From NCBI GenBank assembly GCA_021806645.1, contig JAJZQX010000003.1, positions 186,001 to 250,000 of the forward strand: a DNA stretch of 64,000 nt, written 5' to 3'. The notes beneath the pieces are model-generated. The model saw only the letters and a list, made by a program, of their open reading frames with translations, had not been told where the DNA came from and ran no database searches. Numbering within the stretch: the stretch's first letter is position 1; each line of letters opens with the position of its first letter. Made by a program: the position numbers and the translations under genes. The stretch comes from Myxococcales bacterium. GTDB taxonomy: Bacteria > Myxococcota > Myxococcia > Myxococcales > Anaeromyxobacteraceae. Shown piece by piece: positions 1-64,000 of this stretch.

Positions 1-1084
1 GGTGGCCAGCCAGTCCTACGTGGCCGAGTTCGTCCTCGAGGACTACCCGGTGACCGAGGCCGATCTGATCCTGCGCGGCCAGGCGGCCTGGGACGCGGCC
101 CTCAACACCGTCAACGTCGGCAAGTACAACCTCGGCTGGGCCTCCATCGGCATCTGCACCCACGCCCTCTACGAGGCGATCCGACACGCCGCCAACCGCC
201 GGCTCTACGGCAACGCCGTGACCGACTTCGGCCACGTGCAGCGGCTCTTCACCGACGCCTGGGCGCGGCTCACCGCCATGCGGCTCTTCGGCCTGCGCGC
301 CTCCGACTACTTCCGCGCCGCCTCCCGCCAGGACCGGCGCTACCTGCTCTTCAACCCGGTGATGAAGATGAAGGTCACCACCGAGGGCGAGAAGGTGATC
401 GACCACCTCTGGGACGTCATCGCCGCCAAGGGGTTCGAGAAGGACACCTACTTCGAGTTGGCGGCGCGCGACATCCGCGCCCTACCCAAGCTGGAGGGGA
501 CGGTCCACGTCAACATCGCCCTGATCGTCAAGTTCATGAAGAACTACTTCTTCGCCCCGGCCCCCCTGCCCGAGGTGCCGCGACGCGACGAGCCGGCCGA
601 CGACCCCTTCCTCTGGGACCAGGGGCCGGCCAGCGGCCTCGGCAAGATCACCTTCCGGGATCCCGCGCCCGTCTTCGCCGGCTGGCCCCAGCCCAACGTC
701 GCCCTCTTCCGCGAGCAGGTGGCCGCCTTCAAGGCGCTGCTGGCCCAGGCCACTCCCACCGAGGCGCAGTCCCGGGACGTCGACTTCCTGCTGGCCATCG
801 GCGAGCTCTTCACGCTGGTGGTCTACGCTCAGCTGGTCCTGGAGAACGCCGCCCTCCGCGCCGACCAGGGGATCGACGGCGACACCGTCGACCAGATCTT
901 CGACGTGCTGGTGCGGGACTTCTCGCGCCACGCCGTCGACCTGCACGGGAAGGCGGCCTCCACGCCGGCACAGCAGGAGCTGGCCCTGCGGCTCATCCGC
1001 AAGCCGGCCCAGGATCCGGCGCGCCAGGCGCGCATCTGGGCCCGGGTCCACGCCCTCAAGGACGGCTACGAGATGAGCCGGTAG
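1..1084 (+). CDS. acyl-CoA dehydrogenase, C-terminal part (5' end outside window)
   Basis: The visible 360 residues match the C-terminal half of a long acyl-CoA dehydrogenase, the FAD enzyme that makes the trans-2-enoyl-CoA in fatty acid beta-oxidation. The helical domain is recognisable from the YNLGWASIG segment, the conserved Arg and Tyr of NRRLYG, and the helix carrying the GFEKD loop. The extension after about residue 190 (APLPEVPRRDEP onward) ends in a second helical bundle, as in very-long-chain-type enzymes. The reading frame is open to the window edge, so the GTG at position 2 is probably internal. It converges on the next gene with 56 bp between the stops. The family call is firm; chain-length specificity cannot be told. 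Confidence 0.85.
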   Translation, partial: VASQSYVAEFVLEDYPVTEADLILRGQAAWDAALNTVNVGKYNLGWASIGICTHALYEAIRHAANRRLYGNAVTDFGHVQRLFTDAWARLTAMRLFGLRASDYFRAASRQDRRYLLFNPVMKMKVTTEGEKVIDHLWDVIAAKGFEKDTYFELAARDIRALPKLEGTVHVNIALIVKFMKNYFFAPAPLPEVPRRDEPADDPFLWDQGPASGLGKITFRDPAPVFAGWPQPNVALFREQVAAFKALLAQATPTEAQSRDVDFLLAIGELFTLVVYAQLVLENAALRADQGIDGDTVDQIFDVLVRDFSRHAVDLHGKAASTPAQQELALRLIRKPAQDPARQARIWARVHALKDGYEMSR

Positions 1085-1140
1085 GGCGGGCCGCGGCGCA
1101 TGGGACGGGGCCGGTCCACGGCCGAGGCCCGGCTCCCGAG

Positions 1141-4100
1141 CTACGGCACCGGCCAGGTGAAGAGGCCGCCCCGCCAGCTGGCGGTGAAGCTCTTCTGCTC
1201 GGTGAACCAGAGGGCCCTGGCGACCGGGTCGAGCGCCATGGCCTGCGGGCCATCGAATTGCCCTGGCGCCAGCAGGTCGATCCCGCCGGTGTCTAGGTTG
1301 ATCCGGTAAAGCGACCGCCAGGAGACCGAGCTGCCGGTCCTCCCCATGGCCAGGGCGGTCCGGTCGCCGGCCGGGGTCAACCCCGGTTCGATCACCAGCT
1401 GCGAGAGGTCGATGGCTGCGACCTCCGTCAGGCTCCCCGAGGCGACGTTCAGGTCCACCCGGTAGAGCTTGCCGTAGTAGTCGCCAGGGGGACTGGAGAC
1501 GCTGGCCGTGAGGGCAGACATCCCGGGGACCTCCGGGACCACGAAGGTCGGCGAGCTCAGCCCGGTGGCCACCGGCACCGCGCCGCTGCCGTCGAGGAAG
1601 ACCCGCCAGACGGTCCCGGTGCCGGCGTCGGCCACCAAGGCGAAGGTGGCGTCCTCGACCGCGATGGCCGCCGGGTTGGTCAGGCCGCTGGCCAGCGGCG
1701 CCCCGACCGTCCAGCTGGCGCCGCCGTCGGTGAGCCGCAGGACCCGGCCGAGCGCCTGGCCGGCGCCGTTGGCGGCGCCGCAGTCGGTGACCAGCAGCTG
1801 CGTCGGGCTCTGCAGCGCGATGGCCCCACCCCCGAACTGGAAGTTGAGGCCGGTCCCCACCGTCGGGTAGAGGGTAGCCACGGCCCCGGTGGCCGGACCG
1901 AGCCGGAGGATCTGGCCGGCGTTGGCGCAGTTGCTCGCCCCGTTGCAGGCGGCCACCAGCACCGTGGCGCCGCCCGCCTCGAGCGCCAGGCCGGCGGGCC
2001 GGTCGAGGTCGTGAAAGCGGGCCGCCGGGCCAAAGGCGGCGGTGGCCGGAACGTGGAGTAGCACGCCCGGGTCACCCAGCACTCGCCTCCTTGCCAGGAC
2101 CAGGACATCGCCCGCGGCGGTGCGGACCAGATCCTGCGCGGTGATCTCCGGCAGCGCCAGCGCCCTGTAGCCACCGGTGGCCAGATCGACCTCCAGCAGC
2201 CTGTCGCCGGCCTGGGCCGACTCGGTGACCAGCGCCGAGCCGGCCGCGCCCAGGCCGATCCCGGACAGTGGCGCGAAGCCGCTGGAGACCACGGTGACCA
2301 GCGGCGCCCCCCCGCCCGAGTCGTCGAACCTGACGATGCTGGTGGCGCTGTCGCAGGTCCGCGTCACCAGCACCCGCCCGGCCGCCTCGACCACCAGCCC
2401 GGTCGCCCCGGTGGAGGCGGTGCCTCCCGGACAGGTGAGGCGGACGTCGCCCACCAGCACGGGTGTGGCCGGCAGCGCCCCGCCCACGGCCACCCGATAG
2501 ACCCGGGTCCCGGACAGGACCATGGCAGTCGCCCCACCCGGCTCCAGCGAGACGTCCAGGGCGCTGTACGCGAAGCTGGCGACCAGCGTGGCGCTTCCCG
2601 CCCCCAGATCGACCCGGTAAAGCATGCCGACGCCGGCCTGCGCCGTGCTCACCAGCGCCGTGGCCTCGCCGGCCTCGAGCACCACCCCGCGCAGCTGCGC
2701 CATGCCGGTGATCACTTGCGTCACCTGCCCGGTGGCGACATCCACCGAGGCCAGCTCGCTAGCCGTGTCGCAGTTTCCCCCGACGCAGTCGGTCACGTAG
2801 GCCTTGGTGCCGGCGGCGTCGACGGCCAACCCGGTGGGGACCTGCAGCGTGGCCACCGAGGTGAAGGCCGGGGCTACTGCCTGCGAAGGCGAAACCACTG
2901 CGGCACGGAGCAGCGCCCCGGGAGCCTCCTGCGTGAGCAGCGCCGTCGTCGCGCCGGCCTCGAGGGCCAGGCCGAAGTGGCCGTTGGAGTTGGTCCCGAT
3001 GATCTCGGTCGCGGTCCCGGTGGCCAGTTGGACCCGGTAGACCCGCCCACCCCCCCAGCCCACGCCGAGCCCGCCCGCCACCAGCGCCGTGGCGCCGCCC
3101 GGCTCGACGGTCACGGTGTTGAGCGAGGAAAGGCCGCTGACCACCGCCACCGTGGTCCCGGCGTAGGTCCCGCTGACGGTCACCCGCTTGACGGCGCCGG
3201 TCCAGCCCGACTCGACCACCAGCGCCTTGCCGCCGGGCTCCAGGGCGATGCCGCGCGGCTCCGCCAGCGCCATGGCCACCGGGAACGGCGTGACCGTCCC
3301 GGTCGCCAGGTCGACCTTGACCACCCGCCCCGGCGTCCCGCACCCGCCGCTGGCGTCGGTCACCAGGGCGGTGTTGGCGTCGAGCAGCGCCAGCCCCCAC
3401 GGGCAGGTGAGCGCGGTGGCCGGCGTGGCGGGGTTGACCGGCGCCCGGTGGACGATGACCCCGGTGGGGACGTCGATCTTCGAGAGCCCGCCCGAGTGGA
3501 CCACCCATGCCGTGGTCCCGGCGTCGGCCAGCGCCAGATCGTGGGCCGTGCCAAGGGCGCTGGGCGCCCCGCCGCCCACCACCAGGCCGCTGGCGATGGT
3601 CCGGAGCGCCAGTCGCCGGGCCACGCCCACCCGGACCAACCGGCCGATGCCGTACCCGGAGGAATCGACCTCGGTCACCAGGGCGGTCGCCCCGCCCGGC
3701 TCGATGGCCACGCCCGACGGGCTCTTCAGCCCGCGCGGGGAGCGCACCTCGAGTTCCAGGCTGGCGGCGTGGACCGTGGCGCCGCTGGTTCCGGTGAGCG
3801 AGACGATCGGCGCCGTGGCCGGCGTCAGCGCCGCACCCGCGGACGCGGTCAGGGTCAGGGTCGCTGTCCCGGGCGGTGTCACCGACGCCGGATTGAACGA
3901 GGCGGTGACGCCCGCGGTCAGCCCGCTGGCCGAGAGCGTCACCGGCAGCCCCGCGCCCCGGGCCAAGCCCAGGGTCACCGGGAGGTCCCGCGCCTCCCCC
4001 GGCAGGAGCGACAAGGCCTGCCCCGCCACCACGGGCTGGGAGACCGAGAAGTCGAAAGGGCCGTCGAAGCCGGCCCGGACGGTGGCATCGGCCCCCATGG

Positions 4101-5904
4101 AGAGGGCGCAGGTCCCGGTGCCGGTGCAGCCGCCGCCGCTCCAGCCGGTGAAGCGCCAGCCGGCCGATGGCGTGGCGGTGAGGATCACGGCGGCGCCGTC
4201 TAGGAAGGTGGCGGCGCAGGTCGCCCCGCAGCTCACCCCTCCGAGGTCGGAGGTGACGGTGCCCCCCTCGGCCGGCTCCGGCACCACGGTGAGCGTGCGG
4301 ACCGCGGTGAAGGTGGCCGAGACCGCCCGGTCTGCCGCCAGCGTGACGCTGCAGGGGCCGGTCCCGGTGCAGGCCCCGGCCCAGCCGGTGAACAGGAAGC
4401 CCGGGGAGGCGCTGGCCACGAGCGCGACGGCGGTGGCGTCGACGAAGAGCGCGGCGCAGGCGCCGGTGCCGTCCTGGCAGTCGATGCCGGCCGGGGTGCT
4501 GAGCACCCGTCCCCCCGCCGTGGAGGAGACCGACAGCGTCCACAGGGGCGTGAAGGTGGCGGTCACCGACCGGTCCGCGGTCATGGCCAGCGCGCAGGAC
4601 CCGGTGCCGGTGCAGGCGCCGCTCCAGCCGGAGAACGAGGAGGAGGCGTCGGGCACCGCGACCAGAGTGACGCTGGTCCCGTCCTCGAAGGTGGCGCTGC
4701 AGGTGGCCCCGCACCCGACCCCGGCCGGCGTGGAGGTGACGGTCCCCGACCCCGCCCCTGCGCGGGCGACGTCGAGCCGGCGCAGCGGGACGAAGGTGAT
4801 CGTGGCGGTGAGATCCATGTCCATGACCAGCGCACAGGTCAGCCCGGTGCTCCCGAAACAGTCGCCGCCCCAGCGCACCGCCTGGCCGGGCCCGGGGGCG
4901 GCGGAGAGCGTGACGACGGTGCCGTCGACCACCTGGGCGGCGCAAGTGGCCCCCTGAGTCCCGCAGGCGATCCCACCGACGTCCGAGGTCACGCCGCCGT
5001 CGCCCACCGCGTTCACGGAGAGCGTTCGCAGCACCGCGAAGGAGCTGCTGACGGTGCGATCGGCGCTCATGGTGACGCTGCAGGCGGCCGGGTCCGCCCC
5101 GGCGCAGGCCCCGCTCCAGGCCAGGAAGGCGGCGTCGCCCATGGGGCTGCTGGCCACCAGCGAGACCACCGTCCCGTCCGGGAAGGCGTGGTTGCAGGCG
5201 CCGCCCGAGCAGGAGATCCCGGACGGGACCGACGTCACCAGGGTGGAGACGCCCAGCAAGGGGACGTTCACCGTGAGCAGCCGCGACGGCGGCGGGGCCA
5301 GGTCGAAGGTGGCTGTGACCGCGACGTCGCCCGCCAGGGTGGGCGCGCAGGCGCCGCCCCCGCTGCACCCTCCGCTCCAGCCCGCGAAGGAGGAGCCGGA
5401 GCCGGCGCCCTGGGTCAGCGTCACGACCGTGCCATCGGGAAATCCGGCCGAGCAGGTGCCGACGCCACCGCTGGCGCAGGAGATCCCGGCCGGCGAGCTG
5501 TTGACGGTCCCTGCGCCCGTCCCGGCCACGCTCACTGTGAGCGTCCAGGTGGACGGCGGCGCCACGCCAAAGGTGGCGGTGACGTGGGTCTCGGCGCCGA
5601 CGGTGACGGTACAGGGGCCGGTGCCCGAGCAGGGCCCGCTCCAGCCGTCGAAGCGCGAGCCCGCCGCCGGCGCCGCGGTCAGGGTCCAGGTCGAACCCTG
5701 GGCGGCGGAGACCCCGCAGGCGGTGGCCCCCTGGCCGCAGGAGATGCCCGCCGGGGCACTGGTGACGCGCCCGGCGCCGGCCCCGGCCAGTGCCACGGCG
5801 AGGGGGAACTCGACCGCCGACCCCTGGCCTCCGCCTCCGCCACCCCCGCACCCACCGTGAACAGCAAGCATCGCGAGCAGCACCGGCGCGTGATTCCTGG
5901 ACAT
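1141..5904 (-). CDS. giant secreted protein: seven Cys-rich InlB-type repeats plus beta-propeller repeats
   Basis: A 1587-residue exported protein of unknown function. The ATG at 5904 is preferred over the GTG at 5919 because a G-run lies 5-9 nt upstream and it gives a compact signal sequence ending VHGGC before a poly-Gly run. That suggests a lipoprotein, although His at -3 of the lipobox is atypical. Residues of about 35-590 hold seven tandem repeats of roughly 75 residues. Each has the order TSxPAGIxC, a short Cys segment, DGTxVTL and GWSGxCxGxGxC, ending ATF, as in divergent InlB B-repeats of surface proteins. An Ig-like segment of about 100 residues follows, then about 16 NHL/YVTN-like propeller units with the motif LEPGGATALV followed by YRVDLATG. 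It is probably displayed at the cell surface or in the periplasm. It lies alone, convergent with the dehydrogenase gene. The ligand cannot be inferred. Confidence 0.85.
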   Translation of the reverse strand: MSRNHAPVLLAMLAVHGGCGGGGGGGQGSAVEFPLAVALAGAGAGRVTSAPAGISCGQGATACGVSAAQGSTWTLTAAPAAGSRFDGWSGPCSGTGPCTVTVGAETHVTATFGVAPPSTWTLTVSVAGTGAGTVNSSPAGISCASGGVGTCSAGFPDGTVVTLTQGAGSGSSFAGWSGGCSGGGACAPTLAGDVAVTATFDLAPPPSRLLTVNVPLLGVSTLVTSVPSGISCSGGACNHAFPDGTVVSLVASSPMGDAAFLAWSGACAGADPAACSVTMSADRTVSSSFAVLRTLSVNAVGDGGVTSDVGGIACGTQGATCAAQVVDGTVVTLSAAPGPGQAVRWGGDCFGSTGLTCALVMDMDLTATITFVPLRRLDVARAGAGSGTVTSTPAGVGCGATCSATFEDGTSVTLVAVPDASSSFSGWSGACTGTGSCALAMTADRSVTATFTPLWTLSVSSTAGGRVLSTPAGIDCQDGTGACAALFVDATAVALVASASPGFLFTGWAGACTGTGPCSVTLAADRAVSATFTAVRTLTVVPEPAEGGTVTSDLGGVSCGATCAATFLDGAAVILTATPSAGWRFTGWSGGGCTGTGTCALSMGADATVRAGFDGPFDFSVSQPVVAGQALSLLPGEARDLPVTLGLARGAGLPVTLSASGLTAGVTASFNPASVTPPGTATLTLTASAGAALTPATAPIVSLTGTSGATVHAASLELEVRSPRGLKSPSGVAIEPGGATALVTEVDSSGYGIGRLVRVGVARRLALRTIASGLVVGGGAPSALGTAHDLALADAGTTAWVVHSGGLSKIDVPTGVIVHRAPVNPATPATALTCPWGLALLDANTALVTDASGGCGTPGRVVKVDLATGTVTPFPVAMALAEPRGIALEPGGKALVVESGWTGAVKRVTVSGTYAGTTVAVVSGLSSLNTVTVEPGGATALVAGGLGVGWGGGRVYRVQLATGTATEIIGTNSNGHFGLALEAGATTALLTQEAPGALLRAAVVSPSQAVAPAFTSVATLQVPTGLAVDAAGTKAYVTDCVGGNCDTASELASVDVATGQVTQVITGMAQLRGVVLEAGEATALVSTAQAGVGMLYRVDLGAGSATLVASFAYSALDVSLEPGGATAMVLSGTRVYRVAVGGALPATPVLVGDVRLTCPGGTASTGATGLVVEAAGRVLVTRTCDSATSIVRFDDSGGGAPLVTVVSSGFAPLSGIGLGAAGSALVTESAQAGDRLLEVDLATGGYRALALPEITAQDLVRTAAGDVLVLARRRVLGDPGVLLHVPATAAFGPAARFHDLDRPAGLALEAGGATVLVAACNGASNCANAGQILRLGPATGAVATLYPTVGTGLNFQFGGGAIALQSPTQLLVTDCGAANGAGQALGRVLRLTDGGASWTVGAPLASGLTNPAAIAVEDATFALVADAGTGTVWRVFLDGSGAVPVATGLSSPTFVVPEVPGMSALTASVSSPPGDYYGKLYRVDLNVASGSLTEVAAIDLSQLVIEPGLTPAGDRTALAMGRTGSSVSWRSLYRINLDTGGIDLLAPGQFDGPQAMALDPVARALWFTEQKSFTASWRGGLFTWPVP

Positions 5905-5994
5905 GTCGACCCCCAGCACTGGACCATGACGCGGCCGTGGACCGACCCCGGAGGCGTGGCGGCCCGCGCCGCCCGCCCGCCGCCGGGCCCCTGT

Positions 5995-7221
5995 TCAGCC
6001 GGCGTGCACCCCGGCGACCGGGGCCGTGACAGGAGGCGGCTCGTGGCCGCCTGCGGCGTGCGGCTTGTCGTCGCCGAAGATGGGCAGGACCCGGTTGAAG
6101 AGCCAGAGCAGCACGAACGGCATGATCAGCAGGGCGATGGCCACCAGGATCCCCTCCCGGCCGAAGATCTCCGGGCTGTAGGGGGAGCGAAGGCCGCGGA
6201 AGGACTTTGAGAGGAGCTGGCCGCCGATGACGATGTTCCAGCGCATCGAGAAGACCTGGAGGAGCAGGAGGATGGACGAGGCGATGCAGAGCGTGTTGCG
6301 GACCCGGTCGTGGAGGTAGCGGTCCATCAGCACCACCACGCCCAGCAGGATGAACGGGATGAGGCTGCCCACCACCATCTGGATGGTGATGAAGGAGAAC
6401 TCCAGCCGGGTGGTGAGGAGCTGGGAGATGATGTGCCAGGACTCCGACTTCTCGTAGGCCAGCATGATGATCTCGAGGAGCTCGAGCGTGACGGTGAGGA
6501 TGAGGAAGAACCAGAGCCAGCGCGCCAGCGCCGCCACGGTCCGCCCCTCGATCACCCTCCGGTTCAGCTTGGCCACCACCTGGTAGAGGATGGTGAGCAG
6601 CGCGATCCCGGAGACCGCCGCCGAGAGCAGGAAGATGACCGGCATGAGCGGGGAGGACCACCAGGGGTTGGCCTTGATGGCGCCGAAGATGAAGCCGACG
6701 TAGCCGTGCAGCATGCAGGCGCCGGGCAGGCCGATGGCGGCGAGGATGGTGGCGGCGCGGTGGTCGATGGCGATGGCCTCGGGGGAGGTGTCGTAGGTGC
6801 CGAGGGCCAGCATGGCGTAGAAGGTCCGCTTCCACCCGCGGCTGCGCCGCGCCGACTCGATGATCTGCTGCCGCCAGACGAACCAGACCTCGAGCACCAG
6901 GATCAGCAGGTAGGTCGAATAGAGCATGCCGAAGCCGGCCATGGCCGAGGACAGGTTGGGCGTCACCATCACCAGCCAGCTCCGCTCCGGGTGGCCGAGG
7001 TGGAGGTTGAGCGGCAGCGTGGCCACCGCCATGAAGCAGAGGGAGGTGGCCATGGCCAGCCGCGCCACCGGCCGGAACTCCTCGCGGCCGAAGACGTGGA
7101 AGAGCGCCGAGACGATGAAGGCACCGGCCACGAACCCCGTGATGTACGGGTACATCACGATCATCAGGGACCAGTGGACGTGGATGTCGTTGGGGAACGC
7201 GTACCCCGTGATCTCGGGCAT
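5995..7221 (-). CDS. NrfD/PsrC-type quinone-interacting membrane subunit
   Basis: A 408-residue polytopic inner-membrane protein of the NrfD/polysulfide reductase PsrC family, which exchanges electrons between the quinone pool and a periplasmic iron-sulfur subunit. About ten hydrophobic helices are visible, starting with the stretch after NDIHVHWSLM. LNLHLGHPERSW resembles the conserved loop after an early helix of the family. The start at 7221 (MPEITGYAF) has a GGAGGTG Shine-Dalgarno and shares one base with the stop of the upstream ferredoxin gene (TGATG), so translation is probably coupled. The C-terminal tail is Pro- and His-rich and cytoplasmic or disordered. It is the last gene of a cytochrome-FeS-NrfD operon. 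The direction of electron flow and the partner enzyme are unknown. Confidence 0.9.
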   Translation of the reverse strand: MPEITGYAFPNDIHVHWSLMIVMYPYITGFVAGAFIVSALFHVFGREEFRPVARLAMATSLCFMAVATLPLNLHLGHPERSWLVMVTPNLSSAMAGFGMLYSTYLLILVLEVWFVWRQQIIESARRSRGWKRTFYAMLALGTYDTSPEAIAIDHRAATILAAIGLPGACMLHGYVGFIFGAIKANPWWSSPLMPVIFLLSAAVSGIALLTILYQVVAKLNRRVIEGRTVAALARWLWFFLILTVTLELLEIIMLAYEKSESWHIISQLLTTRLEFSFITIQMVVGSLIPFILLGVVVLMDRYLHDRVRNTLCIASSILLLLQVFSMRWNIVIGGQLLSKSFRGLRSPYSPEIFGREGILVAIALLIMPFVLLWLFNRVLPIFGDDKPHAAGGHEPPPVTAPVAGVHAG

Positions 7222-8066
7222 CACCGCACCTCCATGTCGAGATGCAGGTAGAAGCACTGCGGTTCGGTGAGCAGGTGGGCCTGCAAGATCGAGACGCGCT
7301 CATGGTCGATGGTCTGTCGCACCGGGTCGTCCTCTCTCATCATGTCGCCGAAGGCGCGCGTCCCGGTCGGGCAGACCTCGACGCAGGCCGGCTTCAGCCC
7401 CTTGGTGATGCGGTGGTAGCACCAGGTGCACTTCTCGGCGGTGTGCGTAGCCGGGTTGAGGAAGCGACTGCCGTACGGGCAGGCCTGCACGCAGTAGCCG
7501 CAGCCGATGCAGGACTTCCCGTCCACCAGCACCACCCCGTCCTTGGTCCGGTAGGAGGCCCCCACCGGGCAGACCTGGACGCAGGGGGTCTCCTTGCAGT
7601 GGTTGCACATCTTCGGCACGAAGAAGGACTTGGTGGGCGTGAAGGCGGTCGGCACCGGCGGGAAGCCGTCGAGGCCGCCCTTGGGCGAGTCGACGTAGGA
7701 GCCTCCCGGACCGACGATGTAGCGTTCCACCCAGGTGCGGACGAAGCCGTCCGGCACGTCGTTCTCGGCCTTGCAGCCCCGCACGCAGGAGCCGCAGCCG
7801 ATGCACTTGGAGGTGTCGATCACGTAGGCCCAGCGGTGCTCTTCCCAGTTGTAGGCGTCGCCGCCGGGCGGCGGGACGTGGGTCTCGCCCGACGCCGCCG
7901 CGTCGAGTCCGGCGAGCAGGACCACCGCGCCACCGGCGATGGTGAAGGCGGCGCCGAGAAAGTCGCGCCGGCCGGGATCGGCGGGCGTGGCCGCCCCGGC
8001 GGCCGGGGCCTCGGGCGGCGGGCTGGGGGACCTGGTCGAGGCCAGGGGACGGGGGGCGTGGTCCAT
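7221..8066 (-). CDS. Tat-exported four-[4Fe-4S] ferredoxin subunit (NrfC/DsrO/PsrB-like)
   Basis: A 281-residue periplasmic electron-transfer protein. GRRDFLGAAF followed by a hydrophobic stretch (about residues 33-55) is a twin-arginine signal, so the protein is exported folded. Four cysteine clusters follow: CIGCGSCVRGC, CNHCKETPCVQVC, CIGCGYCVQAC and CTWC with a distant CVEVC. That is the arrangement of NrfC, DsrO and PsrB. The start at 8066 has GGAG overlapping the preceding TAG, 8 nt after the cytochrome stop; longer upstream reading in this frame lies over the cytochrome gene. Expected role: wire between the tetrahaem cytochrome and the NrfD subunit. No Mo/W catalytic subunit or nitrite reductase is adjacent. 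Confidence 0.9.
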   Translation of the reverse strand: MDHAPRPLASTRSPSPPPEAPAAGAATPADPGRRDFLGAAFTIAGGAVVLLAGLDAAASGETHVPPPGGDAYNWEEHRWAYVIDTSKCIGCGSCVRGCKAENDVPDGFVRTWVERYIVGPGGSYVDSPKGGLDGFPPVPTAFTPTKSFFVPKMCNHCKETPCVQVCPVGASYRTKDGVVLVDGKSCIGCGYCVQACPYGSRFLNPATHTAEKCTWCYHRITKGLKPACVEVCPTGTRAFGDMMREDDPVRQTIDHERVSILQAHLLTEPQCFYLHLDMEVR

Positions 8067-8074
8067 GGCTGCTC

Positions 8075-8539
8075 CTAGGGCTTCGGCGAGTGCGGGTCGT
8101 GGCAATCGAGGCAGACCGCGCCCTCGAGCTTGGAGGTGACGTGCTGCTCCAGGATCACCTGCGGGAACTTGTCGGGGCGCCCCTGGATGCGGCGGTGGCA
8201 GCGGGCACAGAGCGTGAAGGACCTGTCGACCGGCATCTTCCCGGAGACCGTGCCATTGGTGACGTGACGCAGCAGCGGCGCATGGCAGACTTCGCAGCTC
8301 ACCGCCTTGTGGCCGCCGGCGTCGTGCGCCTCGGACTTCGCCTTGTGGCACGGCGCGCAGCTGGCCGCCCCCGCGTGGGCCGGCGGCCGGATCTTCATCT
8401 GCTCTGCGACGTTGTCGGCCCGGTACGGCCCGAACGTCCCGTAGGAGCGCGGGACCAGGAAGCCGCGGCCGAGGAAGATGGCCGTGATGACCACCAGCAG
8501 GACCAGCGCGATTCGAAACACGTGCCGTGCATGCTCCAT
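8075..8539 (-). CDS. membrane-anchored tetrahaem c-type cytochrome
   Basis: A 154-residue cytochrome with four CXXCH haem-binding motifs, at residues 61-65 (CAPCH), 82-86 (CEVCH), 111-115 (CARCH) and 143-147 (CLDCH). One hydrophobic segment at about residues 9-29 lacks a clear cleavage site and probably serves as membrane anchor, with the haem domain in the periplasm. The spacing suggests a small NrfB/DsrJ-like relay rather than an enzyme. GGAGGAG precedes the ATG at 8539. It is first of the recognisable redox genes and is followed after 8 nt by the ferredoxin gene. Extra His residues (HKAV, RHV, EQHV) could be distal ligands. Confidence 0.9.
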   Translation of the reverse strand: MEHARHVFRIALVLLVVITAIFLGRGFLVPRSYGTFGPYRADNVAEQMKIRPPAHAGAASCAPCHKAKSEAHDAGGHKAVSCEVCHAPLLRHVTNGTVSGKMPVDRSFTLCARCHRRIQGRPDKFPQVILEQHVTSKLEGAVCLDCHDPHSPKP

Positions 8540-8563
8540 CCGTCTCCTCCAGTGCAGCGGTCG

Positions 8564-8902
8564 TCAGGTGTCGAGCTTCTCGGGGCGAAAGAGCCAGGTG
8601 AGCCAGGGTGAGTGGTGGCGCGCCGGAAGCGGCGCTTCGGTGTCGAGCGGCTCGGTGGCGAAGAGCAGCGAGAAGAACCCACGCCGCGATCGGACCTCGG
8701 CCACCGGGTCGAGCGGGAGCGGCTCGCGAGAGAGGATGAGCCGCAGCAGCCCGGGGTGGTCCTCGACGCGTGGAGCGAAGGGTGGCGGCGCGGGCAACCG
8801 CTCACGCCGCAGTGCGCCCCGGAAGCCATCGAGCAACGATGCGAATAGATCGGCAATCACCCTGCGCAAAGCTGCCACATCCCGGTCGTCGGTGAACAGC
8901 AT
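8564..8902 (-). CDS. small unknown protein with three short degenerate repeats, first gene of the cytochrome operon
   Basis: A 112-residue protein I do not recognise. There is no signal peptide or membrane helix. The second half holds three degenerate copies of a 10-15 residue unit: LRLILSREPLPLDP, FSLLFATEPLDTEAP and LTWLFRPEKLDT. Each has a Leu/Phe-rich helix and an E-P/K-L-D turn, which suggests a short linear motif repeated for binding. It starts at an ATG after GGGACG and ends 24 nt before the cytochrome gene, so it is very likely cotranscribed with the redox module and may be an assembly or regulatory factor. A competing frame (8395-8856) was judged less likely because it runs through the cytochrome start. 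Confidence 0.6.
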   Translation of the reverse strand: MLFTDDRDVAALRRVIADLFASLLDGFRGALRRERLPAPPPFAPRVEDHPGLLRLILSREPLPLDPVAEVRSRRGFFSLLFATEPLDTEAPLPARHHSPWLTWLFRPEKLDT

Positions 8903-9008
8903 TTTCGTCCCAAACGGGCACGGGACGGTCGAATCCTGGTGCCGCGGGCGTCACCGGCCGGCTCGCGGGACCACGTCTCAGGTCCGCGCATGACCTCTCC
9001 CGGCGCCG

Positions 9009-10814
9009 TCATGCCCCACCCGCCGCCGGCGGCGCGTCGCCGGCCCGGCCCGGCGCCTTGCTCTTCTCGCCGCCGCGTGGACGAAGTCGCGGCACGATGA
9101 GGAGCGCCGCGCCATACAGCCCGAAGGAGACGAAGAGCGTCGCCGGCCGACCGCCCGGAAGGTCGTCGAAGAGGACCTTCACACCGGTCGCGACCAGCAC
9201 CGGGTAGGCGAGCCAGCCGGCTTCACGCCAGGCCTTCCGCCGGCCCGCCCAGGCGAGGAGGATCGTCCCACCCACCAGCACGACGGTGCGGACGGTGGCA
9301 ACCGCCCCGCGGCTCGCCCCGGCTCCCGGCCCTCCCGCGAGCGGTGGGACCAGCAGCCAGGCGAGCAGCCCGGCGGCACCGACCGCCGTCACGGCCACCA
9401 CCATGAGCTGAGGAAGGCTGGACGCCAGCGTGGAGCGGCCGTCCGCCGAGCCGCGCGAGCCGAGCCAGGCGCAGGCTCCCGCGGCGAGCCAGGCGACGGC
9501 GGTGGCGCCGACCGGTGCCGCCCAGGCCCGCTCCGCCGAGGCCACGATGGCGTCGAACGCGACCGAGAGCAGGCCGGTGACCACGGCCGCGCCGACGGCG
9601 TACCCCGCGGCGTGGGCGGCCATGGTCCGGCGGCCGAGCGGCCCGGCCAGCACCGCGGCTATCACGGCCAGCAGGCTCCAGGTGAGCCCGAGCCGGGCGC
9701 CATCGAGCAGGATGGTCGTCCCCGACGCCACCAGCAGCAAGGCCACCGCCGCGTAGAACGGGAAGTTGGCCCGGTCCTGTTCGCGTCTCCCGCGGAAGGC
9801 GAAGGCGACACCGTAAGCGGCCAGGCCGAGCACCGTCGCCGCGGCGCCGAATGCGACGGCGCTGGCGCTGCCCCCCGGGGTCCGTGCCGCCACGTAGGCG
9901 GCCCCGCCCAGCCCCGCCGCCACGCTGCCGACGGTCTGGACCACCTCGAACGGGACCACCGCCCGGTGCATGATCAACGTCCTGGTGGCGAAGCTGGCCT
10001 GGTAGGCCGCCAGCAGGACGACCTGCACCAGCATGGCCGTACCCGGCCCCTCCACCGCGCCGGGCAAGACGGCCCGCAGCGCCAGCCCCAGCACCGCCAG
10101 GTCGGCGATCACCGCGGCGGGCCAGCGGAGCCCATGCCAGTCGAGCACGTAAGCCAGCCAGACCGTCTCGAACCCGAGCAGGACGAACAGGAGCGTCCCG
10201 GGAACCATCCGACCGCCCAGCAGCATCAGGGCCATGGCGGTGAAGACGCTACCCACGGCCGCCATCCACGCCAGGGACTGCATGCGCCGTAGCGCGGCCA
10301 CGGCGAGGAGCGCGGTGGTGACCAGCGCCAGCGCCCCGGTGGCGGCGGCGGGACCGAGGAGCTTGAACTTCTCGGCCGACTCGAAGAGGAGCGGGTAGGC
10401 GATGACCAGCGCCGAGAAACCGTGGACGCCCGCGCTCAGCGACTGGCCGACCCGGGCGGCGCGGTCGGCCACCATGATCCAGATGGCCGCGTACGCGAAG
10501 CCGAGCGCCACGCCGAGCCAACCCGGCATCGCGCCAGAGTCGGTCATGGCCCGGAGCACGAAAGCGCCGGCCAGCACGAGGAGAGTCCGTCCCGCCAGGG
10601 AGAGGGCGGCACTGACCATGCCGAGGGCGGGGTCCGCCGCGGCCAGCTCCCGGCCGGCGGCGGCCGGTGGCGCGGCGCGCCCGGCTCGCCTGGCGCCGGA
10701 GATCGCGGCGGCGGGCCTCGCCGTCTCCAGCACGGCGAGCCGCTCGCCGAAGCGGGCCAGTTGCCCGGAGAGCGCCGCGACCTTCGACTCGAGTTCGGCC
10801 AACCGATCGGGCAC
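9009..10814 (-). CDS. polytopic DUF2339-like membrane protein
   Basis: A 601-residue integral membrane protein. Residues 1-35 (LAELESKVAALSGQLARFGERL) form a short coiled coil, followed by an Ala/Pro linker and then about 16-18 hydrophobic helices to a charged, Pro-rich C-terminus. This layout fits the DUF2339 family, whose function is unknown. The GTG at 10814 is chosen because GGAAGGA lies about 8 nt upstream and it begins exactly at the coiled coil (VPDRLAELE). Upstream codons in frame are Arg/Pro-rich without family character. It follows the AsmA gene on the same strand after 308 bp. Family assignment is by architecture only. Confidence 0.65.
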   Translation of the reverse strand: MPDRLAELESKVAALSGQLARFGERLAVLETARPAAAISGARRAGRAAPPAAAGRELAAADPALGMVSAALSLAGRTLLVLAGAFVLRAMTDSGAMPGWLGVALGFAYAAIWIMVADRAARVGQSLSAGVHGFSALVIAYPLLFESAEKFKLLGPAAATGALALVTTALLAVAALRRMQSLAWMAAVGSVFTAMALMLLGGRMVPGTLLFVLLGFETVWLAYVLDWHGLRWPAAVIADLAVLGLALRAVLPGAVEGPGTAMLVQVVLLAAYQASFATRTLIMHRAVVPFEVVQTVGSVAAGLGGAAYVAARTPGGSASAVAFGAAATVLGLAAYGVAFAFRGRREQDRANFPFYAAVALLLVASGTTILLDGARLGLTWSLLAVIAAVLAGPLGRRTMAAHAAGYAVGAAVVTGLLSVAFDAIVASAERAWAAPVGATAVAWLAAGACAWLGSRGSADGRSTLASSLPQLMVVAVTAVGAAGLLAWLLVPPLAGGPGAGASRGAVATVRTVVLVGGTILLAWAGRRKAWREAGWLAYPVLVATGVKVLFDDLPGGRPATLFVSFGLYGAALLIVPRLRPRGGEKSKAPGRAGDAPPAAGGA

Positions 10815-11122
10815 CAAGCTTCCTTCCGTGAGCCGGGACGTCCTTCGAGCGCGGAGCAGACCACACGCGGCAGGATGTCGCAGCATCGATCTTGCCCACC
10901 GTCGAATCGACGCAGCGCGGCGATCCACGGGCCATACGCCCGGAAACCGCCTGTTCACGGGGATTTCCATGCTGAGGTCGAGTGCGTCGGCTGGCGCACG
11001 ATTTCTCGGACCGCGCTCCCCGGGCGCGCGGCCGTTCTTGATCGGCGTCAACCCGGGCGCCGTCAACCCTCGGCCCATTCACCACGGGTGACGTCCGTCC
11101 GCTGGCGCGGAGCGGTAGATCG
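10815..11122. other. 308-bp intergenic stretch, nothing recognised
   Basis: The region between the AsmA-family gene and the DUF2339-like gene holds the Shine-Dalgarno of the latter near 10822-10828. I see no convincing promoter, terminator or RNA gene. In-frame translation of the upstream part gives an Arg-rich peptide without hydrophobic or family character. Confidence 0.5.
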
Positions 11123-13774
11123 TCAACCGCCGAAGAGCTTCTTCAGCGCCTTCTTGGCGTCCTGCTCCAGCTTCTTCCTGGCGGCGTCGGCCTCCTCCTT
11201 CGCCCGCCTCTTCGCGGCCTCCGCCTCGCCGGCCAGCTTCTCCTTGGCCCCCTCCGTGGTCGCCCCGAGCCCGAGCGCCTTCCCGAGCGCCTGGCCGCCG
11301 AGCGTGGCGGCGAGCGACTTCGCGGCCGGCCCCACGTCGAGCCCGGCGAGGCGTGGGCCCCATGCCTTTCCCTTCAGCGTGAAGGTGAAGGGCAGCGGGG
11401 CCTGGGGCCTGGCCCTCCCACCGGTGAGTTCCGCGACGGTCCCAGGGAGGAGCGCGAGCGTGACCGGCATGTCCAGCTCACCGTCGAACGCCACCGACCC
11501 GCGCACCGTCGCGCCAGCGTCGCGATCCTCGATCTCGAGCGGCTTCTGGAGCAGCGCCCTGCCCCCCTGGATGCGGAGCGAGAACGGCACCACCTTGCCG
11601 AGCGTGGTCCGCCCTCCCCTGGAGGCCTTTCGCGCCAGCGAGGGGAGCGCCTTCGCCATCGGCTCGGAGATCCCGGCGACGATGTCCTTGCCGTGGAAGA
11701 CCCCGTCGAGGAGCTTCCCCTCGACGGTCCCGTCGAGCGCCTGCAGGATCGCGTCGGTGGTCTCGCCCTTCCCGGCCAGCCGGACGTCGGCGTCCAGCCG
11801 GCCGCTGAGCACCTTCTTGTCGGTCCAGGTGGCGATCGCGCTGCCGACCCGAACCCCCTCGGCGCGCGCGTTCACCCTGAAGGGACGCTCGGGCGGCCCG
11901 AGGCGCGCCTGCGTTCCGGCCAGGCTCACGGTGCCGCCCCAGATCTCCAGGCGCCCCTCCTCGAAGGTGACCTCGTCCTCCTTCACCAGCACCGTGGCGC
12001 GCAGGTCCCTCACCTTCTGCCTTCTCGCCGTCGCCTCGCCGACGCGGAGCGAGCACCGGCCCGACAGCCCCTGGTAGGGCGAGCCGGCGCGCGGCGCCGT
12101 GACCGGAGCGGTCCTCGCGGGCGCCGCCCCGGACGACGGGACCGCCGCGCCCGCCGGTGGCGACGCCAGCAGCAGCCTGTCGGCGTCGAACCGGTCGATC
12201 GCCGCGGCCAGGTCGAAGCGCGTGGTCCTTGGCGCCAGCTCGACCTTCCCGTGCGCCTCCAGCTTCATGTCGAGGAGCGCCACGGTGAAGGAATCGACCT
12301 GCAGCGTCTGCCCTTCGCCCGCCACCCGGCGGGTGCCCGCGGCGGCCAGCGTGAAGCGGTCGCCCGCCTTCTTGGCGAGCGTTCCCCCAGGACGAAGGTC
12401 GAGCCCGGTCAGGTCGCCGTCGAAGTCGAAGCCGAGCATACCGCCGGCACCGCCACGGACGTGGGCGGTGAACGAGGCCCTGCCACCCGCCGCCTTCTCG
12501 ACCTGCTTCGCGAAGGAGATCCGCGCCGGCGTCAGGTCGACGCGGAGCTCGATGACCGGACGCGCCGCCGTCCCCGCCGCCCCGAGCGAGACGGCGATGG
12601 GACCGGCGATGGTCCCACCCAGGAGCTTCGGGAGCGGCGGGTAGTAGGGCGCCAGCGCCGCCAGGTCCAGGTGGCGCGACACGATCCGCAGCCCCTCGAC
12701 GGCCGGGCGGTCCGAGAGCAGGCCGGTCACCTTGCCCTTGCCCTCCAGCACCGCCGGGCCGAAGGCGAGCAGCAGCCTGGTGATGGAGAGGTCCCCCTTC
12801 AGCGTGTCGGCGGTGAGGTCGGCGTCGAGCGTGACGTCTAGCGCCTTGCCACCCTCCTGGCCGGCGAAGCGGAGCCCGGTGGCGGCGAAGCCGCCGTGGA
12901 CCGTGGTGGAGCCGGCGCCACCCGGGACGGCCGAGCCGAGCACGACGTCGAGGTCGGCCGTGAAGTGCCCGCCCTGGAACCCCGACCCGCGCGGCGCGAA
13001 GGCGGCGAGCGGCGTGAGATCCACCGGCGCCACCTTGAGCGTCAGCCGATCCGGCTCCGGGACGAGGCTCGCCGGAAGTGGCGGCGAGTGGAGCCTCAGC
13101 TCGAGGTTCTGCGTCGTCGAGAGCAAGCCGGCCCGGAGCGTGAGGTCGAGCGGCGCGCCGGCGGCCAGCCCATCCACCACCAGGTCGAGCTGGTCCACGA
13201 AGAGTTCCCGGCCACCCGCGGTCTCGTCCACGAAGGCGATCCGCGCGCCCAGCACGGCCGCATGCTCGACCCGGAGCATCGAGAGGTCGGCCGTCCGCTC
13301 CCCCTCCCCGGCCGCGGCGGAAGGCCGGCCGGACGGCCCACCCCTGGCCATCGCGTCGGCCAGCCGCTGGATGTTGGTGGAGCCGTCCACGAGCCGGACC
13401 ACGGCGACCCGCAGCCCTCGCAGCTCGACGCCGCTCACACGGACGTCCGTGCCTCCGGAGCGGAGCGCGCGGAGGAGTTCCAGCTTCACCTCGGCCCGAT
13501 CGAGTTCGAGGAGCGGCCGCGGCTCACCGGCGGCGGCGCCGATTCGCACCCCTTCGACGCGGACGCCAAGCCCGCCGAGGATGGTGGTCTTCACCGCGCC
13601 GACCTCGACGGGCCGCCGCCAGGTGACCGCGAGGTGGGCCGCCTCGTCGCGCGCGGCGGAGGTCAGGAAGCGATCGAGCGTGAAGGCCGCGACGACTCCG
13701 ATCAGGACCAGGAAGAGGAGGACGGCGGCGAGGAGCTTCGGCCAGCGGCGGGGTCCTGCGTTCGGCTCGGTCAT
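11123..13774 (-). CDS. AsmA-family inner-membrane-anchored periplasmic protein
   Basis: An 883-residue protein with one N-terminal membrane helix (about residues 12-33) and a long periplasmic part rich in beta-strand patterns such as VEVGAVKTTILGGLGVRVEGVRIG and VSGVELRGLRVAVVRLVDGSTNIQRL. The second is diagnostic for AsmA-like proteins, which as a group form lipid-transfer grooves between inner and outer membranes. A Pro/Ala linker near residue 560 separates two such regions. The last 60 residues are a Lys/Glu/Ala-rich helix (AKRRAKEEADAARKKLEQ) ending LFGG, an uncommon tail. The start has no Shine-Dalgarno; TACAGT lies 10 nt upstream and may be the -10 of a leaderless transcript. The specific lipid is unknown. 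Confidence 0.8.
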   Translation of the reverse strand: MTEPNAGPRRWPKLLAAVLLFLVLIGVVAAFTLDRFLTSAARDEAAHLAVTWRRPVEVGAVKTTILGGLGVRVEGVRIGAAAGEPRPLLELDRAEVKLELLRALRSGGTDVRVSGVELRGLRVAVVRLVDGSTNIQRLADAMARGGPSGRPSAAAGEGERTADLSMLRVEHAAVLGARIAFVDETAGGRELFVDQLDLVVDGLAAGAPLDLTLRAGLLSTTQNLELRLHSPPLPASLVPEPDRLTLKVAPVDLTPLAAFAPRGSGFQGGHFTADLDVVLGSAVPGGAGSTTVHGGFAATGLRFAGQEGGKALDVTLDADLTADTLKGDLSITRLLLAFGPAVLEGKGKVTGLLSDRPAVEGLRIVSRHLDLAALAPYYPPLPKLLGGTIAGPIAVSLGAAGTAARPVIELRVDLTPARISFAKQVEKAAGGRASFTAHVRGGAGGMLGFDFDGDLTGLDLRPGGTLAKKAGDRFTLAAAGTRRVAGEGQTLQVDSFTVALLDMKLEAHGKVELAPRTTRFDLAAAIDRFDADRLLLASPPAGAAVPSSGAAPARTAPVTAPRAGSPYQGLSGRCSLRVGEATARRQKVRDLRATVLVKEDEVTFEEGRLEIWGGTVSLAGTQARLGPPERPFRVNARAEGVRVGSAIATWTDKKVLSGRLDADVRLAGKGETTDAILQALDGTVEGKLLDGVFHGKDIVAGISEPMAKALPSLARKASRGGRTTLGKVVPFSLRIQGGRALLQKPLEIEDRDAGATVRGSVAFDGELDMPVTLALLPGTVAELTGGRARPQAPLPFTFTLKGKAWGPRLAGLDVGPAAKSLAATLGGQALGKALGLGATTEGAKEKLAGEAEAAKRRAKEEADAARKKLEQDAKKALKKLFGG

Positions 13775-13874
13775 GGCGGGGAGGACTGTACCCGGTGGCC
13801 GGGCCGAGCGACGGAGGGGCCCCGATCTCCCGGGGGGCGTGGCGAGGCCACCGTGGCGCCGTTAGACGTGAGCG

Positions 13875-14519
13875 ATGGCCCTCCCCTCCGTCCGACCCGG
13901 CCCCGACGGCGCCTGGCGCTGCGGCTGGTGCCTCGGTTCGCCCGGCTACGTCGCCTACCATGACGACGAGTGGGGCCGGCCGGTGGTGGACGACACGCGC
14001 CTCCTCGAGAAGCTCTGCCTCGAGGGGTTCCAGGCCGGTCTCTCCTGGCTCACCGTCCTTCGCAAGCGCGAGGCCTTCCGCCGCGCCTTCGCCGGCTTCG
14101 ACCGCGAGCGGCTGGCACGCTTCGGCGCGCCCGACGTCGCCCGGCTGCTCGTCGATGCCGGCATCGTCAGGCACCGTGGCAAGATCGAGGCGGCCATCGC
14201 CAACGCCCGGGCCGCCTGCGCGGTCGCCGAGCGGGAGGGCTCGCTGGCGGCGCTGGTCTGGCGCTTCGAGCCGGACCCTTCGGCTCGGCCGCGCCGGTTG
14301 ACAGGCCCGGTGCTGGCCCGGCTCACCGAGACCCCGGAGTCGGCCGCGCTCTCGAAGGAGCTGAAGCGGTGGGGCTTCCGCTTCCTGGGCCCGACCACCG
14401 CCTACGCCTTCATGCAGGCCATGGGGCTGGTGAACGATCACCTCGAGGGTTGCCACGTCCGGGGCGCGGTGGAACGGGCCCGGTGTGCGCCGCGCCGGGT
14501 CCCCGTGACCACGCGGTGA
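13875..14519 (+). CDS. tag: DNA-3-methyladenine glycosylase I
   Basis: A 214-residue Tag-family base-excision glycosylase that removes 3-methyladenine from alkylated DNA. Family signatures: the zinc-binding CGWC near the N-terminus, YHDDEWGRPV, the helix segment GFQAGLSWLTVLRKREAFR, AIVR-type loop DAGIVRHRGKI, and LVNDHLEGCH with the C-terminal zinc ligands. In the common motif FFGWLTVLRKR the first Gly is preserved here as AGLSWLTV. The start has no Shine-Dalgarno, but TAGACG lies 6 nt upstream. It is transcribed divergently from the AsmA gene over 100 bp. The last about 15 residues are Arg-rich and variable. Function is assigned with high confidence. Confidence 0.93.
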   Translation: MALPSVRPGPDGAWRCGWCLGSPGYVAYHDDEWGRPVVDDTRLLEKLCLEGFQAGLSWLTVLRKREAFRRAFAGFDRERLARFGAPDVARLLVDAGIVRHRGKIEAAIANARAACAVAEREGSLAALVWRFEPDPSARPRRLTGPVLARLTETPESAALSKELKRWGFRFLGPTTAYAFMQAMGLVNDHLEGCHVRGAVERARCAPRRVPVTTR

Positions 14520-14597
14520 CCCGCGCGCCTTAGTGTGGCTTCAAGGACAGTCGAGCCCTGGCCCACTCCGGGCGAGGCGGCCGCCCCTGGAGCCGCC

Positions 14598-15737
14598 ATG
14601 CCGACCGACCAGGTCAGGGTCACCTTCCAGCCAGCCGGCCCGTTCCACGCCGACGTGAAGGCTCGTGTCGACACCTACTTCCGGGAGGCCGGCCGGTCGC
14701 CGCGCGGAGGCTGGCGGCTCGGCCTCAAGGCCGCGGTCATCTTCGCCTGGTTCGCCGCCTCCTATGGCCTCTTGCTCCTCGGCCACCCCTCCGGCTGGCA
14801 GGCGTCCTTGCTGGCCGTCTCGCTCGGCCTGGCATGGGCGGGGCTCGGCTTCGACGTCATGCACGACGCCAACCACGGCAGCTCCGCGGCGCGCCCTGCC
14901 TGGAACAGGGCGCTGGCCTTCTCAGCCGACCTGATCGGCGCCTCGGGCGCCCTCTGGCGCCAGAAGCACAACGTGCTGCACCACACCTACACCAACGTGG
15001 TCGGCGTCGACGCCGACCTCGACTCGGGATCGCTGCTCCGGCTGGCACCGAGCCAGCCACGCCGGCGCGGTCACCGCTGGCAGCACCTCTACGCCTGGCT
15101 CCTCTACGCGGTCTTCCCGCTGCGCTGGTTCTTCTTCGACGACTTCCGCGAGCTGAGCGCCGGCCGGATCGGCGAGCAGCGCTTCCAGCGTCCGCGCGGC
15201 TGGGACCTGGTCGCGCTCCTCATCGGGAAGGCGCTCTTCGTCGGCTGGGCAGTGGTGATCCCCGTGCTGCTCCACCCGACCTGGTGGCTGGTTCCGTTCG
15301 GGCTGCTCACCATCGGCACGCTCGGGGTGACTCTGGCCACCGTCTTCCAGCTCGCTCATGCGGTCGGCGAGGCCGCGTTCATCGAGCCGTCCGGCGCGAG
15401 GCTCCCCACCGACTGGGCCACCCACCAGGTCACCACCACGGTGGACTTCGCCCGCGGCAACGGGCTGCTCGGCTGGTACCTGGGCGGGCTCAACTTCCAG
15501 GTGGTCCACCACCTCTTCCCGAGGGTGAGCCACGTGCACTACCGGGCCCTGGCGCCGATCGTGGAGGCGGCCTGCCGGGACCACGGCGTCCCCTACCGGG
15601 CCTGGCCCGGCCTCGGCGCCGCCCTGGAGGCCAACGTCAGGTGGCTCAGGCAGATGGGGCGTCCGACCGGACCGTGGCAGGTGGCGCCGGTCGGGCCGCG
15701 GCGCCTCTCCGGCGCCCCGCGGAGCAGCACGGGCTGA
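14598..15737 (+). CDS. membrane fatty acid desaturase (three-His-box family)
   Basis: A 379-residue di-iron acyl desaturase. The three histidine boxes are HDANH (residues 89-93), HNVLHH (124-129) and QVVHH (His304-305), set between hydrophobic hairpins as in linoleoyl-CoA/acyl-lipid desaturases. Those enzymes use O2 and reduced cytochrome b5 or ferredoxin; no electron-donor domain is fused here. The ATG at 14598 (MPTDQVRVTF) has GGAG upstream and matches the usual N-terminus; an in-frame ATG at 14535 would add a Pro/Ala extension. Its stop is 2 nt from the stop of the FAD oxidoreductase of the type III PKS operon, so the two units converge and read-through is likely. It could act on general membrane lipids or on the operon's lipid product; position specificity is not predictable. 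Confidence 0.9.
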   Translation: MPTDQVRVTFQPAGPFHADVKARVDTYFREAGRSPRGGWRLGLKAAVIFAWFAASYGLLLLGHPSGWQASLLAVSLGLAWAGLGFDVMHDANHGSSAARPAWNRALAFSADLIGASGALWRQKHNVLHHTYTNVVGVDADLDSGSLLRLAPSQPRRRGHRWQHLYAWLLYAVFPLRWFFFDDFRELSAGRIGEQRFQRPRGWDLVALLIGKALFVGWAVVIPVLLHPTWWLVPFGLLTIGTLGVTLATVFQLAHAVGEAAFIEPSGARLPTDWATHQVTTTVDFARGNGLLGWYLGGLNFQVVHHLFPRVSHVHYRALAPIVEAACRDHGVPYRAWPGLGAALEANVRWLRQMGRPTGPWQVAPVGPRRLSGAPRSSTG

Positions 15738-15738
15738 G

Positions 15739-16830
15739 TCAGCCGAGCGCGAACGCCACCAGCCGCTGGAGCAGGCGTGGCCGCCCGGCCGCCAGGGAGA
15801 GGATCCCGCGCCGCAGGGCCGGTCGCCGTGCCAGGCCGAGCAGGATCGACGTCCAGGCCGCCGCGCGAAGCTGGCGCCGGTGCCAGGCCCGCTCCCACCC
15901 GAGCAGCGCGCCACGGGAGCCCCCCGCGGAGACGGCCTCCGGGAGGAGCTCGGCGAGGTCGAGGGCGCCGGCGAGCGCGATCGACACGCCCTCGCCGGAG
16001 AGGGCGTCGACCGAGCCGGCCGCGTCTCCGAGCAGCACCAGCCGATCGAGCACCCGGGCCGTCGAGGCGCGGACCAGCGGGCCCGCGCCACGATCGTCGG
16101 AGGCCGCCGCGGCGCCGCCGAGCCGTGCGGCCAGCGCCGGGAAGCGCGCCAGCTGCGCCTCCCAGCCTCCCGGCACCTCCCGCTCGAAGAGGAAGGCCAC
16201 GCCGACGCGCCCGGTACCGGTCGGCGTCAGGTAGGCCTCCACCCCATCGCCGAGGTGGACCTCGACCGCGCTGCTCCACGGGGCGATGGCCAGGTGGCGG
16301 CGCACGCCGAAGCGCGGGCGGCGTGGCAGCGGCGCATCCAGCCCCTCGCGCCAGCGGATCCGCGAGCCCCGCCCGTCCGCTGCGACCAGGACCCGGCCCC
16401 GCACCGGCCCCGCGCCGGTCAGCACCTCGACCGCCTCGACACCGCGACGATGCCCGGTCGCCTCGGCCCCGTGAAACGAAGCGCCGGCCCGGCGAGCCGC
16501 CTCGAGGAGCGCCGCCGAGAGCGCCGTGCGCCGGACCCCGAGGCCGCCCGGCGCCGGCAGCCGCACCTCCACCGAAGGCCCGGCCGCGTCGACCCACCGG
16601 AGCGCGCCGATGGCCGTGGCCTCGGCTGCGACGAGCCCGGCGCGCGCGCCGAGCCGGTCGAGGGCGCGGACCCCGGCCGGGAGGAGCCCCTCGCCACAGG
16701 GCTGGTCGACGGGAAAGGGACGACCCTCCACCACCAGGACGTCGAGGCCGCTCCGCGCCGCCGCCGCGGCGACGGCGAGACCGGCCGGCCCGCCACCCAC
16801 CACCACCACGTCATGGAGGCGCGCGCTCAA
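15739..16830 (-). CDS. FAD-dependent monooxygenase/hydroxylase of the type III PKS operon
   Basis: A 363-residue flavoprotein of the p-hydroxybenzoate hydroxylase/geranylgeranyl reductase superfamily. GGGPAGLAVAAAAARSG near the N-terminus is the Rossmann FAD site, PCGEGLLPAG resembles the conserved loop of these reductases, and GDAAGSVDALSGEGVSIAL binds the FAD ribityl chain. The start is a TTG at 16830, which overlaps the acyl-AMP ligase stop (TTGA) and has GGGAG 5 nt upstream. The nearby ATG is in another frame. Position in the operon parallels SrsC of Streptomyces, which hydroxylates alkylresorcinols toward quinones. By analogy it oxidises the aromatic or pyrone product of the PKS, but the sequence alone would also fit a lipid-chain reductase. 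Confidence 0.8.
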   Translation of the reverse strand: MSARLHDVVVVGGGPAGLAVAAAAARSGLDVLVVEGRPFPVDQPCGEGLLPAGVRALDRLGARAGLVAAEATAIGALRWVDAAGPSVEVRLPAPGGLGVRRTALSAALLEAARRAGASFHGAEATGHRRGVEAVEVLTGAGPVRGRVLVAADGRGSRIRWREGLDAPLPRRPRFGVRRHLAIAPWSSAVEVHLGDGVEAYLTPTGTGRVGVAFLFEREVPGGWEAQLARFPALAARLGGAAAASDDRGAGPLVRASTARVLDRLVLLGDAAGSVDALSGEGVSIALAGALDLAELLPEAVSAGGSRGALLGWERAWHRRQLRAAAWTSILLGLARRPALRRGILSLAAGRPRLLQRLVAFALG

Positions 16831-18620
16831 CGGCGCTCCCGGCGCAGCCGCGACAGCACGCCGGCCAGCTGGGAGCGGGCGGCCCAGGCCATGAGCTGGA
16901 GCGGTCCGGCCGGGGCCGGCGCCGACAGGGTGCCGGCCAGCTGGCGTCGCAGCGCCTCCCTCCGACGAAGCTTGCCGGAGCTGGTCCGCGGGAGCGTACC
17001 CGGCGACAGCAAGCGGACCTCGCCGGGCGCGACCCCGGTCCGCTCGCGCACCGCCAGGGTGGCGCGGGCGGCGAGCGCCTGGTCGTCGATCCGGCCACCC
17101 TTCACGACCTCGGCCAGGACCAGCAGGGTCTCGTGGCCGGTCTCGGCCGGCTGGTAACCGACCGCCACCGCGCAACCAGGCCGCAGCCCCGGTATCCCGG
17201 TCAGCGCCGCCTCGAACTCCTCGGGGGCGTGGTTGGACCCGCGGATGATGACCACGTCCTTGGCCCGCCCATGGACGTGGAGCTCGCCGCCGCGAGCGAA
17301 GCCCAGGTCGCCGGTGTCGAGCCACCCCTCGACCAGCGCTCGCGAGGTGGCCTCGGAATCGCCGAGGACCTCGCGGAGCAGCGACGGGCCACGCACCCAG
17401 ATCCGGCCGAGCCGATCCTCGTGGAGCAGCGCCCCGTCCTCCCCCCGCACCTCGACCTCGAAGCCGGGGAGCGGAACGCCGACGCTCGCCACCTCGCGAG
17501 TCCCCGGGACCACCAGGCCGTCACGCGCCAGGCGCACACCGTCGACCCGCAGCCCCTCCAGCCGGCCGCCGATCGGCGCGAAGGTCACCGCCAGGGCCGC
17601 CTCGGAGAGGCCGTAGACCGGCCGGAGGGCGCGGCCGTCGAAGCGGCTGGGGGCGAGCCTCGCCGAGAACCTCCGCATCGCCTCGCCGGAGACCGGCTCG
17701 GCCCCGTCGAGCGCCAGGCGCCAGGAGGAGAGATCGACGCCGGCCAGGTCGGCGTCGCCGACGCGGTCGGCCACGTAGGCGTAGGCGAAGCTCGGCGCTG
17801 GCGAGATGGTCCCGCGGTGGCGGCCCACGGCGCGCGGCCAGAGCGCGGGACGGGCCAGGAAGTGCTCCGGCGCGATGAGCACCAGCGGCCCCGGGTAGCT
17901 CATGGCCCCGAGCAGCCCGCCGATGAGCCCCATGTCGTGATAGAGCGGCAGCCACGACACCAGCACGTCCGACGCCGTCGGCTCGACGAGGACGGTGAGC
18001 GCGTCGACCTGCGCCTGGAGCGCGCCGTGGGTGAGCGCCACCGGCTTGGGCGCCACCGTCGAGCCCGAGGAGAACTGCACCAGCCCGAGGTCGCCGGGCG
18101 CCGCCTCGGGTCGGGGCCGGCCGGACGTGCCATCGAGCAGCATCGCGGCATCGCGCGCACCGAGAGGGGGCCTGGCCATGGCCACCGCCTCGCCGAGGAG
18201 CCGCCGGGTCCCTCCGCCGGCGACGACCAGCGCGGCGCCCGAGCAGCGGATCATCCGCGCCGTCCCCTCGATGTACTCCTCGCGCCGTCCGAGCCGGACC
18301 GGCGGGTAGAGCGGCACCGGCACCGCGCCGGCCCACCAGGCCCCGAAGAAGGCGTCGAGGAAGGCCGCCTCGGTCCTGAGGACGATGGCGACCCGATCGC
18401 CAGGACAGACGCCCCAGGCCGCATAGGTCGCGGCGGCTCTCGCGGCCCGGGCCACGACCTCCCGCCACGGGTGGTGCGTCTCCCGCTCGGCCAGATCGAC
18501 GAAGGTGACGCCGCTGGGGTGAGCGGCCGCGCCGGCGAGGGCGTGAACGAGCGTGGGGTGGCGCGGGAGCGGCGACGGGGGTCCCCGCAGCCGGGCCAGT
18601 GGCGTGCCGCGACCGCTCAT
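16827..18620 (-). CDS. fatty acyl-AMP ligase (FAAL-type adenylation enzyme)
   Basis: A 597-residue acyl-adenylating enzyme. Visible core motifs are FSSGSTVAPK (ATP loop, a variant of TSGSTGxPKG), WLPLYHDMGLIGG, SPAPSFAYAYV, YGLSEAALAVTF, LDTGDLGF, and GRAKDVVIIRGSNHAPEEFE, with PRTSSGKLRR carrying the C-terminal lysine. YPPVRLGRREEYIEGTARMI and the SPAPSFAY helix are typical of FAALs, which transfer acyl-AMP to the arm of an ACP instead of CoA. The carrier gene directly upstream overlaps it (ATGA), strongly suggesting that this pair activates a fatty acid and loads it onto the ACP. FAAL rather than CoA ligase is an inference from motif style and neighbours. Confidence 0.87.
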   Translation of the reverse strand: MSGRGTPLARLRGPPSPLPRHPTLVHALAGAAAHPSGVTFVDLAERETHHPWREVVARAARAAATYAAWGVCPGDRVAIVLRTEAAFLDAFFGAWWAGAVPVPLYPPVRLGRREEYIEGTARMIRCSGAALVVAGGGTRRLLGEAVAMARPPLGARDAAMLLDGTSGRPRPEAAPGDLGLVQFSSGSTVAPKPVALTHGALQAQVDALTVLVEPTASDVLVSWLPLYHDMGLIGGLLGAMSYPGPLVLIAPEHFLARPALWPRAVGRHRGTISPAPSFAYAYVADRVGDADLAGVDLSSWRLALDGAEPVSGEAMRRFSARLAPSRFDGRALRPVYGLSEAALAVTFAPIGGRLEGLRVDGVRLARDGLVVPGTREVASVGVPLPGFEVEVRGEDGALLHEDRLGRIWVRGPSLLREVLGDSEATSRALVEGWLDTGDLGFARGGELHVHGRAKDVVIIRGSNHAPEEFEAALTGIPGLRPGCAVAVGYQPAETGHETLLVLAEVVKGGRIDDQALAARATLAVRERTGVAPGEVRLLSPGTLPRTSSGKLRRREALRRQLAGTLSAPAPAGPLQLMAWAARSQLAGVLSRLRRERR

Positions 18621-18889
18621 GGAGTCTCCGCCGGATCGATGGCCGTGAGCTGCGTGCGCGCGGCCACCAGCCGGGCCACGTCCTCGAGGGTGGTCGCCCC
18701 CGCGGCGTCGTCGTCGGTGAGGATGATCTGGAAGCGATCCTCGACGGCCACCACCAGCGTGAGCCGCTGCAGCGAGTCGAGCCGCCCGGCGAGCGGTTCC
18801 GCCGGCGACGGCAGCGAGCCGTCGAGGAGCAGCCGCTCGCGCGCCAGGCGCAGGAGCTCCTCGACCACCGCCGCCTCGCGCGCGGTCAC
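18617..18889 (-). CDS. stand-alone acyl carrier protein
   Basis: A 90-residue carrier protein. GRLDSLQRL contains the phosphopantetheine attachment Ser39 in a D-S-L motif, followed by the acidic helix VEDRF and the LEDVARLV helix 4 typical of ACPs. The GTG start at 18889 overlaps the methyltransferase stop (GTGA) and the stop overlaps the ligase ATG (ATGA). The preceding segment in the same frame lies over the methyltransferase gene and is not ACP-like. Expected role: carry the fatty acyl starter made by the ligase to the type III PKS. No dedicated phosphopantetheinyl transferase is in the window. Confidence 0.88.
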   Translation of the reverse strand: MTAREAAVVEELLRLARERLLLDGSLPSPAEPLAGRLDSLQRLTLVVAVEDRFQIILTDDDAAGATTLEDVARLVAARTQLTAIDPAETP

Positions 18890-19464
18890 GTGACGTCCCT
18901 CGGCGGGGGCGCTGGACGCCCCGGGTGGGCGCCGGGCCAGCCGACCCCGAGCGCCCGCTCCTCGGCCGGGATCCGGACCGCGAGGAGGAGGAGGTTCCCG
19001 AGCGTGGCCAGGACCGCGGTGATCACCGCACCGCCGATGAGCGGCACCGCCAGGAGCTCGACCAAGACGGCGAGGTAGTTGGGATGCCGGAGCAGCCGGT
19101 ACGGACCGCCGGTCACCAGCGCGGCCCCAGGCAGGACCACGATGCGCGTCGACCACCGGCCTCGAAGCGTGGCCACGGCCCACCAGCGAAGCGCCATGGC
19201 GAGGAGCGCCGCGCCGAGCGCGGCCAGCGACGCGGCGCGCGGCCAGACCCTGGGCCAGAGCAGCGGCTCCAGGGCGCAGGCGGCCAGGAACGCGGCGTGG
19301 AACACGACCATGACCCGGTAGTGGCCCCGCCCCGACTCGACGCCACCGGCGGCCAGGGAGCGCCTGGCATTTCGAGTCGAGACGACGAGCTCCACGAGCC
19401 GCTCGGCCAGGAGCAGGACCAGGTAGCCGCGGAGGAGTGTGACCGGGCTCGGCACCTTGGTCAC
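18886..19464 (-). CDS. ICMT-like membrane methyltransferase (BpsB/SrsB-type)
   Basis: A 192-residue membrane protein with about five hydrophobic helices and the isoprenylcysteine carboxyl methyltransferase signature GGPYRLLRHPNYLAV, then IPAEERAL near the end. These form the S-adenosylmethionine site in ICMT-family enzymes. Homologues next to type III PKS genes (BpsB/YpbQ in Bacillus, SrsB in Streptomyces) methylate alkylpyrones or alkylresorcinols, and that is the expected role. After IPAEERALG the C-terminus is short and Pro-rich (GRPAPPPRD), without the Tyr that often follows EExxL, so activity is likely but unproven. Both ends overlap neighbours by 4 nt. Confidence 0.83.
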   Translation of the reverse strand: MTKVPSPVTLLRGYLVLLLAERLVELVVSTRNARRSLAAGGVESGRGHYRVMVVFHAAFLAACALEPLLWPRVWPRAASLAALGAALLAMALRWWAVATLRGRWSTRIVVLPGAALVTGGPYRLLRHPNYLAVLVELLAVPLIGGAVITAVLATLGNLLLLAVRIPAEERALGVGWPGAHPGRPAPPPRDVT

Positions 19465-20534
19465 CAGGCCAGGAGCAGCAGCTCGGCGGCGAACCCGGGC
19501 CCCATGGCGGCTACCAGCCCGAAGTCACCGGGGCGGGCCTCGCCGGCCTCGAGGTGATCGGCGAGGACGAAGAGCACCGACGCCGAGGAGAGGTTGCCCA
19601 CCTCGCGGAGGGATCGATAGCTCCGCTCCAGCGCCGCGGCCGGCAGCCCCAGCGCGGCGCGGAAGGCCTCGATGACCTTGGGGCCCCCGGTGTGGGCGAT
19701 CCAGTGGCGGATCCGGCCGCGGTCGAGCCCGTGTTCGACGAGGAAGCGATCGACGTCGCCGGCGATGTGGGCCTCGATCACCTCCGGCACCTTGGCCGAG
19801 AGGACCACCTTGAAGCCGGTGTCGACGACGTCCCAGCCCATCACCCACTCGGTCCCCGGATAGAAGACCGATCGCGTGGCAACGATGCGAGGCGCGGCAG
19901 GCGCCGCCGTCCGCGCGCCGCCCCCCAGCACCACCGCCGCGGCGCCGTCGCCGAAGAGACCGGTCGCCACCACGTTGGGGATGGAGAGATCCTCGGGCTG
20001 GAGCGTGAGCGAGCAGAGCTCCACCGAGAGGAGGACCGCCACCTCGGCCGGGAAGGCGCGCAGCGCGTCGGAGGCCCGGGCCAGGCCGGCGGCCCCGGCC
20101 AGGCAGCCGAGGCCGAAGATTGGAGAGCGCTTCACCGAGGACTTGAGCGAGAGCCGGTTCATGAGCCGGGCGTCGAGCGACGGCGTGGCGATCCCGGTCA
20201 CGGTGACGAAGAAGAGGTGGTCGATGTCCGCCAGGGCGAGCCCGGCGCGGGCCATGGCATCGCGGATGGCCGCCTCGCCGACCTCGAGGCCGACCCGGAT
20301 GAAGGCGTCGTTCCTCTTGCCGAAGGTGTCATGGGTCGCGTACTCGGCGAGCGGGAGGGCCAGGTGGCGGCCCTCGACCAGCGCCGACCGGTGGATCTGC
20401 GCCAGCCGGTCGGGGTTGAAGTGCTGGCGTGACCAGTGGGCGGTGAGCGCGGCGGTGAGCGTCGCCTGGTCCGCGTAGTGGGGCGGGAGGGCGCGGCCGA
20501 CGGCGAGGATGCGAGGCTGGGGCGGCGAGGACAC
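19461..20534 (-). CDS. type III polyketide synthase (BpsA/SrsA-like)
   Basis: A 357-residue chalcone/stilbene-synthase-fold ketosynthase that extends an acyl starter with malonyl-CoA and cyclises the chain. The catalytic triad is complete: Cys144 in FGLGCLAGAAGLARA, His281 in IAHTGGPK and Asn314 in EVGNLSSAS. GIATPSLDARLMN, VELCSLTLQPED and GLFGDGAAAVVL are shared with bacterial alkylpyrone/alkylresorcinol synthases such as BpsA. The GTG at 20534 has GGGAG at 8-12 nt upstream and gives the family's usual length; reading further upstream in frame gives low-quality sequence over a decayed gene. It is the first gene of a five-gene operon with promoter TTGCCG-17-TAGAAC (20561-20589). The product class (pyrone or resorcinol) cannot be read from the sequence. 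Confidence 0.93.
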   Translation of the reverse strand: MSSPPQPRILAVGRALPPHYADQATLTAALTAHWSRQHFNPDRLAQIHRSALVEGRHLALPLAEYATHDTFGKRNDAFIRVGLEVGEAAIRDAMARAGLALADIDHLFFVTVTGIATPSLDARLMNRLSLKSSVKRSPIFGLGCLAGAAGLARASDALRAFPAEVAVLLSVELCSLTLQPEDLSIPNVVATGLFGDGAAAVVLGGGARTAAPAAPRIVATRSVFYPGTEWVMGWDVVDTGFKVVLSAKVPEVIEAHIAGDVDRFLVEHGLDRGRIRHWIAHTGGPKVIEAFRAALGLPAAALERSYRSLREVGNLSSASVLFVLADHLEAGEARPGDFGLVAAMGPGFAAELLLLAW

Positions 20535-20560
20535 GGTGGCTCCCGACGACGGTCCCTCCG

Positions 20561-20589
20561 GTTCTAAGCGCGGCTCCGCCCACCGGCAA
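20561..20589 (-). promoter_or_regulatory. sigma70-like promoter of the type III PKS operon
   Basis: On the minus strand TTGCCG (20589-20584) and TAGAAC (20566-20561) are separated by 17 bp. Each matches the consensus at 4 of 6 positions. Transcription would start near 20554, about 20 nt before the GTG at 20534, leaving room for the GGGAG ribosome site. Confidence 0.55.
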
Positions 20590-20654
20590 GGCGGCGCCGG
20601 CCGCACACCCTTCGGGCCGCGCCGGCGCGCGGGCCCTCGCCGTAGAGTCCACCC

Positions 20655-21010
20655 GTGTCCGTCCTGCCTGGGGCGCCGGTCCTGATCGTGGGCGCTGGGG
20701 TCTCGGGACTCTCCTGCGCCCGGTAGCTGGCGGACGGCGGTCGCGAGGTGGTGCTGCTGGAGCGCGCCCGCGGCGTGGGCGGCCGGTGCGCCACGCCGCT
20801 GCCGGGCTGGCCCTCCGCGGTGAGCGGCCTCGCCCTGCCATGCCAGCCCGAGGCCTTCGCCGCGGGTGAACGGCGGCTGGCGTTTGCCGAGGGGGTGTCC
20901 GCCTTCCCGCGCCACCTGGCGGCCGGGCTGGAGATCCGGCTGGAGATCACCGTATCGGCCCTGGACCCGGGCGGTGGCCAGGTGCAGGTACGGACGGATC
21001 GGGGCGAGGG
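20655..21010 (+). pseudogene. decayed FAD-dependent oxidoreductase (renalase/amine-oxidase-like)
   Basis: Starting at the GTG at 20655, translation gives VLIVGAGVSGLSCAR, an intact FAD/NAD-binding beta-alpha-beta start, then an in-frame TAG at 20724-20726. The same frame continues with LADGGREVVLLERARGVGGRCAT, the second strand and the GG motif of this family. The text then jumps to PGWPSAVSG, CQPEAFAAGERRLAFAEGVSAFPRHLA and RLEITVSALDPGG, and similarity fades near 21000. The full gene would need about 300-350 codons, so at least a premature stop and a lost C-terminus are present. A short gap after GRCAT is suspected from memory of the family. TAGAGT lies 6 nt before the GTG, so the relic keeps a promoter-like element. 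It is divergent from the PKS gene. Confidence 0.75.
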
Positions 21011-21282
21011 CCGAGCAGAGCGACCCGGTGCGCGTGGAGGGGATGCCGGAGCCGGAGGGCGGCACCCCGCTCCCGGAGTAGCTCGAGCCTCACCTCGAAA
21101 CCGGAACTCCCGGGTCGCCGCCTCCCGGCCGCCAGAAGCGTTCCATTGCGCCCTCGCCGGGACGGCCGCTCGAGGCCACACCCCAGATGCGCCGCGCGGA
21201 CGGCCCGGGAGCGCGGCAGATCCTCACGGTACACGCCCCCCGACGCGGCGCTCGCAAGGGGTGGCAAGGCAGGAGTTCCTCC

Positions 21283-21696
21283 ATGCGAATCGCACCGTCG
21301 CTCCCGCACGCGGCCATGCTCCTCCTCGCCGCCTGTGGCAGCAGCAGCCCGGCAGCGTCCACGCTCAACCCCTACCTCGGCACCCTCACCATCAGCAGCG
21401 CCAGCGCCACCAACGCCTGCGCCTCGGTCGCCCCGGTGGTATTCATGGCCGGCGGCGTCGACCGTCACACGGTGACCGTGGCCGGCGGCGACTGCCTCAG
21501 CTTCACCAACAACGACACGGCCACCCACCGGCCGGCCAGCATCGGCACGCCCGCCTGCGTGGAGCTCGACGGACCAGTGCTCGCCCACCTCGGGACCTTC
21601 ACCACCGCGCCACTCTCCGGCCCCAAGACCTGCCACTGGCAGGACGCGCTCAACCCGCCCAGCACTGGCGGCGGCGGTGGCGGTGGCGGGTACTGA
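21283..21696 (+). CDS. small lipoprotein, possibly cupredoxin-like
   Basis: A 137-residue exported protein. MRIAPSLPHAAMLLLAAC is a clear lipoprotein signal with lipobox LAAC, and the ATG at 21283 has AGGAG upstream. After a Ser/Ala linker comes a compact domain with HTVTVAGGDCLSFTNNDTATHRP, then LGTFTTAPLSGPKTCHWQD. The N-N-D-T-x-T-H segment followed by T/TAPL and C-H resembles the beta-sandwich and metal-binding loops of cupredoxins, but the usual His/Met after the Cys is not evident, so copper binding is doubtful. The C-terminus is an eight-Gly run and Tyr. It follows a decayed gene and converges with an outer membrane protein gene. Confidence 0.7.
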   Translation: MRIAPSLPHAAMLLLAACGSSSPAASTLNPYLGTLTISSASATNACASVAPVVFMAGGVDRHTVTVAGGDCLSFTNNDTATHRPASIGTPACVELDGPVLAHLGTFTTAPLSGPKTCHWQDALNPPSTGGGGGGGGY

Positions 21697-21706
21697 GGCC
21701 CTGCGC

Positions 21707-22492
21707 TCAGGGAGCCGGCTGGCGCCGGTCGAACCAGGGGGTCCAGGCGACGGCGAAGCCGGGATGGACCAGCACCCCGGGGAACGCGACCAGCTCGGCC
21801 ACCAGCTCCACCTGCCTCATCGCCAGTAGGCGGAGGCCCGCGGTCAGGACGAGGTCGGTGTTCTTGCTGCTCAGCACGTGGCCGTCGCTGGTGACCGTGA
21901 AGGTGCCGTCGACCTTGACGACGCCGATGCCGACGTAGGGGGTGAGACCGACGCGGCCGAGCTCGAACCGCCACCCGGCCGAGAGGTCGGAGCCGATGAG
22001 GGAGGTGACCAGCTCGTCGCGGGTCGCCGGATCGGTGACTGGGCTCCTGGAGTTCGCCCACTCGCCATGCACTCGCAGCCCGGCCGCGAACGGGCCCTGC
22101 GTCCAGGCGGCCCCGGCCTCCAGCCCGAGCAGGTGGGAGCTGACCTGGTTCACCTCCACCGGCGGGACGTAGGCCAGCCCGGCGACGGCGCGCCAGTCGC
22201 CGCCCAGCGGCAACCCCGCCGCCGCCCGCAGCCGCGGGAAGGCCCGGGCCCGGTCCGACGCGGTGATCTGGGTCTTGCCGCCGGTGGTGCCGTCGATGAC
22301 CGGGATGGTGATGACCTCGACGCCGAGGCGCCCCTGCCATGGCCGCAGCGCCCCCGGCGACTCCAGGGCCGGCAGCGCCACCAGCAGCGAGTGGATCTCG
22401 ATGAGCCGCTGCTCCTGGTCGAGCATGGTCTGGGCCCGCGCCACGCCGGCCAGCGCCACCAGGAGCGGCGCCAGCGCCGCGCGCGCCCTCAT
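21707..22492 (-). CDS. predicted outer membrane beta-barrel protein
   Basis: A 261-residue protein with an N-terminal signal peptide cleaved near VARAQ. The mature part alternates hydrophobic and polar residues in strands such as RLGVEVITIPVI, FAAGLRVHGEW, VGLTPYVGIGVVKV and VELVAELVAFPGV, and ends with FAVAWTPWF before a short tail, as in small transmembrane barrels. I do not recognise the family. The ATG at 22492 overlaps the stop of the upstream lipoprotein gene (ATGA), so the two are translated together and may form an envelope pair. Confidence 0.7.
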   Translation of the reverse strand: MRARAALAPLLVALAGVARAQTMLDQEQRLIEIHSLLVALPALESPGALRPWQGRLGVEVITIPVIDGTTGGKTQITASDRARAFPRLRAAAGLPLGGDWRAVAGLAYVPPVEVNQVSSHLLGLEAGAAWTQGPFAAGLRVHGEWANSRSPVTDPATRDELVTSLIGSDLSAGWRFELGRVGLTPYVGIGVVKVDGTFTVTSDGHVLSSKNTDLVLTAGLRLLAMRQVELVAELVAFPGVLVHPGFAVAWTPWFDRRQPAP

Positions 22493-23619
22493 CGCGCGGC
22501 CCGCGCCAGGCCGGCCGAGTATTGCCCGCTGGTGTCGAAGCCGGCGTAGTACATGGTCCAGCCACCGGCGTCGAGGAAGACCGAGGGGGTGGTCAGGCCT
22601 CCCGAGTCGAACGCCCCGGCCGGACCCACGCCCAGCGCCGAGCCGTCCGAGGTGGGCTGGCGGATCTTGATCCAGGTGATCCCGTCGTTCGACTCGGCGT
22701 AGCCGATGGTCCCCCGGCTCGGGCCGCCGAACTGGCCCGCCACCGCGCAGCCGCGGTACCACATGCGGTAGAGCTGATCGCGCTCCTTCACCACGCTCGG
22801 CTGGTAGGCGCAGGCGAAGTCGAAGCTGCCGGCCGGTCCGGTGTCGAGGATGGCGCCGCCCGCCAGCTTCCCCGGCACCTTGGTCCAGTGGCGCGCGTCG
22901 CTGGAGGTGGCCAGCGCCACGCGCCAGGTGTTGGTGGCGTCGTTGGCGGAGTAGTACATCTTGTACTCGGCGGCGTCCTTGATGACCGAGACGTAGCCGA
23001 CCTGCTGCGCGTCGATGGCGCCGGTCGGCCCGAGCGGGAGGACGCTGCCGCCCGGCCCGTCCCCGTCGTAGTGCTTGGTCCAGGTGAGGCCGTCGGCCGA
23101 CTCCGCGTAACCGATGCGCCGGTCGTTGGCTAGCGTTCCGTCGGGGCAGTTGAACGGCATGGTGCTGCCGTTGAACCACATCCGGTAGACGGCACCGTCC
23201 TTGAGCACGACCGGGCGGTAGGTGAGCTGCGAGTCGAACTGCCCCGGCGCGCCGTTGTCGACCATGGCGCCGCCGGTCTCCGCGCCGGGCACCCGCGTGA
23301 AGCTCACGCCGTCGGCCGAGTCGGCCATCCCGATGCGCCAGTGCGAGCCGGTGATGCCGGCGCAGGAGCCGGTGCCGTCGCTGCCCCCGTAGTAGAGCCG
23401 GATGGTGCCGCCGTCGGGCAGGGCGCCGGTCGTGAAGTTGGCCCGCTCGTCGAACGCGTTGGTGGCGCCCGCACCGAGCAGGGCCCCGCTCGGGAGGGGT
23501 CCGCGCACCTTGGTCCAATGGAGCGGTGACAGGCTGGCGGTCTCCGCCCGGCAGGCGCCGAGCCCGAGCGCGGCGACGGCCACGAGCAACGACCTGGCCA
23601 GCCAGTCGCGGTGAGCCAT
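22489..23619 (-). CDS. lipoprotein with five-bladed-propeller (GH43/GH32-clan-like) repeats
   Basis: A 376-residue lipoprotein: the signal sequence ends LGLGAC, and the ATG at 23619 has GGAGGAG upstream. The mature part has four to five repeats of about 65 residues with the pattern YRMWYxG or KMYYSAN, then IGYAESxDGxTWxK, then GPAGxFD and an xxPSVxxD strand. This is the blade signature of the arabinanase/invertase five-bladed propeller clan, often annotated as a glycosyl hydrolase-like repeat protein. I cannot place a full catalytic carboxylate triad, so it may bind rather than cleave sugar. It is coupled to a downstream outer membrane protein gene. Confidence 0.75.
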   Translation of the reverse strand: MAHRDWLARSLLVAVAALGLGACRAETASLSPLHWTKVRGPLPSGALLGAGATNAFDERANFTTGALPDGGTIRLYYGGSDGTGSCAGITGSHWRIGMADSADGVSFTRVPGAETGGAMVDNGAPGQFDSQLTYRPVVLKDGAVYRMWFNGSTMPFNCPDGTLANDRRIGYAESADGLTWTKHYDGDGPGGSVLPLGPTGAIDAQQVGYVSVIKDAAEYKMYYSANDATNTWRVALATSSDARHWTKVPGKLAGGAILDTGPAGSFDFACAYQPSVVKERDQLYRMWYRGCAVAGQFGGPSRGTIGYAESNDGITWIKIRQPTSDGSALGVGPAGAFDSGGLTTPSVFLDAGGWTMYYAGFDTSGQYSAGLARAAR

Positions 23620-23808
23620 GACTCCTCCGGGGTCAGCTTCCTCACCCGTCCAACTAACCTTCGGATCGGTGACGCGCCAACCGCGCTGGCTACCCTTGTG
23701 GGGCTTGGCGAGGGCCGCCGCGACCGGCGCCGGGACTGGATCAACCCCTCGTCCCGCCACGGGGTTCAGGTTGTCTCGGCCGCTCGCATGGGCTAGCTTC
23801 CGCGCCCT

Positions 23809-25344
23809 ATGGAAAAGACTTGGATCAAGGACATCAAGGAAGGCGAGAAGGTAAAGAGCGTCTTCCTGGTCGCCAAGAAGGCCACCCCGACGTCCAAGAG
23901 CGGCAAGACCTACCTGGCGGTCACGCTCCACGACAAGACCGGCGAGCTGGAGGCCCGCGCCTTCGACAAGCTCGAGGAGCTGGTCCCGCTCTTCGAGGAG
24001 AAGGACTTCGTCGAGATCGAGGGGCTGGTCGGCACCTTCCAGGGCAAGCCGCAGCTCCGGATCGAGACGCTGGCCAAGGCCGACGCCGCCGCGCTCGACG
24101 CCGCCGAGTTCACCTTCGTCCCGCCGCCAGAGCCGAAGAAGCCGGAGACCGCCGCCGCGCCCCAGGGTGACGAGCAGGCCTGGGCCGAGCTGCTGGCGCT
24201 GGCCGACGCCGTAACCGACCAGCACATCAAGGGGCTCATAGCCTCCTTCCTCGGCGACGAGGACTTCGCCGCCAGGTTGCGCCGCGCCCCGGCAGCCAAG
24301 TCGGTCCACCACGCCTACTCCGGCGGGCTGCTCGAGCACACCGTCGCGGTCATGAAGCTGGCCCATCGCCTCGCCGACCAGTACCCCCAGGTTGACCGCG
24401 ATCTGCTGGTGGCGGGAGCCTTCCTCCACGATCTCGGCAAGGTCCGCGAGCTCTCCGGCGATCGGAACGCCGAGTACACCGACGAGGGGAAGCTGGTCGG
24501 TCACCTGGTCATGGCCGCCCAGTGGATCCACGACAAGGCCCGCCGCGTCGGCATGCCGCGCGAGCTGGAGCACCACATCGTCCACCTGGTGCTGGCCCAC
24601 CACGGCAAGCTCGAGTACGGGTCGCCCAAGGTGCCGCAGACGCTCGAGGCGCTGCTCACGCACTACCTCGACGAGATCGACAGCCGCGTCAACAGCTGGC
24701 TCAACCTGATGGGGCGCGACAGCGGCCACCGCCGCTGGACCGACGCCAACAACGTCTACGAGCAGTCGATCTGGCGCGGCGCGCTCCCCACCGTGCAGGC
24801 CGAGAAGAAGGGGCCGCCCCCCGAGGTGATGACCCCGGTCATTTACGTGCCGCGCGGTGCCGGCGGCGGCCAGCCACAGGGGGCGCCCAAGCGGAGGCAG
24901 GAGAAGAAGCCGCGCCCGCTGCAGCCGGCCCGCCCGGAGCGCAAGCCGGCCGAGAAGGTGGCCGAGTCCGGTGGCGAGGCTCCTCCCGCCGTGGCGGCCG
25001 CGCGGCCGGAGCGGACCGAGCGCACCGACCGCCCGCCCGATCGCGGCCAGCGCGGTTCGTTCGGCGGCCCGGGAGACAAGAAGAAGGGCTACACCGGCCC
25101 GCGCCTCCCCGGCGACAAGGGTCCGCGCCGCCCGCCCGGAGACCAGAAGGGCCTGACCCACAGCCCGTTCGCGGCGCTCGCCGCCAAGCTGGGTGAGGCC
25201 TCCAGGTCGGCCGAACCGGTGGCCGATCCTGGACCGGTCGCCGATCCGGGTCCGGGTCCGGTCGAGGCGGCCACCACGGTCGAGACCGCCGAGCCGGCCG
25301 CCGCGCCCGTGGTCCCGCCCTCCGAGGGGACGCCTGCCGAGTAG
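23809..25344 (+). CDS. YhaM-like 3'-5' exoribonuclease (OB fold plus HD domain) with long disordered tail
   Basis: A 511-residue protein. Residues of about 10-95 form an OB-fold (KTYLAVTLHDKTGELEARAFD) and about 150-320 an HD metal-dependent phosphohydrolase domain (HHAYSGGLLEHTVAV, FLHDLGKVREL, HHIVHLVLAHHGKLEYGSPKVPQTLEA), the layout of YhaM-type exoribonucleases. Typical YhaM is about 315 residues. Here about 170 extra residues follow, rich in Arg, Pro, Glu, Gly and Lys (RPERKPAEK, RPERTERTDRPP), probably disordered and RNA- or protein-binding. There is no Shine-Dalgarno; TTGTCT-17-TAGCTT (23771-23799) ends 9 nt before the ATG. Core function is well supported; the tail's role is unknown. 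Confidence 0.88.
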   Translation: MEKTWIKDIKEGEKVKSVFLVAKKATPTSKSGKTYLAVTLHDKTGELEARAFDKLEELVPLFEEKDFVEIEGLVGTFQGKPQLRIETLAKADAAALDAAEFTFVPPPEPKKPETAAAPQGDEQAWAELLALADAVTDQHIKGLIASFLGDEDFAARLRRAPAAKSVHHAYSGGLLEHTVAVMKLAHRLADQYPQVDRDLLVAGAFLHDLGKVRELSGDRNAEYTDEGKLVGHLVMAAQWIHDKARRVGMPRELEHHIVHLVLAHHGKLEYGSPKVPQTLEALLTHYLDEIDSRVNSWLNLMGRDSGHRRWTDANNVYEQSIWRGALPTVQAEKKGPPPEVMTPVIYVPRGAGGGQPQGAPKRRQEKKPRPLQPARPERKPAEKVAESGGEAPPAVAAARPERTERTDRPPDRGQRGSFGGPGDKKKGYTGPRLPGDKGPRRPPGDQKGLTHSPFAALAAKLGEASRSAEPVADPGPVADPGPGPVEAATTVETAEPAAAPVVPPSEGTPAE

Positions 25345-25396
25345 GCCAGCGCCGGTGCGGTGGGCGCCCCCCGCCGCGCCGTGTTACAGGTCTGGG

Positions 25397-26122
25397 ATGG
25401 TCCCGTTCGGTCGGACGGCCGCGGTCTTCGACGTCGACGACTCGCTCCTCGACGGCAACGCCGGGACCATCTTCACCTGGTACCTCTACCGCCAGAAGGT
25501 GATGCGCCCCGAGGTCCGGGCCCGCATCCCGCGCGTCATCTACGAGTACGCCCGGGGCCGGCTCACCGAGCGGGACATGGTCGAGGTCGGCTCCAGCTGC
25601 CACGCGGGGCTCCGCGCCGACGAGCTGAAGGCGCACGCCGCCGCCTGCTTCGAGAAGCACCTCCGCAAGCGGATCACCTCCGGCGCCATCCGGCAGGTCC
25701 GCCGCCACCTGCTCTCCGGCCACTTCGTGTTGCTCGCCTCGGGCTCGCCCCAGTACATCATCGACGAGCTGGCGATCCACCTGCGCGTCCATGCCGCCAT
25801 CGGCACTCGCGCCACCATCGTCGGCGGCCAGTTCACCGACCAGCTGATCCGGCCGGTGGTCTTCCGTGAAGGGAAGCGCGAGGCGGTGGAGAAGCTGGTG
25901 GAACGCTGGGACCTCGACCTGGCGAGGAGCTGGCTCTACTCCGACTCGCAGGCCGACGTGCCGCTCTTCGAGGCGGTCGGCAACCCGGTGGTGGTCAACC
26001 CGAGGGACCCCTTCCGCGAGGAGGCGGAGCGGCGCGGCTGGCCGGTGGTCCGCTGGGCCGACCGGCGCCGGCCCGGTGTCGACAGCGAGGGTGAAGACGA
26101 GTGGGGCAGCTGGGACGGATAG
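25397..26122 (+). CDS. HAD-superfamily IB phosphatase (SerB/CicA-like)
   Basis: A 241-residue HAD hydrolase. Motif I is FDVDDSLLDGN with the nucleophile and acid/base Asp. A helical cap follows, then motif II LLASGSPQYII, motif III Lys in REGKREAVEKL and motif IV YSDSQADVPLFEAVGNPVVVNP. This is the subfamily IB pattern of phosphoserine phosphatase-like enzymes and the CicA group, substrates often lysophosphatidates or phosphoserine. The ATG at 25397 lacks a Shine-Dalgarno but has TACAGG 6 nt upstream. It follows the YhaM gene by 52 bp on the same strand and converges with tatD. The substrate cannot be predicted. Confidence 0.87.
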   Translation: MVPFGRTAAVFDVDDSLLDGNAGTIFTWYLYRQKVMRPEVRARIPRVIYEYARGRLTERDMVEVGSSCHAGLRADELKAHAAACFEKHLRKRITSGAIRQVRRHLLSGHFVLLASGSPQYIIDELAIHLRVHAAIGTRATIVGGQFTDQLIRPVVFREGKREAVEKLVERWDLDLARSWLYSDSQADVPLFEAVGNPVVVNPRDPFREEAERRGWPVVRWADRRRPGVDSEGEDEWGSWDG

Positions 26123-26146
26123 CCGGTCGCGGCAGCTCGCTTCGAA

Positions 26147-26935
26147 CTACCCAGCCGCCGGCGGCAGCCGGAACAGCCTCCGCGCGTTCTCCGTCGTCAG
26201 CTCCGCCACGGCTTCGAGCGACTGCCCCCGCACCTCGGCCACCTTCCCGGCCACCAGCCGAACCTGGGCCGGCTCGTTCCGCTTGCCGCGGAACGGGACG
26301 GGGGCGAGGAACGGCGAGTCGGTCTCCACCAGCAGCCGGTCGTCGGGGACGAGGCGCAGCGCCTCGCGAATCGGCCCGGCCGTCTTGAAGGTGACGATGC
26401 CGGCCACCGAGATGTGGAGCCCGAGGTCGAGCCATGCGCGCGCCGACGCGGCATCGCCGGTGAAGCAGTGGATCACGCCGCCGGCCTCCGGGATCCCCTC
26501 CTCCCGCAGCACGCGCAGGCAGGCCTCCTCAGCCTCACGCACGTGGATCACCAGCGGCTTCTCCACCTGCCGCGCCAGCCGGATCGACCGGCGGAAGCTG
26601 GTCTCCTGCACGTCGCGCGGCGAGAGGTCGTAGTGGAAGTCGAGCCCCGTCTCCCCCACCCCGACCACCAGTGGCTCGCGAGCCAGCTCGGCGTAGCGGG
26701 CCCAGTCGGCCTCGCCGACCCTGGCGCACTCGTGCGGGTGGACGCCGATGGTGGCGGAGAAGAACCCGGGCCAGCGGGTCGCCAGCTCCAGCGCGTTGCC
26801 GAAGTCGCCGTCCTTCCGCCAGAGCCCGATGGTCACCACCCGCGCCACGCCGTTCTCCCGGGCGCGGGCCATCACGCCGTCGAGGTCGCCCTCGAAGTCC
26901 TCGAAGTCGAGGTGGGCGTGCGAGTCGATCAGCAT
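26147..26935 (-). CDS. tatD: TatD-family metal-dependent deoxyribonuclease
   Basis: A 262-residue TIM-barrel hydrolase. Metal ligands are visible in DSHAHLDF, GVGETGLDFHYD, VIHVREAEE, GVIHCFTG and ETDSPFLAP, all in the TatD order. Family members are 3'-5' exonucleases acting in DNA repair and turnover. The ATG at 26935 (MLIDSHAHL) overlaps the metG stop as TGATG; an in-frame GTG sits one codon earlier. Synteny with metG, holA and holB is common in bacteria and supports the call. Confidence 0.92.
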   Translation of the reverse strand: MLIDSHAHLDFEDFEGDLDGVMARARENGVARVVTIGLWRKDGDFGNALELATRWPGFFSATIGVHPHECARVGEADWARYAELAREPLVVGVGETGLDFHYDLSPRDVQETSFRRSIRLARQVEKPLVIHVREAEEACLRVLREEGIPEAGGVIHCFTGDAASARAWLDLGLHISVAGIVTFKTAGPIREALRLVPDDRLLVETDSPFLAPVPFRGKRNEPAQVRLVAGKVAEVRGQSLEAVAELTTENARRLFRLPPAAG

Positions 26936-29055
26936 CACTTCACTCGCGTGCCCGGCGCGATGGAGTCGCCCACCGTGACCAGCTGCAGGTCGGGCGGCTC
27001 GCCGGCCGCCAGCAACATCCCCTGGGAGGTGATCCCGCGCAGCGTACGGGGCGCCAGGTTGGCCACCACCACGATCCGCTTCCCCACCAGCAGCGACGGG
27101 TCGGGGTAGGCCTGCGCGATGCCGGCCACGATGGTGCGCGGCTCCGGCTCGCCCACGTCGACCGACAGCCTGAGCAGCTTGTCGGCCTTCTCCACCTTCG
27201 CCGCCGCGCGGACGGCGCCGACCCGCAGCTCCACCTTGGCGAAGTCCTCGTACTGGATGACCCCGAAGGTGGCCGGCGCCGCCGCCTTGGCGCTGGCCCT
27301 GGCCGCCCCTTCGGCCGGGCTGGACGACCTCGCCACCTTGGCCGGCGCCACCGGCCTGGCGCTGGCCTTGGCCGCGCCCTCGGCCGGCGCGGCGATCAGC
27401 TTATCCACCTGCGCGGCGTCGAGCCGGGCGATCTGCGGTGGCTTGCCGGTCACGCGCAGCGGGCCGTGGAACGGGTCTAGGCTGGCGTCCCAGCGTGGCG
27501 GCGGCTCGCCGAAGGCCTCGGCCAGCTTGGCGGCGAACCTGGGCATGACGGGCTGGAGCATGACGGCGATGGCCACCAGCGCCTTGCCCACGTCCCAGAG
27601 GAGCGCCCGCGAGGCCTCCGAGGTCGGCGCCTCCCAGGGCTTCCCATCCTGGATCCGCTTGTTGCAGAGGCTGGCCACCTCGGCGACCTGGCGGACCACC
27701 TCGCGCAGCTGCAGCTCCTGGTAGCGGTCGCGGGCGGCCGAGAGCGCCGTCAGCGTCGCCGCCTGGATGCCGGCGGCGGCCCCGCCCACGATCTCGCGTG
27801 ACGGCTCGATGACGCCACCGCTCCGCTCCACCAGCGCCGCCACCCGGCTGGCCAGGTTGGCCACGTTGTTGGCGAGGTCGGCGTTGATCCGGTTGCGGAA
27901 CTCCTCGAGCGAGAGGTCGAGATCCGAGACCCCGGCCCCCAAGCTGGCCGCGAAGAAGTAGCGGAGCAGCTCCGGGTCGAGCCCCGAGTCGAGGTAGGTG
28001 CTGGCGTTGATGAAGGTGCCGCGCGACTTGGACATCTTCTCGCCGTTCACGGTCAGGTGGCCGTGGACCACCATCCGGTCGGGCCGCTTGATCCCGGCCG
28101 CCCAGAGCATGGCCGGCCAGAAGACGGCGTGGAACCGGAGGATGTCCTTGCCGATGACGTGCTCCAGGCGCGCCGGCGCCCCCTCGGCCAGGTACCTGGC
28201 CCGGTAGGCCGCCGGTGACAGCCGCCGCGCCGCCGGCGCCTCCTCGGCGAAGTAGTGCTCGCCGCTGGAGAGGTAGCCGATGGGGGCGTCGAGCCAGACG
28301 TAGAGGAACTTTCCGGGGAAGTCGGGGTCGTTCACCGGAAAGCCGAAGTAGGGCGCGTCGCGCGTGATGCACCAGTCCTGCAGGTCGGCCAGCCACCCCT
28401 GCACCTGCTGGCGCACTGCCGGCTCGAGGTGCCCCTCGGCCTCCACCCAGCCCCGGATGATGGCCGCCACCTCCGGCTTGCGCAGGTTGACGTAGGCATG
28501 GTCGCTGGCGCGGACCACCGGCGGCCGCTGGCAGAGCGCGCAGGCCGGGTCCTTGAGCTCGCGGGGGTCGTAGGTGGTGCCGCACCTCTCGCAGACGTCG
28601 CCGTACTGGTCCGGGGTGCCGCACTTCGGGCAGGTGCCCTTGACGAAGCGGTCGGGCAGGAAGCGCCGGTCGTGCTCGCAGTAGAGCTGCTCGACCGACT
28701 TCCTGTAGATGAGCCCGCGCGCCTTGAGCGCGTCGTAGATCAGGTAGGCCCAGGCCCGGTTCTCCGGCGAGTGGGTCGTGTAGTAGGTGTCGTGCTCGAT
28801 GCCGAACCGCTGGAAGGTCTGGCGCTGGTCCTGGCGGTACTTCTCGGCGAAGTCGGCCGGCGCGATCCCGGCCTTGCCGGCGTTCACCTCGATGGGCGTG
28901 CCGTGGGCGTCGGCGGCGCAGATCCAGGTGACGTCGTCGCCGATGGCGCGCAGGTAACGGACGTACACGTCGGTCTGCACGTGCTCGACCATGTGGCCGA
29001 GGTGGATGGGGCCGTTGGCGTACGGCAGGGCGCTGGTCACGAGGCGCGTCGTCAT
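26935..29055 (-). CDS. metG: methionyl-tRNA synthetase with C-terminal tRNA-binding domain
   Basis: A 706-residue class I synthetase that charges tRNA-Met. HLGH near residue 18 is the HIGH motif and KMSKS (about residue 338) the second ATP motif. A zinc knuckle lies between them (CPKC, CERC, CALC). Helical anticodon-binding segments follow (RINADLANNVANLASRV). Residues of about 600-706 are a Trbp111-like OB domain (FAKVELRVGAV, KLLRLSVDVG, NLAPRTLRGITSQGMLLAA). The linker contains two copies of PAEGAA(K/R)ASA(R/K), a low-complexity duplication. The ATG overlaps the holA stop (ATGA), so expression is coupled to DNA polymerase III delta. Confidence 0.96.
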   Translation of the reverse strand: MTTRLVTSALPYANGPIHLGHMVEHVQTDVYVRYLRAIGDDVTWICAADAHGTPIEVNAGKAGIAPADFAEKYRQDQRQTFQRFGIEHDTYYTTHSPENRAWAYLIYDALKARGLIYRKSVEQLYCEHDRRFLPDRFVKGTCPKCGTPDQYGDVCERCGTTYDPRELKDPACALCQRPPVVRASDHAYVNLRKPEVAAIIRGWVEAEGHLEPAVRQQVQGWLADLQDWCITRDAPYFGFPVNDPDFPGKFLYVWLDAPIGYLSSGEHYFAEEAPAARRLSPAAYRARYLAEGAPARLEHVIGKDILRFHAVFWPAMLWAAGIKRPDRMVVHGHLTVNGEKMSKSRGTFINASTYLDSGLDPELLRYFFAASLGAGVSDLDLSLEEFRNRINADLANNVANLASRVAALVERSGGVIEPSREIVGGAAAGIQAATLTALSAARDRYQELQLREVVRQVAEVASLCNKRIQDGKPWEAPTSEASRALLWDVGKALVAIAVMLQPVMPRFAAKLAEAFGEPPPRWDASLDPFHGPLRVTGKPPQIARLDAAQVDKLIAAPAEGAAKASARPVAPAKVARSSSPAEGAARASAKAAAPATFGVIQYEDFAKVELRVGAVRAAAKVEKADKLLRLSVDVGEPEPRTIVAGIAQAYPDPSLLVGKRIVVVANLAPRTLRGITSQGMLLAAGEPPDLQLVTVGDSIAPGTRVK

Positions 29056-30443
29056 GCTGGTCTCCGCTCCGATCCGTTCGAGGGGAGCAGGCCGAGGAGG
29101 ACGCGCTCCAGCTGCAGCCGCGCGTCCTGGCCGCTCTTCATGGCCACGTCGGCCTCGTGCAGCGCCACGAGCCCGTCCAGCAGCTCGCCGCGTCCGAACC
29201 GGGTCGAGGCCTGGTACTTCATCCAGAAGCCGAAGGACTTCTTCTTGCCGACCTCCCCGGGCGGGATGGTCGGGAAGATCTGCGCCTCCCAGTCACGCGG
29301 CGTGCGCACCACCCGGTCCCCCACCACCGCCCGGGCCCGCTCCTTCTCCACCACCAGGCGCCGCACCGTGCCGGCCAGCGCGGCCAGCAGCATGTGCGGG
29401 CTGCCGCCGTCGGCCACGGTCCGGTCCACCACGTTGATGGCCGCCGGCAGGTCGCGCGCCTCGACGGCGTTGCCGAGCGCGAAGAAGGGGTCCTCGGCGC
29501 TGCGGGTCACCACCTCGTCCACGTCGTCTGCGCCGATCACCTTCCGGTCGCCGGCGAAGGCCACCAGCTTCTGCAGCTCGGAGGCCAGCGTGCGGGCGTC
29601 GCCGCCCACCAGCGCCTCCAGCCGCTCCACCGCGCCGGCGTCGGCCCTCTTGCCGGTGCCGGCCAGCAGCGTCTGCACCACCGGGCCGAGCACCACGCGG
29701 GCGTCGAAGGTCCCCTCCCTGGGGATGGCCACCTCGACGCGCCGTCCGGCCGCCGCCAGCCGCTTCACCAGCGGCAGCTTGCCGTCCACCTTGCCGGCCG
29801 CCACCACCAGCACGTGGCCCGGCGGCAGGCCACGCTCCAGCGCGGCGTCGAGGGCGCCCGAGTCGTCCCTGGCCGCCTTCATCTCGCGCTCGATGGCGTA
29901 GCTGGCCGCCTCGACCACGAAGCTGAGCCCGGCCTCGTCGGGGCCGAAGCCGAACTCCCGCTTCAGCGCCTTGCCCAGCTTCACCTTGAACTTCGCGGGA
30001 TCGTCGCCCGGCTCCGGCCGCAGGTCGGCCGCGCCGAGCCCCGCCTTGGCGCAGAGGGCCAGGAGCCGCCGGGCCGCCTCGCGCTGCCGCCCCTCGCCCC
30101 ACTGCAGGCGCGCCTTGTCGAACGACTCCTCCACGTCCTCCTTGGAGGTGAGGAAGGCCGGCTCCTGGAGCAGCACCACCTTGCGGCCGCCGGAGAAGAG
30201 GCCGCGCGTCTGCAGCACGGCCGCCACCTCGGCGGGCGACGCGGCGGCGTCGAGCTCGACCAGGTTGAGGCTCCGTTCGTGCTCGGGCACCAGCGTAAAG
30301 GCCAGCTCCCGCCCGGCCCGCTGCGCCAGGAAGGCGTCGCCGTCGAAGAGGTAGACGGGGGCCGGCTGGCCGGCGGCCGCCTCCGCGAGGCAGGCCTCCA
30401 GCGTCGGCCCGGCCGGCTTCTGGGCGCGGAAGCTACCGGCCAT
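29052..30443 (-). CDS. holA: DNA polymerase III subunit delta (clamp loader), enlarged
   Basis: A 463-residue delta subunit, the clamp-opening wrench of the replisome. PVYLFDGDAFLAQRA begins the AAA-like domain, and VVLLQEPAF, HVLVVAAGKVDGKLPLVKRL and ASELQKLVAFAGDRKVIGADDVDEVV are standard HolA segments. Most HolA proteins are about 340 residues. Here roughly 100 residues are inserted between about 98 and 205 (ARLQWGEGRQREAARRLLALCAKAGLG and following), rich in charge and helix. The start overlaps the holB end by 11 nt, the end overlaps metG by 4 nt. Confidence 0.9.
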   Translation of the reverse strand: MAGSFRAQKPAGPTLEACLAEAAAGQPAPVYLFDGDAFLAQRAGRELAFTLVPEHERSLNLVELDAAASPAEVAAVLQTRGLFSGGRKVVLLQEPAFLTSKEDVEESFDKARLQWGEGRQREAARRLLALCAKAGLGAADLRPEPGDDPAKFKVKLGKALKREFGFGPDEAGLSFVVEAASYAIEREMKAARDDSGALDAALERGLPPGHVLVVAAGKVDGKLPLVKRLAAAGRRVEVAIPREGTFDARVVLGPVVQTLLAGTGKRADAGAVERLEALVGGDARTLASELQKLVAFAGDRKVIGADDVDEVVTRSAEDPFFALGNAVEARDLPAAINVVDRTVADGGSPHMLLAALAGTVRRLVVEKERARAVVGDRVVRTPRDWEAQIFPTIPPGEVGKKKSFGFWMKYQASTRFGRGELLDGLVALHEADVAMKSGQDARLQLERVLLGLLPSNGSERRPA

Positions 30444-31473
30444 GGAACCACCCGATCAGCATCCGCTCGATGGCCAGCGGCGCGGTGGCGTTCTGCCGGA
30501 GCGCGCCCAGCATCCGCTCCACCAGCCCTCGCCGCCGCAGCGCCTCGGCCGGTGTCATCGACGTGGCCGAGCGGCGGGTCAGCGGCGCCAGCTCGGCCAG
30601 CGCCAGCTCGCCGCCGCCCGCCTGCGCCACCAGCACGTCGCGCCACCAGACCAGCAGCAGCTCACCCAGCCCGGCGGCCACCTCGCGGTCGTCGCCATGC
30701 TGGCGCGCGAAGGCGACCCAGCGGCCGGCGTCGTCGGCGGTGAGGGCGGCGGCCCCCTCCAGCGCCGCGCGCCGCTCGGCCAGCGCCTCGGCGTCGAGCG
30801 ACAGGGCCCGGGAGAGCGAGCCGCCGGAGAGGGCCGCGGCCAGCCTGGCCGCCTCGGCCGGCAGCCCGGCCGCCTCCAGCCTGGCCCGGATGACCGGCTC
30901 GGGCAGCGGCGCGAAGGCCACCCGCAGGCACCGGCTCTTGATGGTCGGCAGGAGCGCATCCGGGCTCGACGAGACCAGCACCAGCGTGGTGGCGTCGGGC
31001 GGCTCCTCCAGCGTCTTGAGGATCGCGTTCTGGGCCTGCACGTTCATGGCGTCGGCCGGGTCGATGATCACCACCCGGCGGCGCCCCTCGAACCGGCGCA
31101 TCGAGAGCCGGTGGTCGACCAGGTCGCGCACCTGATCGACGACGATCTCGCGCGAGGGCGTCCGCCCGCCCTTCGGCTCCCAGCGGCCGGCCTTGGCCAT
31201 GACCCGCTCCTCGTTCAGCACGAAGACGTCGGGGTGGGTGCCGTGGGCGATCTTGCGGCACGGACCGCACTGGCCGCACGGGTCGTCGAGCCCCTGGTCG
31301 GAGCCGGGCGCCCCGGCGCAGTTGGCCGCCTGGGCCAGCAGCCGGGCCGCCGTCCCCTTCCCCACCCCCTCCGGCCCACCCAGCAGGTAGGCGTGGTGGA
31401 GCCGGCCACGGCGCAAGGCGGCCCGGAGGGCGCCGACCGCGCGATCCTGCGCCTGGAGCTCGGAGAAGGGCAT
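30433..31473 (-). CDS. holB: DNA polymerase III subunit delta' (clamp loader)
   Basis: A 346-residue clamp-loader subunit. LHHAYLLGGPEGVGKGTAARLLA holds the Walker A loop, CGQCGPCRKI contributes zinc ligands, VVIIDPADAMNVQAQNAILKTLEEPP is the Walker B/sensor helix and LLPTIKSRC the SRC arginine finger motif. A helical C-terminal collar domain follows. It heads an overlapping holB-holA-metG-tatD operon. TATCTT lies 10 nt upstream of the ATG, which has no Shine-Dalgarno. Divergent from divIVA over about 98 bp. Confidence 0.93.
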   Translation of the reverse strand: MPFSELQAQDRAVGALRAALRRGRLHHAYLLGGPEGVGKGTAARLLAQAANCAGAPGSDQGLDDPCGQCGPCRKIAHGTHPDVFVLNEERVMAKAGRWEPKGGRTPSREIVVDQVRDLVDHRLSMRRFEGRRRVVIIDPADAMNVQAQNAILKTLEEPPDATTLVLVSSSPDALLPTIKSRCLRVAFAPLPEPVIRARLEAAGLPAEAARLAAALSGGSLSRALSLDAEALAERRAALEGAAALTADDAGRWVAFARQHGDDREVAAGLGELLLVWWRDVLVAQAGGGELALAELAPLTRRSATSMTPAEALRRRGLVERMLGALRQNATAPLAIERMLIGWFHGR

Positions 31474-31524
31474 CGGGCTGCGGAAGATATCACGGGGACC
31501 GCACCACCCGGGGCGGCGCTGGAA

Positions 31525-31552
31525 TGGACAGCCGGGGGGCCGGGGTTAAGAT
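31525..31552 (+). promoter_or_regulatory. sigma70-like promoter of the DivIVA-domain gene
   Basis: TGGACA (31525-31530, 5/6 to consensus) and TAAGAT (31547-31552, 4/6) are separated by 16 bp. A transcript starting near 31559 would leave a short leader with GGAG at 31562-31565 before the ATG at 31572. Confidence 0.6.
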
Positions 31553-31571
31553 TCCAGCTCCGGAGCCGACC

Positions 31572-32084
31572 ATGAACATCACCCCCCTCGACATCACCCA
31601 GAAGTCCTTCCGCCGCTCCTTCCGCGGCCTCGATTCCGAGGAGGTGGCGGCCTTCCTGGCGCTGGTCGCCAACGAGTTCGAGGGGCTGGTCAAGGACCTG
31701 AACACGCTCCGCGAGGACAACCGGCGCAAGTCGGACGAGCTGGGCGAGCACCGGGGGCGCGAGCGGTCGCTGCAGGAGACGCTGGTGGCGGCCCAGCGGG
31801 CCTCGGAGGACATCCGTGAGTCGGCCCGCAAGGAAGCCGAGATCACCGTCGCCGACGCCGAGCTGCAGGCGGAGAAGATCGTCCAGGGGGCGCACCAGCG
31901 CTTCCTGCGGATCGTGGACGACATCAACGAGCTGAAGCGCCAGCGCGTGCAGTTCGAGGCCGGCCTGAAGTCGCTGGCCGAAGGGCACCTGCGGCTACTC
32001 GAGGCCTTCCGCGAGCCGACCTCGAAGGACGAGGCGGTGCCGTTCGCCGCCGGCCGCAAGAAGCTGGCGACCGACGAGTCGTAG
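31572..32084 (+). CDS. DivIVA-domain coiled-coil protein
   Basis: A 170-residue protein. MNITPLDITQKSFRRSFRGLDSEEVAAFL is the DivIVA membrane-binding N-domain with its F-R-G-x-D-x-x-E-V pattern, followed by a long coiled coil (about 30-150) and a short basic tail. DivIVA proteins mark curved membranes and recruit cell-division or polar partners; they are commonest in Gram-positives but known in some delta-lineage bacteria. The ATG at 31572 begins at the domain; an upstream in-frame ATG at 31524 lies before the predicted promoter. Convergent with polA. Confidence 0.85.
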   Translation: MNITPLDITQKSFRRSFRGLDSEEVAAFLALVANEFEGLVKDLNTLREDNRRKSDELGEHRGRERSLQETLVAAQRASEDIRESARKEAEITVADAELQAEKIVQGAHQRFLRIVDDINELKRQRVQFEAGLKSLAEGHLRLLEAFREPTSKDEAVPFAAGRKKLATDES

Positions 32085-32085
32085 A

Positions 32086-32113
32086 GGCGCCCCGCCGGCC
32101 AGCCGGTGGCGCC
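32086..32113. terminator. candidate bidirectional hairpin between divIVA and polA
   Basis: GGCGCC at 32086-32091 pairs with GGCGCC at 32108-32113, and an inner CCGG/CCGG stem closes a CCAG loop, with a 3x1 internal loop between. It lies between two convergent stops, but there is no U-tract on either side, so termination strength is doubtful. Confidence 0.35.
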
Positions 32114-32118
32114 GACGA

Positions 32119-34935
32119 TCAGTGGGCCTCGGCCCAGCTCCGGCCGTGCCCCACCTCGACCCGCAGCGGCACCGCCAGGCTGGCGGACGCCTCCATCTCG
32201 CGCCGCAGCAGCGCCGCGACCGGCTCCACCTCCCGCTCGGCCGCCTCCACCACCAGCTCGTCGTGCACCTGCAGCAGCATGCGGGCGTCTAGCCGCTCCC
32301 TGGCCAGCGCCGCCCGCACCCTCAGCATCGCCACCTTCACCACGTCGGCGGCCGTCCCCTGGATGGGCGTGTTGACCGCCGTCCGCTCCGCCGCCTGGCG
32401 CAGCGCCGGGTTGCGGGCGGCGATCTCCGGCATGGGGCGCAGCCGCCCGAAGACGGTGCGAACCTCGCCGGTCCTGCGCGCCTCGGCGACGATCGCCTCC
32501 AGCCAGCGCTTCACGCCGGCGTAGCGGACGAAGTACCGGTCGATGATCCCCTGCGCCTCGCGCGGCGGCATGTCGAGCCGCTGGGACAGGCCGAACGCCG
32601 AGAGGCCGTAGGCGATCCCGAAGTTGAGCACCTTGGCCACGCGCCGCTGGTCGGGCGTCACCGCCCCGGCCGCCACGCCGAAGGTCTCGGCGGCGGTCCG
32701 GGTGTGGACGTCCTCCCCCTTGCGGAACGACTCGATGAGCGCCGGGTCGGCCGAGTAGTGGGCCAGGATCCGCAGCTCGATCTGCGAGTAGTCGGCCGAC
32801 ACCAGCCGGCGCCCCGGCGGCGCCACGAAGGCGGCGCGGATCCGGCGGGACAGCTCGGTCCGGACCGGGATGTTCTGCAGGTTCGGATCGACCGAGGAGA
32901 GCCGGCCGGTGGCCGCGCCGGCCTGGTGGAAAGTGGTGTGGATGCGCCCGTCGGCCGGGTCCACGAGCAGCGGCAGCGCGTCCACGTAGGTCCCCTTCAG
33001 CTTGGCGAGCGAGCGATGCTCCAGCACCATCCGGGGGAGCGGGTGCTGCTCGGCCAGCTTCTCGAGCACGTCCACGTCGGTGGACGGGCCGGTCTTGAGC
33101 TTCTTGATGACCGGAAGCCGCAGCTCCTCGAAGAGCACCTTCCCCAGCTCGCGGGTCGAGGCGACGTTGAACGGATGGCCGGCCGACTCGGTGAGCCGCC
33201 GCTCCAGCTCGTCCATGGCGGCGCCGAACTCGGCGCTCATGGCCTCCATGGCCGCCGAGTCCACGGCGATGCCGGCCTGCTCCATGTCGAGCAGGACCGG
33301 CACCAGCGGCAGCTCGATGTCGCGGTAGAGCGGCGTGAGGCGCACCTGGTCCAGCGCCTGGGCCAGCGCGGCCGCCAGCGCCGGGAGCGCCGCCGCGCAG
33401 GGACCGGCCCACCCCGCCACCCGCTCCACCTCGGCCCCCTCGTGGCCGGTGCCGCCCCGCTTCTCCCCCTCGGTCGGATCCGGCGGCAGCTCGCAGCGCA
33501 GCCGCTCGCGCGCCACGTCCACCAGCGCGTGCTCTCGCCGCGTCGGCACCAGCAGCCGGGACATCAGGTCGGTGTCGTCTCCGGGTGCCGTCAGGGTGAG
33601 GCCGAGCCGCGCCAGCCGGTGGGCCGCCGCCTTCCGATCGTGGGCGTGGACCGGCTTCGTGCCCCCGAGCAGCGGCCGCAGCGCCAGCGCCACCACCGCG
33701 GCGGGCAGCGCCGCCGGCGCGCCGAGGTAGCGGTGGCCGAGCGGCAGGTAGAAGGCACGTCCACCGGCGGCCAGCGCGAGTCCGACCACCGGATCGGTGC
33801 GCGGCGCGTCGCCATGGCCGACCACCGCCAGCCCGAGCGAGGGGGCCGCGCCGAGGGCGGCCACGGCGCCCGCCAGCCCCGCCTCGTCGAGCACCAGCTC
33901 GGTCCGGGCCGGGAGCGGGACCTCCCCCACCGGGCCGCCGGCCGGCGCCTCGACCGGCCGCTGGTGGTCGGTCGCCCCGGGAACCGCCCCCGCCGGAGCC
34001 ACGCCGCTGGCGCCTCCCCCAGCCGCCTCGCTCGCCGCCGTCGAGCTGGCCACCAGCGCCGGCAGCGAAACGATGAGCCGCGAGAAGTCCAGCTCGGTGA
34101 AGAGCGCCTTGGCCTTGGCCCCGTCGATGGGCCGCCGCACCAGCTCCTCCGGATCCCACGGCAGCGCCATGTGGGCATCGAGCGTCACCAGCTTCCGGTT
34201 GAGCCGCAGCCGCTCGGCCCCGGCCACGATCTTCTCCTTCAGCTTGGCGCCGCCGCGCTTCACCGCCTGCGGGATCTCGTCCGGGCGGGCCAGCATCGCC
34301 TCGACCGAGCCGAAGTGCCGGATCAGCGCCGCCGCGGTCACCTCGCCCACACCGGGGAGGCCCGGCACGTTGTCCACCTTGTCGCCCAGCAGCGACTGGT
34401 ATTCGATCACCTGCGACGGCGGGACCCCCAGCTTCTGCTCCACCTCGGCCGGGCCGCTCCAGCCCCCCTGCCCGCGCGCCTCGGCCATCGGGTCGTAGAG
34501 CCGGACCCGTTCGTCCACCAGCTGCCCGAAGTCCTTGTCGCCGGTGACGATCACCACCTCCCAGCCGTGACCGCGGGCGTGGGTGGCCAGGGTGGCGATG
34601 ATGTCGTCGGCCTCGAACCCCTCCCGCTCCAGGATCGGCACCGAGAGGACCCTGGTCACCTCGCGGACCAGCGGGAACTGCGGGACCAGGTCGTCGGGCG
34701 GCTCCGGACGCTGGGCCTTGTAGGTGGGGTCGAGGTCGGTCCGGAAGCTGCGCCGGCTGACGTCGAAGACCATCGCCACGTGCGTGGGCGAGTGCTCGCG
34801 CAGCGCCTTGAGCAGCATGTTGGTGAAGCCGAGGACGGCGTTGGTCGGAACGCCCTTCGAGTTGGTGAGCGGCGGGATGGCGTGGTAGGCGCGGAAGATG
34901 AAGCCCGAGCCGTCGATCAGGGTCAGGGTCGGCAC
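32119..34935 (-). CDS. polA: DNA polymerase I (proofreading site apparently lost)
   Basis: A 938-residue family A polymerase. The N-terminal 300 residues are the 5'-nuclease (LIDGSGFIFRAYHA, VTGDKDFGQLVDE, LLGDKVDNVPGLPGVGEVTA). The C-terminal half holds polymerase motif A DYSQIELRILAHYSA (about residue 713), motif B RRVAKVLNFGIAYGLS and motif C LLQVHDELVVEA (about residue 888). In the middle domain the Exo I carboxylates are missing: the position of DTE in E. coli reads LGLAVVGHGDAP. Proofreading is therefore probably absent, as in Taq and Bst enzymes. The GTG start has TATGGT 6 nt upstream (34947-34942) and GGAGG directly abutting the codon. Confidence 0.95.
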   Translation of the reverse strand: MPTLTLIDGSGFIFRAYHAIPPLTNSKGVPTNAVLGFTNMLLKALREHSPTHVAMVFDVSRRSFRTDLDPTYKAQRPEPPDDLVPQFPLVREVTRVLSVPILEREGFEADDIIATLATHARGHGWEVVIVTGDKDFGQLVDERVRLYDPMAEARGQGGWSGPAEVEQKLGVPPSQVIEYQSLLGDKVDNVPGLPGVGEVTAAALIRHFGSVEAMLARPDEIPQAVKRGGAKLKEKIVAGAERLRLNRKLVTLDAHMALPWDPEELVRRPIDGAKAKALFTELDFSRLIVSLPALVASSTAASEAAGGGASGVAPAGAVPGATDHQRPVEAPAGGPVGEVPLPARTELVLDEAGLAGAVAALGAAPSLGLAVVGHGDAPRTDPVVGLALAAGGRAFYLPLGHRYLGAPAALPAAVVALALRPLLGGTKPVHAHDRKAAAHRLARLGLTLTAPGDDTDLMSRLLVPTRREHALVDVARERLRCELPPDPTEGEKRGGTGHEGAEVERVAGWAGPCAAALPALAAALAQALDQVRLTPLYRDIELPLVPVLLDMEQAGIAVDSAAMEAMSAEFGAAMDELERRLTESAGHPFNVASTRELGKVLFEELRLPVIKKLKTGPSTDVDVLEKLAEQHPLPRMVLEHRSLAKLKGTYVDALPLLVDPADGRIHTTFHQAGAATGRLSSVDPNLQNIPVRTELSRRIRAAFVAPPGRRLVSADYSQIELRILAHYSADPALIESFRKGEDVHTRTAAETFGVAAGAVTPDQRRVAKVLNFGIAYGLSAFGLSQRLDMPPREAQGIIDRYFVRYAGVKRWLEAIVAEARRTGEVRTVFGRLRPMPEIAARNPALRQAAERTAVNTPIQGTAADVVKVAMLRVRAALARERLDARMLLQVHDELVVEAAEREVEPVAALLRREMEASASLAVPLRVEVGHGRSWAEAH

Positions 34936-34953
34936 CCTCCGACCATACCTAAT

Positions 34954-34971
34954 CGCGCCGGCGCCGGCGCG
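34954..34971. promoter_or_regulatory. 18-bp perfect palindrome overlapping the polA -35 region
   Basis: CGCGCCGGC is followed directly by its reverse complement. It starts 2 nt beyond the stop of the 34973 gene and covers the place of the polA -35 element. As RNA it could be a hairpin terminator, though no U-tract follows on the minus strand; as DNA it could be an operator. Low-complexity GC sequence makes chance palindromes more likely. Confidence 0.35.
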
Positions 34972-34972
34972 G

Positions 34973-35479
34973 CTACGGCCTGACCCTGACCGTCAGCGTG
35001 GTCCGCTTCCCCGCGCCGTCCACCAGCACCACCGAGGCGCGGCCGGCCCCCGTTGCGGTGAGCACCACCGCCTCCGGCTCGGGCCGCACCTTGACCACGC
35101 CGCTCTCCTCGAAGAGGACCCGCGCCAGCCCCGGGGCGGCGATCTTCCGCTCCTCTCCCACGGAGAGTTCCAGCTCACCCGGCCTCCCCGCGGCCACGGC
35201 GCCCGACTTCCTCGGCGCCACCACCGTGACGTCCCACCCCAGCGTGACGCCGTCGTCGAGGCCGACCTCCACCTGGGAGCGGCCGGCCCGCAGCGCCGTC
35301 ACCTTGAGCGTGGTCCCTGATGGCTCCAGCAGGAGGGCGTCGGCGTCGGTCACGGCCAGCTTCGACACCGGCCTGGTGAACTCCAGCGTCACCACCTGCC
35401 GCACGCCGAGCACCAGCGGCACCATGGCCGGAGCGGTGGGGGTCGCCAGCAGGGCCAGCGCCATCAGGAGAGCAGGCAT
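34973..35479 (-). CDS. secreted protein with two secretin-N-like (pilus/BON-type) beta domains
   Basis: A 168-residue protein with a signal peptide (MPALLMALALLATPTAPA). Two similar beta-domains follow: VPLVLGVRQVVTLEFTRPVSKLAVTDADALLLEPSG up to WDVTV, and LELSVGEERKIAAPGLARVLFEESGVVKVRPEP up to TVRV. Each has the pattern of the short N-terminal domain of type II/III secretin and CpaC-like proteins, which binds to partner rings. No secretin domain is present, so it may be a periplasmic adaptor. It overlaps the FHA gene by 16 nt and precedes polA. Function is unproven. Confidence 0.7.
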   Translation of the reverse strand: MPALLMALALLATPTAPAMVPLVLGVRQVVTLEFTRPVSKLAVTDADALLLEPSGTTLKVTALRAGRSQVEVGLDDGVTLGWDVTVVAPRKSGAVAAGRPGELELSVGEERKIAAPGLARVLFEESGVVKVRPEPEAVVLTATGAGRASVVLVDGAGKRTTLTVRVRP

Positions 35480-35991
35480 CGGATCTTCTCCGCTGAGATG
35501 AGGTACTCGTCGCCGTCTTCGATTCGCCGCCGCTCGACGCGCGAGCGGCGTAACCATGTCCCGTTGGAGGAGCCGAGGTCCTCGATCCACCAGCCGTCCG
35601 GCTCGCGCTGGATGGCGGCGTGCTCCCGCGACACCTTGGCGCTGTTGATGACCAGGTCGCAGTGGCGGCCACGTCCCATGACGAACCGGTCTCCGGTGAC
35701 GGTGGCCAGCAGGCCCGCCGAGCCCATGAGCCGCAGCGTCGGGAGCGGCCTGGCCGCCGGGATGGCCCGCTCCAGCTCCCTGGCGGTGTCGAGCACGTGC
35801 CTGGTGGTGGCGGCGCGAGAGGCGTCGCCCGGCGCGGCCGGCCCGTCCGGCAGGGCCCCGTGAAAGCGCAGGAAGGCGTGGACCGCCTGCCGGACCAGCA
35901 CGTCCCGGTCGATGCCGAGCCGCTCCGCCAGCTCTCCGAGCGGAACCCAGAGGTCGTCGGGGATCTGCAGCTCCCGCAGCGGGCGCTTCAT
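35464..35991 (-). CDS. FHA-domain protein with ribbon-helix-helix-like N-terminus
   Basis: A 175-residue protein. Residues of about 95-165 form an FHA phosphothreonine-binding domain: VMGRGRHCDLVINSAKVSREHAAI, then WWIEDLGSSNGTWL with the conserved Gly-Arg, Ser-x-x-His and Ser-Asn-Gly. The first 45 residues (RELQIPDDLWVPLGELAERLGIDRDVLVRQAVHAFLRFHG) resemble the strand-helix-helix of small DNA-binding or antitoxin proteins, but this is a weak match. GAGGAC precedes the ATG. The overlap with the secretin-N-like gene suggests that a Ser/Thr kinase signal is read in an envelope-related complex. Confidence 0.8.
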   Translation of the reverse strand: MKRPLRELQIPDDLWVPLGELAERLGIDRDVLVRQAVHAFLRFHGALPDGPAAPGDASRAATTRHVLDTARELERAIPAARPLPTLRLMGSAGLLATVTGDRFVMGRGRHCDLVINSAKVSREHAAIQREPDGWWIEDLGSSNGTWLRRSRVERRRIEDGDEYLISAEKIRCLLS

Positions 35992-36024
35992 GTCCTCGAA
36001 GCTCGCACGGCGCCGGCTCCCCGG

Positions 36025-38598
36025 TCAACGGATGGTCGTGGCGTTCTGTCCAGCCGAGCCCGAGGCGAACTCCAGCACCAGGTTGTCGGAGAAGGCCGCG
36101 AAGCCGTGGATCCCGTCGGTCTTCGAGCCGGTGGCCTCGCTCCGGTCGTGCAGGACCACCCGCCCGGGCAGCACCGCGCCGGAGATCGCGCCGCCGTTGT
36201 AGGGCACGCGGTAGGCCGGGGAGAAGCCGCTTCCGGTGGAGAAGGCCAGGAAGGCCCCACGTTCCGGCGGATCGGTGCGGCCGCTTTCGCGCTTCACGGC
36301 GAGCCTGAACGCCACCGCCGGCCCCTTCGGCAACGGGAAGGCCAGGGGCATCGGCAACCTCATGGTCGGGGGCTTCCCGTCGGCCGAGTCAGGCAACTGG
36401 ACCCAGGTGTTGAAGCAAGCCTGCTCGTGGCCGTTGGCGCACCGGTTGGTGACGTAGAAGATCCGGCGGGCGCGCCGGGCCAGGACCAGCCGCTCGCAGG
36501 TCGCCCGGCAGGTGACCACGTCGGCTTCGCAGGCCGCCACGGCGTCCGCCGGCGGCGGCCAGTCCTCCGGCGCGTCCGGCATGATCGGGCAGGAGAGCAG
36601 GTCCTCGTTCTCGTACTTGAGCTGGAAGGGCGGGACGGTCTCGTCCGGCGGGTCCAAGACCTCCAGCGGCCGGCCGGCGTACCCGGTGGTGGAGCCACGC
36701 AGCACGTAGCCCCACGCCCGGACCGTGACGGTCACCTCGGAGGAACCCTGCGGCAGGCAGGCCGAATCGGCCGGCTCGGTCTGGCCCGTGTTTTTCGGCT
36801 GCTTGGCCGCTGGGGTGAGCGCCAGCGAGCCCCCGGGCGCATCCGCCGTCGGCGGCAGGATCCCGGTGACCTCCATCTCGAAGGTCCCGAGAGGACAGAC
36901 CTTGACCGTGCTCCCGTTCGGCATGACGATGTCGTGCGCCCGCACCTCGACGATGTCGTGGGGCTGGATCGCCAGCCTGGGGTCGTAGACGCGGACCACG
37001 CTGCGCCAGGTGTGGGTGGGGGCCCCGGCGGGGTTGGCATCCTGCTGCAGTGCGACCGTCGCTGGCGGCTGGCCCGCCGAGGAGACCTGGGCCACGCCGA
37101 GGCGGCTCCCCAGGCCCGGCAGGACACCCTGGTAGGTGACGGACCAGTTGTCGGTCGGGGTGTATCCAGGCGTCACTCCGACCCCGACGATCGCGAAGGC
37201 GCCGGTGTAGCTTTGCCAGGGGTCCGCCGCCGGGTCTACGGGGATCAGCCAACTCCACAGGCCGATGGCGTTGGAGGTCAGGCTCTGGACCGACGACGAC
37301 CCGAAGACCCGGGCGCGGGCGGTTCCCACCAGCGACGAGACGTCATTGGCCAGCGCGAAGTGGGAGAGGTCGGCGATGTAGACCCGCCCGGCCGAGGACG
37401 AGATGGCGGCGAGCGACTGGGTCCACCGCTTGCCGCTCCCCGGCGCCAGTTGCACGTAGCCGGGTTTTTCGCTGTTGAGCGGCGGCCCGCTGGTCGCGAG
37501 GTCGATCACCTCTCCGTCCAGCTGGAAGGGAAGCTGGAAGGGCATCTCGCCAGCCGGGTCGGCCGCCAGGCCACCCGCCACCGGGTCGATCGCCGCCACA
37601 CCGCAGGGCATGGAACGATCGCGCCCGCACGCCGACTGATCGATGGCCGCGTAGACCCGCGGGACCCGCGGTCCGAACAGGTCGAAGTCGGGGACCGAGG
37701 CGGCCGGGTCGTTGTTTTCGAACGGCGCCACCTCCATGAAGGCGACCCGCGTCGTCCCGGCCCGGGCCGGGAGCGGGCGCACCGGGAAGGCCCCTGGAGG
37801 CCCGGTCATGTCCAGCTCGGCCACCCCGAGGACGCCGCCGGGGCCGGGGATGGGGTCGATGGTGGCCGCGTAGAGGCGGCTCCCGCCGGCGTTGGCCGCG
37901 AGATCCAGCGCGGTGAAGCCCAGGTCCTGCCGCGTCGACGGGGCGGGGTCGGCCACCACGATGGCCTCGCTCCCAGCGGCACGCGTCGCCAGCAGGGTGA
38001 GCAGGCTGCCGTCGCTCAGTCCCACCAGCAGCCGGGCGGCGCCGTGCAGGCGCGTCCCGTCCGGCTGCACGGCCGGGATGACCGCCAGCGCCGTGACCGT
38101 AGCGTCGGGAGCGACGTCGCCGAGATCGATGGTCCGGTCGACGCGCATGGCCGGGTCCCAGGTCACCACCACCTGTATGGCGGCGGCGAACTGGCCGGCC
38201 TGGGCCGGCCGGGCCACCAGGCCACGCGGGGCCACCACCAGCAGGTCGGGCCGATCCATCACGATGGTGTTGCCGGCGGCCGCCGCCACGGGGTCCAGAT
38301 CGTCGAGCCGGCCGGCGGCGATGAGCGTCGGCCGGACCTCGGTGGGGATGGTGAGCGCCGCCACCAGCGTCGGGCCCAGCAGGACCTGGTCGGTCACCGC
38401 GTCGATGACCCGCAGGTCGTCACCGCGCGTGTTGGAGACGGCCACCAGGTGGCGCAGGGTGCCGGGCTGGTCGGTCCCGTAACCGCGGAAGACGGCGACG
38501 CCGGTCGGCCCGTTCATCTTGGCCGTGGGACGTGCCGTGTTCTTGGCGCAGCCGGCCAGGGCCAGGACGGCGAGGAGCCATGGGGTCAGGTGTTTCAC
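36025..38598 (-). CDS. large lipoprotein of unknown function (857 residues)
   Basis: An exported lipoprotein: the GTG at 38598 gives VKHLTPWLLAVLALAGC with lipobox LAGC, and it overlaps the upstream stop (GTGA). The first half has repeated beta segments with propeller character (GVAVFRGYG, DLRVIDAVTD, LLVGLSDGSLLTLLAT, RLYAATIDPIPG). The second half includes an Ig-like stretch (DIVEVRAHDIVMPNGSTVKV) and a Cys-rich helix (CEADVVTCRATCERL). I do not recognise the family. Together with the preceding 475-residue lipoprotein it forms a coupled envelope pair of the kind common in myxobacteria. The role cannot be inferred. Confidence 0.75.
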   Translation of the reverse strand: MKHLTPWLLAVLALAGCAKNTARPTAKMNGPTGVAVFRGYGTDQPGTLRHLVAVSNTRGDDLRVIDAVTDQVLLGPTLVAALTIPTEVRPTLIAAGRLDDLDPVAAAAGNTIVMDRPDLLVVAPRGLVARPAQAGQFAAAIQVVVTWDPAMRVDRTIDLGDVAPDATVTALAVIPAVQPDGTRLHGAARLLVGLSDGSLLTLLATRAAGSEAIVVADPAPSTRQDLGFTALDLAANAGGSRLYAATIDPIPGPGGVLGVAELDMTGPPGAFPVRPLPARAGTTRVAFMEVAPFENNDPAASVPDFDLFGPRVPRVYAAIDQSACGRDRSMPCGVAAIDPVAGGLAADPAGEMPFQLPFQLDGEVIDLATSGPPLNSEKPGYVQLAPGSGKRWTQSLAAISSSAGRVYIADLSHFALANDVSSLVGTARARVFGSSSVQSLTSNAIGLWSWLIPVDPAADPWQSYTGAFAIVGVGVTPGYTPTDNWSVTYQGVLPGLGSRLGVAQVSSAGQPPATVALQQDANPAGAPTHTWRSVVRVYDPRLAIQPHDIVEVRAHDIVMPNGSTVKVCPLGTFEMEVTGILPPTADAPGGSLALTPAAKQPKNTGQTEPADSACLPQGSSEVTVTVRAWGYVLRGSTTGYAGRPLEVLDPPDETVPPFQLKYENEDLLSCPIMPDAPEDWPPPADAVAACEADVVTCRATCERLVLARRARRIFYVTNRCANGHEQACFNTWVQLPDSADGKPPTMRLPMPLAFPLPKGPAVAFRLAVKRESGRTDPPERGAFLAFSTGSGFSPAYRVPYNGGAISGAVLPGRVVLHDRSEATGSKTDGIHGFAAFSDNLVLEFASGSAGQNATTIR

Positions 38599-40022
38599 TG
38601 TTTCTGCCTCCCGATTCGCAGGGGTTTCCCGGCCGGGTCGCGGAGCAGGTCGGCGCTGGACGGGTCGGCCATCGGCACGCGGAGGACGCTCACCGTCCAG
38701 TCGGCGAAGGAGGCCACGTAGACCAGCGCCTCGGTGCCCCGGTCCTCCACCGCCATCGAGAACGGCACGCGGCCGGCCTCGGGCGCCCCGGTGGTCCCGT
38801 CGATCGCCACCACGCGGCTGATGGCGTGGATCTCGTCGTCGAAGACCTGCAGTGACCCGTCCCCCGAACTCGGCACCACCACCAGATCGCCGAGCCCGGG
38901 GCGGACCGGGAGCACCCGCACCATCCCCGCGCCCAGCCCGATGGGCACCACCTGCCGGACCCGGGCGAGTGGCTCGCCCGAGACGGCCTCCTGCAGCTCC
39001 ACCACCAGGAGCGCGCCGCCAACGTCGAAGGGAGGGCGCGACATCGTCGCCGCGGCATAGGCCTCGTCGTAGATGCGGGCCGAGATGTAGGCCAGCCGCG
39101 GTCGGCCCGCCTGCGGATTGGAGAGCGCGATCCCGACCAGCTCGGCGCCGTGCACCACCTGGTAGAGATCGACGGTCTGCACGTTCGCGGTCCGACAGGC
39201 GGGCGGATCCGAGGTGTCGTTCGGGTCGTACACGCAGGGTGTCAGGTCGAGGATGAAGAGCGGTGCCGTCAGCCCCGCGAAGCGGCCCACCGCGTAGAGC
39301 CGGTCGGTCTCCTTCTCGTACGCCATGTCGCCGATCGGGCCAGGCGCGAGCACGATGGTACGCGGCACCTTGGCCAGGTCGCCGAGGTCGAACTCCGAGA
39401 GCCAGGCCGTCCCCGGCGGGATGCCGCTGACGTAAGGCGCCCGCAGGTAGCTGACCCAGAGCGAGCGGCGGACCCCGTCGTCCCGGCAGGCCACGCTGAC
39501 GGGCCCGGGGTCCAACAGGTCCTTGTCGAGGGCCAGCACGCAGTCGCCCCCCTGGCACGGCGCCACCTCCCCATTGGCGCCGATGGGAAAGTGGTAGAGC
39601 TTGCGGGTGTACCGGGAGGCCACGAAGGCCTGGGCGGCTCCGCCCAGGCTCTTGCAGGTGTTGACGTCGGCGACGGCGACCGGCCCGGCATAGCTCCCCA
39701 GTCGCCCCCCCGGCCCCAGCTTCACCAGGTCACCGTTCGACCGACCCAGCGAGCCGCCCTCCCCGCCGGCCACGGCGGCGGCTGGATCGACCGACAGGAG
39801 CGTCGCCCCCGCCTCCTTGTCGTAACGGAGGTCGAAGTTGGCAGAGACCACCAGCAGGGCCTGGTTGCCGCCCACCACCGGCGCGAGCGCGTTGCCACTC
39901 GGCACCGGCGTCAGCGCCAGGCTCCCCGGGAAGAAGAAACGATCCATCGGCGGCGGCGTGTGCGAGAGGTTCTCGTCGCACGCCGAGAGCGCGAGCAGGA
40001 GGAGGAGCGCGGTCTGCTTCAT
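38595..40022 (-). CDS. beta-propeller-like lipoprotein of unknown function (475 residues)
   Basis: A lipoprotein with signal MKQTALLLLLALSAC and lipobox LSAC. The mature region has repeating strand patterns with AxVADVNTCKSLGG, AFVASRYTRKLYHFPIG, RLYAVGRFAGLTAPLFILDL and VYVASFADWTVSVLRVP, typical of YVTN/Lvp-type propellers, and several Cys (CKS, CQGGDC, CRDD, CVYD, CRT) that could form disulfides. It is the first of two overlapping lipoprotein genes and follows glyS by only 3 nt, so it may be transcribed with glyQ-glyS. No function is assignable. Confidence 0.75.
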   Translation of the reverse strand: MKQTALLLLLALSACDENLSHTPPPMDRFFFPGSLALTPVPSGNALAPVVGGNQALLVVSANFDLRYDKEAGATLLSVDPAAAVAGGEGGSLGRSNGDLVKLGPGGRLGSYAGPVAVADVNTCKSLGGAAQAFVASRYTRKLYHFPIGANGEVAPCQGGDCVLALDKDLLDPGPVSVACRDDGVRRSLWVSYLRAPYVSGIPPGTAWLSEFDLGDLAKVPRTIVLAPGPIGDMAYEKETDRLYAVGRFAGLTAPLFILDLTPCVYDPNDTSDPPACRTANVQTVDLYQVVHGAELVGIALSNPQAGRPRLAYISARIYDEAYAAATMSRPPFDVGGALLVVELQEAVSGEPLARVRQVVPIGLGAGMVRVLPVRPGLGDLVVVPSSGDGSLQVFDDEIHAISRVVAIDGTTGAPEAGRVPFSMAVEDRGTEALVYVASFADWTVSVLRVPMADPSSADLLRDPAGKPLRIGRQKQ

Positions 40023-40025
40023 GTC

Positions 40026-42134
40026 CTAGGCCTTCCTCTGGCCTGCGCCCGGGGGCAGCTCGGCCTGGATCTTCCTGAAGTCGGCGATGTCGGCGAAGAG
40101 GGCGGCCACCCGCCGCATCAACGCCAGCCGGTTGGCCCGCACCGGCGGGTCCTCGGCCATCACCATCACGCCGTCGAAGAACGCGCCGATGGCCGGCTCG
40201 AGCGTCGCCACCGCCCGCAGGATGGCCGGGTAGTCGCGCCGTGTCCGCAGCGCCGCCGCCTCCCGCTCCACCCGCTCCAGCTCGACCCGCAGCGCCTTCT
40301 CGGCCGGCTCGGCCAGCAGCGCCGGGTCCACCTCGCCGCCGCCGGGCGGGGCCTTCTCCTGGATGTTGGCGACCCGCTTGAACGCCACCGCCAGCGGCAC
40401 GAAGTCCTCGCGCCGGCGGACCATGGCCAGCGCCTGCAGCCGCTGGCGCGCGTCCACCACGTCGTCGTGGCCGGCCGACAGCACCGCCTCGACCAGGTCG
40501 ACGTCGAACTCCTCCGACCAGAGCGCCCTGAGCCGGCCCCGTACGAACTCCAGCACCCGCCCGGTCACCTGGGTGCGATCGCCCGCCAGCTTGACGCCGG
40601 AGAGCCCGTCCAGCGTGACCTCGATGGCGGCGCCCAGCGAGAGGTGGTAGCCGCGGTCGAGCAGGAGCCGGAGGATGCCGATGGCGGCGCGGCGGAGTCC
40701 GAAGGGATCGGCGCCGCCGGTCGCCTTCTCCCCCACCCCGATGATGCCGACCAGCTGGTGGAGCCGGTCGGACAGTCCCACCAGCGCGCCCAGGTCGCCG
40801 CGGGGCATCTCCTCGCCGGCGCCGAGGGGCCGGTAATGGTCCTCGATGGCGTCGGCGACGTCGGGGGCCAGCCCCTCCAGCCGCGCGTAGTGCCCGCCCA
40901 TGATCCCCTGCAACTCCGGAAACTCCCCGACCATTCCGGTGCCGAGATCGGCCTTGCAGAGCCTGGCCGCCAGGCCGAGGTCGGCGAGGAGCGCTTCCTT
41001 GCCCAGGTCGCGGGCCAGCGCGGCCGCCACCGCCCCGATCCGTTCGACCCGCTGCAGCTCGGTGCCGAGCCTGGCCTGGTAGGTGCGCCGGCCCAGGTCG
41101 GCCACGCGGCTCTCCAGCGTCCGCTTCCGGTCCTCCTCGAAGAAGAACCGGGCGTCGGCCAGGCGGGCCCGCAGCACGCGCTGGTAGCCGTTGCGCGCGA
41201 CCCTGGCGTCCTTCACCGGCGTGGCGGAGATGGCCACGAACCGGTTGGTGAGCCGCCCCGCGCCGTCCACCACCGCGAAGTAGCGCTGGTGGTTCCGCAT
41301 CTCGGTGACCACCACCTCTGGGGGCAGCGCCAGGTTAGACTTCTCGAACTGGCCCAGCACGGCGGTCGGGTGCTCGACGAGGTACGTGACCTGCTCGACC
41401 AGCTCCGGGTCGGGGCGGACCACGCCACCGCCGCGCCGCGCCGCCGCGGCCAGCGCCTTCTCTATGGCCGCCTTGCGGACCACCGGATCGACGATGACGT
41501 GGGCCCTGGCCATCTTCTCCAGGTAGTCCTCGGGCGTCCCCTTGAGCGCGATGGCCCTGGGTGCCAGGAAGCGGTGGCCGTGGCTGACGCGGCCGCTCTT
41601 CACCTCGCCGTGCGTGACCTTGACCGGCTTGCCGCCGTGGAGCGCGGCGATCCAGCGCACCGGGCGGGCGAAGGTGACCTCGTCCCACCGCGAGCGCATG
41701 GCCTTCTTGAAGCGCAGCCCGGAGAGCAGCCGCGAGAGGAGCGCGGGCAGCACCTGCTCCGCCTTCTTCCCCTTCTCCACCCTGTTGACGCCGAGCCGGA
41801 GCCCCTTGGGCGAGTCGATCCGCTCCAGGGCGCCGACCTCGATCCCCTGGCTCCTGGCGAAGCCGAGCGCGGCCGGCGTGGGCTTCCCCTCGGCGTCGAA
41901 AGCGCTGGCCACCGGCGGCCCGAGCGCCTGGCTCCTGGCGTCGGCCTGCCTGGCGGCCAGGTCGCGCGCCCAGACCACCAGCCGGCGCGGCGTCCCCATG
42001 GCCTTCACCTCGCCGTGGGTGAGGCGGGCCTCCGCCAGCAACCTGGCGAGATCCTCCTCGAGCTGCTTCACCGCCGGCGGCACGAAGCCGGCCGGGATCT
42101 CCTCGGCCCCGATCTCGAACAGAAGGTCTGCCAT
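40026..42134 (-). CDS. glyS: glycyl-tRNA synthetase beta subunit
   Basis: A 702-residue beta chain of the alpha2beta2 glycyl-tRNA synthetase. LLFEIGAEEIPAGFVPPA at the N-terminus, MGTPRRLVVWARDL, RPVRWIAALHGG and MRNHQRYFAVVD are standard GlyS segments, and the last part is the helical anticodon-binding region. It recognises tRNA-Gly; the alpha subunit provides catalysis. It starts 27 nt after glyQ with GAGAGA upstream. Presence of the two-subunit enzyme rather than the single-chain type fits proteobacteria-like lineages. Confidence 0.95.
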   Translation of the reverse strand: MADLLFEIGAEEIPAGFVPPAVKQLEEDLARLLAEARLTHGEVKAMGTPRRLVVWARDLAARQADARSQALGPPVASAFDAEGKPTPAALGFARSQGIEVGALERIDSPKGLRLGVNRVEKGKKAEQVLPALLSRLLSGLRFKKAMRSRWDEVTFARPVRWIAALHGGKPVKVTHGEVKSGRVSHGHRFLAPRAIALKGTPEDYLEKMARAHVIVDPVVRKAAIEKALAAAARRGGGVVRPDPELVEQVTYLVEHPTAVLGQFEKSNLALPPEVVVTEMRNHQRYFAVVDGAGRLTNRFVAISATPVKDARVARNGYQRVLRARLADARFFFEEDRKRTLESRVADLGRRTYQARLGTELQRVERIGAVAAALARDLGKEALLADLGLAARLCKADLGTGMVGEFPELQGIMGGHYARLEGLAPDVADAIEDHYRPLGAGEEMPRGDLGALVGLSDRLHQLVGIIGVGEKATGGADPFGLRRAAIGILRLLLDRGYHLSLGAAIEVTLDGLSGVKLAGDRTQVTGRVLEFVRGRLRALWSEEFDVDLVEAVLSAGHDDVVDARQRLQALAMVRRREDFVPLAVAFKRVANIQEKAPPGGGEVDPALLAEPAEKALRVELERVEREAAALRTRRDYPAILRAVATLEPAIGAFFDGVMVMAEDPPVRANRLALMRRVAALFADIADFRKIQAELPPGAGQRKA

Positions 42135-42161
42135 GGTCTCTCTCAGGAAGGTCGGTGGCGG

Positions 42162-43097
<936 letters not shown>

Positions 43098-43144
43098 GCG
43101 ATCGCTCCTCGCGACGGGCGGCCAGCAGGCCACCGGGACCGTGC

Positions 43145-43173
43145 AACCTATGGTCCCAACCCCGCGATGTCAA
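43145..43173 (-). promoter_or_regulatory. strong sigma70-type promoter of glyQ-glyS
   Basis: On the minus strand a perfect TTGACA (43173-43168) is followed after 17 bp by TAGGTT (43150-43145). Transcription would start near 43138, giving a leader of about 41 nt that includes the GAGGAG ribosome site. Confidence 0.8.
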
Positions 43174-43232
43174 ACGGTAAGCTCGCCGTCGAGCGCTGCC
43201 GGGGCTCCGGCCCCTGGGCGGGGCGAGGCGAA

Positions 43233-44006
43233 TCATTCCGCGAGGTGCGGGGCGACGTCGTCGAGGAAGCGGCGGGCCTGGAGCCGGTGGCCGAGCAGCT
43301 GCTCCACGAACCTCCCCAGCGCCTCGCGCAGCTCCCGGCCGACCCCTGGGGGCATCCCTTCCCCGGCTTCCGCGAAGCCGCCCCGCTGGAACCGCCGGAG
43401 CAGGGACACCGCGGCCCCCGAGAGCCGGGTGGTGCCGACGGCGCCCGCCCCGCACCGCTCGCAGAGCAGTCCCCCGTCGGTCGGAGAGAACGCGGCCTCG
43501 CGCTCCCCCGCCCCGGCCTCCGCGCCACAGCGAGCGCAGCCGTCGAGCCGTGGCTGGAAGCCGGCGGCCTCCAGGGCCCCGAGCTCGAAGACCCGCAGCT
43601 CGGCCGGGCGCGCCGGCGCGGCGTCGAGCCGCCCCAGGTATTCGACCAGCAGGTCGAAGAGCGCGGCGTGAGGCTCGTGGTCACGCACCAGCGAACCGGC
43701 CAGCTCCGCCGCGTAGGCGGCACAGCCGATCCGGGCTAGGTCGCCGCGAATGTGGTGAAAGGATCGATCCACCGACACCGAGTCCAGCCGGGCCATGGCG
43801 TCGCCACCGCCCCGCTCGGCCAGCTCGGCGGTGACCAGCGTGAAGGGCTCCAACCCGCCTCCGAAGCGCCGCTTCGAGGCCCGCGCGCCGCGGGCGAAGG
43901 CGACCAGCTTGCCCCGCTCCCGGCTCAACAGCGTCACCACCCGGTCCGCCTCGCCATAGTCGACGGTGCGCAGGATCACGGCGGAGAGCTTGAACCGGCC
44001 GCTCAC
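43233..44006 (-). CDS. recO: DNA repair protein RecO
   Basis: A 257-residue RecO, which loads RecA with RecF/RecR and anneals ssDNA coated with SSB. The N-terminal OB fold is seen in AVILRTVDYGEADRVVTLLSRERGKLVAFARGARASKRRFGG, followed by the helical part and a zinc finger CARC...CERC. The GTG at 44006 overlaps the stop of the RodZ-like gene (GTGA), giving VSGRFKLSAVILR at the normal N-terminus. Downstream, GGGGC/GCCCC at 43201-43214 could form a weak hairpin, without a U-tract. Confidence 0.93.
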   Translation of the reverse strand: MSGRFKLSAVILRTVDYGEADRVVTLLSRERGKLVAFARGARASKRRFGGGLEPFTLVTAELAERGGGDAMARLDSVSVDRSFHHIRGDLARIGCAAYAAELAGSLVRDHEPHAALFDLLVEYLGRLDAAPARPAELRVFELGALEAAGFQPRLDGCARCGAEAGAGEREAAFSPTDGGLLCERCGAGAVGTTRLSGAAVSLLRRFQRGGFAEAGEGMPPGVGRELREALGRFVEQLLGHRLQARRFLDDVAPHLAE

Positions 44007-44392
44007 CCGCCGGCCCGGTTCCAGAGGGCCGAGATCAGCATGGTCACGACGGCGCCGAGCACCAGCGCCACCACCGCCAGCGGGAGCCACCGGCGCGCGC
44101 GCGGCCGCCGGCCCTCTTCTTGCCCGGGGCCAGCCGCCTCCTGCCAGCGCAGCACCAGCTCGTCGGGATCGAGCCCGGCGGCGGTGGCGTAGCTCCGGAG
44201 GTACCCGACCACGTAGGCTCGCGGCGGCATGCGGGCGTCGTCGCCCGACTCGAGCGCCTCGATCACGCCGAGCCCGAGACGCGTCGCGGCGGCCAGGTCG
44301 TCGCGCTCCAGGTCGCGCAGCTCGCGTTCCCGCTTGAGCCAGCGGCCGAAGGCCTGGAGCGACCCGGCTGGAGGGGTCCGGTCGGCGGCCAT
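44003..44392 (-). CDS. RodZ-like membrane protein with N-terminal HTH
   Basis: A 129-residue protein. FGRWLKRERELRDLERDDLAAATRLGLGVIEALESGDD with PRAYVVGYLRSYATAAGLDP is the Cro-type helix-turn-helix of RodZ/HTH_25 proteins, followed by a basic linker and one membrane helix (WLPLAVVALVLGAVVTMLISALW). RodZ links MreB to cell-wall synthesis, but typical RodZ has a further periplasmic domain that is missing here. It overlaps recO at its end and follows the Tgl-like gene after 6 nt. It may instead be a membrane-bound regulator. Confidence 0.75.
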   Translation of the reverse strand: MAADRTPPAGSLQAFGRWLKRERELRDLERDDLAAATRLGLGVIEALESGDDARMPPRAYVVGYLRSYATAAGLDPDELVLRWQEAAGPGQEEGRRPRARRWLPLAVVALVLGAVVTMLISALWNRAGG

Positions 44393-44398
44393 GGGCTC

Positions 44399-45157
44399 CT
44401 ACTTCAAGAGCTGGAGCGTCCTGCGACACTCCTCGGCCTCGGGCCCCTCGCCCGCCATCGCCACGCACTGCTCGAAGGCGGCGCGAGCGCCGGCCGCGTC
44501 GCCTCCCTTGAGCCGCGCCAGCCCGAGCTGCAGCTGCGCGTCGGCCGCCTTGGGACAGCCGCGGGCGTACGCCTCGAACTCGGCCATCGCCTCGATCGGC
44601 TTCCCGTCGGAGAGCAGGACCCGGCCCAGCTCGCGCCGGCCCTGGCAGTACTTGGGGGCGATCCGGACGCAGGTCCGGAGCTCGGCCAGCCCCTCGTCCT
44701 TGCGCCCCATCTGGTAGAGGGTCTGCCCCCTGTTGCAGCGGGCCACCCACGGCTCCATGTAGAGGTTGACGTCGATGGCCTTGTCGAACTCGGCGAGGGC
44801 CTCGACGGGCCGGCCCGACCTGGCGAGCAGTTGCCCGAGGTTGTTGTGGGCCTCCGGGTAGCCCGGCCGGATCAGCAGCGCGTGACGGTAATCGGCCTCC
44901 GCCTCGGCAAGCTTGCCGAACCCGTATTCCATCACCAGGCCGCGCCCCATCAGCGCCTCCGGCATGTCCGGGTCGGCCGCCAGGGCGATGTCGTACTCCT
45001 TCAGCGCCTCCTGCGATCGGCCGGCGCGAAGGGCTTCGACCGCCAGGTCGTGGTGGATCTCGGCGGCCTTCTGCTCCTTGGGCGAGGGGCCATGGGCGCA
45101 CGCGACCAGCAGGGCCAGCAGCGGGGCGGAGAGGCGGAGCGCTCGGAAATGGGTCAT
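44399..45157 (-). CDS. tgl: TPR lipoprotein, Tgl/PilF/PilW-like pilotin
   Basis: A 252-residue lipoprotein: MTHFRALRLSAPLLALLVAC ends in lipobox LVAC. About six TPR units follow, for example HHDLAVEALRAGRSQEALKEYDIALAADPDMPEALMGRGLV and AHNNLGQLLARSGRPVEALAEFDKAIDVN. The size and layout match the PilF/PilW/Tgl group, outer membrane lipoproteins required for assembling the PilQ secretin of type IV pili; Tgl of Myxococcus has about the same length. Assignment as Tgl is by architecture and lineage, and any TPR lipoprotein would look similar. The start at 45157 is at the signal peptide. Neighbouring unknown genes may share the envelope role. Confidence 0.65.
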   Translation of the reverse strand: MTHFRALRLSAPLLALLVACAHGPSPKEQKAAEIHHDLAVEALRAGRSQEALKEYDIALAADPDMPEALMGRGLVMEYGFGKLAEAEADYRHALLIRPGYPEAHNNLGQLLARSGRPVEALAEFDKAIDVNLYMEPWVARCNRGQTLYQMGRKDEGLAELRTCVRIAPKYCQGRRELGRVLLSDGKPIEAMAEFEAYARGCPKAADAQLQLGLARLKGGDAAGARAAFEQCVAMAGEGPEAEECRRTLQLLK

Positions 45158-45167
45158 GTCGTTCCGA

Positions 45168-45647
45168 TCAGAAGGACGAGAGGAGCCGCGCCATGCGGAC
45201 CGCCTTGGCGACGGCTCCCGGTTCGGCGCCGGCGACGGCACCCGCCGGCTGGCGCGGGTGGGAGAAGAGCGGGAGCCGCTTCAGGGTCTCCTCCTGTAGG
45301 GCCGGCGCCATGTTCCTGAAGTTGAGGTTGTCGAGCATGAAGCCCATCGACTCGAGGAAGTGGAGCCCCGCGTCCTGCACCTCGCGGTACTCCTCGGTGG
45401 AGAGCTGGCGCTTCTCGTGGAGGTAGACGACGTTCTCGCCGGTGAGAGGTAGGTGGAGCGCCACCACGATCGAGAAGGTGCCGTTGGCGTTGCGCAGGCT
45501 GCAGAGCACGCCCTGGACGGCCTGCGGTTGCTTTCCGGGGATGGAGATCTGCGGCTGGTTGATGGCCTCGATGATCGCCACCACCTGCTCGCGGGTGGCG
45601 GGGACGAACTTGATGCTCGGCTCCGGCGTGAACACGCGGCCCCCCAC
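45168..45647 (-). CDS. unknown soluble protein between the Tgl-like gene and a secreted unknown
   Basis: A 159-residue protein without signal peptide that I do not recognise. It begins at a GTG at 45647 that overlaps the upstream stop (TAGTG); a second GTG four codons on is possible. Features are EQVVAIIEAINQPQISIPG, then VQGVLCSLRNANGTFSIVVALHLPLTGENVVYLHEKRQLSTEEYREVQDAGLHFLESMGFMLDN, which alternates strand and helix like a small cytoplasmic alpha/beta domain, and LKRLPLFSHPRQP near the end. It ends 10 nt before the Tgl-like gene and is very likely in the same transcript. Confidence 0.7.
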   Translation of the reverse strand: MGGRVFTPEPSIKFVPATREQVVAIIEAINQPQISIPGKQPQAVQGVLCSLRNANGTFSIVVALHLPLTGENVVYLHEKRQLSTEEYREVQDAGLHFLESMGFMLDNLNFRNMAPALQEETLKRLPLFSHPRQPAGAVAGAEPGAVAKAVRMARLLSSF

Positions 45648-46342
45648 TATCTCGCTTCGAAGACGAACTCCTCCACCTTGTCGTCCACCTCGGCCGCCGT
45701 GCGCGTCATCACCGCGAGCGGCTCGTCGATCATCACGTGATCTCCCCCGACATTGCCGGCCCCGACCACCACCTTGAGGGTCACCTCGGCGCCGTAGTTG
45801 CGCCGCTCGACCCCCTGCAGCCTCTTGGTGCAGGACAGCGTCACCTTGTTGGTCCCGGGGTGGAGGTAGCGGGTGACCTCCGTGACCACCTGCGGATCCG
45901 CCGACCTGAGCACCCGGATCCAGCTGGCGTTGATGAAGACCTCGACGTCGTATTGAGTCCCATCGGGCTGGCTCTGCTCGGTGGCGAGGAAGTAGCGACG
46001 GGCCAGGCGCGACGGCGGCGCGCTCGAGGCGTTGGCCACCATCCCGGACCCCGTGCCCGGTGAGCCGGCGAGCGGGTGTGACGGGGCGAGCGCGGCGGCG
46101 AGCGGCGGCGTGGCGGCCGGTGGCGGCGCGGCGGGCGTGGCCGGGACGGTCGTCCTGACCGCGTAGCCCTTGGCCTGGATCTCCAGGTTGCCCTGGGCGT
46201 CGATTATGACGTTGACGTTCTCGAACTTCTGGTTGGCGACACCGCTGATGTTCACGCCGTTGAGCGTGACGGCAGGCCCCGCCAGCCCTGGCGCTGGCAT
46301 GGCCAGCGCCGCCGCGGCGACAAGAAAGGCAAGTGAGCGCAT
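45647..46342 (-). CDS. secreted protein of unknown function
   Basis: A 231-residue exported protein with signal peptide ending PAPGLAGPA. VTLNGVNISGVANQKFENVNVIIDAQGNLEIQAKGY looks like a beta domain. A Pro/Ala-rich linker of about 50 residues follows, then YFLATEQSQPDGTQYDVEVFINASWIRVLRSADPQVVTEVTRYLHPGTNKVTLSCTKR, a second beta-rich domain. I do not recognise it. Promoter TTGACG-18-TAGAAA (46381-46352) ends 9 nt before the ATG with no Shine-Dalgarno, so it is probably leaderless. It heads a transcript that includes the Tgl-like gene. Confidence 0.75.
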   Translation of the reverse strand: MRSLAFLVAAAALAMPAPGLAGPAVTLNGVNISGVANQKFENVNVIIDAQGNLEIQAKGYAVRTTVPATPAAPPPAATPPLAAALAPSHPLAGSPGTGSGMVANASSAPPSRLARRYFLATEQSQPDGTQYDVEVFINASWIRVLRSADPQVVTEVTRYLHPGTNKVTLSCTKRLQGVERRNYGAEVTLKVVVGAGNVGGDHVMIDEPLAVMTRTAAEVDDKVEEFVFEAR

Positions 46343-46351
46343 CTGTTGACG

Positions 46352-46381
46352 TTTCTAGCAATGAGAGCCGTGCCGCGTCAA
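46352..46381 (-). promoter_or_regulatory. promoter of the secreted unknown and Tgl-like genes
   Basis: TTGACG (46381-46376) and TAGAAA (46357-46352) on the minus strand are 18 bp apart, 5/6 and 4/6 to consensus. The start would fall near 46345, only about 3 nt before the ATG at 46342, so the message would be almost leaderless. Confidence 0.6.
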
Positions 46382-46384
46382 GGC

Positions 46385-46500
46385 GGCCCCGGGACCCGTC
46401 CCTGGGCAGTTCACTGCTCTTTCCCGGAGTAACCGGCCAGGCGATGGGAAACTCCCGTCCCCGCTTCGTTTGCCCGGGAGGCGGCGTCACCATGGGTCTC
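46385..46500 (-). other. GC-rich inverted-repeat stretch downstream of queE, possible structured RNA
   Basis: Several nested stems can be drawn on the minus strand: CTCCCG with CGGGAG, CCGG-TTACT-CCGG, GCAGT-GA-ACTGC, and a long CCC/GGGAC...GTCCC/GGG repeat. It lies between queE and the promoter of the next gene, so it would be a queE 3' region or a separate RNA rather than a leader. No known RNA family was recognised. Confidence 0.3.
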
Positions 46501-46532
46501 CGGCGCGCGGGCTGGGTGGCTGGAGCGGGCGC

Positions 46533-47168
46533 TCACACCCCACGCGCGTCCGCCCCCCAGATCAGCTTGTGCAACTGGAGCGAGAGCCTCGCCTCGATCC
46601 CGGCGGCCAGCAGCCACTCCGCGAGTTCCCTCGGCTGGACCGCCGGCACCACCGGCGAGAAGAGGACCGCCACGCGTCCCGGCAACCGGTGGCGCCTGGC
46701 CACCTCCACCGACCAGCCGAAGTCCCCGGGTGACGACACCACGAACTTCACCTCGTCGTGCGGCCGGAGCCGGTCGAGGTAGCCGAAGTCGCGCGTCTCC
46801 TCACCGGAGCCGGGCGGCTTCACGTCGAAGATCCGGACCACCGCCGGGGGCAACGCCTCGGTGTCGCGCTGGCCATGGGTCTCGACCGTCACCTCCCAGC
46901 CGGCCGCGAGCAGGTCGCGGCAGAGCTCGGGAAGCTCCGGCTGCAGCAGCGGCTCGCCCCCCGTGAGGCAGACGTGACGCCCGGCCATGGCGTTCAGCTC
47001 GGCCACGATCGACTGGCGCGACCGCTCCTGACCACCCTGGAATGCGTAGGCGGTGTCGCACCAGGTGCAGCGCAGGTCGCAGCCGGTGAAACGGACGAAG
47101 GCGCACGGTCGCCCGGCCCGCGTCCCCTCGCCCTGGATGCTCCGGAAGATCTCCGTGACGCGCATCAT
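46533..47168 (-). CDS. queE: 7-carboxy-7-deazaguanine synthase
   Basis: A 211-residue radical SAM enzyme that converts 6-carboxytetrahydropterin to 7-carboxy-7-deazaguanine in queuosine biosynthesis. EIFRSIQGEG, GRPCAFVRFTGCDLRCTWCDT (the CX3CX2C cluster) and CLTGGEPLLQ are diagnostic of QueE. The C-terminus LQLHKLIWG is also standard. The start (ATG 47168, or the ATG one codon later) overlaps the lytic transglycosylase stop. No queC, queD or queF is in the window. Confidence 0.95.
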   Translation of the reverse strand: MMRVTEIFRSIQGEGTRAGRPCAFVRFTGCDLRCTWCDTAYAFQGGQERSRQSIVAELNAMAGRHVCLTGGEPLLQPELPELCRDLLAAGWEVTVETHGQRDTEALPPAVVRIFDVKPPGSGEETRDFGYLDRLRPHDEVKFVVSSPGDFGWSVEVARRHRLPGRVAVLFSPVVPAVQPRELAEWLLAAGIEARLSLQLHKLIWGADARGV

Positions 47169-47875
47169 CTCGCACGGGGCGGGGCCCCGGCGTCGGCGAA
47201 TCTCGGACCGGACTCCTCGGGGAGGGTTCGCCGCAGCCGGTGGTACTCGGCCAGCACTCGCCTCGCGTACCCGACGACCCCGGTCGGCACGGAGCCGGCA
47301 TGGATCCAGGCGTAGAGCCGGTTGGGGCCGGCGTTGTAAGCCATCAGCGCCACCTCTCGATCAGGATAGCTGTCGAGGCAGCGTCGCAGGTACCGGATAC
47401 CGGCCCGGACGTTGGCGACCGGGTCGTACGGGTCGCTGGATCCCGTGCCGAACGTCTTGGCCTCACGCTTCAGGGTCCCGGGAAGCAGTTGCATCAGCCC
47501 GAGCGCTCCCGCGGCGCTGACTGCCGCCGGGTCGTAACCCGACTCGACCTGGATGACCGCCAGCACGAGCAGCGGGTCGAGCCGGGCCGCTTCGGCCTCG
47601 GCCAGGATGGTCCGGGCCAGGTCCTCGTGGAGCGCCGGGTCTAGCCCAGGCATGCGCGCGAAGAGGTGGTCCTCCAGCCGCGCCACCCGGCGCTCGCCGA
47701 GCGCGTCGGGGCAACCGGCGGCGAGGCAGGCCCCCATCTCCTGTTCGGCGGGGCGAATCGTCCGCTCGCGGTCGGAGAGCTTCGTCGGAACGGTCAACGC
47801 CCCCGCAGCGAGGAAGGTCACCAGGCCGAGACGGACCGCCCCCCTGACGGTCACCCCCGTCACGCTGGTCGCCAT
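47165..47875 (-). CDS. lytic transglycosylase (SLT family)
   Basis: A 236-residue exported murein hydrolase. An N-terminal hydrophobic segment (RLGLVTFLAAGALTVP) acts as signal or anchor. The catalytic domain shows LVLAVIQVESGYDPAAVSAAGALGLMQLLPGT with the catalytic Glu in VES, then NVRAGIRYLRRCL and ALMAYNAGP, the Slt70/MltE-type pattern. It cleaves the MurNAc-GlcNAc bond to leave 1,6-anhydro ends. Transcribed upstream of queE with a 4-nt overlap. No LysM or SH3 domain is present. Confidence 0.92.
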   Translation of the reverse strand: MATSVTGVTVRGAVRLGLVTFLAAGALTVPTKLSDRERTIRPAEQEMGACLAAGCPDALGERRVARLEDHLFARMPGLDPALHEDLARTILAEAEAARLDPLLVLAVIQVESGYDPAAVSAAGALGLMQLLPGTLKREAKTFGTGSSDPYDPVANVRAGIRYLRRCLDSYPDREVALMAYNAGPNRLYAWIHAGSVPTGVVGYARRVLAEYHRLRRTLPEESGPRFADAGAPPRAR

Positions 47876-47926
47876 TCCACGCCGGCGCGCCCCGCGGCTG
47901 GCGCCGTCGCGGAATCCTCCTTGATT

Positions 47927-48349
47927 TCAGTCATCCCTTCCCCCCCTTTTCGGCGTGCTCTTCCTGGCCGGTCGGGCCTTTTGCCCGCTCTCGACCCGCT
48001 TGGCAAGTCGCTCGAGCTCCTGATGCAGCTCCTCGACCTGTTCTCGGGTCGCAACCCCCAGGAAGGACACAACCTTCCCCTGGATCTCGACCATACGCTC
48101 AAGCGCCTCGGCACGTAAGGAATCGGCCTTCCCACGCCACCTCTCGGCACGCTCCCGTCCGGTCTTCTGGAGCAGCTCCAGCTTCCCGCGAAGCTCGGCG
48201 ATCCGGTCCTCGAGGTGGGCGTCGCCCACCATCTTCTCCAATCCGGCCTCGATCTCCTTCCGGCTGGCCTTCCCCTTCTTGGCCAGTTCCTTCAGGATGT
48301 CCGGCACCTTGACGCTTCCGTTCCGGCTGGTGCTGCGCGTCTCGACCAT
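47927..48349 (-). CDS. phasin-like coiled-coil protein
   Basis: A 140-residue Lys/Glu-rich helical protein without signal peptide. ILKELAKKGKASRKEIEAGLEKMVGDAHLEDRIAELRGKLELLQKTGRERAE, then MVEIQGKVVSFLGVATREQVEELHQELERLAKRVE resembles PhaF/phasin proteins of polyhydroxyalkanoate granules, and ends in a basic KARPARKSTPKRGG tail that could bind nucleic acid as in PhaF. No PHA synthase is nearby, so the link to PHA is uncertain. The ATG at 48349 has GAGGGA upstream. A strong palindrome lies 83-107 bp before it. Confidence 0.6.
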   Translation of the reverse strand: MVETRSTSRNGSVKVPDILKELAKKGKASRKEIEAGLEKMVGDAHLEDRIAELRGKLELLQKTGRERAERWRGKADSLRAEALERMVEIQGKVVSFLGVATREQVEELHQELERLAKRVESGQKARPARKSTPKRGGRDD

Positions 48350-48431
48350 GTCGTCCCTCGCTCTAGCGGCGGCGGCAGCAGGCCGCCACGGCCACTTTGG
48401 GGGAGAGTGTGTGCTGACCACCTACGGGCGT

Positions 48432-48456
48432 CAACGTAACGCGACGCGTTACGTTG
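48432..48456. promoter_or_regulatory. operator-like 12-bp inverted repeat
   Basis: CAACGTAACGCG is followed by one A and then its exact reverse complement. It is AT-richer than its surroundings and lies 3 nt from the pyrD stop and 83 bp upstream of the phasin-like start, on the shared minus strand. The one-base spacer and the TAACGCG...CGCGTTA core suit a dimeric regulator (TetR type) better than an RNA hairpin, whose loop would be too tight and which lacks a U-tract. Confidence 0.6.
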
Positions 48457-48459
48457 GGT

Positions 48460-49533
48460 TCATCCCTTCAGGTCTGCTCCGATGACCTCTTCGATCGATC
48501 GGAAGCCGTCGCGCTCCATCAGCCGGCAGAGTCCCTGGTTGACCCGGGACGCGAACCCGGGGCCGCCGTAGATGAAGCCCGTGTAGACCTGGACCAGCGT
48601 GGCGCCTGCCCGGAGCTTGGCCCAGGCGTCCTCGGCCGACATGACGCCGCCCGAGCCGATGACCGGGACGCGGCCGGCCGCGCGCGCGGCCACCCGCCGG
48701 ATCACCTCGGTGGACCGTACCGTGAGCGGGGCCCCGGAGAGCCCGCCCGCCTCCCCCGCGCGCGGGTGGCCCTCGACGCCGGCGCGGGAGAGGGTCGTGT
48801 TGGTGGCCGCGATGGCGGCGACCCCGGCGGCGATGGCCACCTCTACCGCCTCGTCGAGCGCTTCCGCCGCGAGGTCCGGAGCCAGCTTCACCACCAGCCC
48901 CTTGGTGGGCGCCCGCTCCTTCAGCCGCGCCACGCAGCCACGCAGCAGCCGGTCGAGCGCCGCGCGCTCCTGCAACTGCCGGAGCCCGGGCGTGTTGGGC
49001 GAGGAGATGTTGACCACCAGGTAGTCGGCGTACGGGTGGAGCGCGTCGATGCAGGCGAGGTAGTCGTCCACCGCCTGGTCGTTGGGCGTCGTCTTGTTCT
49101 TGCCGAGGTTGATCCCGACCACCCCGGTGCGCGCCTCCGGATCGAGCGCGGCGAGCCGGGCGGCGCAGGCGGCCGCCCCCGCGTTGTTGAACCCCATCCG
49201 GTTGATGAGGGCCCGGTGCTCGGGGAGCCGGAAGATGCGGGGCCGGTCGTTGCCGGATTGCGGACGGGGCGTGATGGTCCCGATCTCGAGGTGCGAGAAC
49301 CCCATCCCCAGCAGCGCCGCGACCGCGACGTCCCCCTTGTCGAAGCCGGCCGCCAGTCCGACGGGGCTGTCGAACTCCAGCCCGAGGCAGCGGACCCGCA
49401 GCCGGGGATCGGCGCGCGGCCGGCGCCGCCGGGCCAACGCCGGCGACACCAGGCGGAGCAGCCGTAGGACCACGCGATGGACGAACTCCGGGTCGAAGCG
49501 GAAGAGGATCCAGCGGAGGAGTCGCCAGCGCAT
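48460..49533 (-). CDS. pyrD: dihydroorotate dehydrogenase (quinone, class 2)
   Basis: A 357-residue FMN enzyme of pyrimidine synthesis that oxidises dihydroorotate with quinone at the inner membrane. The N-terminal helix pair (LLRWILFRFDPEFVHRVVLRLLRLV) is the class 2 membrane-association domain. GLAAGFDKGDVAVAALLGMGFSHLEIGTITPRPQSGNDRPRIFRL, NRMGFNN, VVNISSPNTPGLRQLQ and VPVIGSGGVMSAEDAW are canonical. It lies 11 nt after rimI on the same strand. Confidence 0.96.
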   Translation of the reverse strand: MRWRLLRWILFRFDPEFVHRVVLRLLRLVSPALARRRRPRADPRLRVRCLGLEFDSPVGLAAGFDKGDVAVAALLGMGFSHLEIGTITPRPQSGNDRPRIFRLPEHRALINRMGFNNAGAAACAARLAALDPEARTGVVGINLGKNKTTPNDQAVDDYLACIDALHPYADYLVVNISSPNTPGLRQLQERAALDRLLRGCVARLKERAPTKGLVVKLAPDLAAEALDEAVEVAIAAGVAAIAATNTTLSRAGVEGHPRAGEAGGLSGAPLTVRSTEVIRRVAARAAGRVPVIGSGGVMSAEDAWAKLRAGATLVQVYTGFIYGGPGFASRVNQGLCRLMERDGFRSIEEVIGADLKG

Positions 49534-49544
49534 GGCCGAACTGT

Positions 49545-50021
49545 CTACCGCGAATCGAACTCCAGGGTCATCACGATCGCGTCCTCGTCCTCCTCGGCGT
49601 AGTAGCGCGGCCGCACCCCGACCTCCTGGTAGCCGAGCGAGCGGTACAGGGCGATGGCCGGGGCGTTGGAGCGGCGGACCTCCAGCGTCGAGAGGCGGGC
49701 TCCCTTCCCACGGCCGATGGCGGCCGCCTCCTCCATCAGGGCGCGCGCCACCCCGCGGCGCCGCGCCTCGGGATCGGTCCCGACGTTGAGGACGTGGACC
49801 TCGTCATGGACCAACCAGAAGATGACGTAGCCGAGGATCCGGTCCCCGGCGTCCGGGCCAGCCGCCACGGCCGCCCGCTGGATGGACCAGGCGTGGCCCA
49901 GCTCGGCGCGGAGCAGGGCCTCGGACCAGGGATGGAGGAAGCCGGCGGCCTCGATCTCCATGATGCGCGGCAGGTCGGTCTCCACCACCGGCCGGAAGCG
50001 GAACCGCGCCGCGCCCCTCAC
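49545..50021 (-). CDS. rimI: GNAT N-acetyltransferase, RimI-like
   Basis: A 158-residue acetyltransferase related to the enzyme that acetylates the N-terminus of ribosomal protein S18. FRFRPVVETDLPRIMEIEAAGFLHPWSEALLRAEL is the RimI start. VLNVGTDPEARRRGVARALMEEA is the acetyl-CoA loop, and ALYRSLGYQEVGVRPRYY the C-terminal motif. The GTG at 50021 overlaps the stop of the SurA-like gene (GTGA). Substrate is by family only. Confidence 0.85.
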   Translation of the reverse strand: MRGAARFRFRPVVETDLPRIMEIEAAGFLHPWSEALLRAELGHAWSIQRAAVAAGPDAGDRILGYVIFWLVHDEVHVLNVGTDPEARRRGVARALMEEAAAIGRGKGARLSTLEVRRSNAPAIALYRSLGYQEVGVRPRYYAEEDEDAIVMTLEFDSR

Positions 50022-50689
50022 CGCGCCGGCTCCTCGCGCAGCTCCGGCATCAGCACGCGGATGTCGGCCCGCGACCGCAGGTCGGCGAGGATCTGGCGCA
50101 CCTGCTCCTGGGCCCGCTCGTTCGACAGCCTGGACCTCGCCGCGTCCCGCTCCGCGGGCGTCGGCACCGCCGAGCCCCGCCCGGCCAGCCAGCGCGACAC
50201 CTCCTCCTCGGAGACCCGCGCGCCGGGGCCGAGCCGGTTGTCGAGGAAGCGCTGCACCCGCAGGCCGCGCGCCAGGATCGACCGCAGCTCCTCCTCCGGA
50301 AGCTCGCTGGTGGCCAGGAAGCTCCGGTACGCAGCCTCGTCGGGGAAGAGCTGGCGGAAGGCCTGGAGCGCCCGCTGGACCTCCTCGCGCGAGATCTCGT
50401 CCACCTTGAGCCGGTTCGCCTCGTCGGCCACCAGCCACTGGTCGAGGAGCCAGCGCAGCGCGGCCCGGCGCGCGGCGGCGTCGAGCGGCGCCAGGACGGC
50501 CCGCGAGGCCCCCTGCCCGACCAGCGCCACCCGGGCCTCCTCGTCGAGCCGGGTCAGCGTCAGCGGCCTCGGCGCGGCGCCGGCCGGGTTGCGGACCACC
50601 GCGACCACCCGCTCCAGCACCACGCCGCCGGCCGGACGGGCGGCGATCGGTGCGATGGCGAGCAGCAGGGCGAGGACGATGGAGCGCAT
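50018..50689 (-). CDS. SurA N-domain periplasmic chaperone-like protein (no PPIase domain)
   Basis: A 223-residue exported protein with signal MRSIVLALLLAIAPIAA. The helical region (ALRWLLDQWLVADEANRLKVDEISREEVQRALQAFRQLFPDEAAYRSFLATSELPEEELRSILARGLRVQRFLDNRL) is the SurA/PpiD-type peptide-binding fold. The parvulin domain normally placed afterwards is absent. ATG 50689 has no Shine-Dalgarno; TACCAT sits 6 nt upstream. It is divergent from the DnaJ-like gene over 51 bp, and coupled to rimI. Confidence 0.78.
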   Translation of the reverse strand: MRSIVLALLLAIAPIAARPAGGVVLERVVAVVRNPAGAAPRPLTLTRLDEEARVALVGQGASRAVLAPLDAAARRAALRWLLDQWLVADEANRLKVDEISREEVQRALQAFRQLFPDEAAYRSFLATSELPEEELRSILARGLRVQRFLDNRLGPGARVSEEEVSRWLAGRGSAVPTPAERDAARSRLSNERAQEQVRQILADLRSRADIRVLMPELREEPAR

Positions 50690-50706
50690 CGGCCCATGGT
50701 AGTCCA

Positions 50707-50734
50707 TTGACGCCCGGCCACGGCGCGTTACCTT
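50707..50734 (+). promoter_or_regulatory. promoter of the DnaJ-like gene placing +1 at the start codon
   Basis: TTGACG (50707-50712) and TACCTT (50729-50734) are 16 bp apart. A start 7 nt after the -10 falls on the GTG at 50741, so the transcript would be leaderless. The surA-like gene's TACCAT (50701-50696) lies just upstream on the other strand. Confidence 0.65.
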
Positions 50735-50740
50735 GCGGGC

Positions 50741-51703
50741 GTGGCCCACCGCGACCTCTACCAGATCCTCGGCGTCCCCCGGACCGCGACCCCGGAGGAG
50801 ATCAAGAAGGCCTACCGGAAGCAGGCGCGCCAGCACCACCCCGACGTCAACCCGGGGAACAAGGCCGCCGAGGAGCGCTTCAAGGAGGCCTCGGCGGCCT
50901 TCGAGGTCCTCTCCGACCCGAAGCGCCGATCGCTCTACGACGAGTTCGGCCCCGATGCGCTCCGCACCGGCTTCGACGAGAAGCGGGCCGAGGAGGTGCG
51001 GCGCTGGCGCAAGGCGGGCGGCGCGCCGGGCGCCCAGCCGTTCGACTTCGGCGACTTCTCGTCGGTCAACGTGGAGGGGTACGGCCCGGTCGACTTCGGC
51101 ACGGTCTTCGAGTCGATCTTCGGGCAGCAGGCGCGCGGGCGCGCGGCCCACGGCCGGCGCGCCGCGCCGCGCGCCGGCGACGACCTCGAGGCCGAGCTGG
51201 AGCTGGAGCTGCGCGACGCGGTGCTGGGAGCCGACCGCGACGTCCGGGTCGGGGCGCGCACGCTCCGGGTCACCATCAAGCCGGGCACGGCCGATGGCGC
51301 CCGGATCAGGTTGGCCGGCCAGGGGAGCCCTGGGGAACGGGGTGGCCCCCCCGGCGACCTGTTGCTGCGCATCCGCCTCCGCCCCCACCCGATGGTGCGG
51401 GTCGATGGAAAGGACCTCTACCTCGACCTCCCCCTCACCGTCCCGGAGGCGGTCAACGGGGCCGAGGTCGAGCTGCCCACCTTCGAGGGGAAGGTCCGCT
51501 TCACCGTCACCCCCGGCACCCCCTCCGGCAAGCAGATCCGGCTGCGCGGCAAGGGACTGCCTGACCTCCGGGGCGGCTCGCGCGGTGACCTCTACGCCGT
51601 CGTCAAGCTGGTGCTGCCCGAGGCGAGCGACCCGCTCCGGGACGCGGTGAAGGCGCTGGCCCCCCTCTACAAGGGCGATCCACGAGCGGGCATCTCGTTG
51701 TAG
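50741..51703 (+). CDS. type II J-domain co-chaperone (CbpA/DnaJ-like)
   Basis: A 320-residue J protein. DLYQILGVPRTATPEEIKKAYRKQARQHHPDVNPGN carries the J domain with HPD; a Gly/Phe-rich segment (FDFGDFSSVNVEGYGPVDFGTVFESIFG) follows, then two beta substrate-binding domains (DDLEAELELELRDAVLGADRDV; GKVRFTVTPGTPSGKQIRLRGKGLPDLRGGSRGDLYA). The zinc-finger domain of DnaJ is missing, so it is the CbpA class that stimulates DnaK. It starts at a GTG without Shine-Dalgarno. The next gene follows after 47 bp. Confidence 0.92.
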   Translation: MAHRDLYQILGVPRTATPEEIKKAYRKQARQHHPDVNPGNKAAEERFKEASAAFEVLSDPKRRSLYDEFGPDALRTGFDEKRAEEVRRWRKAGGAPGAQPFDFGDFSSVNVEGYGPVDFGTVFESIFGQQARGRAAHGRRAAPRAGDDLEAELELELRDAVLGADRDVRVGARTLRVTIKPGTADGARIRLAGQGSPGERGGPPGDLLLRIRLRPHPMVRVDGKDLYLDLPLTVPEAVNGAEVELPTFEGKVRFTVTPGTPSGKQIRLRGKGLPDLRGGSRGDLYAVVKLVLPEASDPLRDAVKALAPLYKGDPRAGISL

Positions 51704-51750
51704 AACCACCACGCGCCGCCCTCGTGGGCCCTGGAGCGGCGGGAGGCTCG

Positions 51751-52500
51751 ATGGGCATCTTCAATCTGTTTGGCTCCGCCACCGAGCGGGAGCAGGCGCA
51801 GCTCAAGAAGCTGGCCCGCAAGGTGACGGAGAAATACGGTCCGCCCGAGAACCGGCAGAAGGGAATCGAACAGCTGGCCGACCTGGGCACCCCGGACGCG
51901 CTCAAGACGCTCTGCCTGCGCTTCACGCTGCTGGCCGACCCGGGCATCACCGATCAGGAGGAGAAGGAGTCGGTTCACGGACACCTGGTCGACGCCGGGC
52001 GCGACGCCATCGCCCCCGTAACCGACTTCATCCGCGAGCAGGAGAGCGGCATCGCCTGGGGCCTGAGGGCGCTGGCCGCGGTGGCCACGCCGGGCGAGGT
52101 GCTCGACACGGTGGTGGCGGAGCTGGCTCGCCTCGCCACGGTCTACATGCGGGACCCCGAGAAGAAGCTGACGCTGCTGGCCTGGGTGAAGGAACACCAT
52201 GACGGCGCCAGCGCGGCCGGGCTCGACGCGGCGCTGCGGGCCATGCTGGAGGACTTCTCCGACGACGTCCGCATCGGCGCGGTCCGCGCCCTGGCCAGCC
52301 TGACGCTCACCGAGCCGACGCGCACGGCGCTCGTCGAGCTGCTGCTCCGTGACGCGGGCAACGCCCGGGTCCGCGGCGAGGTGCTGGCGGCGCTGCACCG
52401 GCTCGGGGCCGACGTGAAGGGCTTCCGCCCTTCCGTCGAGCCCTTGCTGGTCGAGCCGTGGTACCTCGACAAGGACGGCGTGGTGAAGCGGCACGGTTGA
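51751..52500 (+). CDS. HEAT-repeat-like helical protein
   Basis: A 249-residue helical protein with no signal peptide. MGIFNLFGSATEREQAQLKKLARKVTEKYGPPENRQKGIEQLADLGTPDALKTLCLRFTLLADP is followed by repeated helix pairs (GLRALAAVATPGEVLDTVV, VRIGAVRALASLTLTEPTRTALVELLLRDAGNARVRGEVLAALHRLG), the pattern of HEAT/PBS lyase-type repeats. It is probably a protein-interaction scaffold. GGGAGG precedes the ATG at 51751. It is followed after 6 nt by plsB, so they are likely cotranscribed, but a link to lipid synthesis is not shown. Confidence 0.78.
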   Translation: MGIFNLFGSATEREQAQLKKLARKVTEKYGPPENRQKGIEQLADLGTPDALKTLCLRFTLLADPGITDQEEKESVHGHLVDAGRDAIAPVTDFIREQESGIAWGLRALAAVATPGEVLDTVVAELARLATVYMRDPEKKLTLLAWVKEHHDGASAAGLDAALRAMLEDFSDDVRIGAVRALASLTLTEPTRTALVELLLRDAGNARVRGEVLAALHRLGADVKGFRPSVEPLLVEPWYLDKDGVVKRHG

Positions 52501-52506
52501 CCGAAC

Positions 52507-54984
52507 ATGGACCAGTCGCCGACCCCTCCCCAGGCCGCGCCGGTTTCCCGCGGGATGGGGAGGCTCTTCGAGCCGGTCCGGGTGCCCCGCGAGGCGCCAG
52601 CCGAGCTGGCGGCGCTGGCGGCCCGTGGGAGCCTGGTCTTCGTGATGCGGCGCTCGGGGCTGCTAAACTTCCTCTACCTGCGCTGGCTGCTGCGCCGCCA
52701 CGGACTGCCACCGCTCCGGGCCGCGCAGGGCTACACCGGGATCTTCGGCGCGCTCTCGCGCATCCGCCGCACGCGGCGAGCGCTGGAGGAGGCGGTGGGC
52801 GCGGGGCGGTCGAGCGTGCTCTTCCTCGGCAGCCGCGACACGGGGGCCGAGCCGCTGGACCACCTGGTCCGGATGCAGCGGTCGCTGGCGCGCCCCGTCT
52901 TCCTGGTCCCACTCCTGCTCCTCTGGAGCCGGCGGGCACAGCGGCTGGAGGGCTCCTTCTGGGACGTCCTCTTCGGCACGCCGGAGTCGCCCAGCACCTT
53001 GTCCAACGCCATCGCCTTCCTCCGAAACTTCCGGCACAGCTTCCTCTCGGTCGGCCAGGCCGTAGACCTGCAGGCCCGCATCGCCGCGCGGCCCGGCGCC
53101 ACCAACCTCTCGGTGGCGCGTGGCGCCCGCGGCGCCCTGCACCAGCACCTCTCGCGCGAGCTCCGGGCGGCGGTCGGGCCGCCGCTCAAGGGGCCGGGCC
53201 GCGTCAAGGCCAGGGTGCTGCGCGACCGGACCCTGCGGACCAGGCTGGAAGGGCTGGCGGCCGAGACCGGCAGGCCGTACCAGGCGCTGCACCTCGAGGC
53301 GGCGCGCTGCCTCGACGAGCTCGCCAGCAACTACGACCCCAAGGTGGTGGCGCTGGCGCGGCCCGTCCTCAAGGCGCTCTTCCTGAAGCTCTACGAGTCG
53401 CTGGAGATCGACGAGGACGGGCTGGGGCGGGTGAAGCGCGCCGCCGCCACCGCGCCGGTCGTCATCTGTCCCAGCCACAAGAGCTACGTGGACTTCCTGG
53501 TCATCTCCTGGCTCCTCTACGAGCACGGGATGATGGCGCCGCACATCGCCGCCGGCATCAACCTCTCCTTCTGGCCGGCCGGGCCGTTCTTCCGGCGCGG
53601 AGGCGCCTTCTTCATCCGAAGGCAGGTGAAGGGCGACCCGGTCTACGCCGCGGTGCTGCGGGCCTTCGTCAAGCAGCTGCTGCGCGACAGGTTCCCCCAG
53701 GAGTTCTACATCGAGGGCGGGCGCAGCCGGACCGGCAAGCTGCTCTTCCCGAAGATGGGGTTGGTCTCGATGGAGGTGGACGCCTGGCTCGACGGCGCCG
53801 CCGAGGACGTGCTCTTCGTGCCGGTCTCCATCGACTACGAGAAGCTGATCGAGGCGTCGGCCTACCTGCGCGAGCTCTCGGGCGGCGAGAAGAAGAAGGA
53901 GAACCTGCGCGGCCTGCTGGGGGCCATCGCCGTCCTCTTCCGCAGCTACGAGCGACTCTACGTGCAGTTCGAGGAGCCGGTCTCCCTCCGCGCCGTGGCC
54001 CTGGCGCGCCTGGGCGAGCGGGCCGCCGGCCTGGCCACCGACCCCGGGGCTCGCCGCCTGCTGGTGCAGGCCATGGCCACGCGCATCGCCTTCGGCATCG
54101 GAAAGGCGGTCACCATCACGCCGGTCGGGCTGGTCTGCGCCGCGCTGCTCCCGAACGTCCGGCACGGCCTCCCTGCCTCGGAGCTGACACGCCGCGTGGA
54201 GCTGCTCCGCTTCATGGCGGCCGAGGACGGCGCCCGCTTCGGCCGCGGGCTGGCCGGCGCCAGCAGCGATCCCCGCCACGACGGGCCGGTGAGAGACGCC
54301 GTCCGGCGGCTGGTGGCCAGCGGGCAGGTGACGACCGCCAGCGCGGCGGGTGAGACCACCTACCTGGTGGTCACCGAGAAGCGGCCGGTGCTCGACTACC
54401 ACCGCAACGCCGTCATCCACCGCTACGTGGCGCCGGCCATCGCCTCCGCGGCGGTGCTGGGAGGCGGCCAGGGCACCCTGGCCGAGGTGCGTGGCCGGGC
54501 CGAGTGGCTCTCGCGCCTCTTCAAGCTGGAGTTCATGTACGAGCCGGGCGCGGAGCTTTCCAACGTGTTCGAGAAGAACGTGGCCTTCCTGCGGCGGCTC
54601 GGCGCGGTGGAGGTGGAGGGAGACCGGATCCGGCCCGGTGCGTCGCGCGAACCGGCCGAGTTCCTCGCCGAGTTCCTCCGTCCGTACCTCGAGGCCTACC
54701 GGCTCGCCGCCGAGACGGCGCAGGCGCTGCTCGGTGACGCATCGCGTCACCCCGTGGAGCGAAAGGCGCTGGTGAAGCACTGCCTCGAGCGCGGCCATGC
54801 CGACCTGCTCACCGGCCGCATCGCGACGCGCGAAGCGCTCTCCAAGGCCACGCTTGAGAATTCCGTCGAGTGGCTGCTGTCGTCCGGGCGCATCGTCGAC
54901 CGCAACGGTCGACTGGAACTGGCCACGGATCCTGACGCGTTGCGCGAAATCATCGACGGGATCACTCGTCATCTTTCGCCGTGA
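52507..54984 (+). CDS. plsB: glycerol-3-phosphate 1-O-acyltransferase
   Basis: An 825-residue membrane acyltransferase making lysophosphatidic acid, close to the 807 residues of E. coli PlsB. Block I SHKSYVDF (His near residue 323, H-x4-D), block II GPFFRRGGAFFIRR, block III FYIEGGRSRTGKLLFPKMG and block IV VLFVPVSIDY are complete. The long N-terminal region (about 300 residues) and the C-terminal helical part are also typical. Upstream HEAT gene ends 6 nt before it. Confidence 0.95.
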   Translation: MDQSPTPPQAAPVSRGMGRLFEPVRVPREAPAELAALAARGSLVFVMRRSGLLNFLYLRWLLRRHGLPPLRAAQGYTGIFGALSRIRRTRRALEEAVGAGRSSVLFLGSRDTGAEPLDHLVRMQRSLARPVFLVPLLLLWSRRAQRLEGSFWDVLFGTPESPSTLSNAIAFLRNFRHSFLSVGQAVDLQARIAARPGATNLSVARGARGALHQHLSRELRAAVGPPLKGPGRVKARVLRDRTLRTRLEGLAAETGRPYQALHLEAARCLDELASNYDPKVVALARPVLKALFLKLYESLEIDEDGLGRVKRAAATAPVVICPSHKSYVDFLVISWLLYEHGMMAPHIAAGINLSFWPAGPFFRRGGAFFIRRQVKGDPVYAAVLRAFVKQLLRDRFPQEFYIEGGRSRTGKLLFPKMGLVSMEVDAWLDGAAEDVLFVPVSIDYEKLIEASAYLRELSGGEKKKENLRGLLGAIAVLFRSYERLYVQFEEPVSLRAVALARLGERAAGLATDPGARRLLVQAMATRIAFGIGKAVTITPVGLVCAALLPNVRHGLPASELTRRVELLRFMAAEDGARFGRGLAGASSDPRHDGPVRDAVRRLVASGQVTTASAAGETTYLVVTEKRPVLDYHRNAVIHRYVAPAIASAAVLGGGQGTLAEVRGRAEWLSRLFKLEFMYEPGAELSNVFEKNVAFLRRLGAVEVEGDRIRPGASREPAEFLAEFLRPYLEAYRLAAETAQALLGDASRHPVERKALVKHCLERGHADLLTGRIATREALSKATLENSVEWLLSSGRIVDRNGRLELATDPDALREIIDGITRHLSP

Positions 54985-55059
54985 AATCGCAGCGATCGAG
55001 CGATCCGCGCTTCCAAGTGGCGTGCGCTCTCGATTACTCTCTCGACTCCCGCGAAGCAC

Positions 55060-55082
55060 GAGCGTTGCCCCCGGCAACGCTC
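55060..55082 (+). other. perfect 10-bp stem hairpin upstream of the CoA-transferase gene
   Basis: GAGCGTTGCC pairs with GGCAACGCTC around a CCC loop. It lies 54-76 nt before the ATG at 55136 and 76 nt after the plsB stop. It may be a terminator for plsB (no U-tract) or a leader element of the next gene. Confidence 0.4.
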
Positions 55083-55135
55083 CCACGTTCTCCCCCGGCC
55101 AAACCCCGGGGAATGTCCACCGAGGAGGCTGACCG

Positions 55136-56668
55136 ATGGCTGACCGGATTCTCCACAAGGGGCTCAAGGCGAAGGTGATGTCCGCCGAGGCCGCCGCCGC
55201 ACTCATCCCGAACGGTGCCGTGCTCGGCATGTCGGGCTTCACCGGCGCCGGCTACCCGAAGGCCGTTCCCATCGCGCTCTCCAAGCGGGCGCTCGAGGAG
55301 AAGCTCAAGGGCAAGCCCCTCAAGTTCGACGTCCTCACCGGCGCCTCGACCGGCCCGGAGCAGGACACCATGATGTCGTTCGTGGAGGCCTCGCGCTTCC
55401 GCTTCCCCTACCAGGGCGACGCCGTCACCCGCGAGAAGATCAACTCCGGGCTCATCGAGTACCAGGACATGCACCTGAGCCACGTCGGCTCGATGGTCCG
55501 CTACGGGTACTACGGCAAGGGGAAGAACAACCTCGACTTCGCGATCATCGAGGTCACCAAGATCAACGAGGACGGCACCTGCGTGCCCTCGTCGTCGTGC
55601 GGCGCCAACAACGTCTACTTCGAGCACGCCGACAAGATCATCCTCGAGGTCAACTCCTGGCAGGACGAGCGGCTCGAGGGGATGCACGACATCATCTCGG
55701 TGCCGAGCGAGCACGGCAAGCGCGTGCCGCTGCCCATCACCGCCGCCGACGACCGGAAGGGCTCCAAGTACTGGAAGTTCGACCTCTCCAAGGTGGTGGC
55801 GGTGGTGGAGAGCGCCTACCCGGACCGGAACGCGCCCTTCAAGCCGCCCGAGGAGATCCACAAGCGGATCGCCGGCCACATCCTCGACTTCTTCGACGGC
55901 GAGGTGAAGGCGGGCCGGCTCTCCAAGCACCTCACCCCGCTGCAGTCGGGCGTCGGCAACATCGCCAACGCCGTGCTGGTCGGCCTCAACGACGGGCCCT
56001 TCGACCGGATGATCTCCTACACCGAGGTGGTCCAGGACGGCATGCTCGACATGCTCGACTCCGGCAAGCTGGTGGCGGCCTCGGCCACCGCCTTCTCGGT
56101 CTCGCCCGAGGGGCAGGTCCGCTTCAACAAGGACATCGACCGGTACCGGAAGCAGATCATCCTGCGCCCGCAGGAGATCTCCAACAACCCGGAGATCATC
56201 CGCCGCCTCGGCTGCATCGCCATGAACGGGTTCGTCGAGGCCGACATCTACGGCCACGTCAACTCGACGCACATCGCCGGCAAGGGGATCGAGAACGGCA
56301 TCGGCGGGTCGGGTGACTTCGCCCGCAACTCGGCCTACACCATCTTCATGTCCCCGGCCACCGCCAAGGACGGCAAGATCTCCGCCATCGTCCCCTTCGC
56401 CTCGCACATCGACCACACCGAGCACGAGGTGAACGGGATCGTGACCGAGTACGGCTTCGCCGACCTGCGCGGCCGCAGCCCGAAGGAGAAGGCCAAGGAG
56501 GTCATCGAGAAGGCGGCGGCGCCGGAGTACCGGCCGCTCCTCTGGGACTACTTCAAGCGCGCCATGAAGAACCCCAGCGCCGGCCTCCACTCGCCGCACA
56601 TGTTCAGCGAGGCCTTCGCGTTCCACACCCGGTACCTGCAGTCCGGCGACATGCGGCCGAAGAAGTAG
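55136..56668 (+). CDS. acetyl-CoA hydrolase/succinyl-CoA:acetate CoA-transferase family
   Basis: A 510-residue class I CoA-transferase of the AarC/Cat1 type. Family signals are GASTGPEQDTMM, VGSMVRYGYYGKGKNNLDFAIIEVT, and SYTEVVQDGML with the probable catalytic Glu297, then NGIGGSGDFARNS. It swaps CoA between succinyl-CoA and acetate or related acids, with AarC replacing succinyl-CoA synthetase in some acetic acid bacteria. The protein is long for a plain acetyl-CoA hydrolase and fits AarC. GAGGAGG precedes the ATG. A good terminator follows. Confidence 0.9.
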   Translation: MADRILHKGLKAKVMSAEAAAALIPNGAVLGMSGFTGAGYPKAVPIALSKRALEEKLKGKPLKFDVLTGASTGPEQDTMMSFVEASRFRFPYQGDAVTREKINSGLIEYQDMHLSHVGSMVRYGYYGKGKNNLDFAIIEVTKINEDGTCVPSSSCGANNVYFEHADKIILEVNSWQDERLEGMHDIISVPSEHGKRVPLPITAADDRKGSKYWKFDLSKVVAVVESAYPDRNAPFKPPEEIHKRIAGHILDFFDGEVKAGRLSKHLTPLQSGVGNIANAVLVGLNDGPFDRMISYTEVVQDGMLDMLDSGKLVAASATAFSVSPEGQVRFNKDIDRYRKQIILRPQEISNNPEIIRRLGCIAMNGFVEADIYGHVNSTHIAGKGIENGIGGSGDFARNSAYTIFMSPATAKDGKISAIVPFASHIDHTEHEVNGIVTEYGFADLRGRSPKEKAKEVIEKAAAPEYRPLLWDYFKRAMKNPSAGLHSPHMFSEAFAFHTRYLQSGDMRPKK

Positions 56669-56689
56669 GCAGCGTCACCACCGCGGCAC

Positions 56690-56740
56690 CGGCGGCGGTC
56701 GCCCTCCCCCCGGGCGGCCGCCGCCGTCTGTCTCCTGGTG
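56690..56740 (+). terminator. intrinsic-type terminator after the CoA-transferase gene
   Basis: GGCGGCGGTCGCCC (56691-56704) pairs with GGGCGGCCGCCGCC (56712-56725) with one G-U wobble and a 7-nt loop; 56690 and 56726 add a base pair. The following GTCTGTCTCC is moderately T-rich. The stem is very stable and lies about 22 nt after the stop. Confidence 0.65.
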
Positions 56741-56802
56741 CACCCGGGACCAGCGCATCCGGTCGCCGCCAGCCCTCGGGATCTGCTCTAGACTCCCCGC
56801 CC

Positions 56803-57588
56803 ATGACCGACCCCGACCTCGACCTCGCCATGCAGACCGCCCGCCGCGCCGCCGAGGCCGGCGGGGCCGCCGCCCTGCGCCACTTCCGCGCCGGGGTCCG
56901 GGTCGAGCTGAAGCCCGACCGGAGCCCGGTCACGGTGGCCGACCGGGAGGCCGAGGCGGCCATCGTCGAGGTGATCCGCGAGCGCTTCCCCGGCCACGCC
57001 ATCCTCGGCGAGGAGACCGGCGCCCACGCCGGCACCGGGGCCCGCTGGATCGTCGACCCGGTGGACGGCACCCGTGGATTCACGCGCGGTGGATGCTTCT
57101 GGGGGCCGCTGGTGGCGCTCGAGGTGGGCGGCGAGGTGGTGGCCGGCGCCATGGGCATGCCGGCCCTCGGTGAGCGCTACTGGGCGGCCCGCGGGCGCGG
57201 CGCCTGGCGCCAGGTGGGGGCTGGCGCCCCCGAGCGGCTGCGGGTCTCGGGCATCGCCGCCTGGGAGGAGGCGACCCTCTCGCTCGGCGAGCTGAAGTTC
57301 CTGCTGGCGCCGGAGCGACGGGCCCAGGTCAACGAGCTGACGGTCACGGCGGCGCAGGCGCGCGGCTACGGCGACCTGGCCGGCTGCGCCATGGTGCTGA
57401 CGGGCCGCGCCGAGGCCTTCGTCGAGGCCGGCGTCCAGATCTGGGACATCGCCCCGCTCAAGATCCTGGTCGAGGAGGCGGGCGGCCGCTTCACCGACCT
57501 CGACGGCGCGCCGACCCACGCCAGCGGTGGCTGCGTCGCCTCCAACGGGCTGGTGCACGAGCACGTGCTGGCGGGGTTGAAGCGCTGA
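56803..57588 (+). CDS. inositol-monophosphatase-family phosphatase (HisN/SuhB-like)
   Basis: A 261-residue Mg2+-dependent phosphatase. LGEETG, WIVDPVDGTRGFTRG and QIWDIAPLKILVEEAGG are the three metal and substrate motifs of the family, which covers inositol monophosphatase, histidinol-phosphatase HisN and related enzymes. GTRGFTRG instead of GTxNFxxG favours the histidinol-phosphatase/CysQ-like branch, but the substrate is open. No Shine-Dalgarno; TAGACT (56789-56794) lies 8 nt before the ATG. It converges on the histidine kinase gene. Confidence 0.87.
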   Translation: MTDPDLDLAMQTARRAAEAGGAAALRHFRAGVRVELKPDRSPVTVADREAEAAIVEVIRERFPGHAILGEETGAHAGTGARWIVDPVDGTRGFTRGGCFWGPLVALEVGGEVVAGAMGMPALGERYWAARGRGAWRQVGAGAPERLRVSGIAAWEEATLSLGELKFLLAPERRAQVNELTVTAAQARGYGDLAGCAMVLTGRAEAFVEAGVQIWDIAPLKILVEEAGGRFTDLDGAPTHASGGCVASNGLVHEHVLAGLKR

Positions 57589-57606
57589 CGGGGGCCTGTC
57601 CCGCCC

Positions 57607-59940
57607 TCACCCCGGCCCCACCAGCCTGCCGAGCGCCTGCAGCAGCTCCCCTCCCTGGAAGGGCTTCGCGAGGGTGGCCGCGTGGCGGTCCGGCGCCAGG
57701 ACTGGCGCCGCCTCCTCGATCCCGAGCCCGCTCACCAGCAGGAACGGCACCTCGGCCGAGCCCGCCCGGACGATCCGGTAGAGGTCGAGCCCGGTCGCCC
57801 TCGGCATCTGCAGGTCGGTCACCACCGCGTCGAACGGCCCCTGCTTGCTCCAGAGCTCGGCCGCCTGGGCTCCGTCGCTTGCCGTGGTCACCGAGGCCCC
57901 GGCGCGCTCCAGCAGCTCCCTGAGGATCTTCCTCAGGATGGGCTCGTCGTCGGCGACCAGGATGCGCTTGCCGCGCAGCAGGCCTTGCGGCGGGATCGAC
58001 GCCGGCGTGGGCACGGGAAGGGCCGTCCCTCGGAAGACCGGCAGGTGGACCACGAAGGTGGATCCGGTCCCCTCCGCGCTCTCCACCTCCACCCGCCCTC
58101 CGTGGCTGCGCACGATGCCGTAGACCATGGCCAGGCCGAGCCCGGTCCCCTGCCCGTCCGGCTTGGTGGTGAAGTACGGCTCGAAGACCCGGGCTCTCAC
58201 CGCGGGGCTCATGCCGGTGCCCGAGTCGGCCACCGAGAGCCGCACCCAGCCGGCCCCGGCGGACGCCGTGCGGATCATCAGCGTGCCGCCCTGGCTCATC
58301 GCGTCGCGGGCGTTGATGATCAGGTTCACGAGGACCTGCTCGAGCTGCACCCGGACCCCGGCCACTGGGGAGAGGTCAGGAGCGAGGTCGAGGCCAAGGG
58401 CGATCCGGCCTCCCAGGGTCCGGCCCATCAGGACCGACACCTCGCGGCACAGCTGGTTCAGGTCCACGTCCCGGGGCGGCGCTGGCTGCCCGGCGCGGCT
58501 GTAAGCGAGGAGGGCCTTGGTGACCTCGCCGCAGTGGACCAGCGCGTCTCTCGCCAGGGCCAGGTCGCCGGCCAGCGGATGGCCCTCGCCGAGCGCCTCC
58601 AGGCACGGCTCGATCTGCCCGAGGGCCACCGTGAGCTGGTTGTTCACGTCGTGCGCCACGCCGCCCGCCAGCGTGCCGACCGTCTCCCGCCGCTGGCTGC
58701 TCCGGAGCTGCTCGCGCAGGGCCAGCCGCTCCTCCACCGCCCGGTCGGCGAGCCGCAGGGCGTCCTGCAGCGCCACGGCTTCCCAGACCGAGTCATCGCC
58801 GGCCGGCTGCTCGCCACCATCGCCCGTGGCCCTCACGGGGTCCGTCGAGCTCGCCAGGCGGTCGAGGGGACGGCCGAAGCGCTGGGAGATCACCCAGGCG
58901 CGCCACCAGAGGACGACGAAGCCGAACAGGGCCAGCGCCAGGATGGCTAGCCCCTTGGCGCGGCTCTCGCCCATGATCTCCGCCTCGGGGATGGCCACCA
59001 CCACGTACCAGGTGAGCCCGGACGGACCGCGGTACGGCGCGACGAGCCCGTAGTAGTCGCGCCCCGCGGCGCTGGTGCGCACCCGCCGGCCCTCCGCCGG
59101 CACGGAGCGCAGGTCGGCGACCAGCTCGGTGAGTTCGGGCAGGAGGCCCGGCCCGACGGGCTCGAGGAACTCCCTGAAGCGCGCCTCCCGATCCTGGAAC
59201 GGCTCCCGGCGCGGGAGGATCAGCGCACGGCCCTTCTCGTCGGCGATGACCACCAGGGTCCCCGGTGTCGGCTGCGCCGCCCAGGCCTGGGACGTGAGGT
59301 CGTCGAGCAGGACGTCGAGCGCGATGACGCCGAGGAGACGGCCACCGGACCGGACCGGGATGGAGAGGGTGAGACCGGGATCCCTCGTGGTCATGAACCG
59401 GTAGGCGTCGGGAGACCAGCGCTCCAGCTCGCCGGTCGCGACCAGCGCGTACCAGTCGCGGGTCCGCGGGTCGTAGCTGGTGGGCTTCCAGGGCCCCACC
59501 AGCGGCGCGCGGCCGTCCGGGCTCCGGCGCGTCCAGCGTTCCCGGCTCCCGGCGGGGCCGGGAAGGATGGTGCGGGTGTGCCAGGCGCCTCCGGTGCGCA
59601 GCAGGAGGGCGGAGGTCCCGTCGGTCCGGCAGAAGTTGATGGACGAGACGAAGGACTGCCCATGCAGGACGGGGAGCGCGAGCGAGTCGAGCCGCTCGGG
59701 TGCGTCGAGATCGTAATCCCCCTCGATCCACCAGGCGCGAAGCGCGAACCCGATCCGCCACACGCCCTGCGTCTGCCGATCGAGTTCCCACCTCAGCCGC
59801 TCGGCCGCCATGTCCGCCTGGACCCAGGCCTGCGACTCCAGGGCGCGGCCCAGGCTCAGCCAGGCGAGGAGCAGCACCACCGCCAGCAGCGCGCCGGCGA
59901 AGAGCAGGATCTCCCGGAAGAGGTGGCGACTGATGCGCAT
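57607..59940 (-). CDS. hybrid sensor histidine kinase with periplasmic dCACHE-like sensor and receiver domain
   Basis: A 777-residue membrane kinase. Two membrane helices (about 10-30 and 350-372) flank a periplasmic sensor; PTSYDPRTRDWYALVATGE and LTLSIPVRSGGRLLGVIALDVLLDDL are typical dCACHE strands that bind small ligands. After a linker come HisKA with His430 in GGVAHDVNNQL, then the ATPase boxes NLIINARDAM, DSGTGMSP and GTGLGLAMVYGIV. A C-terminal receiver (KRILVADDEPILRK, phospho-Asp near 708 in VVTDLQMP, LLVSGLG, LAKPF) completes it. No output partner is adjacent. It is likely to feed a separate phosphotransfer or response regulator. Confidence 0.93.
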   Translation of the reverse strand: MRISRHLFREILLFAGALLAVVLLLAWLSLGRALESQAWVQADMAAERLRWELDRQTQGVWRIGFALRAWWIEGDYDLDAPERLDSLALPVLHGQSFVSSINFCRTDGTSALLLRTGGAWHTRTILPGPAGSRERWTRRSPDGRAPLVGPWKPTSYDPRTRDWYALVATGELERWSPDAYRFMTTRDPGLTLSIPVRSGGRLLGVIALDVLLDDLTSQAWAAQPTPGTLVVIADEKGRALILPRREPFQDREARFREFLEPVGPGLLPELTELVADLRSVPAEGRRVRTSAAGRDYYGLVAPYRGPSGLTWYVVVAIPEAEIMGESRAKGLAILALALFGFVVLWWRAWVISQRFGRPLDRLASSTDPVRATGDGGEQPAGDDSVWEAVALQDALRLADRAVEERLALREQLRSSQRRETVGTLAGGVAHDVNNQLTVALGQIEPCLEALGEGHPLAGDLALARDALVHCGEVTKALLAYSRAGQPAPPRDVDLNQLCREVSVLMGRTLGGRIALGLDLAPDLSPVAGVRVQLEQVLVNLIINARDAMSQGGTLMIRTASAGAGWVRLSVADSGTGMSPAVRARVFEPYFTTKPDGQGTGLGLAMVYGIVRSHGGRVEVESAEGTGSTFVVHLPVFRGTALPVPTPASIPPQGLLRGKRILVADDEPILRKILRELLERAGASVTTASDGAQAAELWSKQGPFDAVVTDLQMPRATGLDLYRIVRAGSAEVPFLLVSGLGIEEAAPVLAPDRHAATLAKPFQGGELLQALGRLVGPG

Positions 59941-60019
59941 CTCGGCTGGTCTCGAAGGACCTTACCCGGCCGCGAAAGGAAGGGACATGCCGATCGCGCT
60001 CCAGGTCACCGGATGGCGC

Positions 60020-61504
60020 TCAGCGCGCCGGACAGCGCCGCTCCGCCGGCTCCCCCGGCGAGACCAGCAGCCCCTCGCGCAGCAGCCGCAGGTTGACCCC
60101 GGCCCGCAGGTAGCCGGGGTCGAGGGCGATGGCCTCGGAGAGGGCGGCCTCGGCCTCCGCCCCACGGCCGCAGCGGGCCAGCGCGAAGCCCAGGTTGCCG
60201 TAGGCGCGAGGGTTCCCCGGGGCGCGGCGGGCCACGTTCACCCAGAAGGTGACCTCGTCCCGGTAGACCAGGTTGCGCCCGGCGGTGAGGGCACCCAGCC
60301 CGGCCAGCAGCAGGGCGGCGAGCACCAGCCTCCACCGGCGGCGCGGTCCGGCCGAGGCCAGCCAGCTGGCGGCCCACCAGGCCGGCCCCACCAGCGCCAG
60401 GTAGAGCTGGCGATCGTTGGCCGGCTCCGGACGCGGCAGCCACCAGCCCGACGGCGCCAGCCAGAGCAGGAACCAGGGGAGCGCCAGCGCGGCCGCCACC
60501 TCGCGGCCGGGTGGACCGGCGGAGCCCCGCAGCGCGCGCCACGACCAGGCCAGCCCGAGGGCGACCACCGTGGCCATGGCCAGCGCCGCCACCGGCCAGG
60601 GCGGCGCCAGGACCGGATCGGCCACCAGCGCGTCGGGCCGGAGCAACTGCCCGGCCAGCCAGGCCACCGCCGAGAGCTGCACCGCCGCGTTCTCCAGCGG
60701 GCCTCGCAGTGTGAGCGCGTGCTCCGCCATGTGCCGGTAGGAAGGGGCCGCGGCGAAGAGCGCCAGCCCGGCGGCGAGCAGCGCCCAGTGGACGGCGGTG
60801 GCGGAGAGCGCGGCGCGCCAGCTGAACGGACGGCGCCGGTCGGCCGCCTCCAGCAGGAGCAGCGCGGCCGGTAGGACCACGGCCGTCTCCTTGGCGCCGA
60901 GCGAGCAGGCCATGAGGAGGGGCGAGACGGCGTGGGTGAGCCAGCGCTGGCCACGATCGCGACCGGCCAGCCAGGCCAGCATGCTGGCCAGCGCCAGCGC
61001 CGCGGCCAGCGAACTGGAGCGGCCGGAGACGTAGACCACCGCCTCGGTCTGCACCGGGTGAAGGGCGAAGAGGAGCGCGCCCAGCAGCGCCGCCGGATCC
61101 GGCCCGGCCGGGGCCAGGTCGCCGCCGCCGCCGGCCGGCCACGCCTCCCCGGGCCGCGCCTCGCATCCGTCTGCCCGCCAGCGGAGCCGGCGGAGCAACC
61201 GGTACACCAGCAGCGCGTTCAGCCCGTGGAGCGCCACGTTGACGGCGTGGAAGCCTGCCAGCCCCCACCCGGAGGCGTGGTTGAGCGCGAAGCTGAGCTT
61301 GAGGAGCGGCCGGATGCCGGGCATCGACGACCACCAGGCGCCGAGCGAGGAGACGCGCCGCTCGTCAACCACCACCTTCCAGTCGTCGAACTGGAACGTG
61401 CCGGCGAAGGCGGTGGCGTGGGCCAGGATGGCCGCCCCCATCGCCAGCCACGGCCCCGGATCGCGGCGCACCGGCGGCCTCGCGCCGCGGCCGAGCTCAG
61501 CCAC
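60020..61504 (-). CDS. TMTC-like GT-C membrane glycosyltransferase with C-terminal TPRs
   Basis: A 494-residue protein with about ten membrane helices and two TPR-like units at the C-terminus (AYGNLGFALARCGRGAEAEAALSEAIALDPGYLRAGVNL). FQFDDWKVVV at the first loop is the FDD motif of GT-C enzymes, and the architecture resembles TMTC O-mannosyltransferase-type proteins (PMT-like helices plus TPR). The GTG at 61504 overlaps the carboxypeptidase stop region; an earlier ATG at 61570 would overlap by 74 nt and start with a Pro/Arg-rich extension. Substrate is unknown; a role in protein or envelope glycosylation is inferred only. Confidence 0.72.
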   Translation of the reverse strand: MAELGRGARPPVRRDPGPWLAMGAAILAHATAFAGTFQFDDWKVVVDERRVSSLGAWWSSMPGIRPLLKLSFALNHASGWGLAGFHAVNVALHGLNALLVYRLLRRLRWRADGCEARPGEAWPAGGGGDLAPAGPDPAALLGALLFALHPVQTEAVVYVSGRSSSLAAALALASMLAWLAGRDRGQRWLTHAVSPLLMACSLGAKETAVVLPAALLLLEAADRRRPFSWRAALSATAVHWALLAAGLALFAAAPSYRHMAEHALTLRGPLENAAVQLSAVAWLAGQLLRPDALVADPVLAPPWPVAALAMATVVALGLAWSWRALRGSAGPPGREVAAALALPWFLLWLAPSGWWLPRPEPANDRQLYLALVGPAWWAASWLASAGPRRRWRLVLAALLLAGLGALTAGRNLVYRDEVTFWVNVARRAPGNPRAYGNLGFALARCGRGAEAEAALSEAIALDPGYLRAGVNLRLLREGLLVSPGEPAERRCPAR

Positions 61505-62321
61505 CGGTCCGGGCCTCGTCGAAGGCCGCCTCGACCAGCCCCGCCGCGGACCACCACCGCTCCCTGGCATCGAGCAGCACCACCACCACCTCCACGCCGC
61601 CTCGCTCGGCGGTGGCCACGGCGCAGCGGCCCGCGCCCGGCGTGTACCCGGTCTTCAGCCCCGTGGCCCCGGGGAGCCGCCCCAGCAGCGCGTTGGTGGC
61701 CTTGACGCGGATGGTCCGCCCGGAGGAGCTGGTGGCGAAGGTCTCCTCCAGGCCAGCCAGCCGCCGCACCTCGGGGTGGGCCATGGCCAGCCGGGCCAGC
61801 CGCAGCAGGTCGCGGGCCGAGGCGCGCTGGCCGGGGGCGTCGTGGCCGCAGGCGTTGTCGAAGTGGGTGGCGGCGAGCCCGAGCGCCACCGCCCGGGCGT
61901 TCATGCGGGCCACGAAGGCCGGCTCGCTGCCGGCGGCGTGCTCGGCCAGGGCCAGGCAGGCGTCGTTGGCCGAGGCGACCAGGGTGGCCGCCAGCAGGTC
62001 GCCGGCGTGGAGCCGCTCACCGGCCACGAGCCCGAGCCGCGATCCGGTGGCGCGGGCGGCCCGCAGGCTCACCGTCACCGGCGCGGCGGGATCCCAGTCC
62101 CCCGTGAGCAGCACCAGCGCCGTCATCACCTTGGTGAGCGAGGCCGGCGGCCGGGCCGTGTCGGGGGCGCGGGCCCAGAGTACCCGTCCGCCCACGGAGA
62201 CCAGGTAGGAGGCGGCCGCACCAGGGAACCGATCGACGGGCGGTGAAACGGACGGCGCCTCGCCCCCGGCCGTGGCGCCGCCCCAGGCGAGGGCGGCCAG
62301 CAGCATGGCGGCGAGGCGCAC
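61497..62321 (-). CDS. D-alanyl-D-alanine carboxypeptidase (DacA/PBP5 family)
   Basis: A 274-residue S11-type penicillin-binding protein that trims pentapeptides in peptidoglycan. ASLTKVMTALVLL is the SxxK active-site motif, SANDA the SxN motif and LKTGYT the KTG motif. An N-terminal signal (MRLAAMLLAALAWGGATAG) directs it to the periplasm. It is shorter than E. coli DacA (about 400) because the C-terminal beta domain and amphipathic anchor are absent. It lies in a DUF3617-dacA-TMTC group, 15 nt after the DUF3617 gene. Confidence 0.9.
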   Translation of the reverse strand: MRLAAMLLAALAWGGATAGGEAPSVSPPVDRFPGAAASYLVSVGGRVLWARAPDTARPPASLTKVMTALVLLTGDWDPAAPVTVSLRAARATGSRLGLVAGERLHAGDLLAATLVASANDACLALAEHAAGSEPAFVARMNARAVALGLAATHFDNACGHDAPGQRASARDLLRLARLAMAHPEVRRLAGLEETFATSSSGRTIRVKATNALLGRLPGATGLKTGYTPGAGRCAVATAERGGVEVVVVLLDARERWWSAAGLVEAAFDEARTGG

Positions 62322-62336
62322 GGTGTGGACCCGGCC

Positions 62337-63317
62337 CTAGAAGCCCAGCACGCCCTTGAGCAGTTGCTTCCCCTGGTCCGCCGCCCCGTCAACGGCCTTC
62401 CGCTTCGCCCCCTCCTGTCGCAGCTCCTCCGCGGCGTACCTGGAGCAGAAGCCGCGGTACTTCTCGCTCACCGCGTTCCCGCCCTCGCCGGTGTAGGTCC
62501 GGCCGGCGCACTCCCGCTTCACCAGTGCCTTCGTCTGCGCCGGGCAGGCCAGGCCGATGAAGTCCAGGTCCTCGGGCTGGAGCGCCTCCTTGCAGAGCGT
62601 GGCCTGGAGAGCCGGAAAGCCGAGGTGACAGAGCGTGCCCGCCTTCGCCTGCCGCTCCTTGCCCTGCCCATCCCCGTAGAACTTCCGGAAGCCAGGCCGG
62701 GTGCGGAGCCGGTCGCAGAAGCCGCCCTTGCGGGTGGCGTCGGTGCAGTAGGCTGGCGTGCGATCGGCCGGAGGGAGGAACATCTCCACCGACATGTCCT
62801 GGCCCGCCTTCTCGCAGATCTCGGCCTGCTGCCGCGCGGCCTGCGCCTGCTGCTCCCTGGCCTGCCCCTGGATCTGCGCCACCCTGGCGTCGAGCTCGCG
62901 CTTCTGGGCACCGGGATCGCACGGGGTCCCGAGCTTCCGCCCCCTGGTCTTCATCTTCATGTCGCCGTCGCCGGTGTGCATGTTCATGGCGCCGGTGTAG
63001 GCGCTGGCCGTCCAGGTCATCTCGCCGTCGCCGGACATCTTCTGCTTCCCGGTGCAGGCCACCTTCCAGCGCATGGTGTTGCCGCTCCGCTTCACGTCGG
63101 TGACCTTGCAATCGCTCGACTTCTCTTGCTGCGCCGGCGGGTTGGTCCAGTCGCCGGCTGGCTTGCAGAACCGCTGGGTGGTGGGCGGCATGGCGAACGG
63201 CATGCCGGGCATCTCCATCTGCGAGGTGATCTCCCAGGTCTCGCCGGACGCGGCGGTGGCCGCCGCGGGGGCGAGCAGGGTGGCTGCCAGGAGCGAGAGG
63301 ATCGGGCGTCGGGTCAT
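62337..63317 (-). CDS. DUF3617-containing secreted Cys-rich protein
   Basis: A 326-residue periplasmic protein with signal MTRRPILSLLAATLLAPAAATAASG. GETWEITSQMEMPGMPFAMPPTTQRFCKP and WKVACTGKQKMSGDGEMTWTASAYTGAMNM are the DUF3617 pattern. After a coiled segment (RELDARVAQIQGQAREQQAQAARQQAEIC) comes a second Cys-rich region (TPAYCTDATRKGGFCDRL, GTLCHLGFP, ATLCKE, LACPAQ, ECAGR, FCSRY), so disulfides are likely. ATG 63317 has GAGGTG upstream. Function of the family is unknown. Confidence 0.82.
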   Translation of the reverse strand: MTRRPILSLLAATLLAPAAATAASGETWEITSQMEMPGMPFAMPPTTQRFCKPAGDWTNPPAQQEKSSDCKVTDVKRSGNTMRWKVACTGKQKMSGDGEMTWTASAYTGAMNMHTGDGDMKMKTRGRKLGTPCDPGAQKRELDARVAQIQGQAREQQAQAARQQAEICEKAGQDMSVEMFLPPADRTPAYCTDATRKGGFCDRLRTRPGFRKFYGDGQGKERQAKAGTLCHLGFPALQATLCKEALQPEDLDFIGLACPAQTKALVKRECAGRTYTGEGGNAVSEKYRGFCSRYAAEELRQEGAKRKAVDGAADQGKQLLKGVLGF

Positions 63318-63399
63318 GACGGCACCTCGGGGGCGTCGGGTGGGGGCGGCGCGGGCCGCCAGGCGGATTGTCCAGCGTAGCCTGGCCCGGCGGGTCACG

Positions 63400-64000
63400 T
63401 CACTCCTTGGCCGCCCGCCGGAACAGGTCGACCACCGCGCCGGCCCGGCCGGCCACCCGGGCCCGGCCGCGGGCCCACTCGCGCAACCCCTTGATCTGCT
63501 CCTCGTAGGTCCGGAAGAGCGGCACCAGGTCCTGCGCCACGCGACGGAGGTCGGCGGTCTCCAGCTCGCGCGAGAGCGCGAAGGCGCGATGCAGTCCGCC
63601 CACCACCACCTGCTCCAGCTCGGCGCCGGAGTAGTCGGCGCAGAGCCCGGCCAGCGCCGCCAGGTCGAGCCTCCCCGGATCGCGCCCTCGCCGCAGGAGG
63701 TGGAGGGCCAGGATCTCGCGCCGCTCGTCGAGGCTCGGCAAGTCCACGAAGAAGAGCTCGTCGAAGCGGCCGCGCCGGAGCAGCTCGGGCGGCAGGCGGG
63801 TGACGTCGTTGGCGGTGGCCACCACGAAGACCGAACCCCGCCGCTCCTGCAGCCAGGTCGAGAACGCCCCCAGCAGCCGCGCCGCGCGCGCCTCGCCCCC
63901 CTGCCCCGGCGCGCTGCCCGCGAACCCCTTCTCGATCTCGTCCACCCAGAGCGCGACCGGGGAGATGGCCTCGGCCGCCTCCAGCGCCGCCGCCAGGCGC
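63400..64000 (-). CDS. AAA+ ATPase, Ycf46-like, C-terminal part (5' end outside window)
   Basis: About 200 C-terminal residues of an AAA+ ATPase. VALWVDEIEKGFAG is Walker B, VFVVATANDVTRLPPELLRRGRFDELFFVDLP gives sensor 1 and the arginine finger, and SLDERREILALHLLRRGRDPGRLDLAALAGLCADYSGAELEQVVVGGLHRA the small domain. This sequence style is that of the Ycf46 group, distantly related to FtsH ATPases. The upstream Walker A half lies beyond 64000. The last 50 residues are Arg-rich. Partner and substrate are unknown. Confidence 0.85.
   Translation of the reverse strand, partial: RLAAALEAAEAISPVALWVDEIEKGFAGSAPGQGGEARAARLLGAFSTWLQERRGSVFVVATANDVTRLPPELLRRGRFDELFFVDLPSLDERREILALHLLRRGRDPGRLDLAALAGLCADYSGAELEQVVVGGLHRAFALSRELETADLRRVAQDLVPLFRTYEEQIKGLREWARGRARVAGRAGAVVDLFRRAAKE

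What the first reader, a model, noticed from the sequence alone, without database searches (positions are those of the whole stretch)
48432..48456. Perfect 12+1+12 inverted repeat upstream of the phasin-like gene
CAACGTAACGCG, one base, then its exact complement, in AT-richer context within GC-rich DNA. Chance is low and the tight spacer favours a protein operator. It could control the phasin-like gene or act on pyrD 3' end.
Basis: seen in the sequence. Interest (0 to 1): 0.55.

Follow-up and report, generated by a model that had tools for sequence, protein, structure and literature searches.

The report
PhaR-type operator before a phasin-like gene
The perfect inverted repeat is most likely a docking site for a PhaR-type repressor that controls a granule-coat (phasin-like) gene, and it sits in bacteria that appear to have no enzyme for making the bioplastic that PhaR normally senses.

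Summary
The repeat is real: CAACGTAACGCG-A-CGCGTTACGTTG at 48432-48456, the longest short-spacer palindrome in the window and unique in its genome at up to 3 mismatches. Its inner 15 bp (TAACGCGTCGCGTTA, minus strand) is one instance of a conserved box, TRACGCRNYGCGTYR. All 25 orthologous pyrD-phasin gaps compared carry such a box, just before the -35 (TTGAC), between -35 and -10, or both. The window's copy is the upstream box; its last three bases are the first three of the -35 TTGACG. Across bacteria the box plus TTGAC stands before phasin-like genes, genes for the PhaR (PHB_acc_N) regulator, or HigBA toxin-antitoxin operons. The core matches the published PhaR palindrome (YGCRNYGCR), and two boxes flanking -35 are reported for Sinorhizobium meliloti phasin promoters. 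The window's genome encodes a PhaR-domain protein whose own promoter carries the core. So the site is best read as a PhaR-type operator, not a TetR site and not a pyrD signal. The unexpected part: 0 of 24 genomes of the family have a recognisable PHA synthase, although 20 of 24 keep PhaR and all 24 have the phasin-like gene. What PhaR senses there is open. All functional steps are inferred.

The parts
48432..48456 (-). Perfect 12+1+12 inverted repeat (the finding); upstream operator of the phasin-like promoter
48437..48451 (-). 15-bp conserved box TAACGCGTCGCGTTA containing the PhaR-type core CGCGTCGCG (YGCRNYGCR)
48429..48434 (-). Predicted -35 element TTGACG; its first three bases are the last three of the palindrome
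   Evidence: same place relative to the box as in the relatives
48406..48411 (-). Possible weak -10 (CACACT, spacer 17); uncertain. No second operator recognised here, unlike several relatives
   Evidence: no sigma-70 consensus match found
47927..48349 (-). Phasin-like gene (140 aa); PF05597 Phasin 17.4 bits, below the 28.8 cut-off
48460..49533 (-). pyrD (dihydroorotate dehydrogenase), upstream neighbour; its stop lies 3 bp from the palindrome
47165..47875 (-). Lytic transglycosylase (SLT domain), next gene downstream, synteny conserved in most relatives
46533..47168 (-). queE-like gene (name recalled), end of the conserved block

Best explanation
The palindrome is the upstream operator of the promoter of the phasin-like gene, bound by the genome's PhaR-type (PHB_acc_N) regulator, probably as a symmetric dimer or tetramer. 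The protein would sit directly against and over the -35 element and keep RNA polymerase off. Repression would lift when PhaR is drawn away by a hydrophobic surface that the phasin-like protein coats; in known systems that surface is the PHB granule. Shown here: the site, its conservation and position, the presence of a PhaR-domain gene, and the match to the published core and layout. Inferred: that this PhaR binds it, that it represses, and what releases it.
For: Conservation: all 25 orthologous pyrD-phasin gaps hold the box at up to 2 mismatches, 24 at up to 1, 21 exactly; 200 shuffled sets gave means of 0.48, 0.03 and 0 sites. The template was read from these gaps, so the test is partly circular. 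Layout: a box just before -35 TTGAC, one between -35 and -10, or both. Literature: S. meliloti PhaR palindrome with core YGCRNYGCR; [quoted passage not shown] mutation abolishes binding, and either copy suffices for it (PMC12542648, passages). Regulator: PHB_acc_N in 20 of 24 family genomes and 16 of 16 high-quality ones, including the window's. The window genome's phaR promoter has TGCGTTGCA just after its -10. Specificity: genomes with the box before a phasin-like or other non-HigBA gene have PhaR in 31 of 32, against 9 of 18 for HigBA-type sites, Fisher p 0.00016. Downstream genes in the wide scan include PhaR itself, phasins and a thiolase.
Against: No binding experiment. This copy stands alone: no second box is recognisable here and it is degenerate in G002. 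The window's -10 is weak. Only 5 of 21 readable phaR promoters carry the exact core next to -10; a sixth has a core elsewhere and 15 have none, so autoregulation is not general in the family. The window's PhaR scores 78 bits against TIGR01848, below its equivalog cut-off of 109, and no C-terminal PHB_acc domain was reported. The phasin-like protein is below the cut-offs of both phasin models. No PHA synthase was found in 24 of 24 family genomes, so the classical ligand may be missing.
Confidence: 0.84

Rival explanations
1. The site is bound by a HigA-type antitoxin (XRE family) rather than PhaR: HigBA promoters in many phyla carry TTGAC followed by TAACGCRNYGCGTTA.
For: 18 of 80 loci of the wide scan are HigBA operons with a near-identical box; the window's box has the TAACGC half-sites typical of them (17 of 18 TA). 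GraA, a HigA relative, binds a TAACGTTA palindrome (PMC6393540, passages). The window genome has two HigA genes over the cut-off.
Against: HigA is missing (no match) from G015, G017 and G019, which keep the phasin box. No box at up to 1 mismatch lies near either HigA gene of the window genome; the one HigA locus I read, C11, has none by eye. HigBA-type sites never had a second box nearby (0 of 18) while phasin/PhaR-type and other sites often do (35 of 62).
Confidence: 0.05
2. A TetR-family operator.
For: Only the general form: a symmetric palindrome close to a promoter.
Against: The core and the two-box layout match PhaR, and the box goes with PhaR presence across phyla. I did not search for TetR genes.
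Confidence: 0.04
3. An RNA hairpin at the end of the pyrD transcript (terminator or mRNA stabiliser).
For: The transcript folds into an 11-bp stem with a 3-nt loop (z -2.2), directly after the pyrD stop.
Against: No T-run and no terminator-like site. In relatives the distance to the pyrD stop varies from 7 to 166 nt (24 loci with a box at up to 1 mismatch) while the distance to TTGAC is nearly constant. The conserved boxes are similar in sequence, not only in pairing.
Confidence: 0.04
4. A chance palindrome.
For: About 0.05 such arms (12 or more, spacer 0-10) expected per window; the outer 5 bp on each side are not conserved.
Against: The inner 15 bp are conserved in place and sequence.
Confidence: 0.02

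Closest known systems
PhaR (AniA) operators of Sinorhizobium meliloti phaP1/phaP2 (PMC12542648)
   Same: Palindromic core YGCRNYGCR; box placed against the -35 of a phasin promoter; two copies flanking -35 in several relatives of the window.
   Different: Flanks differ (TRA...TYA rather than AT-rich arms); the window keeps one recognisable copy; no PHA synthase found in the family.
PhaR/PhbF boxes of Paracoccus, Rhodobacter and Herbaspirillum (TGC-N3-GCA; PMC3206438)
   Same: Same 9-bp frame GC-N3-GC and repression of phasin genes.
   Different: Outer letters TGC...GCA there, CGC...GCG here.
HigA/GraA operators of HigBA toxin-antitoxin operons (PMC6393540 for GraA)
   Same: TAAC half-sites; TTGAC in front of a TAACGCRNYGCGTTA box in many phyla.
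   Different: Single box, unrelated regulator and target genes.

Membership tests
PhaR regulon site (PhaR box) | Core YGCRNYGCR palindrome | tested here: met
   CGCGTCGCG inside 48437-48451; published motif
PhaR regulon site (PhaR box) | Overlaps or abuts the promoter of a phasin gene | tested here: met
   Abuts and overlaps TTGACG; the target is phasin-like but below model cut-offs
PhaR regulon site (PhaR box) | PhaR regulator encoded in the same genome | tested here: met
   PHB_acc_N 97 bits at G000:C25:30290-30469
PhaR regulon site (PhaR box) | PhaR binds the site in vitro and represses | not testable with these tools
   needs EMSA and a reporter
PhaR protein family (the G000 protein) | NCBIfam equivalog TIGR01848 above cut-off | tested here: not met
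   78.1 bits against 109.45; called PhaR-type, not PhaR equivalog
PhaR protein family (the G000 protein) | PHB_acc C-terminal domain (PF05233, name and number recalled) | tested here: not met
   Only PHB_acc_N passes its cut-off
Phasin (PF05597) | Model score above the gathering cut-off | tested here: not met
   17.4 of 28.8 bits; best of the five relatives scanned 26.2 bits; hence 'phasin-like'
PHA storage system | PHA synthase (PhaC) in the genome | tested here: not met
   PF07167 0 of 24; TIGR01836 0 of 24 over cut-off, best 35.8 of 365.3 bits
HigA operator | Lies before a HigBA operon or goes with HigA presence | tested here: not met
TetR-family operator | A TetR gene nearby or conserved together with the site | not tested
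   no search made for TetR genes
Intrinsic terminator | G+C-rich hairpin followed by a T-run | tested here: not met
   0 found in 48200-48700

The most novel reading that the evidence does not exclude
A PhaR-phasin regulatory pair has outlived, or never needed, PHA synthase in Anaeromyxobacteraceae and in many other phyla. A PhaR-type protein with a different C-terminal part would read the state of some other hydrophobic surface (for example neutral-lipid bodies or membrane) and set the amount of a phasin-like coat protein through this operator.
Probability: 0.4. Interest if true: 0.75.

Novelty: new variant of a known kind. Interest (0 to 1): 0.5.

Why it matters
PhaR is understood as a sensor of PHB granules. 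If the same operator logic runs in lineages without PHA synthase, then either PhaR senses something else or an unknown polymer or lipid store exists there. The conserved box gives a concrete handle for finding the regulon, and so the missing substrate, in phyla where I found nothing on it in the library searched (Myxococcota, Rokubacteria, Chloroflexota, Acidobacteriota).

Tried and rejected
Full 25-mer elsewhere: no further copy in the genome; one 3-mismatch match in a relative (G005) away from the phasin gene, taken as chance or unrelated.

TetR, terminator, HigA and chance readings: see rivals.

Similarity between the PhaR C-terminus and the phasin-like protein: hhalign probability 6.6%, not supported.

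Solved structure of a PhaR relative: no match at E 0.01.

Third exact box in the window (54735-54749): the ORF around it was read by eye only as plsB-like; taken as probable chance.

Of the 53, 8 were set aside as unclear or cut short (L079, L099, L100, L101, L113, L115, L118, L137), L092 is PhaR by eye, and L150 gave no protein. Thus 44 (L092 included) went to the family scans: 15 matched Phasin and 1 PHB_acc_N in Pfam, 16 matched TIGR01837 in NCBIfam; most of the rest are small proteins for which no phasin model was reported. One search used 50 of 80 loci (18 HigBA and the first 32 of the 44 other loci, L092 left out); one search used 50 of the 54 phasin- or PhaR-type loci.

Literature: searches found nothing in the listings on PhaR or phasin regulation in Anaeromyxobacter or on PhaR without PHA synthase; only listings and abstract starts were seen, apart from passages of five papers. 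The library lacks most subscription journals.

Full report
Observation. The palindrome is at the stated place and is perfect. It is unique at up to 3 mismatches in the window and in the genome. Chance gives about 0.05 perfect arms of 12 or more (spacer 0-10) per window of this composition, so symmetry alone is suggestive, not decisive.

Setting. Four genes run on the minus strand: pyrD, the phasin-like gene, a lytic transglycosylase and queE (queE is my recalled name). The palindrome begins 3 bp after the pyrD stop and ends 82 bp before the phasin-like ATG. The window's genome (4.14 Mb, 33 contigs) belongs to a family that, judged by equal contig lengths, includes Anaeromyxobacter (G020:C71 and L152's contig, both 57,669 bases; G016:C198 and L150's contig, both 48,552 bases). 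The organism's name was not told; this is inference.

Conservation. The phasin-like protein was found in 40 of 60 genomes searched, and in all 24 of the family (the match in G023 is weak, E 8e-6). Of the 30 loci fetched, 25 contain pyrD together with the phasin-like gene. Every one of these 25 gaps carries the box TRACGCRNYGCGTYR at up to 2 mismatches (24 at up to 1, 21 exactly), against means of 0.48, 0.03 and 0 sites in 200 shuffles. The template came from these gaps, so this is a description with a control rather than a blind test. Over 24 family genomes, the pattern TRACGCRNYGCGTYA had 32 places against 1 for the reversed control pattern, and 20 of 24 genomes had it.

Promoter layout. Anchored on TTGAC, many relatives show a box between -35 and the -10 region at spacer 17-18, and several show another box just before -35 (19 of the 25 gaps shown). 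In the window the palindrome is that upstream box, 17 nt from box start to TTGAC, as in L006, L007 and L008. The last three bases of the palindrome are the first three of TTGACG, which accounts for part of the unusually long arm. The inner box is missing here and degenerate in G002. The window's -10 is weak (CACACT), so the exact promoter is uncertain.

Wide scan. By downstream gene they fall into 18 HigBA, 9 PhaR (10 with L092) and 53 others. Of 44 readable others, 15 match Phasin in Pfam and 16 TIGR01837, one is a thiolase, and most of the rest are small proteins for which no phasin model was reported. A second box lies nearby in 27 of 53 others and 8 of 9 PhaR loci, but in 0 of 18 HigBA loci. 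PhaR is encoded in 31 of 32 tested non-HigBA genomes and in 9 of 18 HigBA genomes (Fisher p 0.00016).

Regulator. PHB_acc_N is found in 20 of 24 family genomes and in 16 of 16 of high quality, including the window's own. That protein has the DNA-binding domain (95 bits, cut-off 25), but falls below the PhaR equivalog cut-off, and no other domain passes its cut-off. Its own promoter carries TGCGTTGCA just after the -10; across the family 5 of 21 readable phaR promoters do so, 1 has a core elsewhere and 15 have none.

Known biology. From passages of PMC12542648: the S. meliloti PhaR palindrome has the core YGCRNYGCR; phaP1 and phaP2 have two copies flanking -35; point changes abolish binding and either copy suffices for it. 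From passages of PMC3206438: PhbF recognises TG[N]TGC[N]3GCAA and represses phaP1; PhaR of R. eutropha binds upstream of -35 and at the start site of phaP. From passages of PMC10888616: a Bradyrhizobium motif NGCN(3)GC[GA]N(3). The core in the window fits these.

The missing synthase. PhaC_N was found in 0 of 24 family genomes, while the control Caulobacter was found. The class III model reached at most 35.8 bits against a cut-off of 365.3. Among 50 other genomes with phasin- or PhaR-type boxes, 11 matched PhaC_N (10 over the cut-off), and only two over the full domain. Many of these are metagenome bins and may be incomplete, and divergent synthases could be missed. Still, PhaR plus phasin-like genes without a recognisable synthase looks common.

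Mechanism. I think a PhaR-type dimer or tetramer on this box blocks the -35 of the phasin-like promoter and is drawn away when its hydrophobic target appears. Site, position and partner gene are shown; binding, repression and ligand are inferred.

Noticed in passing
G000:C24:40535-40549 (L076 from 2036); also L065, L066, L067, L068, L075: A second copy of the box (TAACGCRNCGCGTCA) overlaps the TAA stop codon of a bactofilin gene downstream of parA-parB (gene names recalled). The 15-mer is almost invariant in six genomes while the flanks diverge, yet no promoter is evident after it.
   Followed up: partly
L078, L080, L082, L084, L086-L088, L090, L094, L096, L105, L109, L116, L131-L133, L148, L153: HigBA toxin-antitoxin operons of many phyla share a TTGAC + TAACGCRNYGCGTTA promoter box that looks almost identical to the PhaR-type box, an apparent convergence of two unrelated regulators.
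   Followed up: partly
L138:3911-3935 (gene 4055-5257, +): The box stands before a thiolase gene in an Anaerolineae bin, suggesting that the PhaR-type regulon there includes acyl-CoA metabolism.
   Followed up: no
L070, L071, L074 (genus g6 of the family): Box copies next to or between an amidohydrolase-like gene and a livK-like binding-protein gene (names read by eye), so the regulon may be wider in that genus.
   Followed up: no
window 54735-54749: An exact TGACGCATCGCGTCA box inside a plsB-like coding sequence, 6.3 kb from the palindrome; probably chance.
   Followed up: partly
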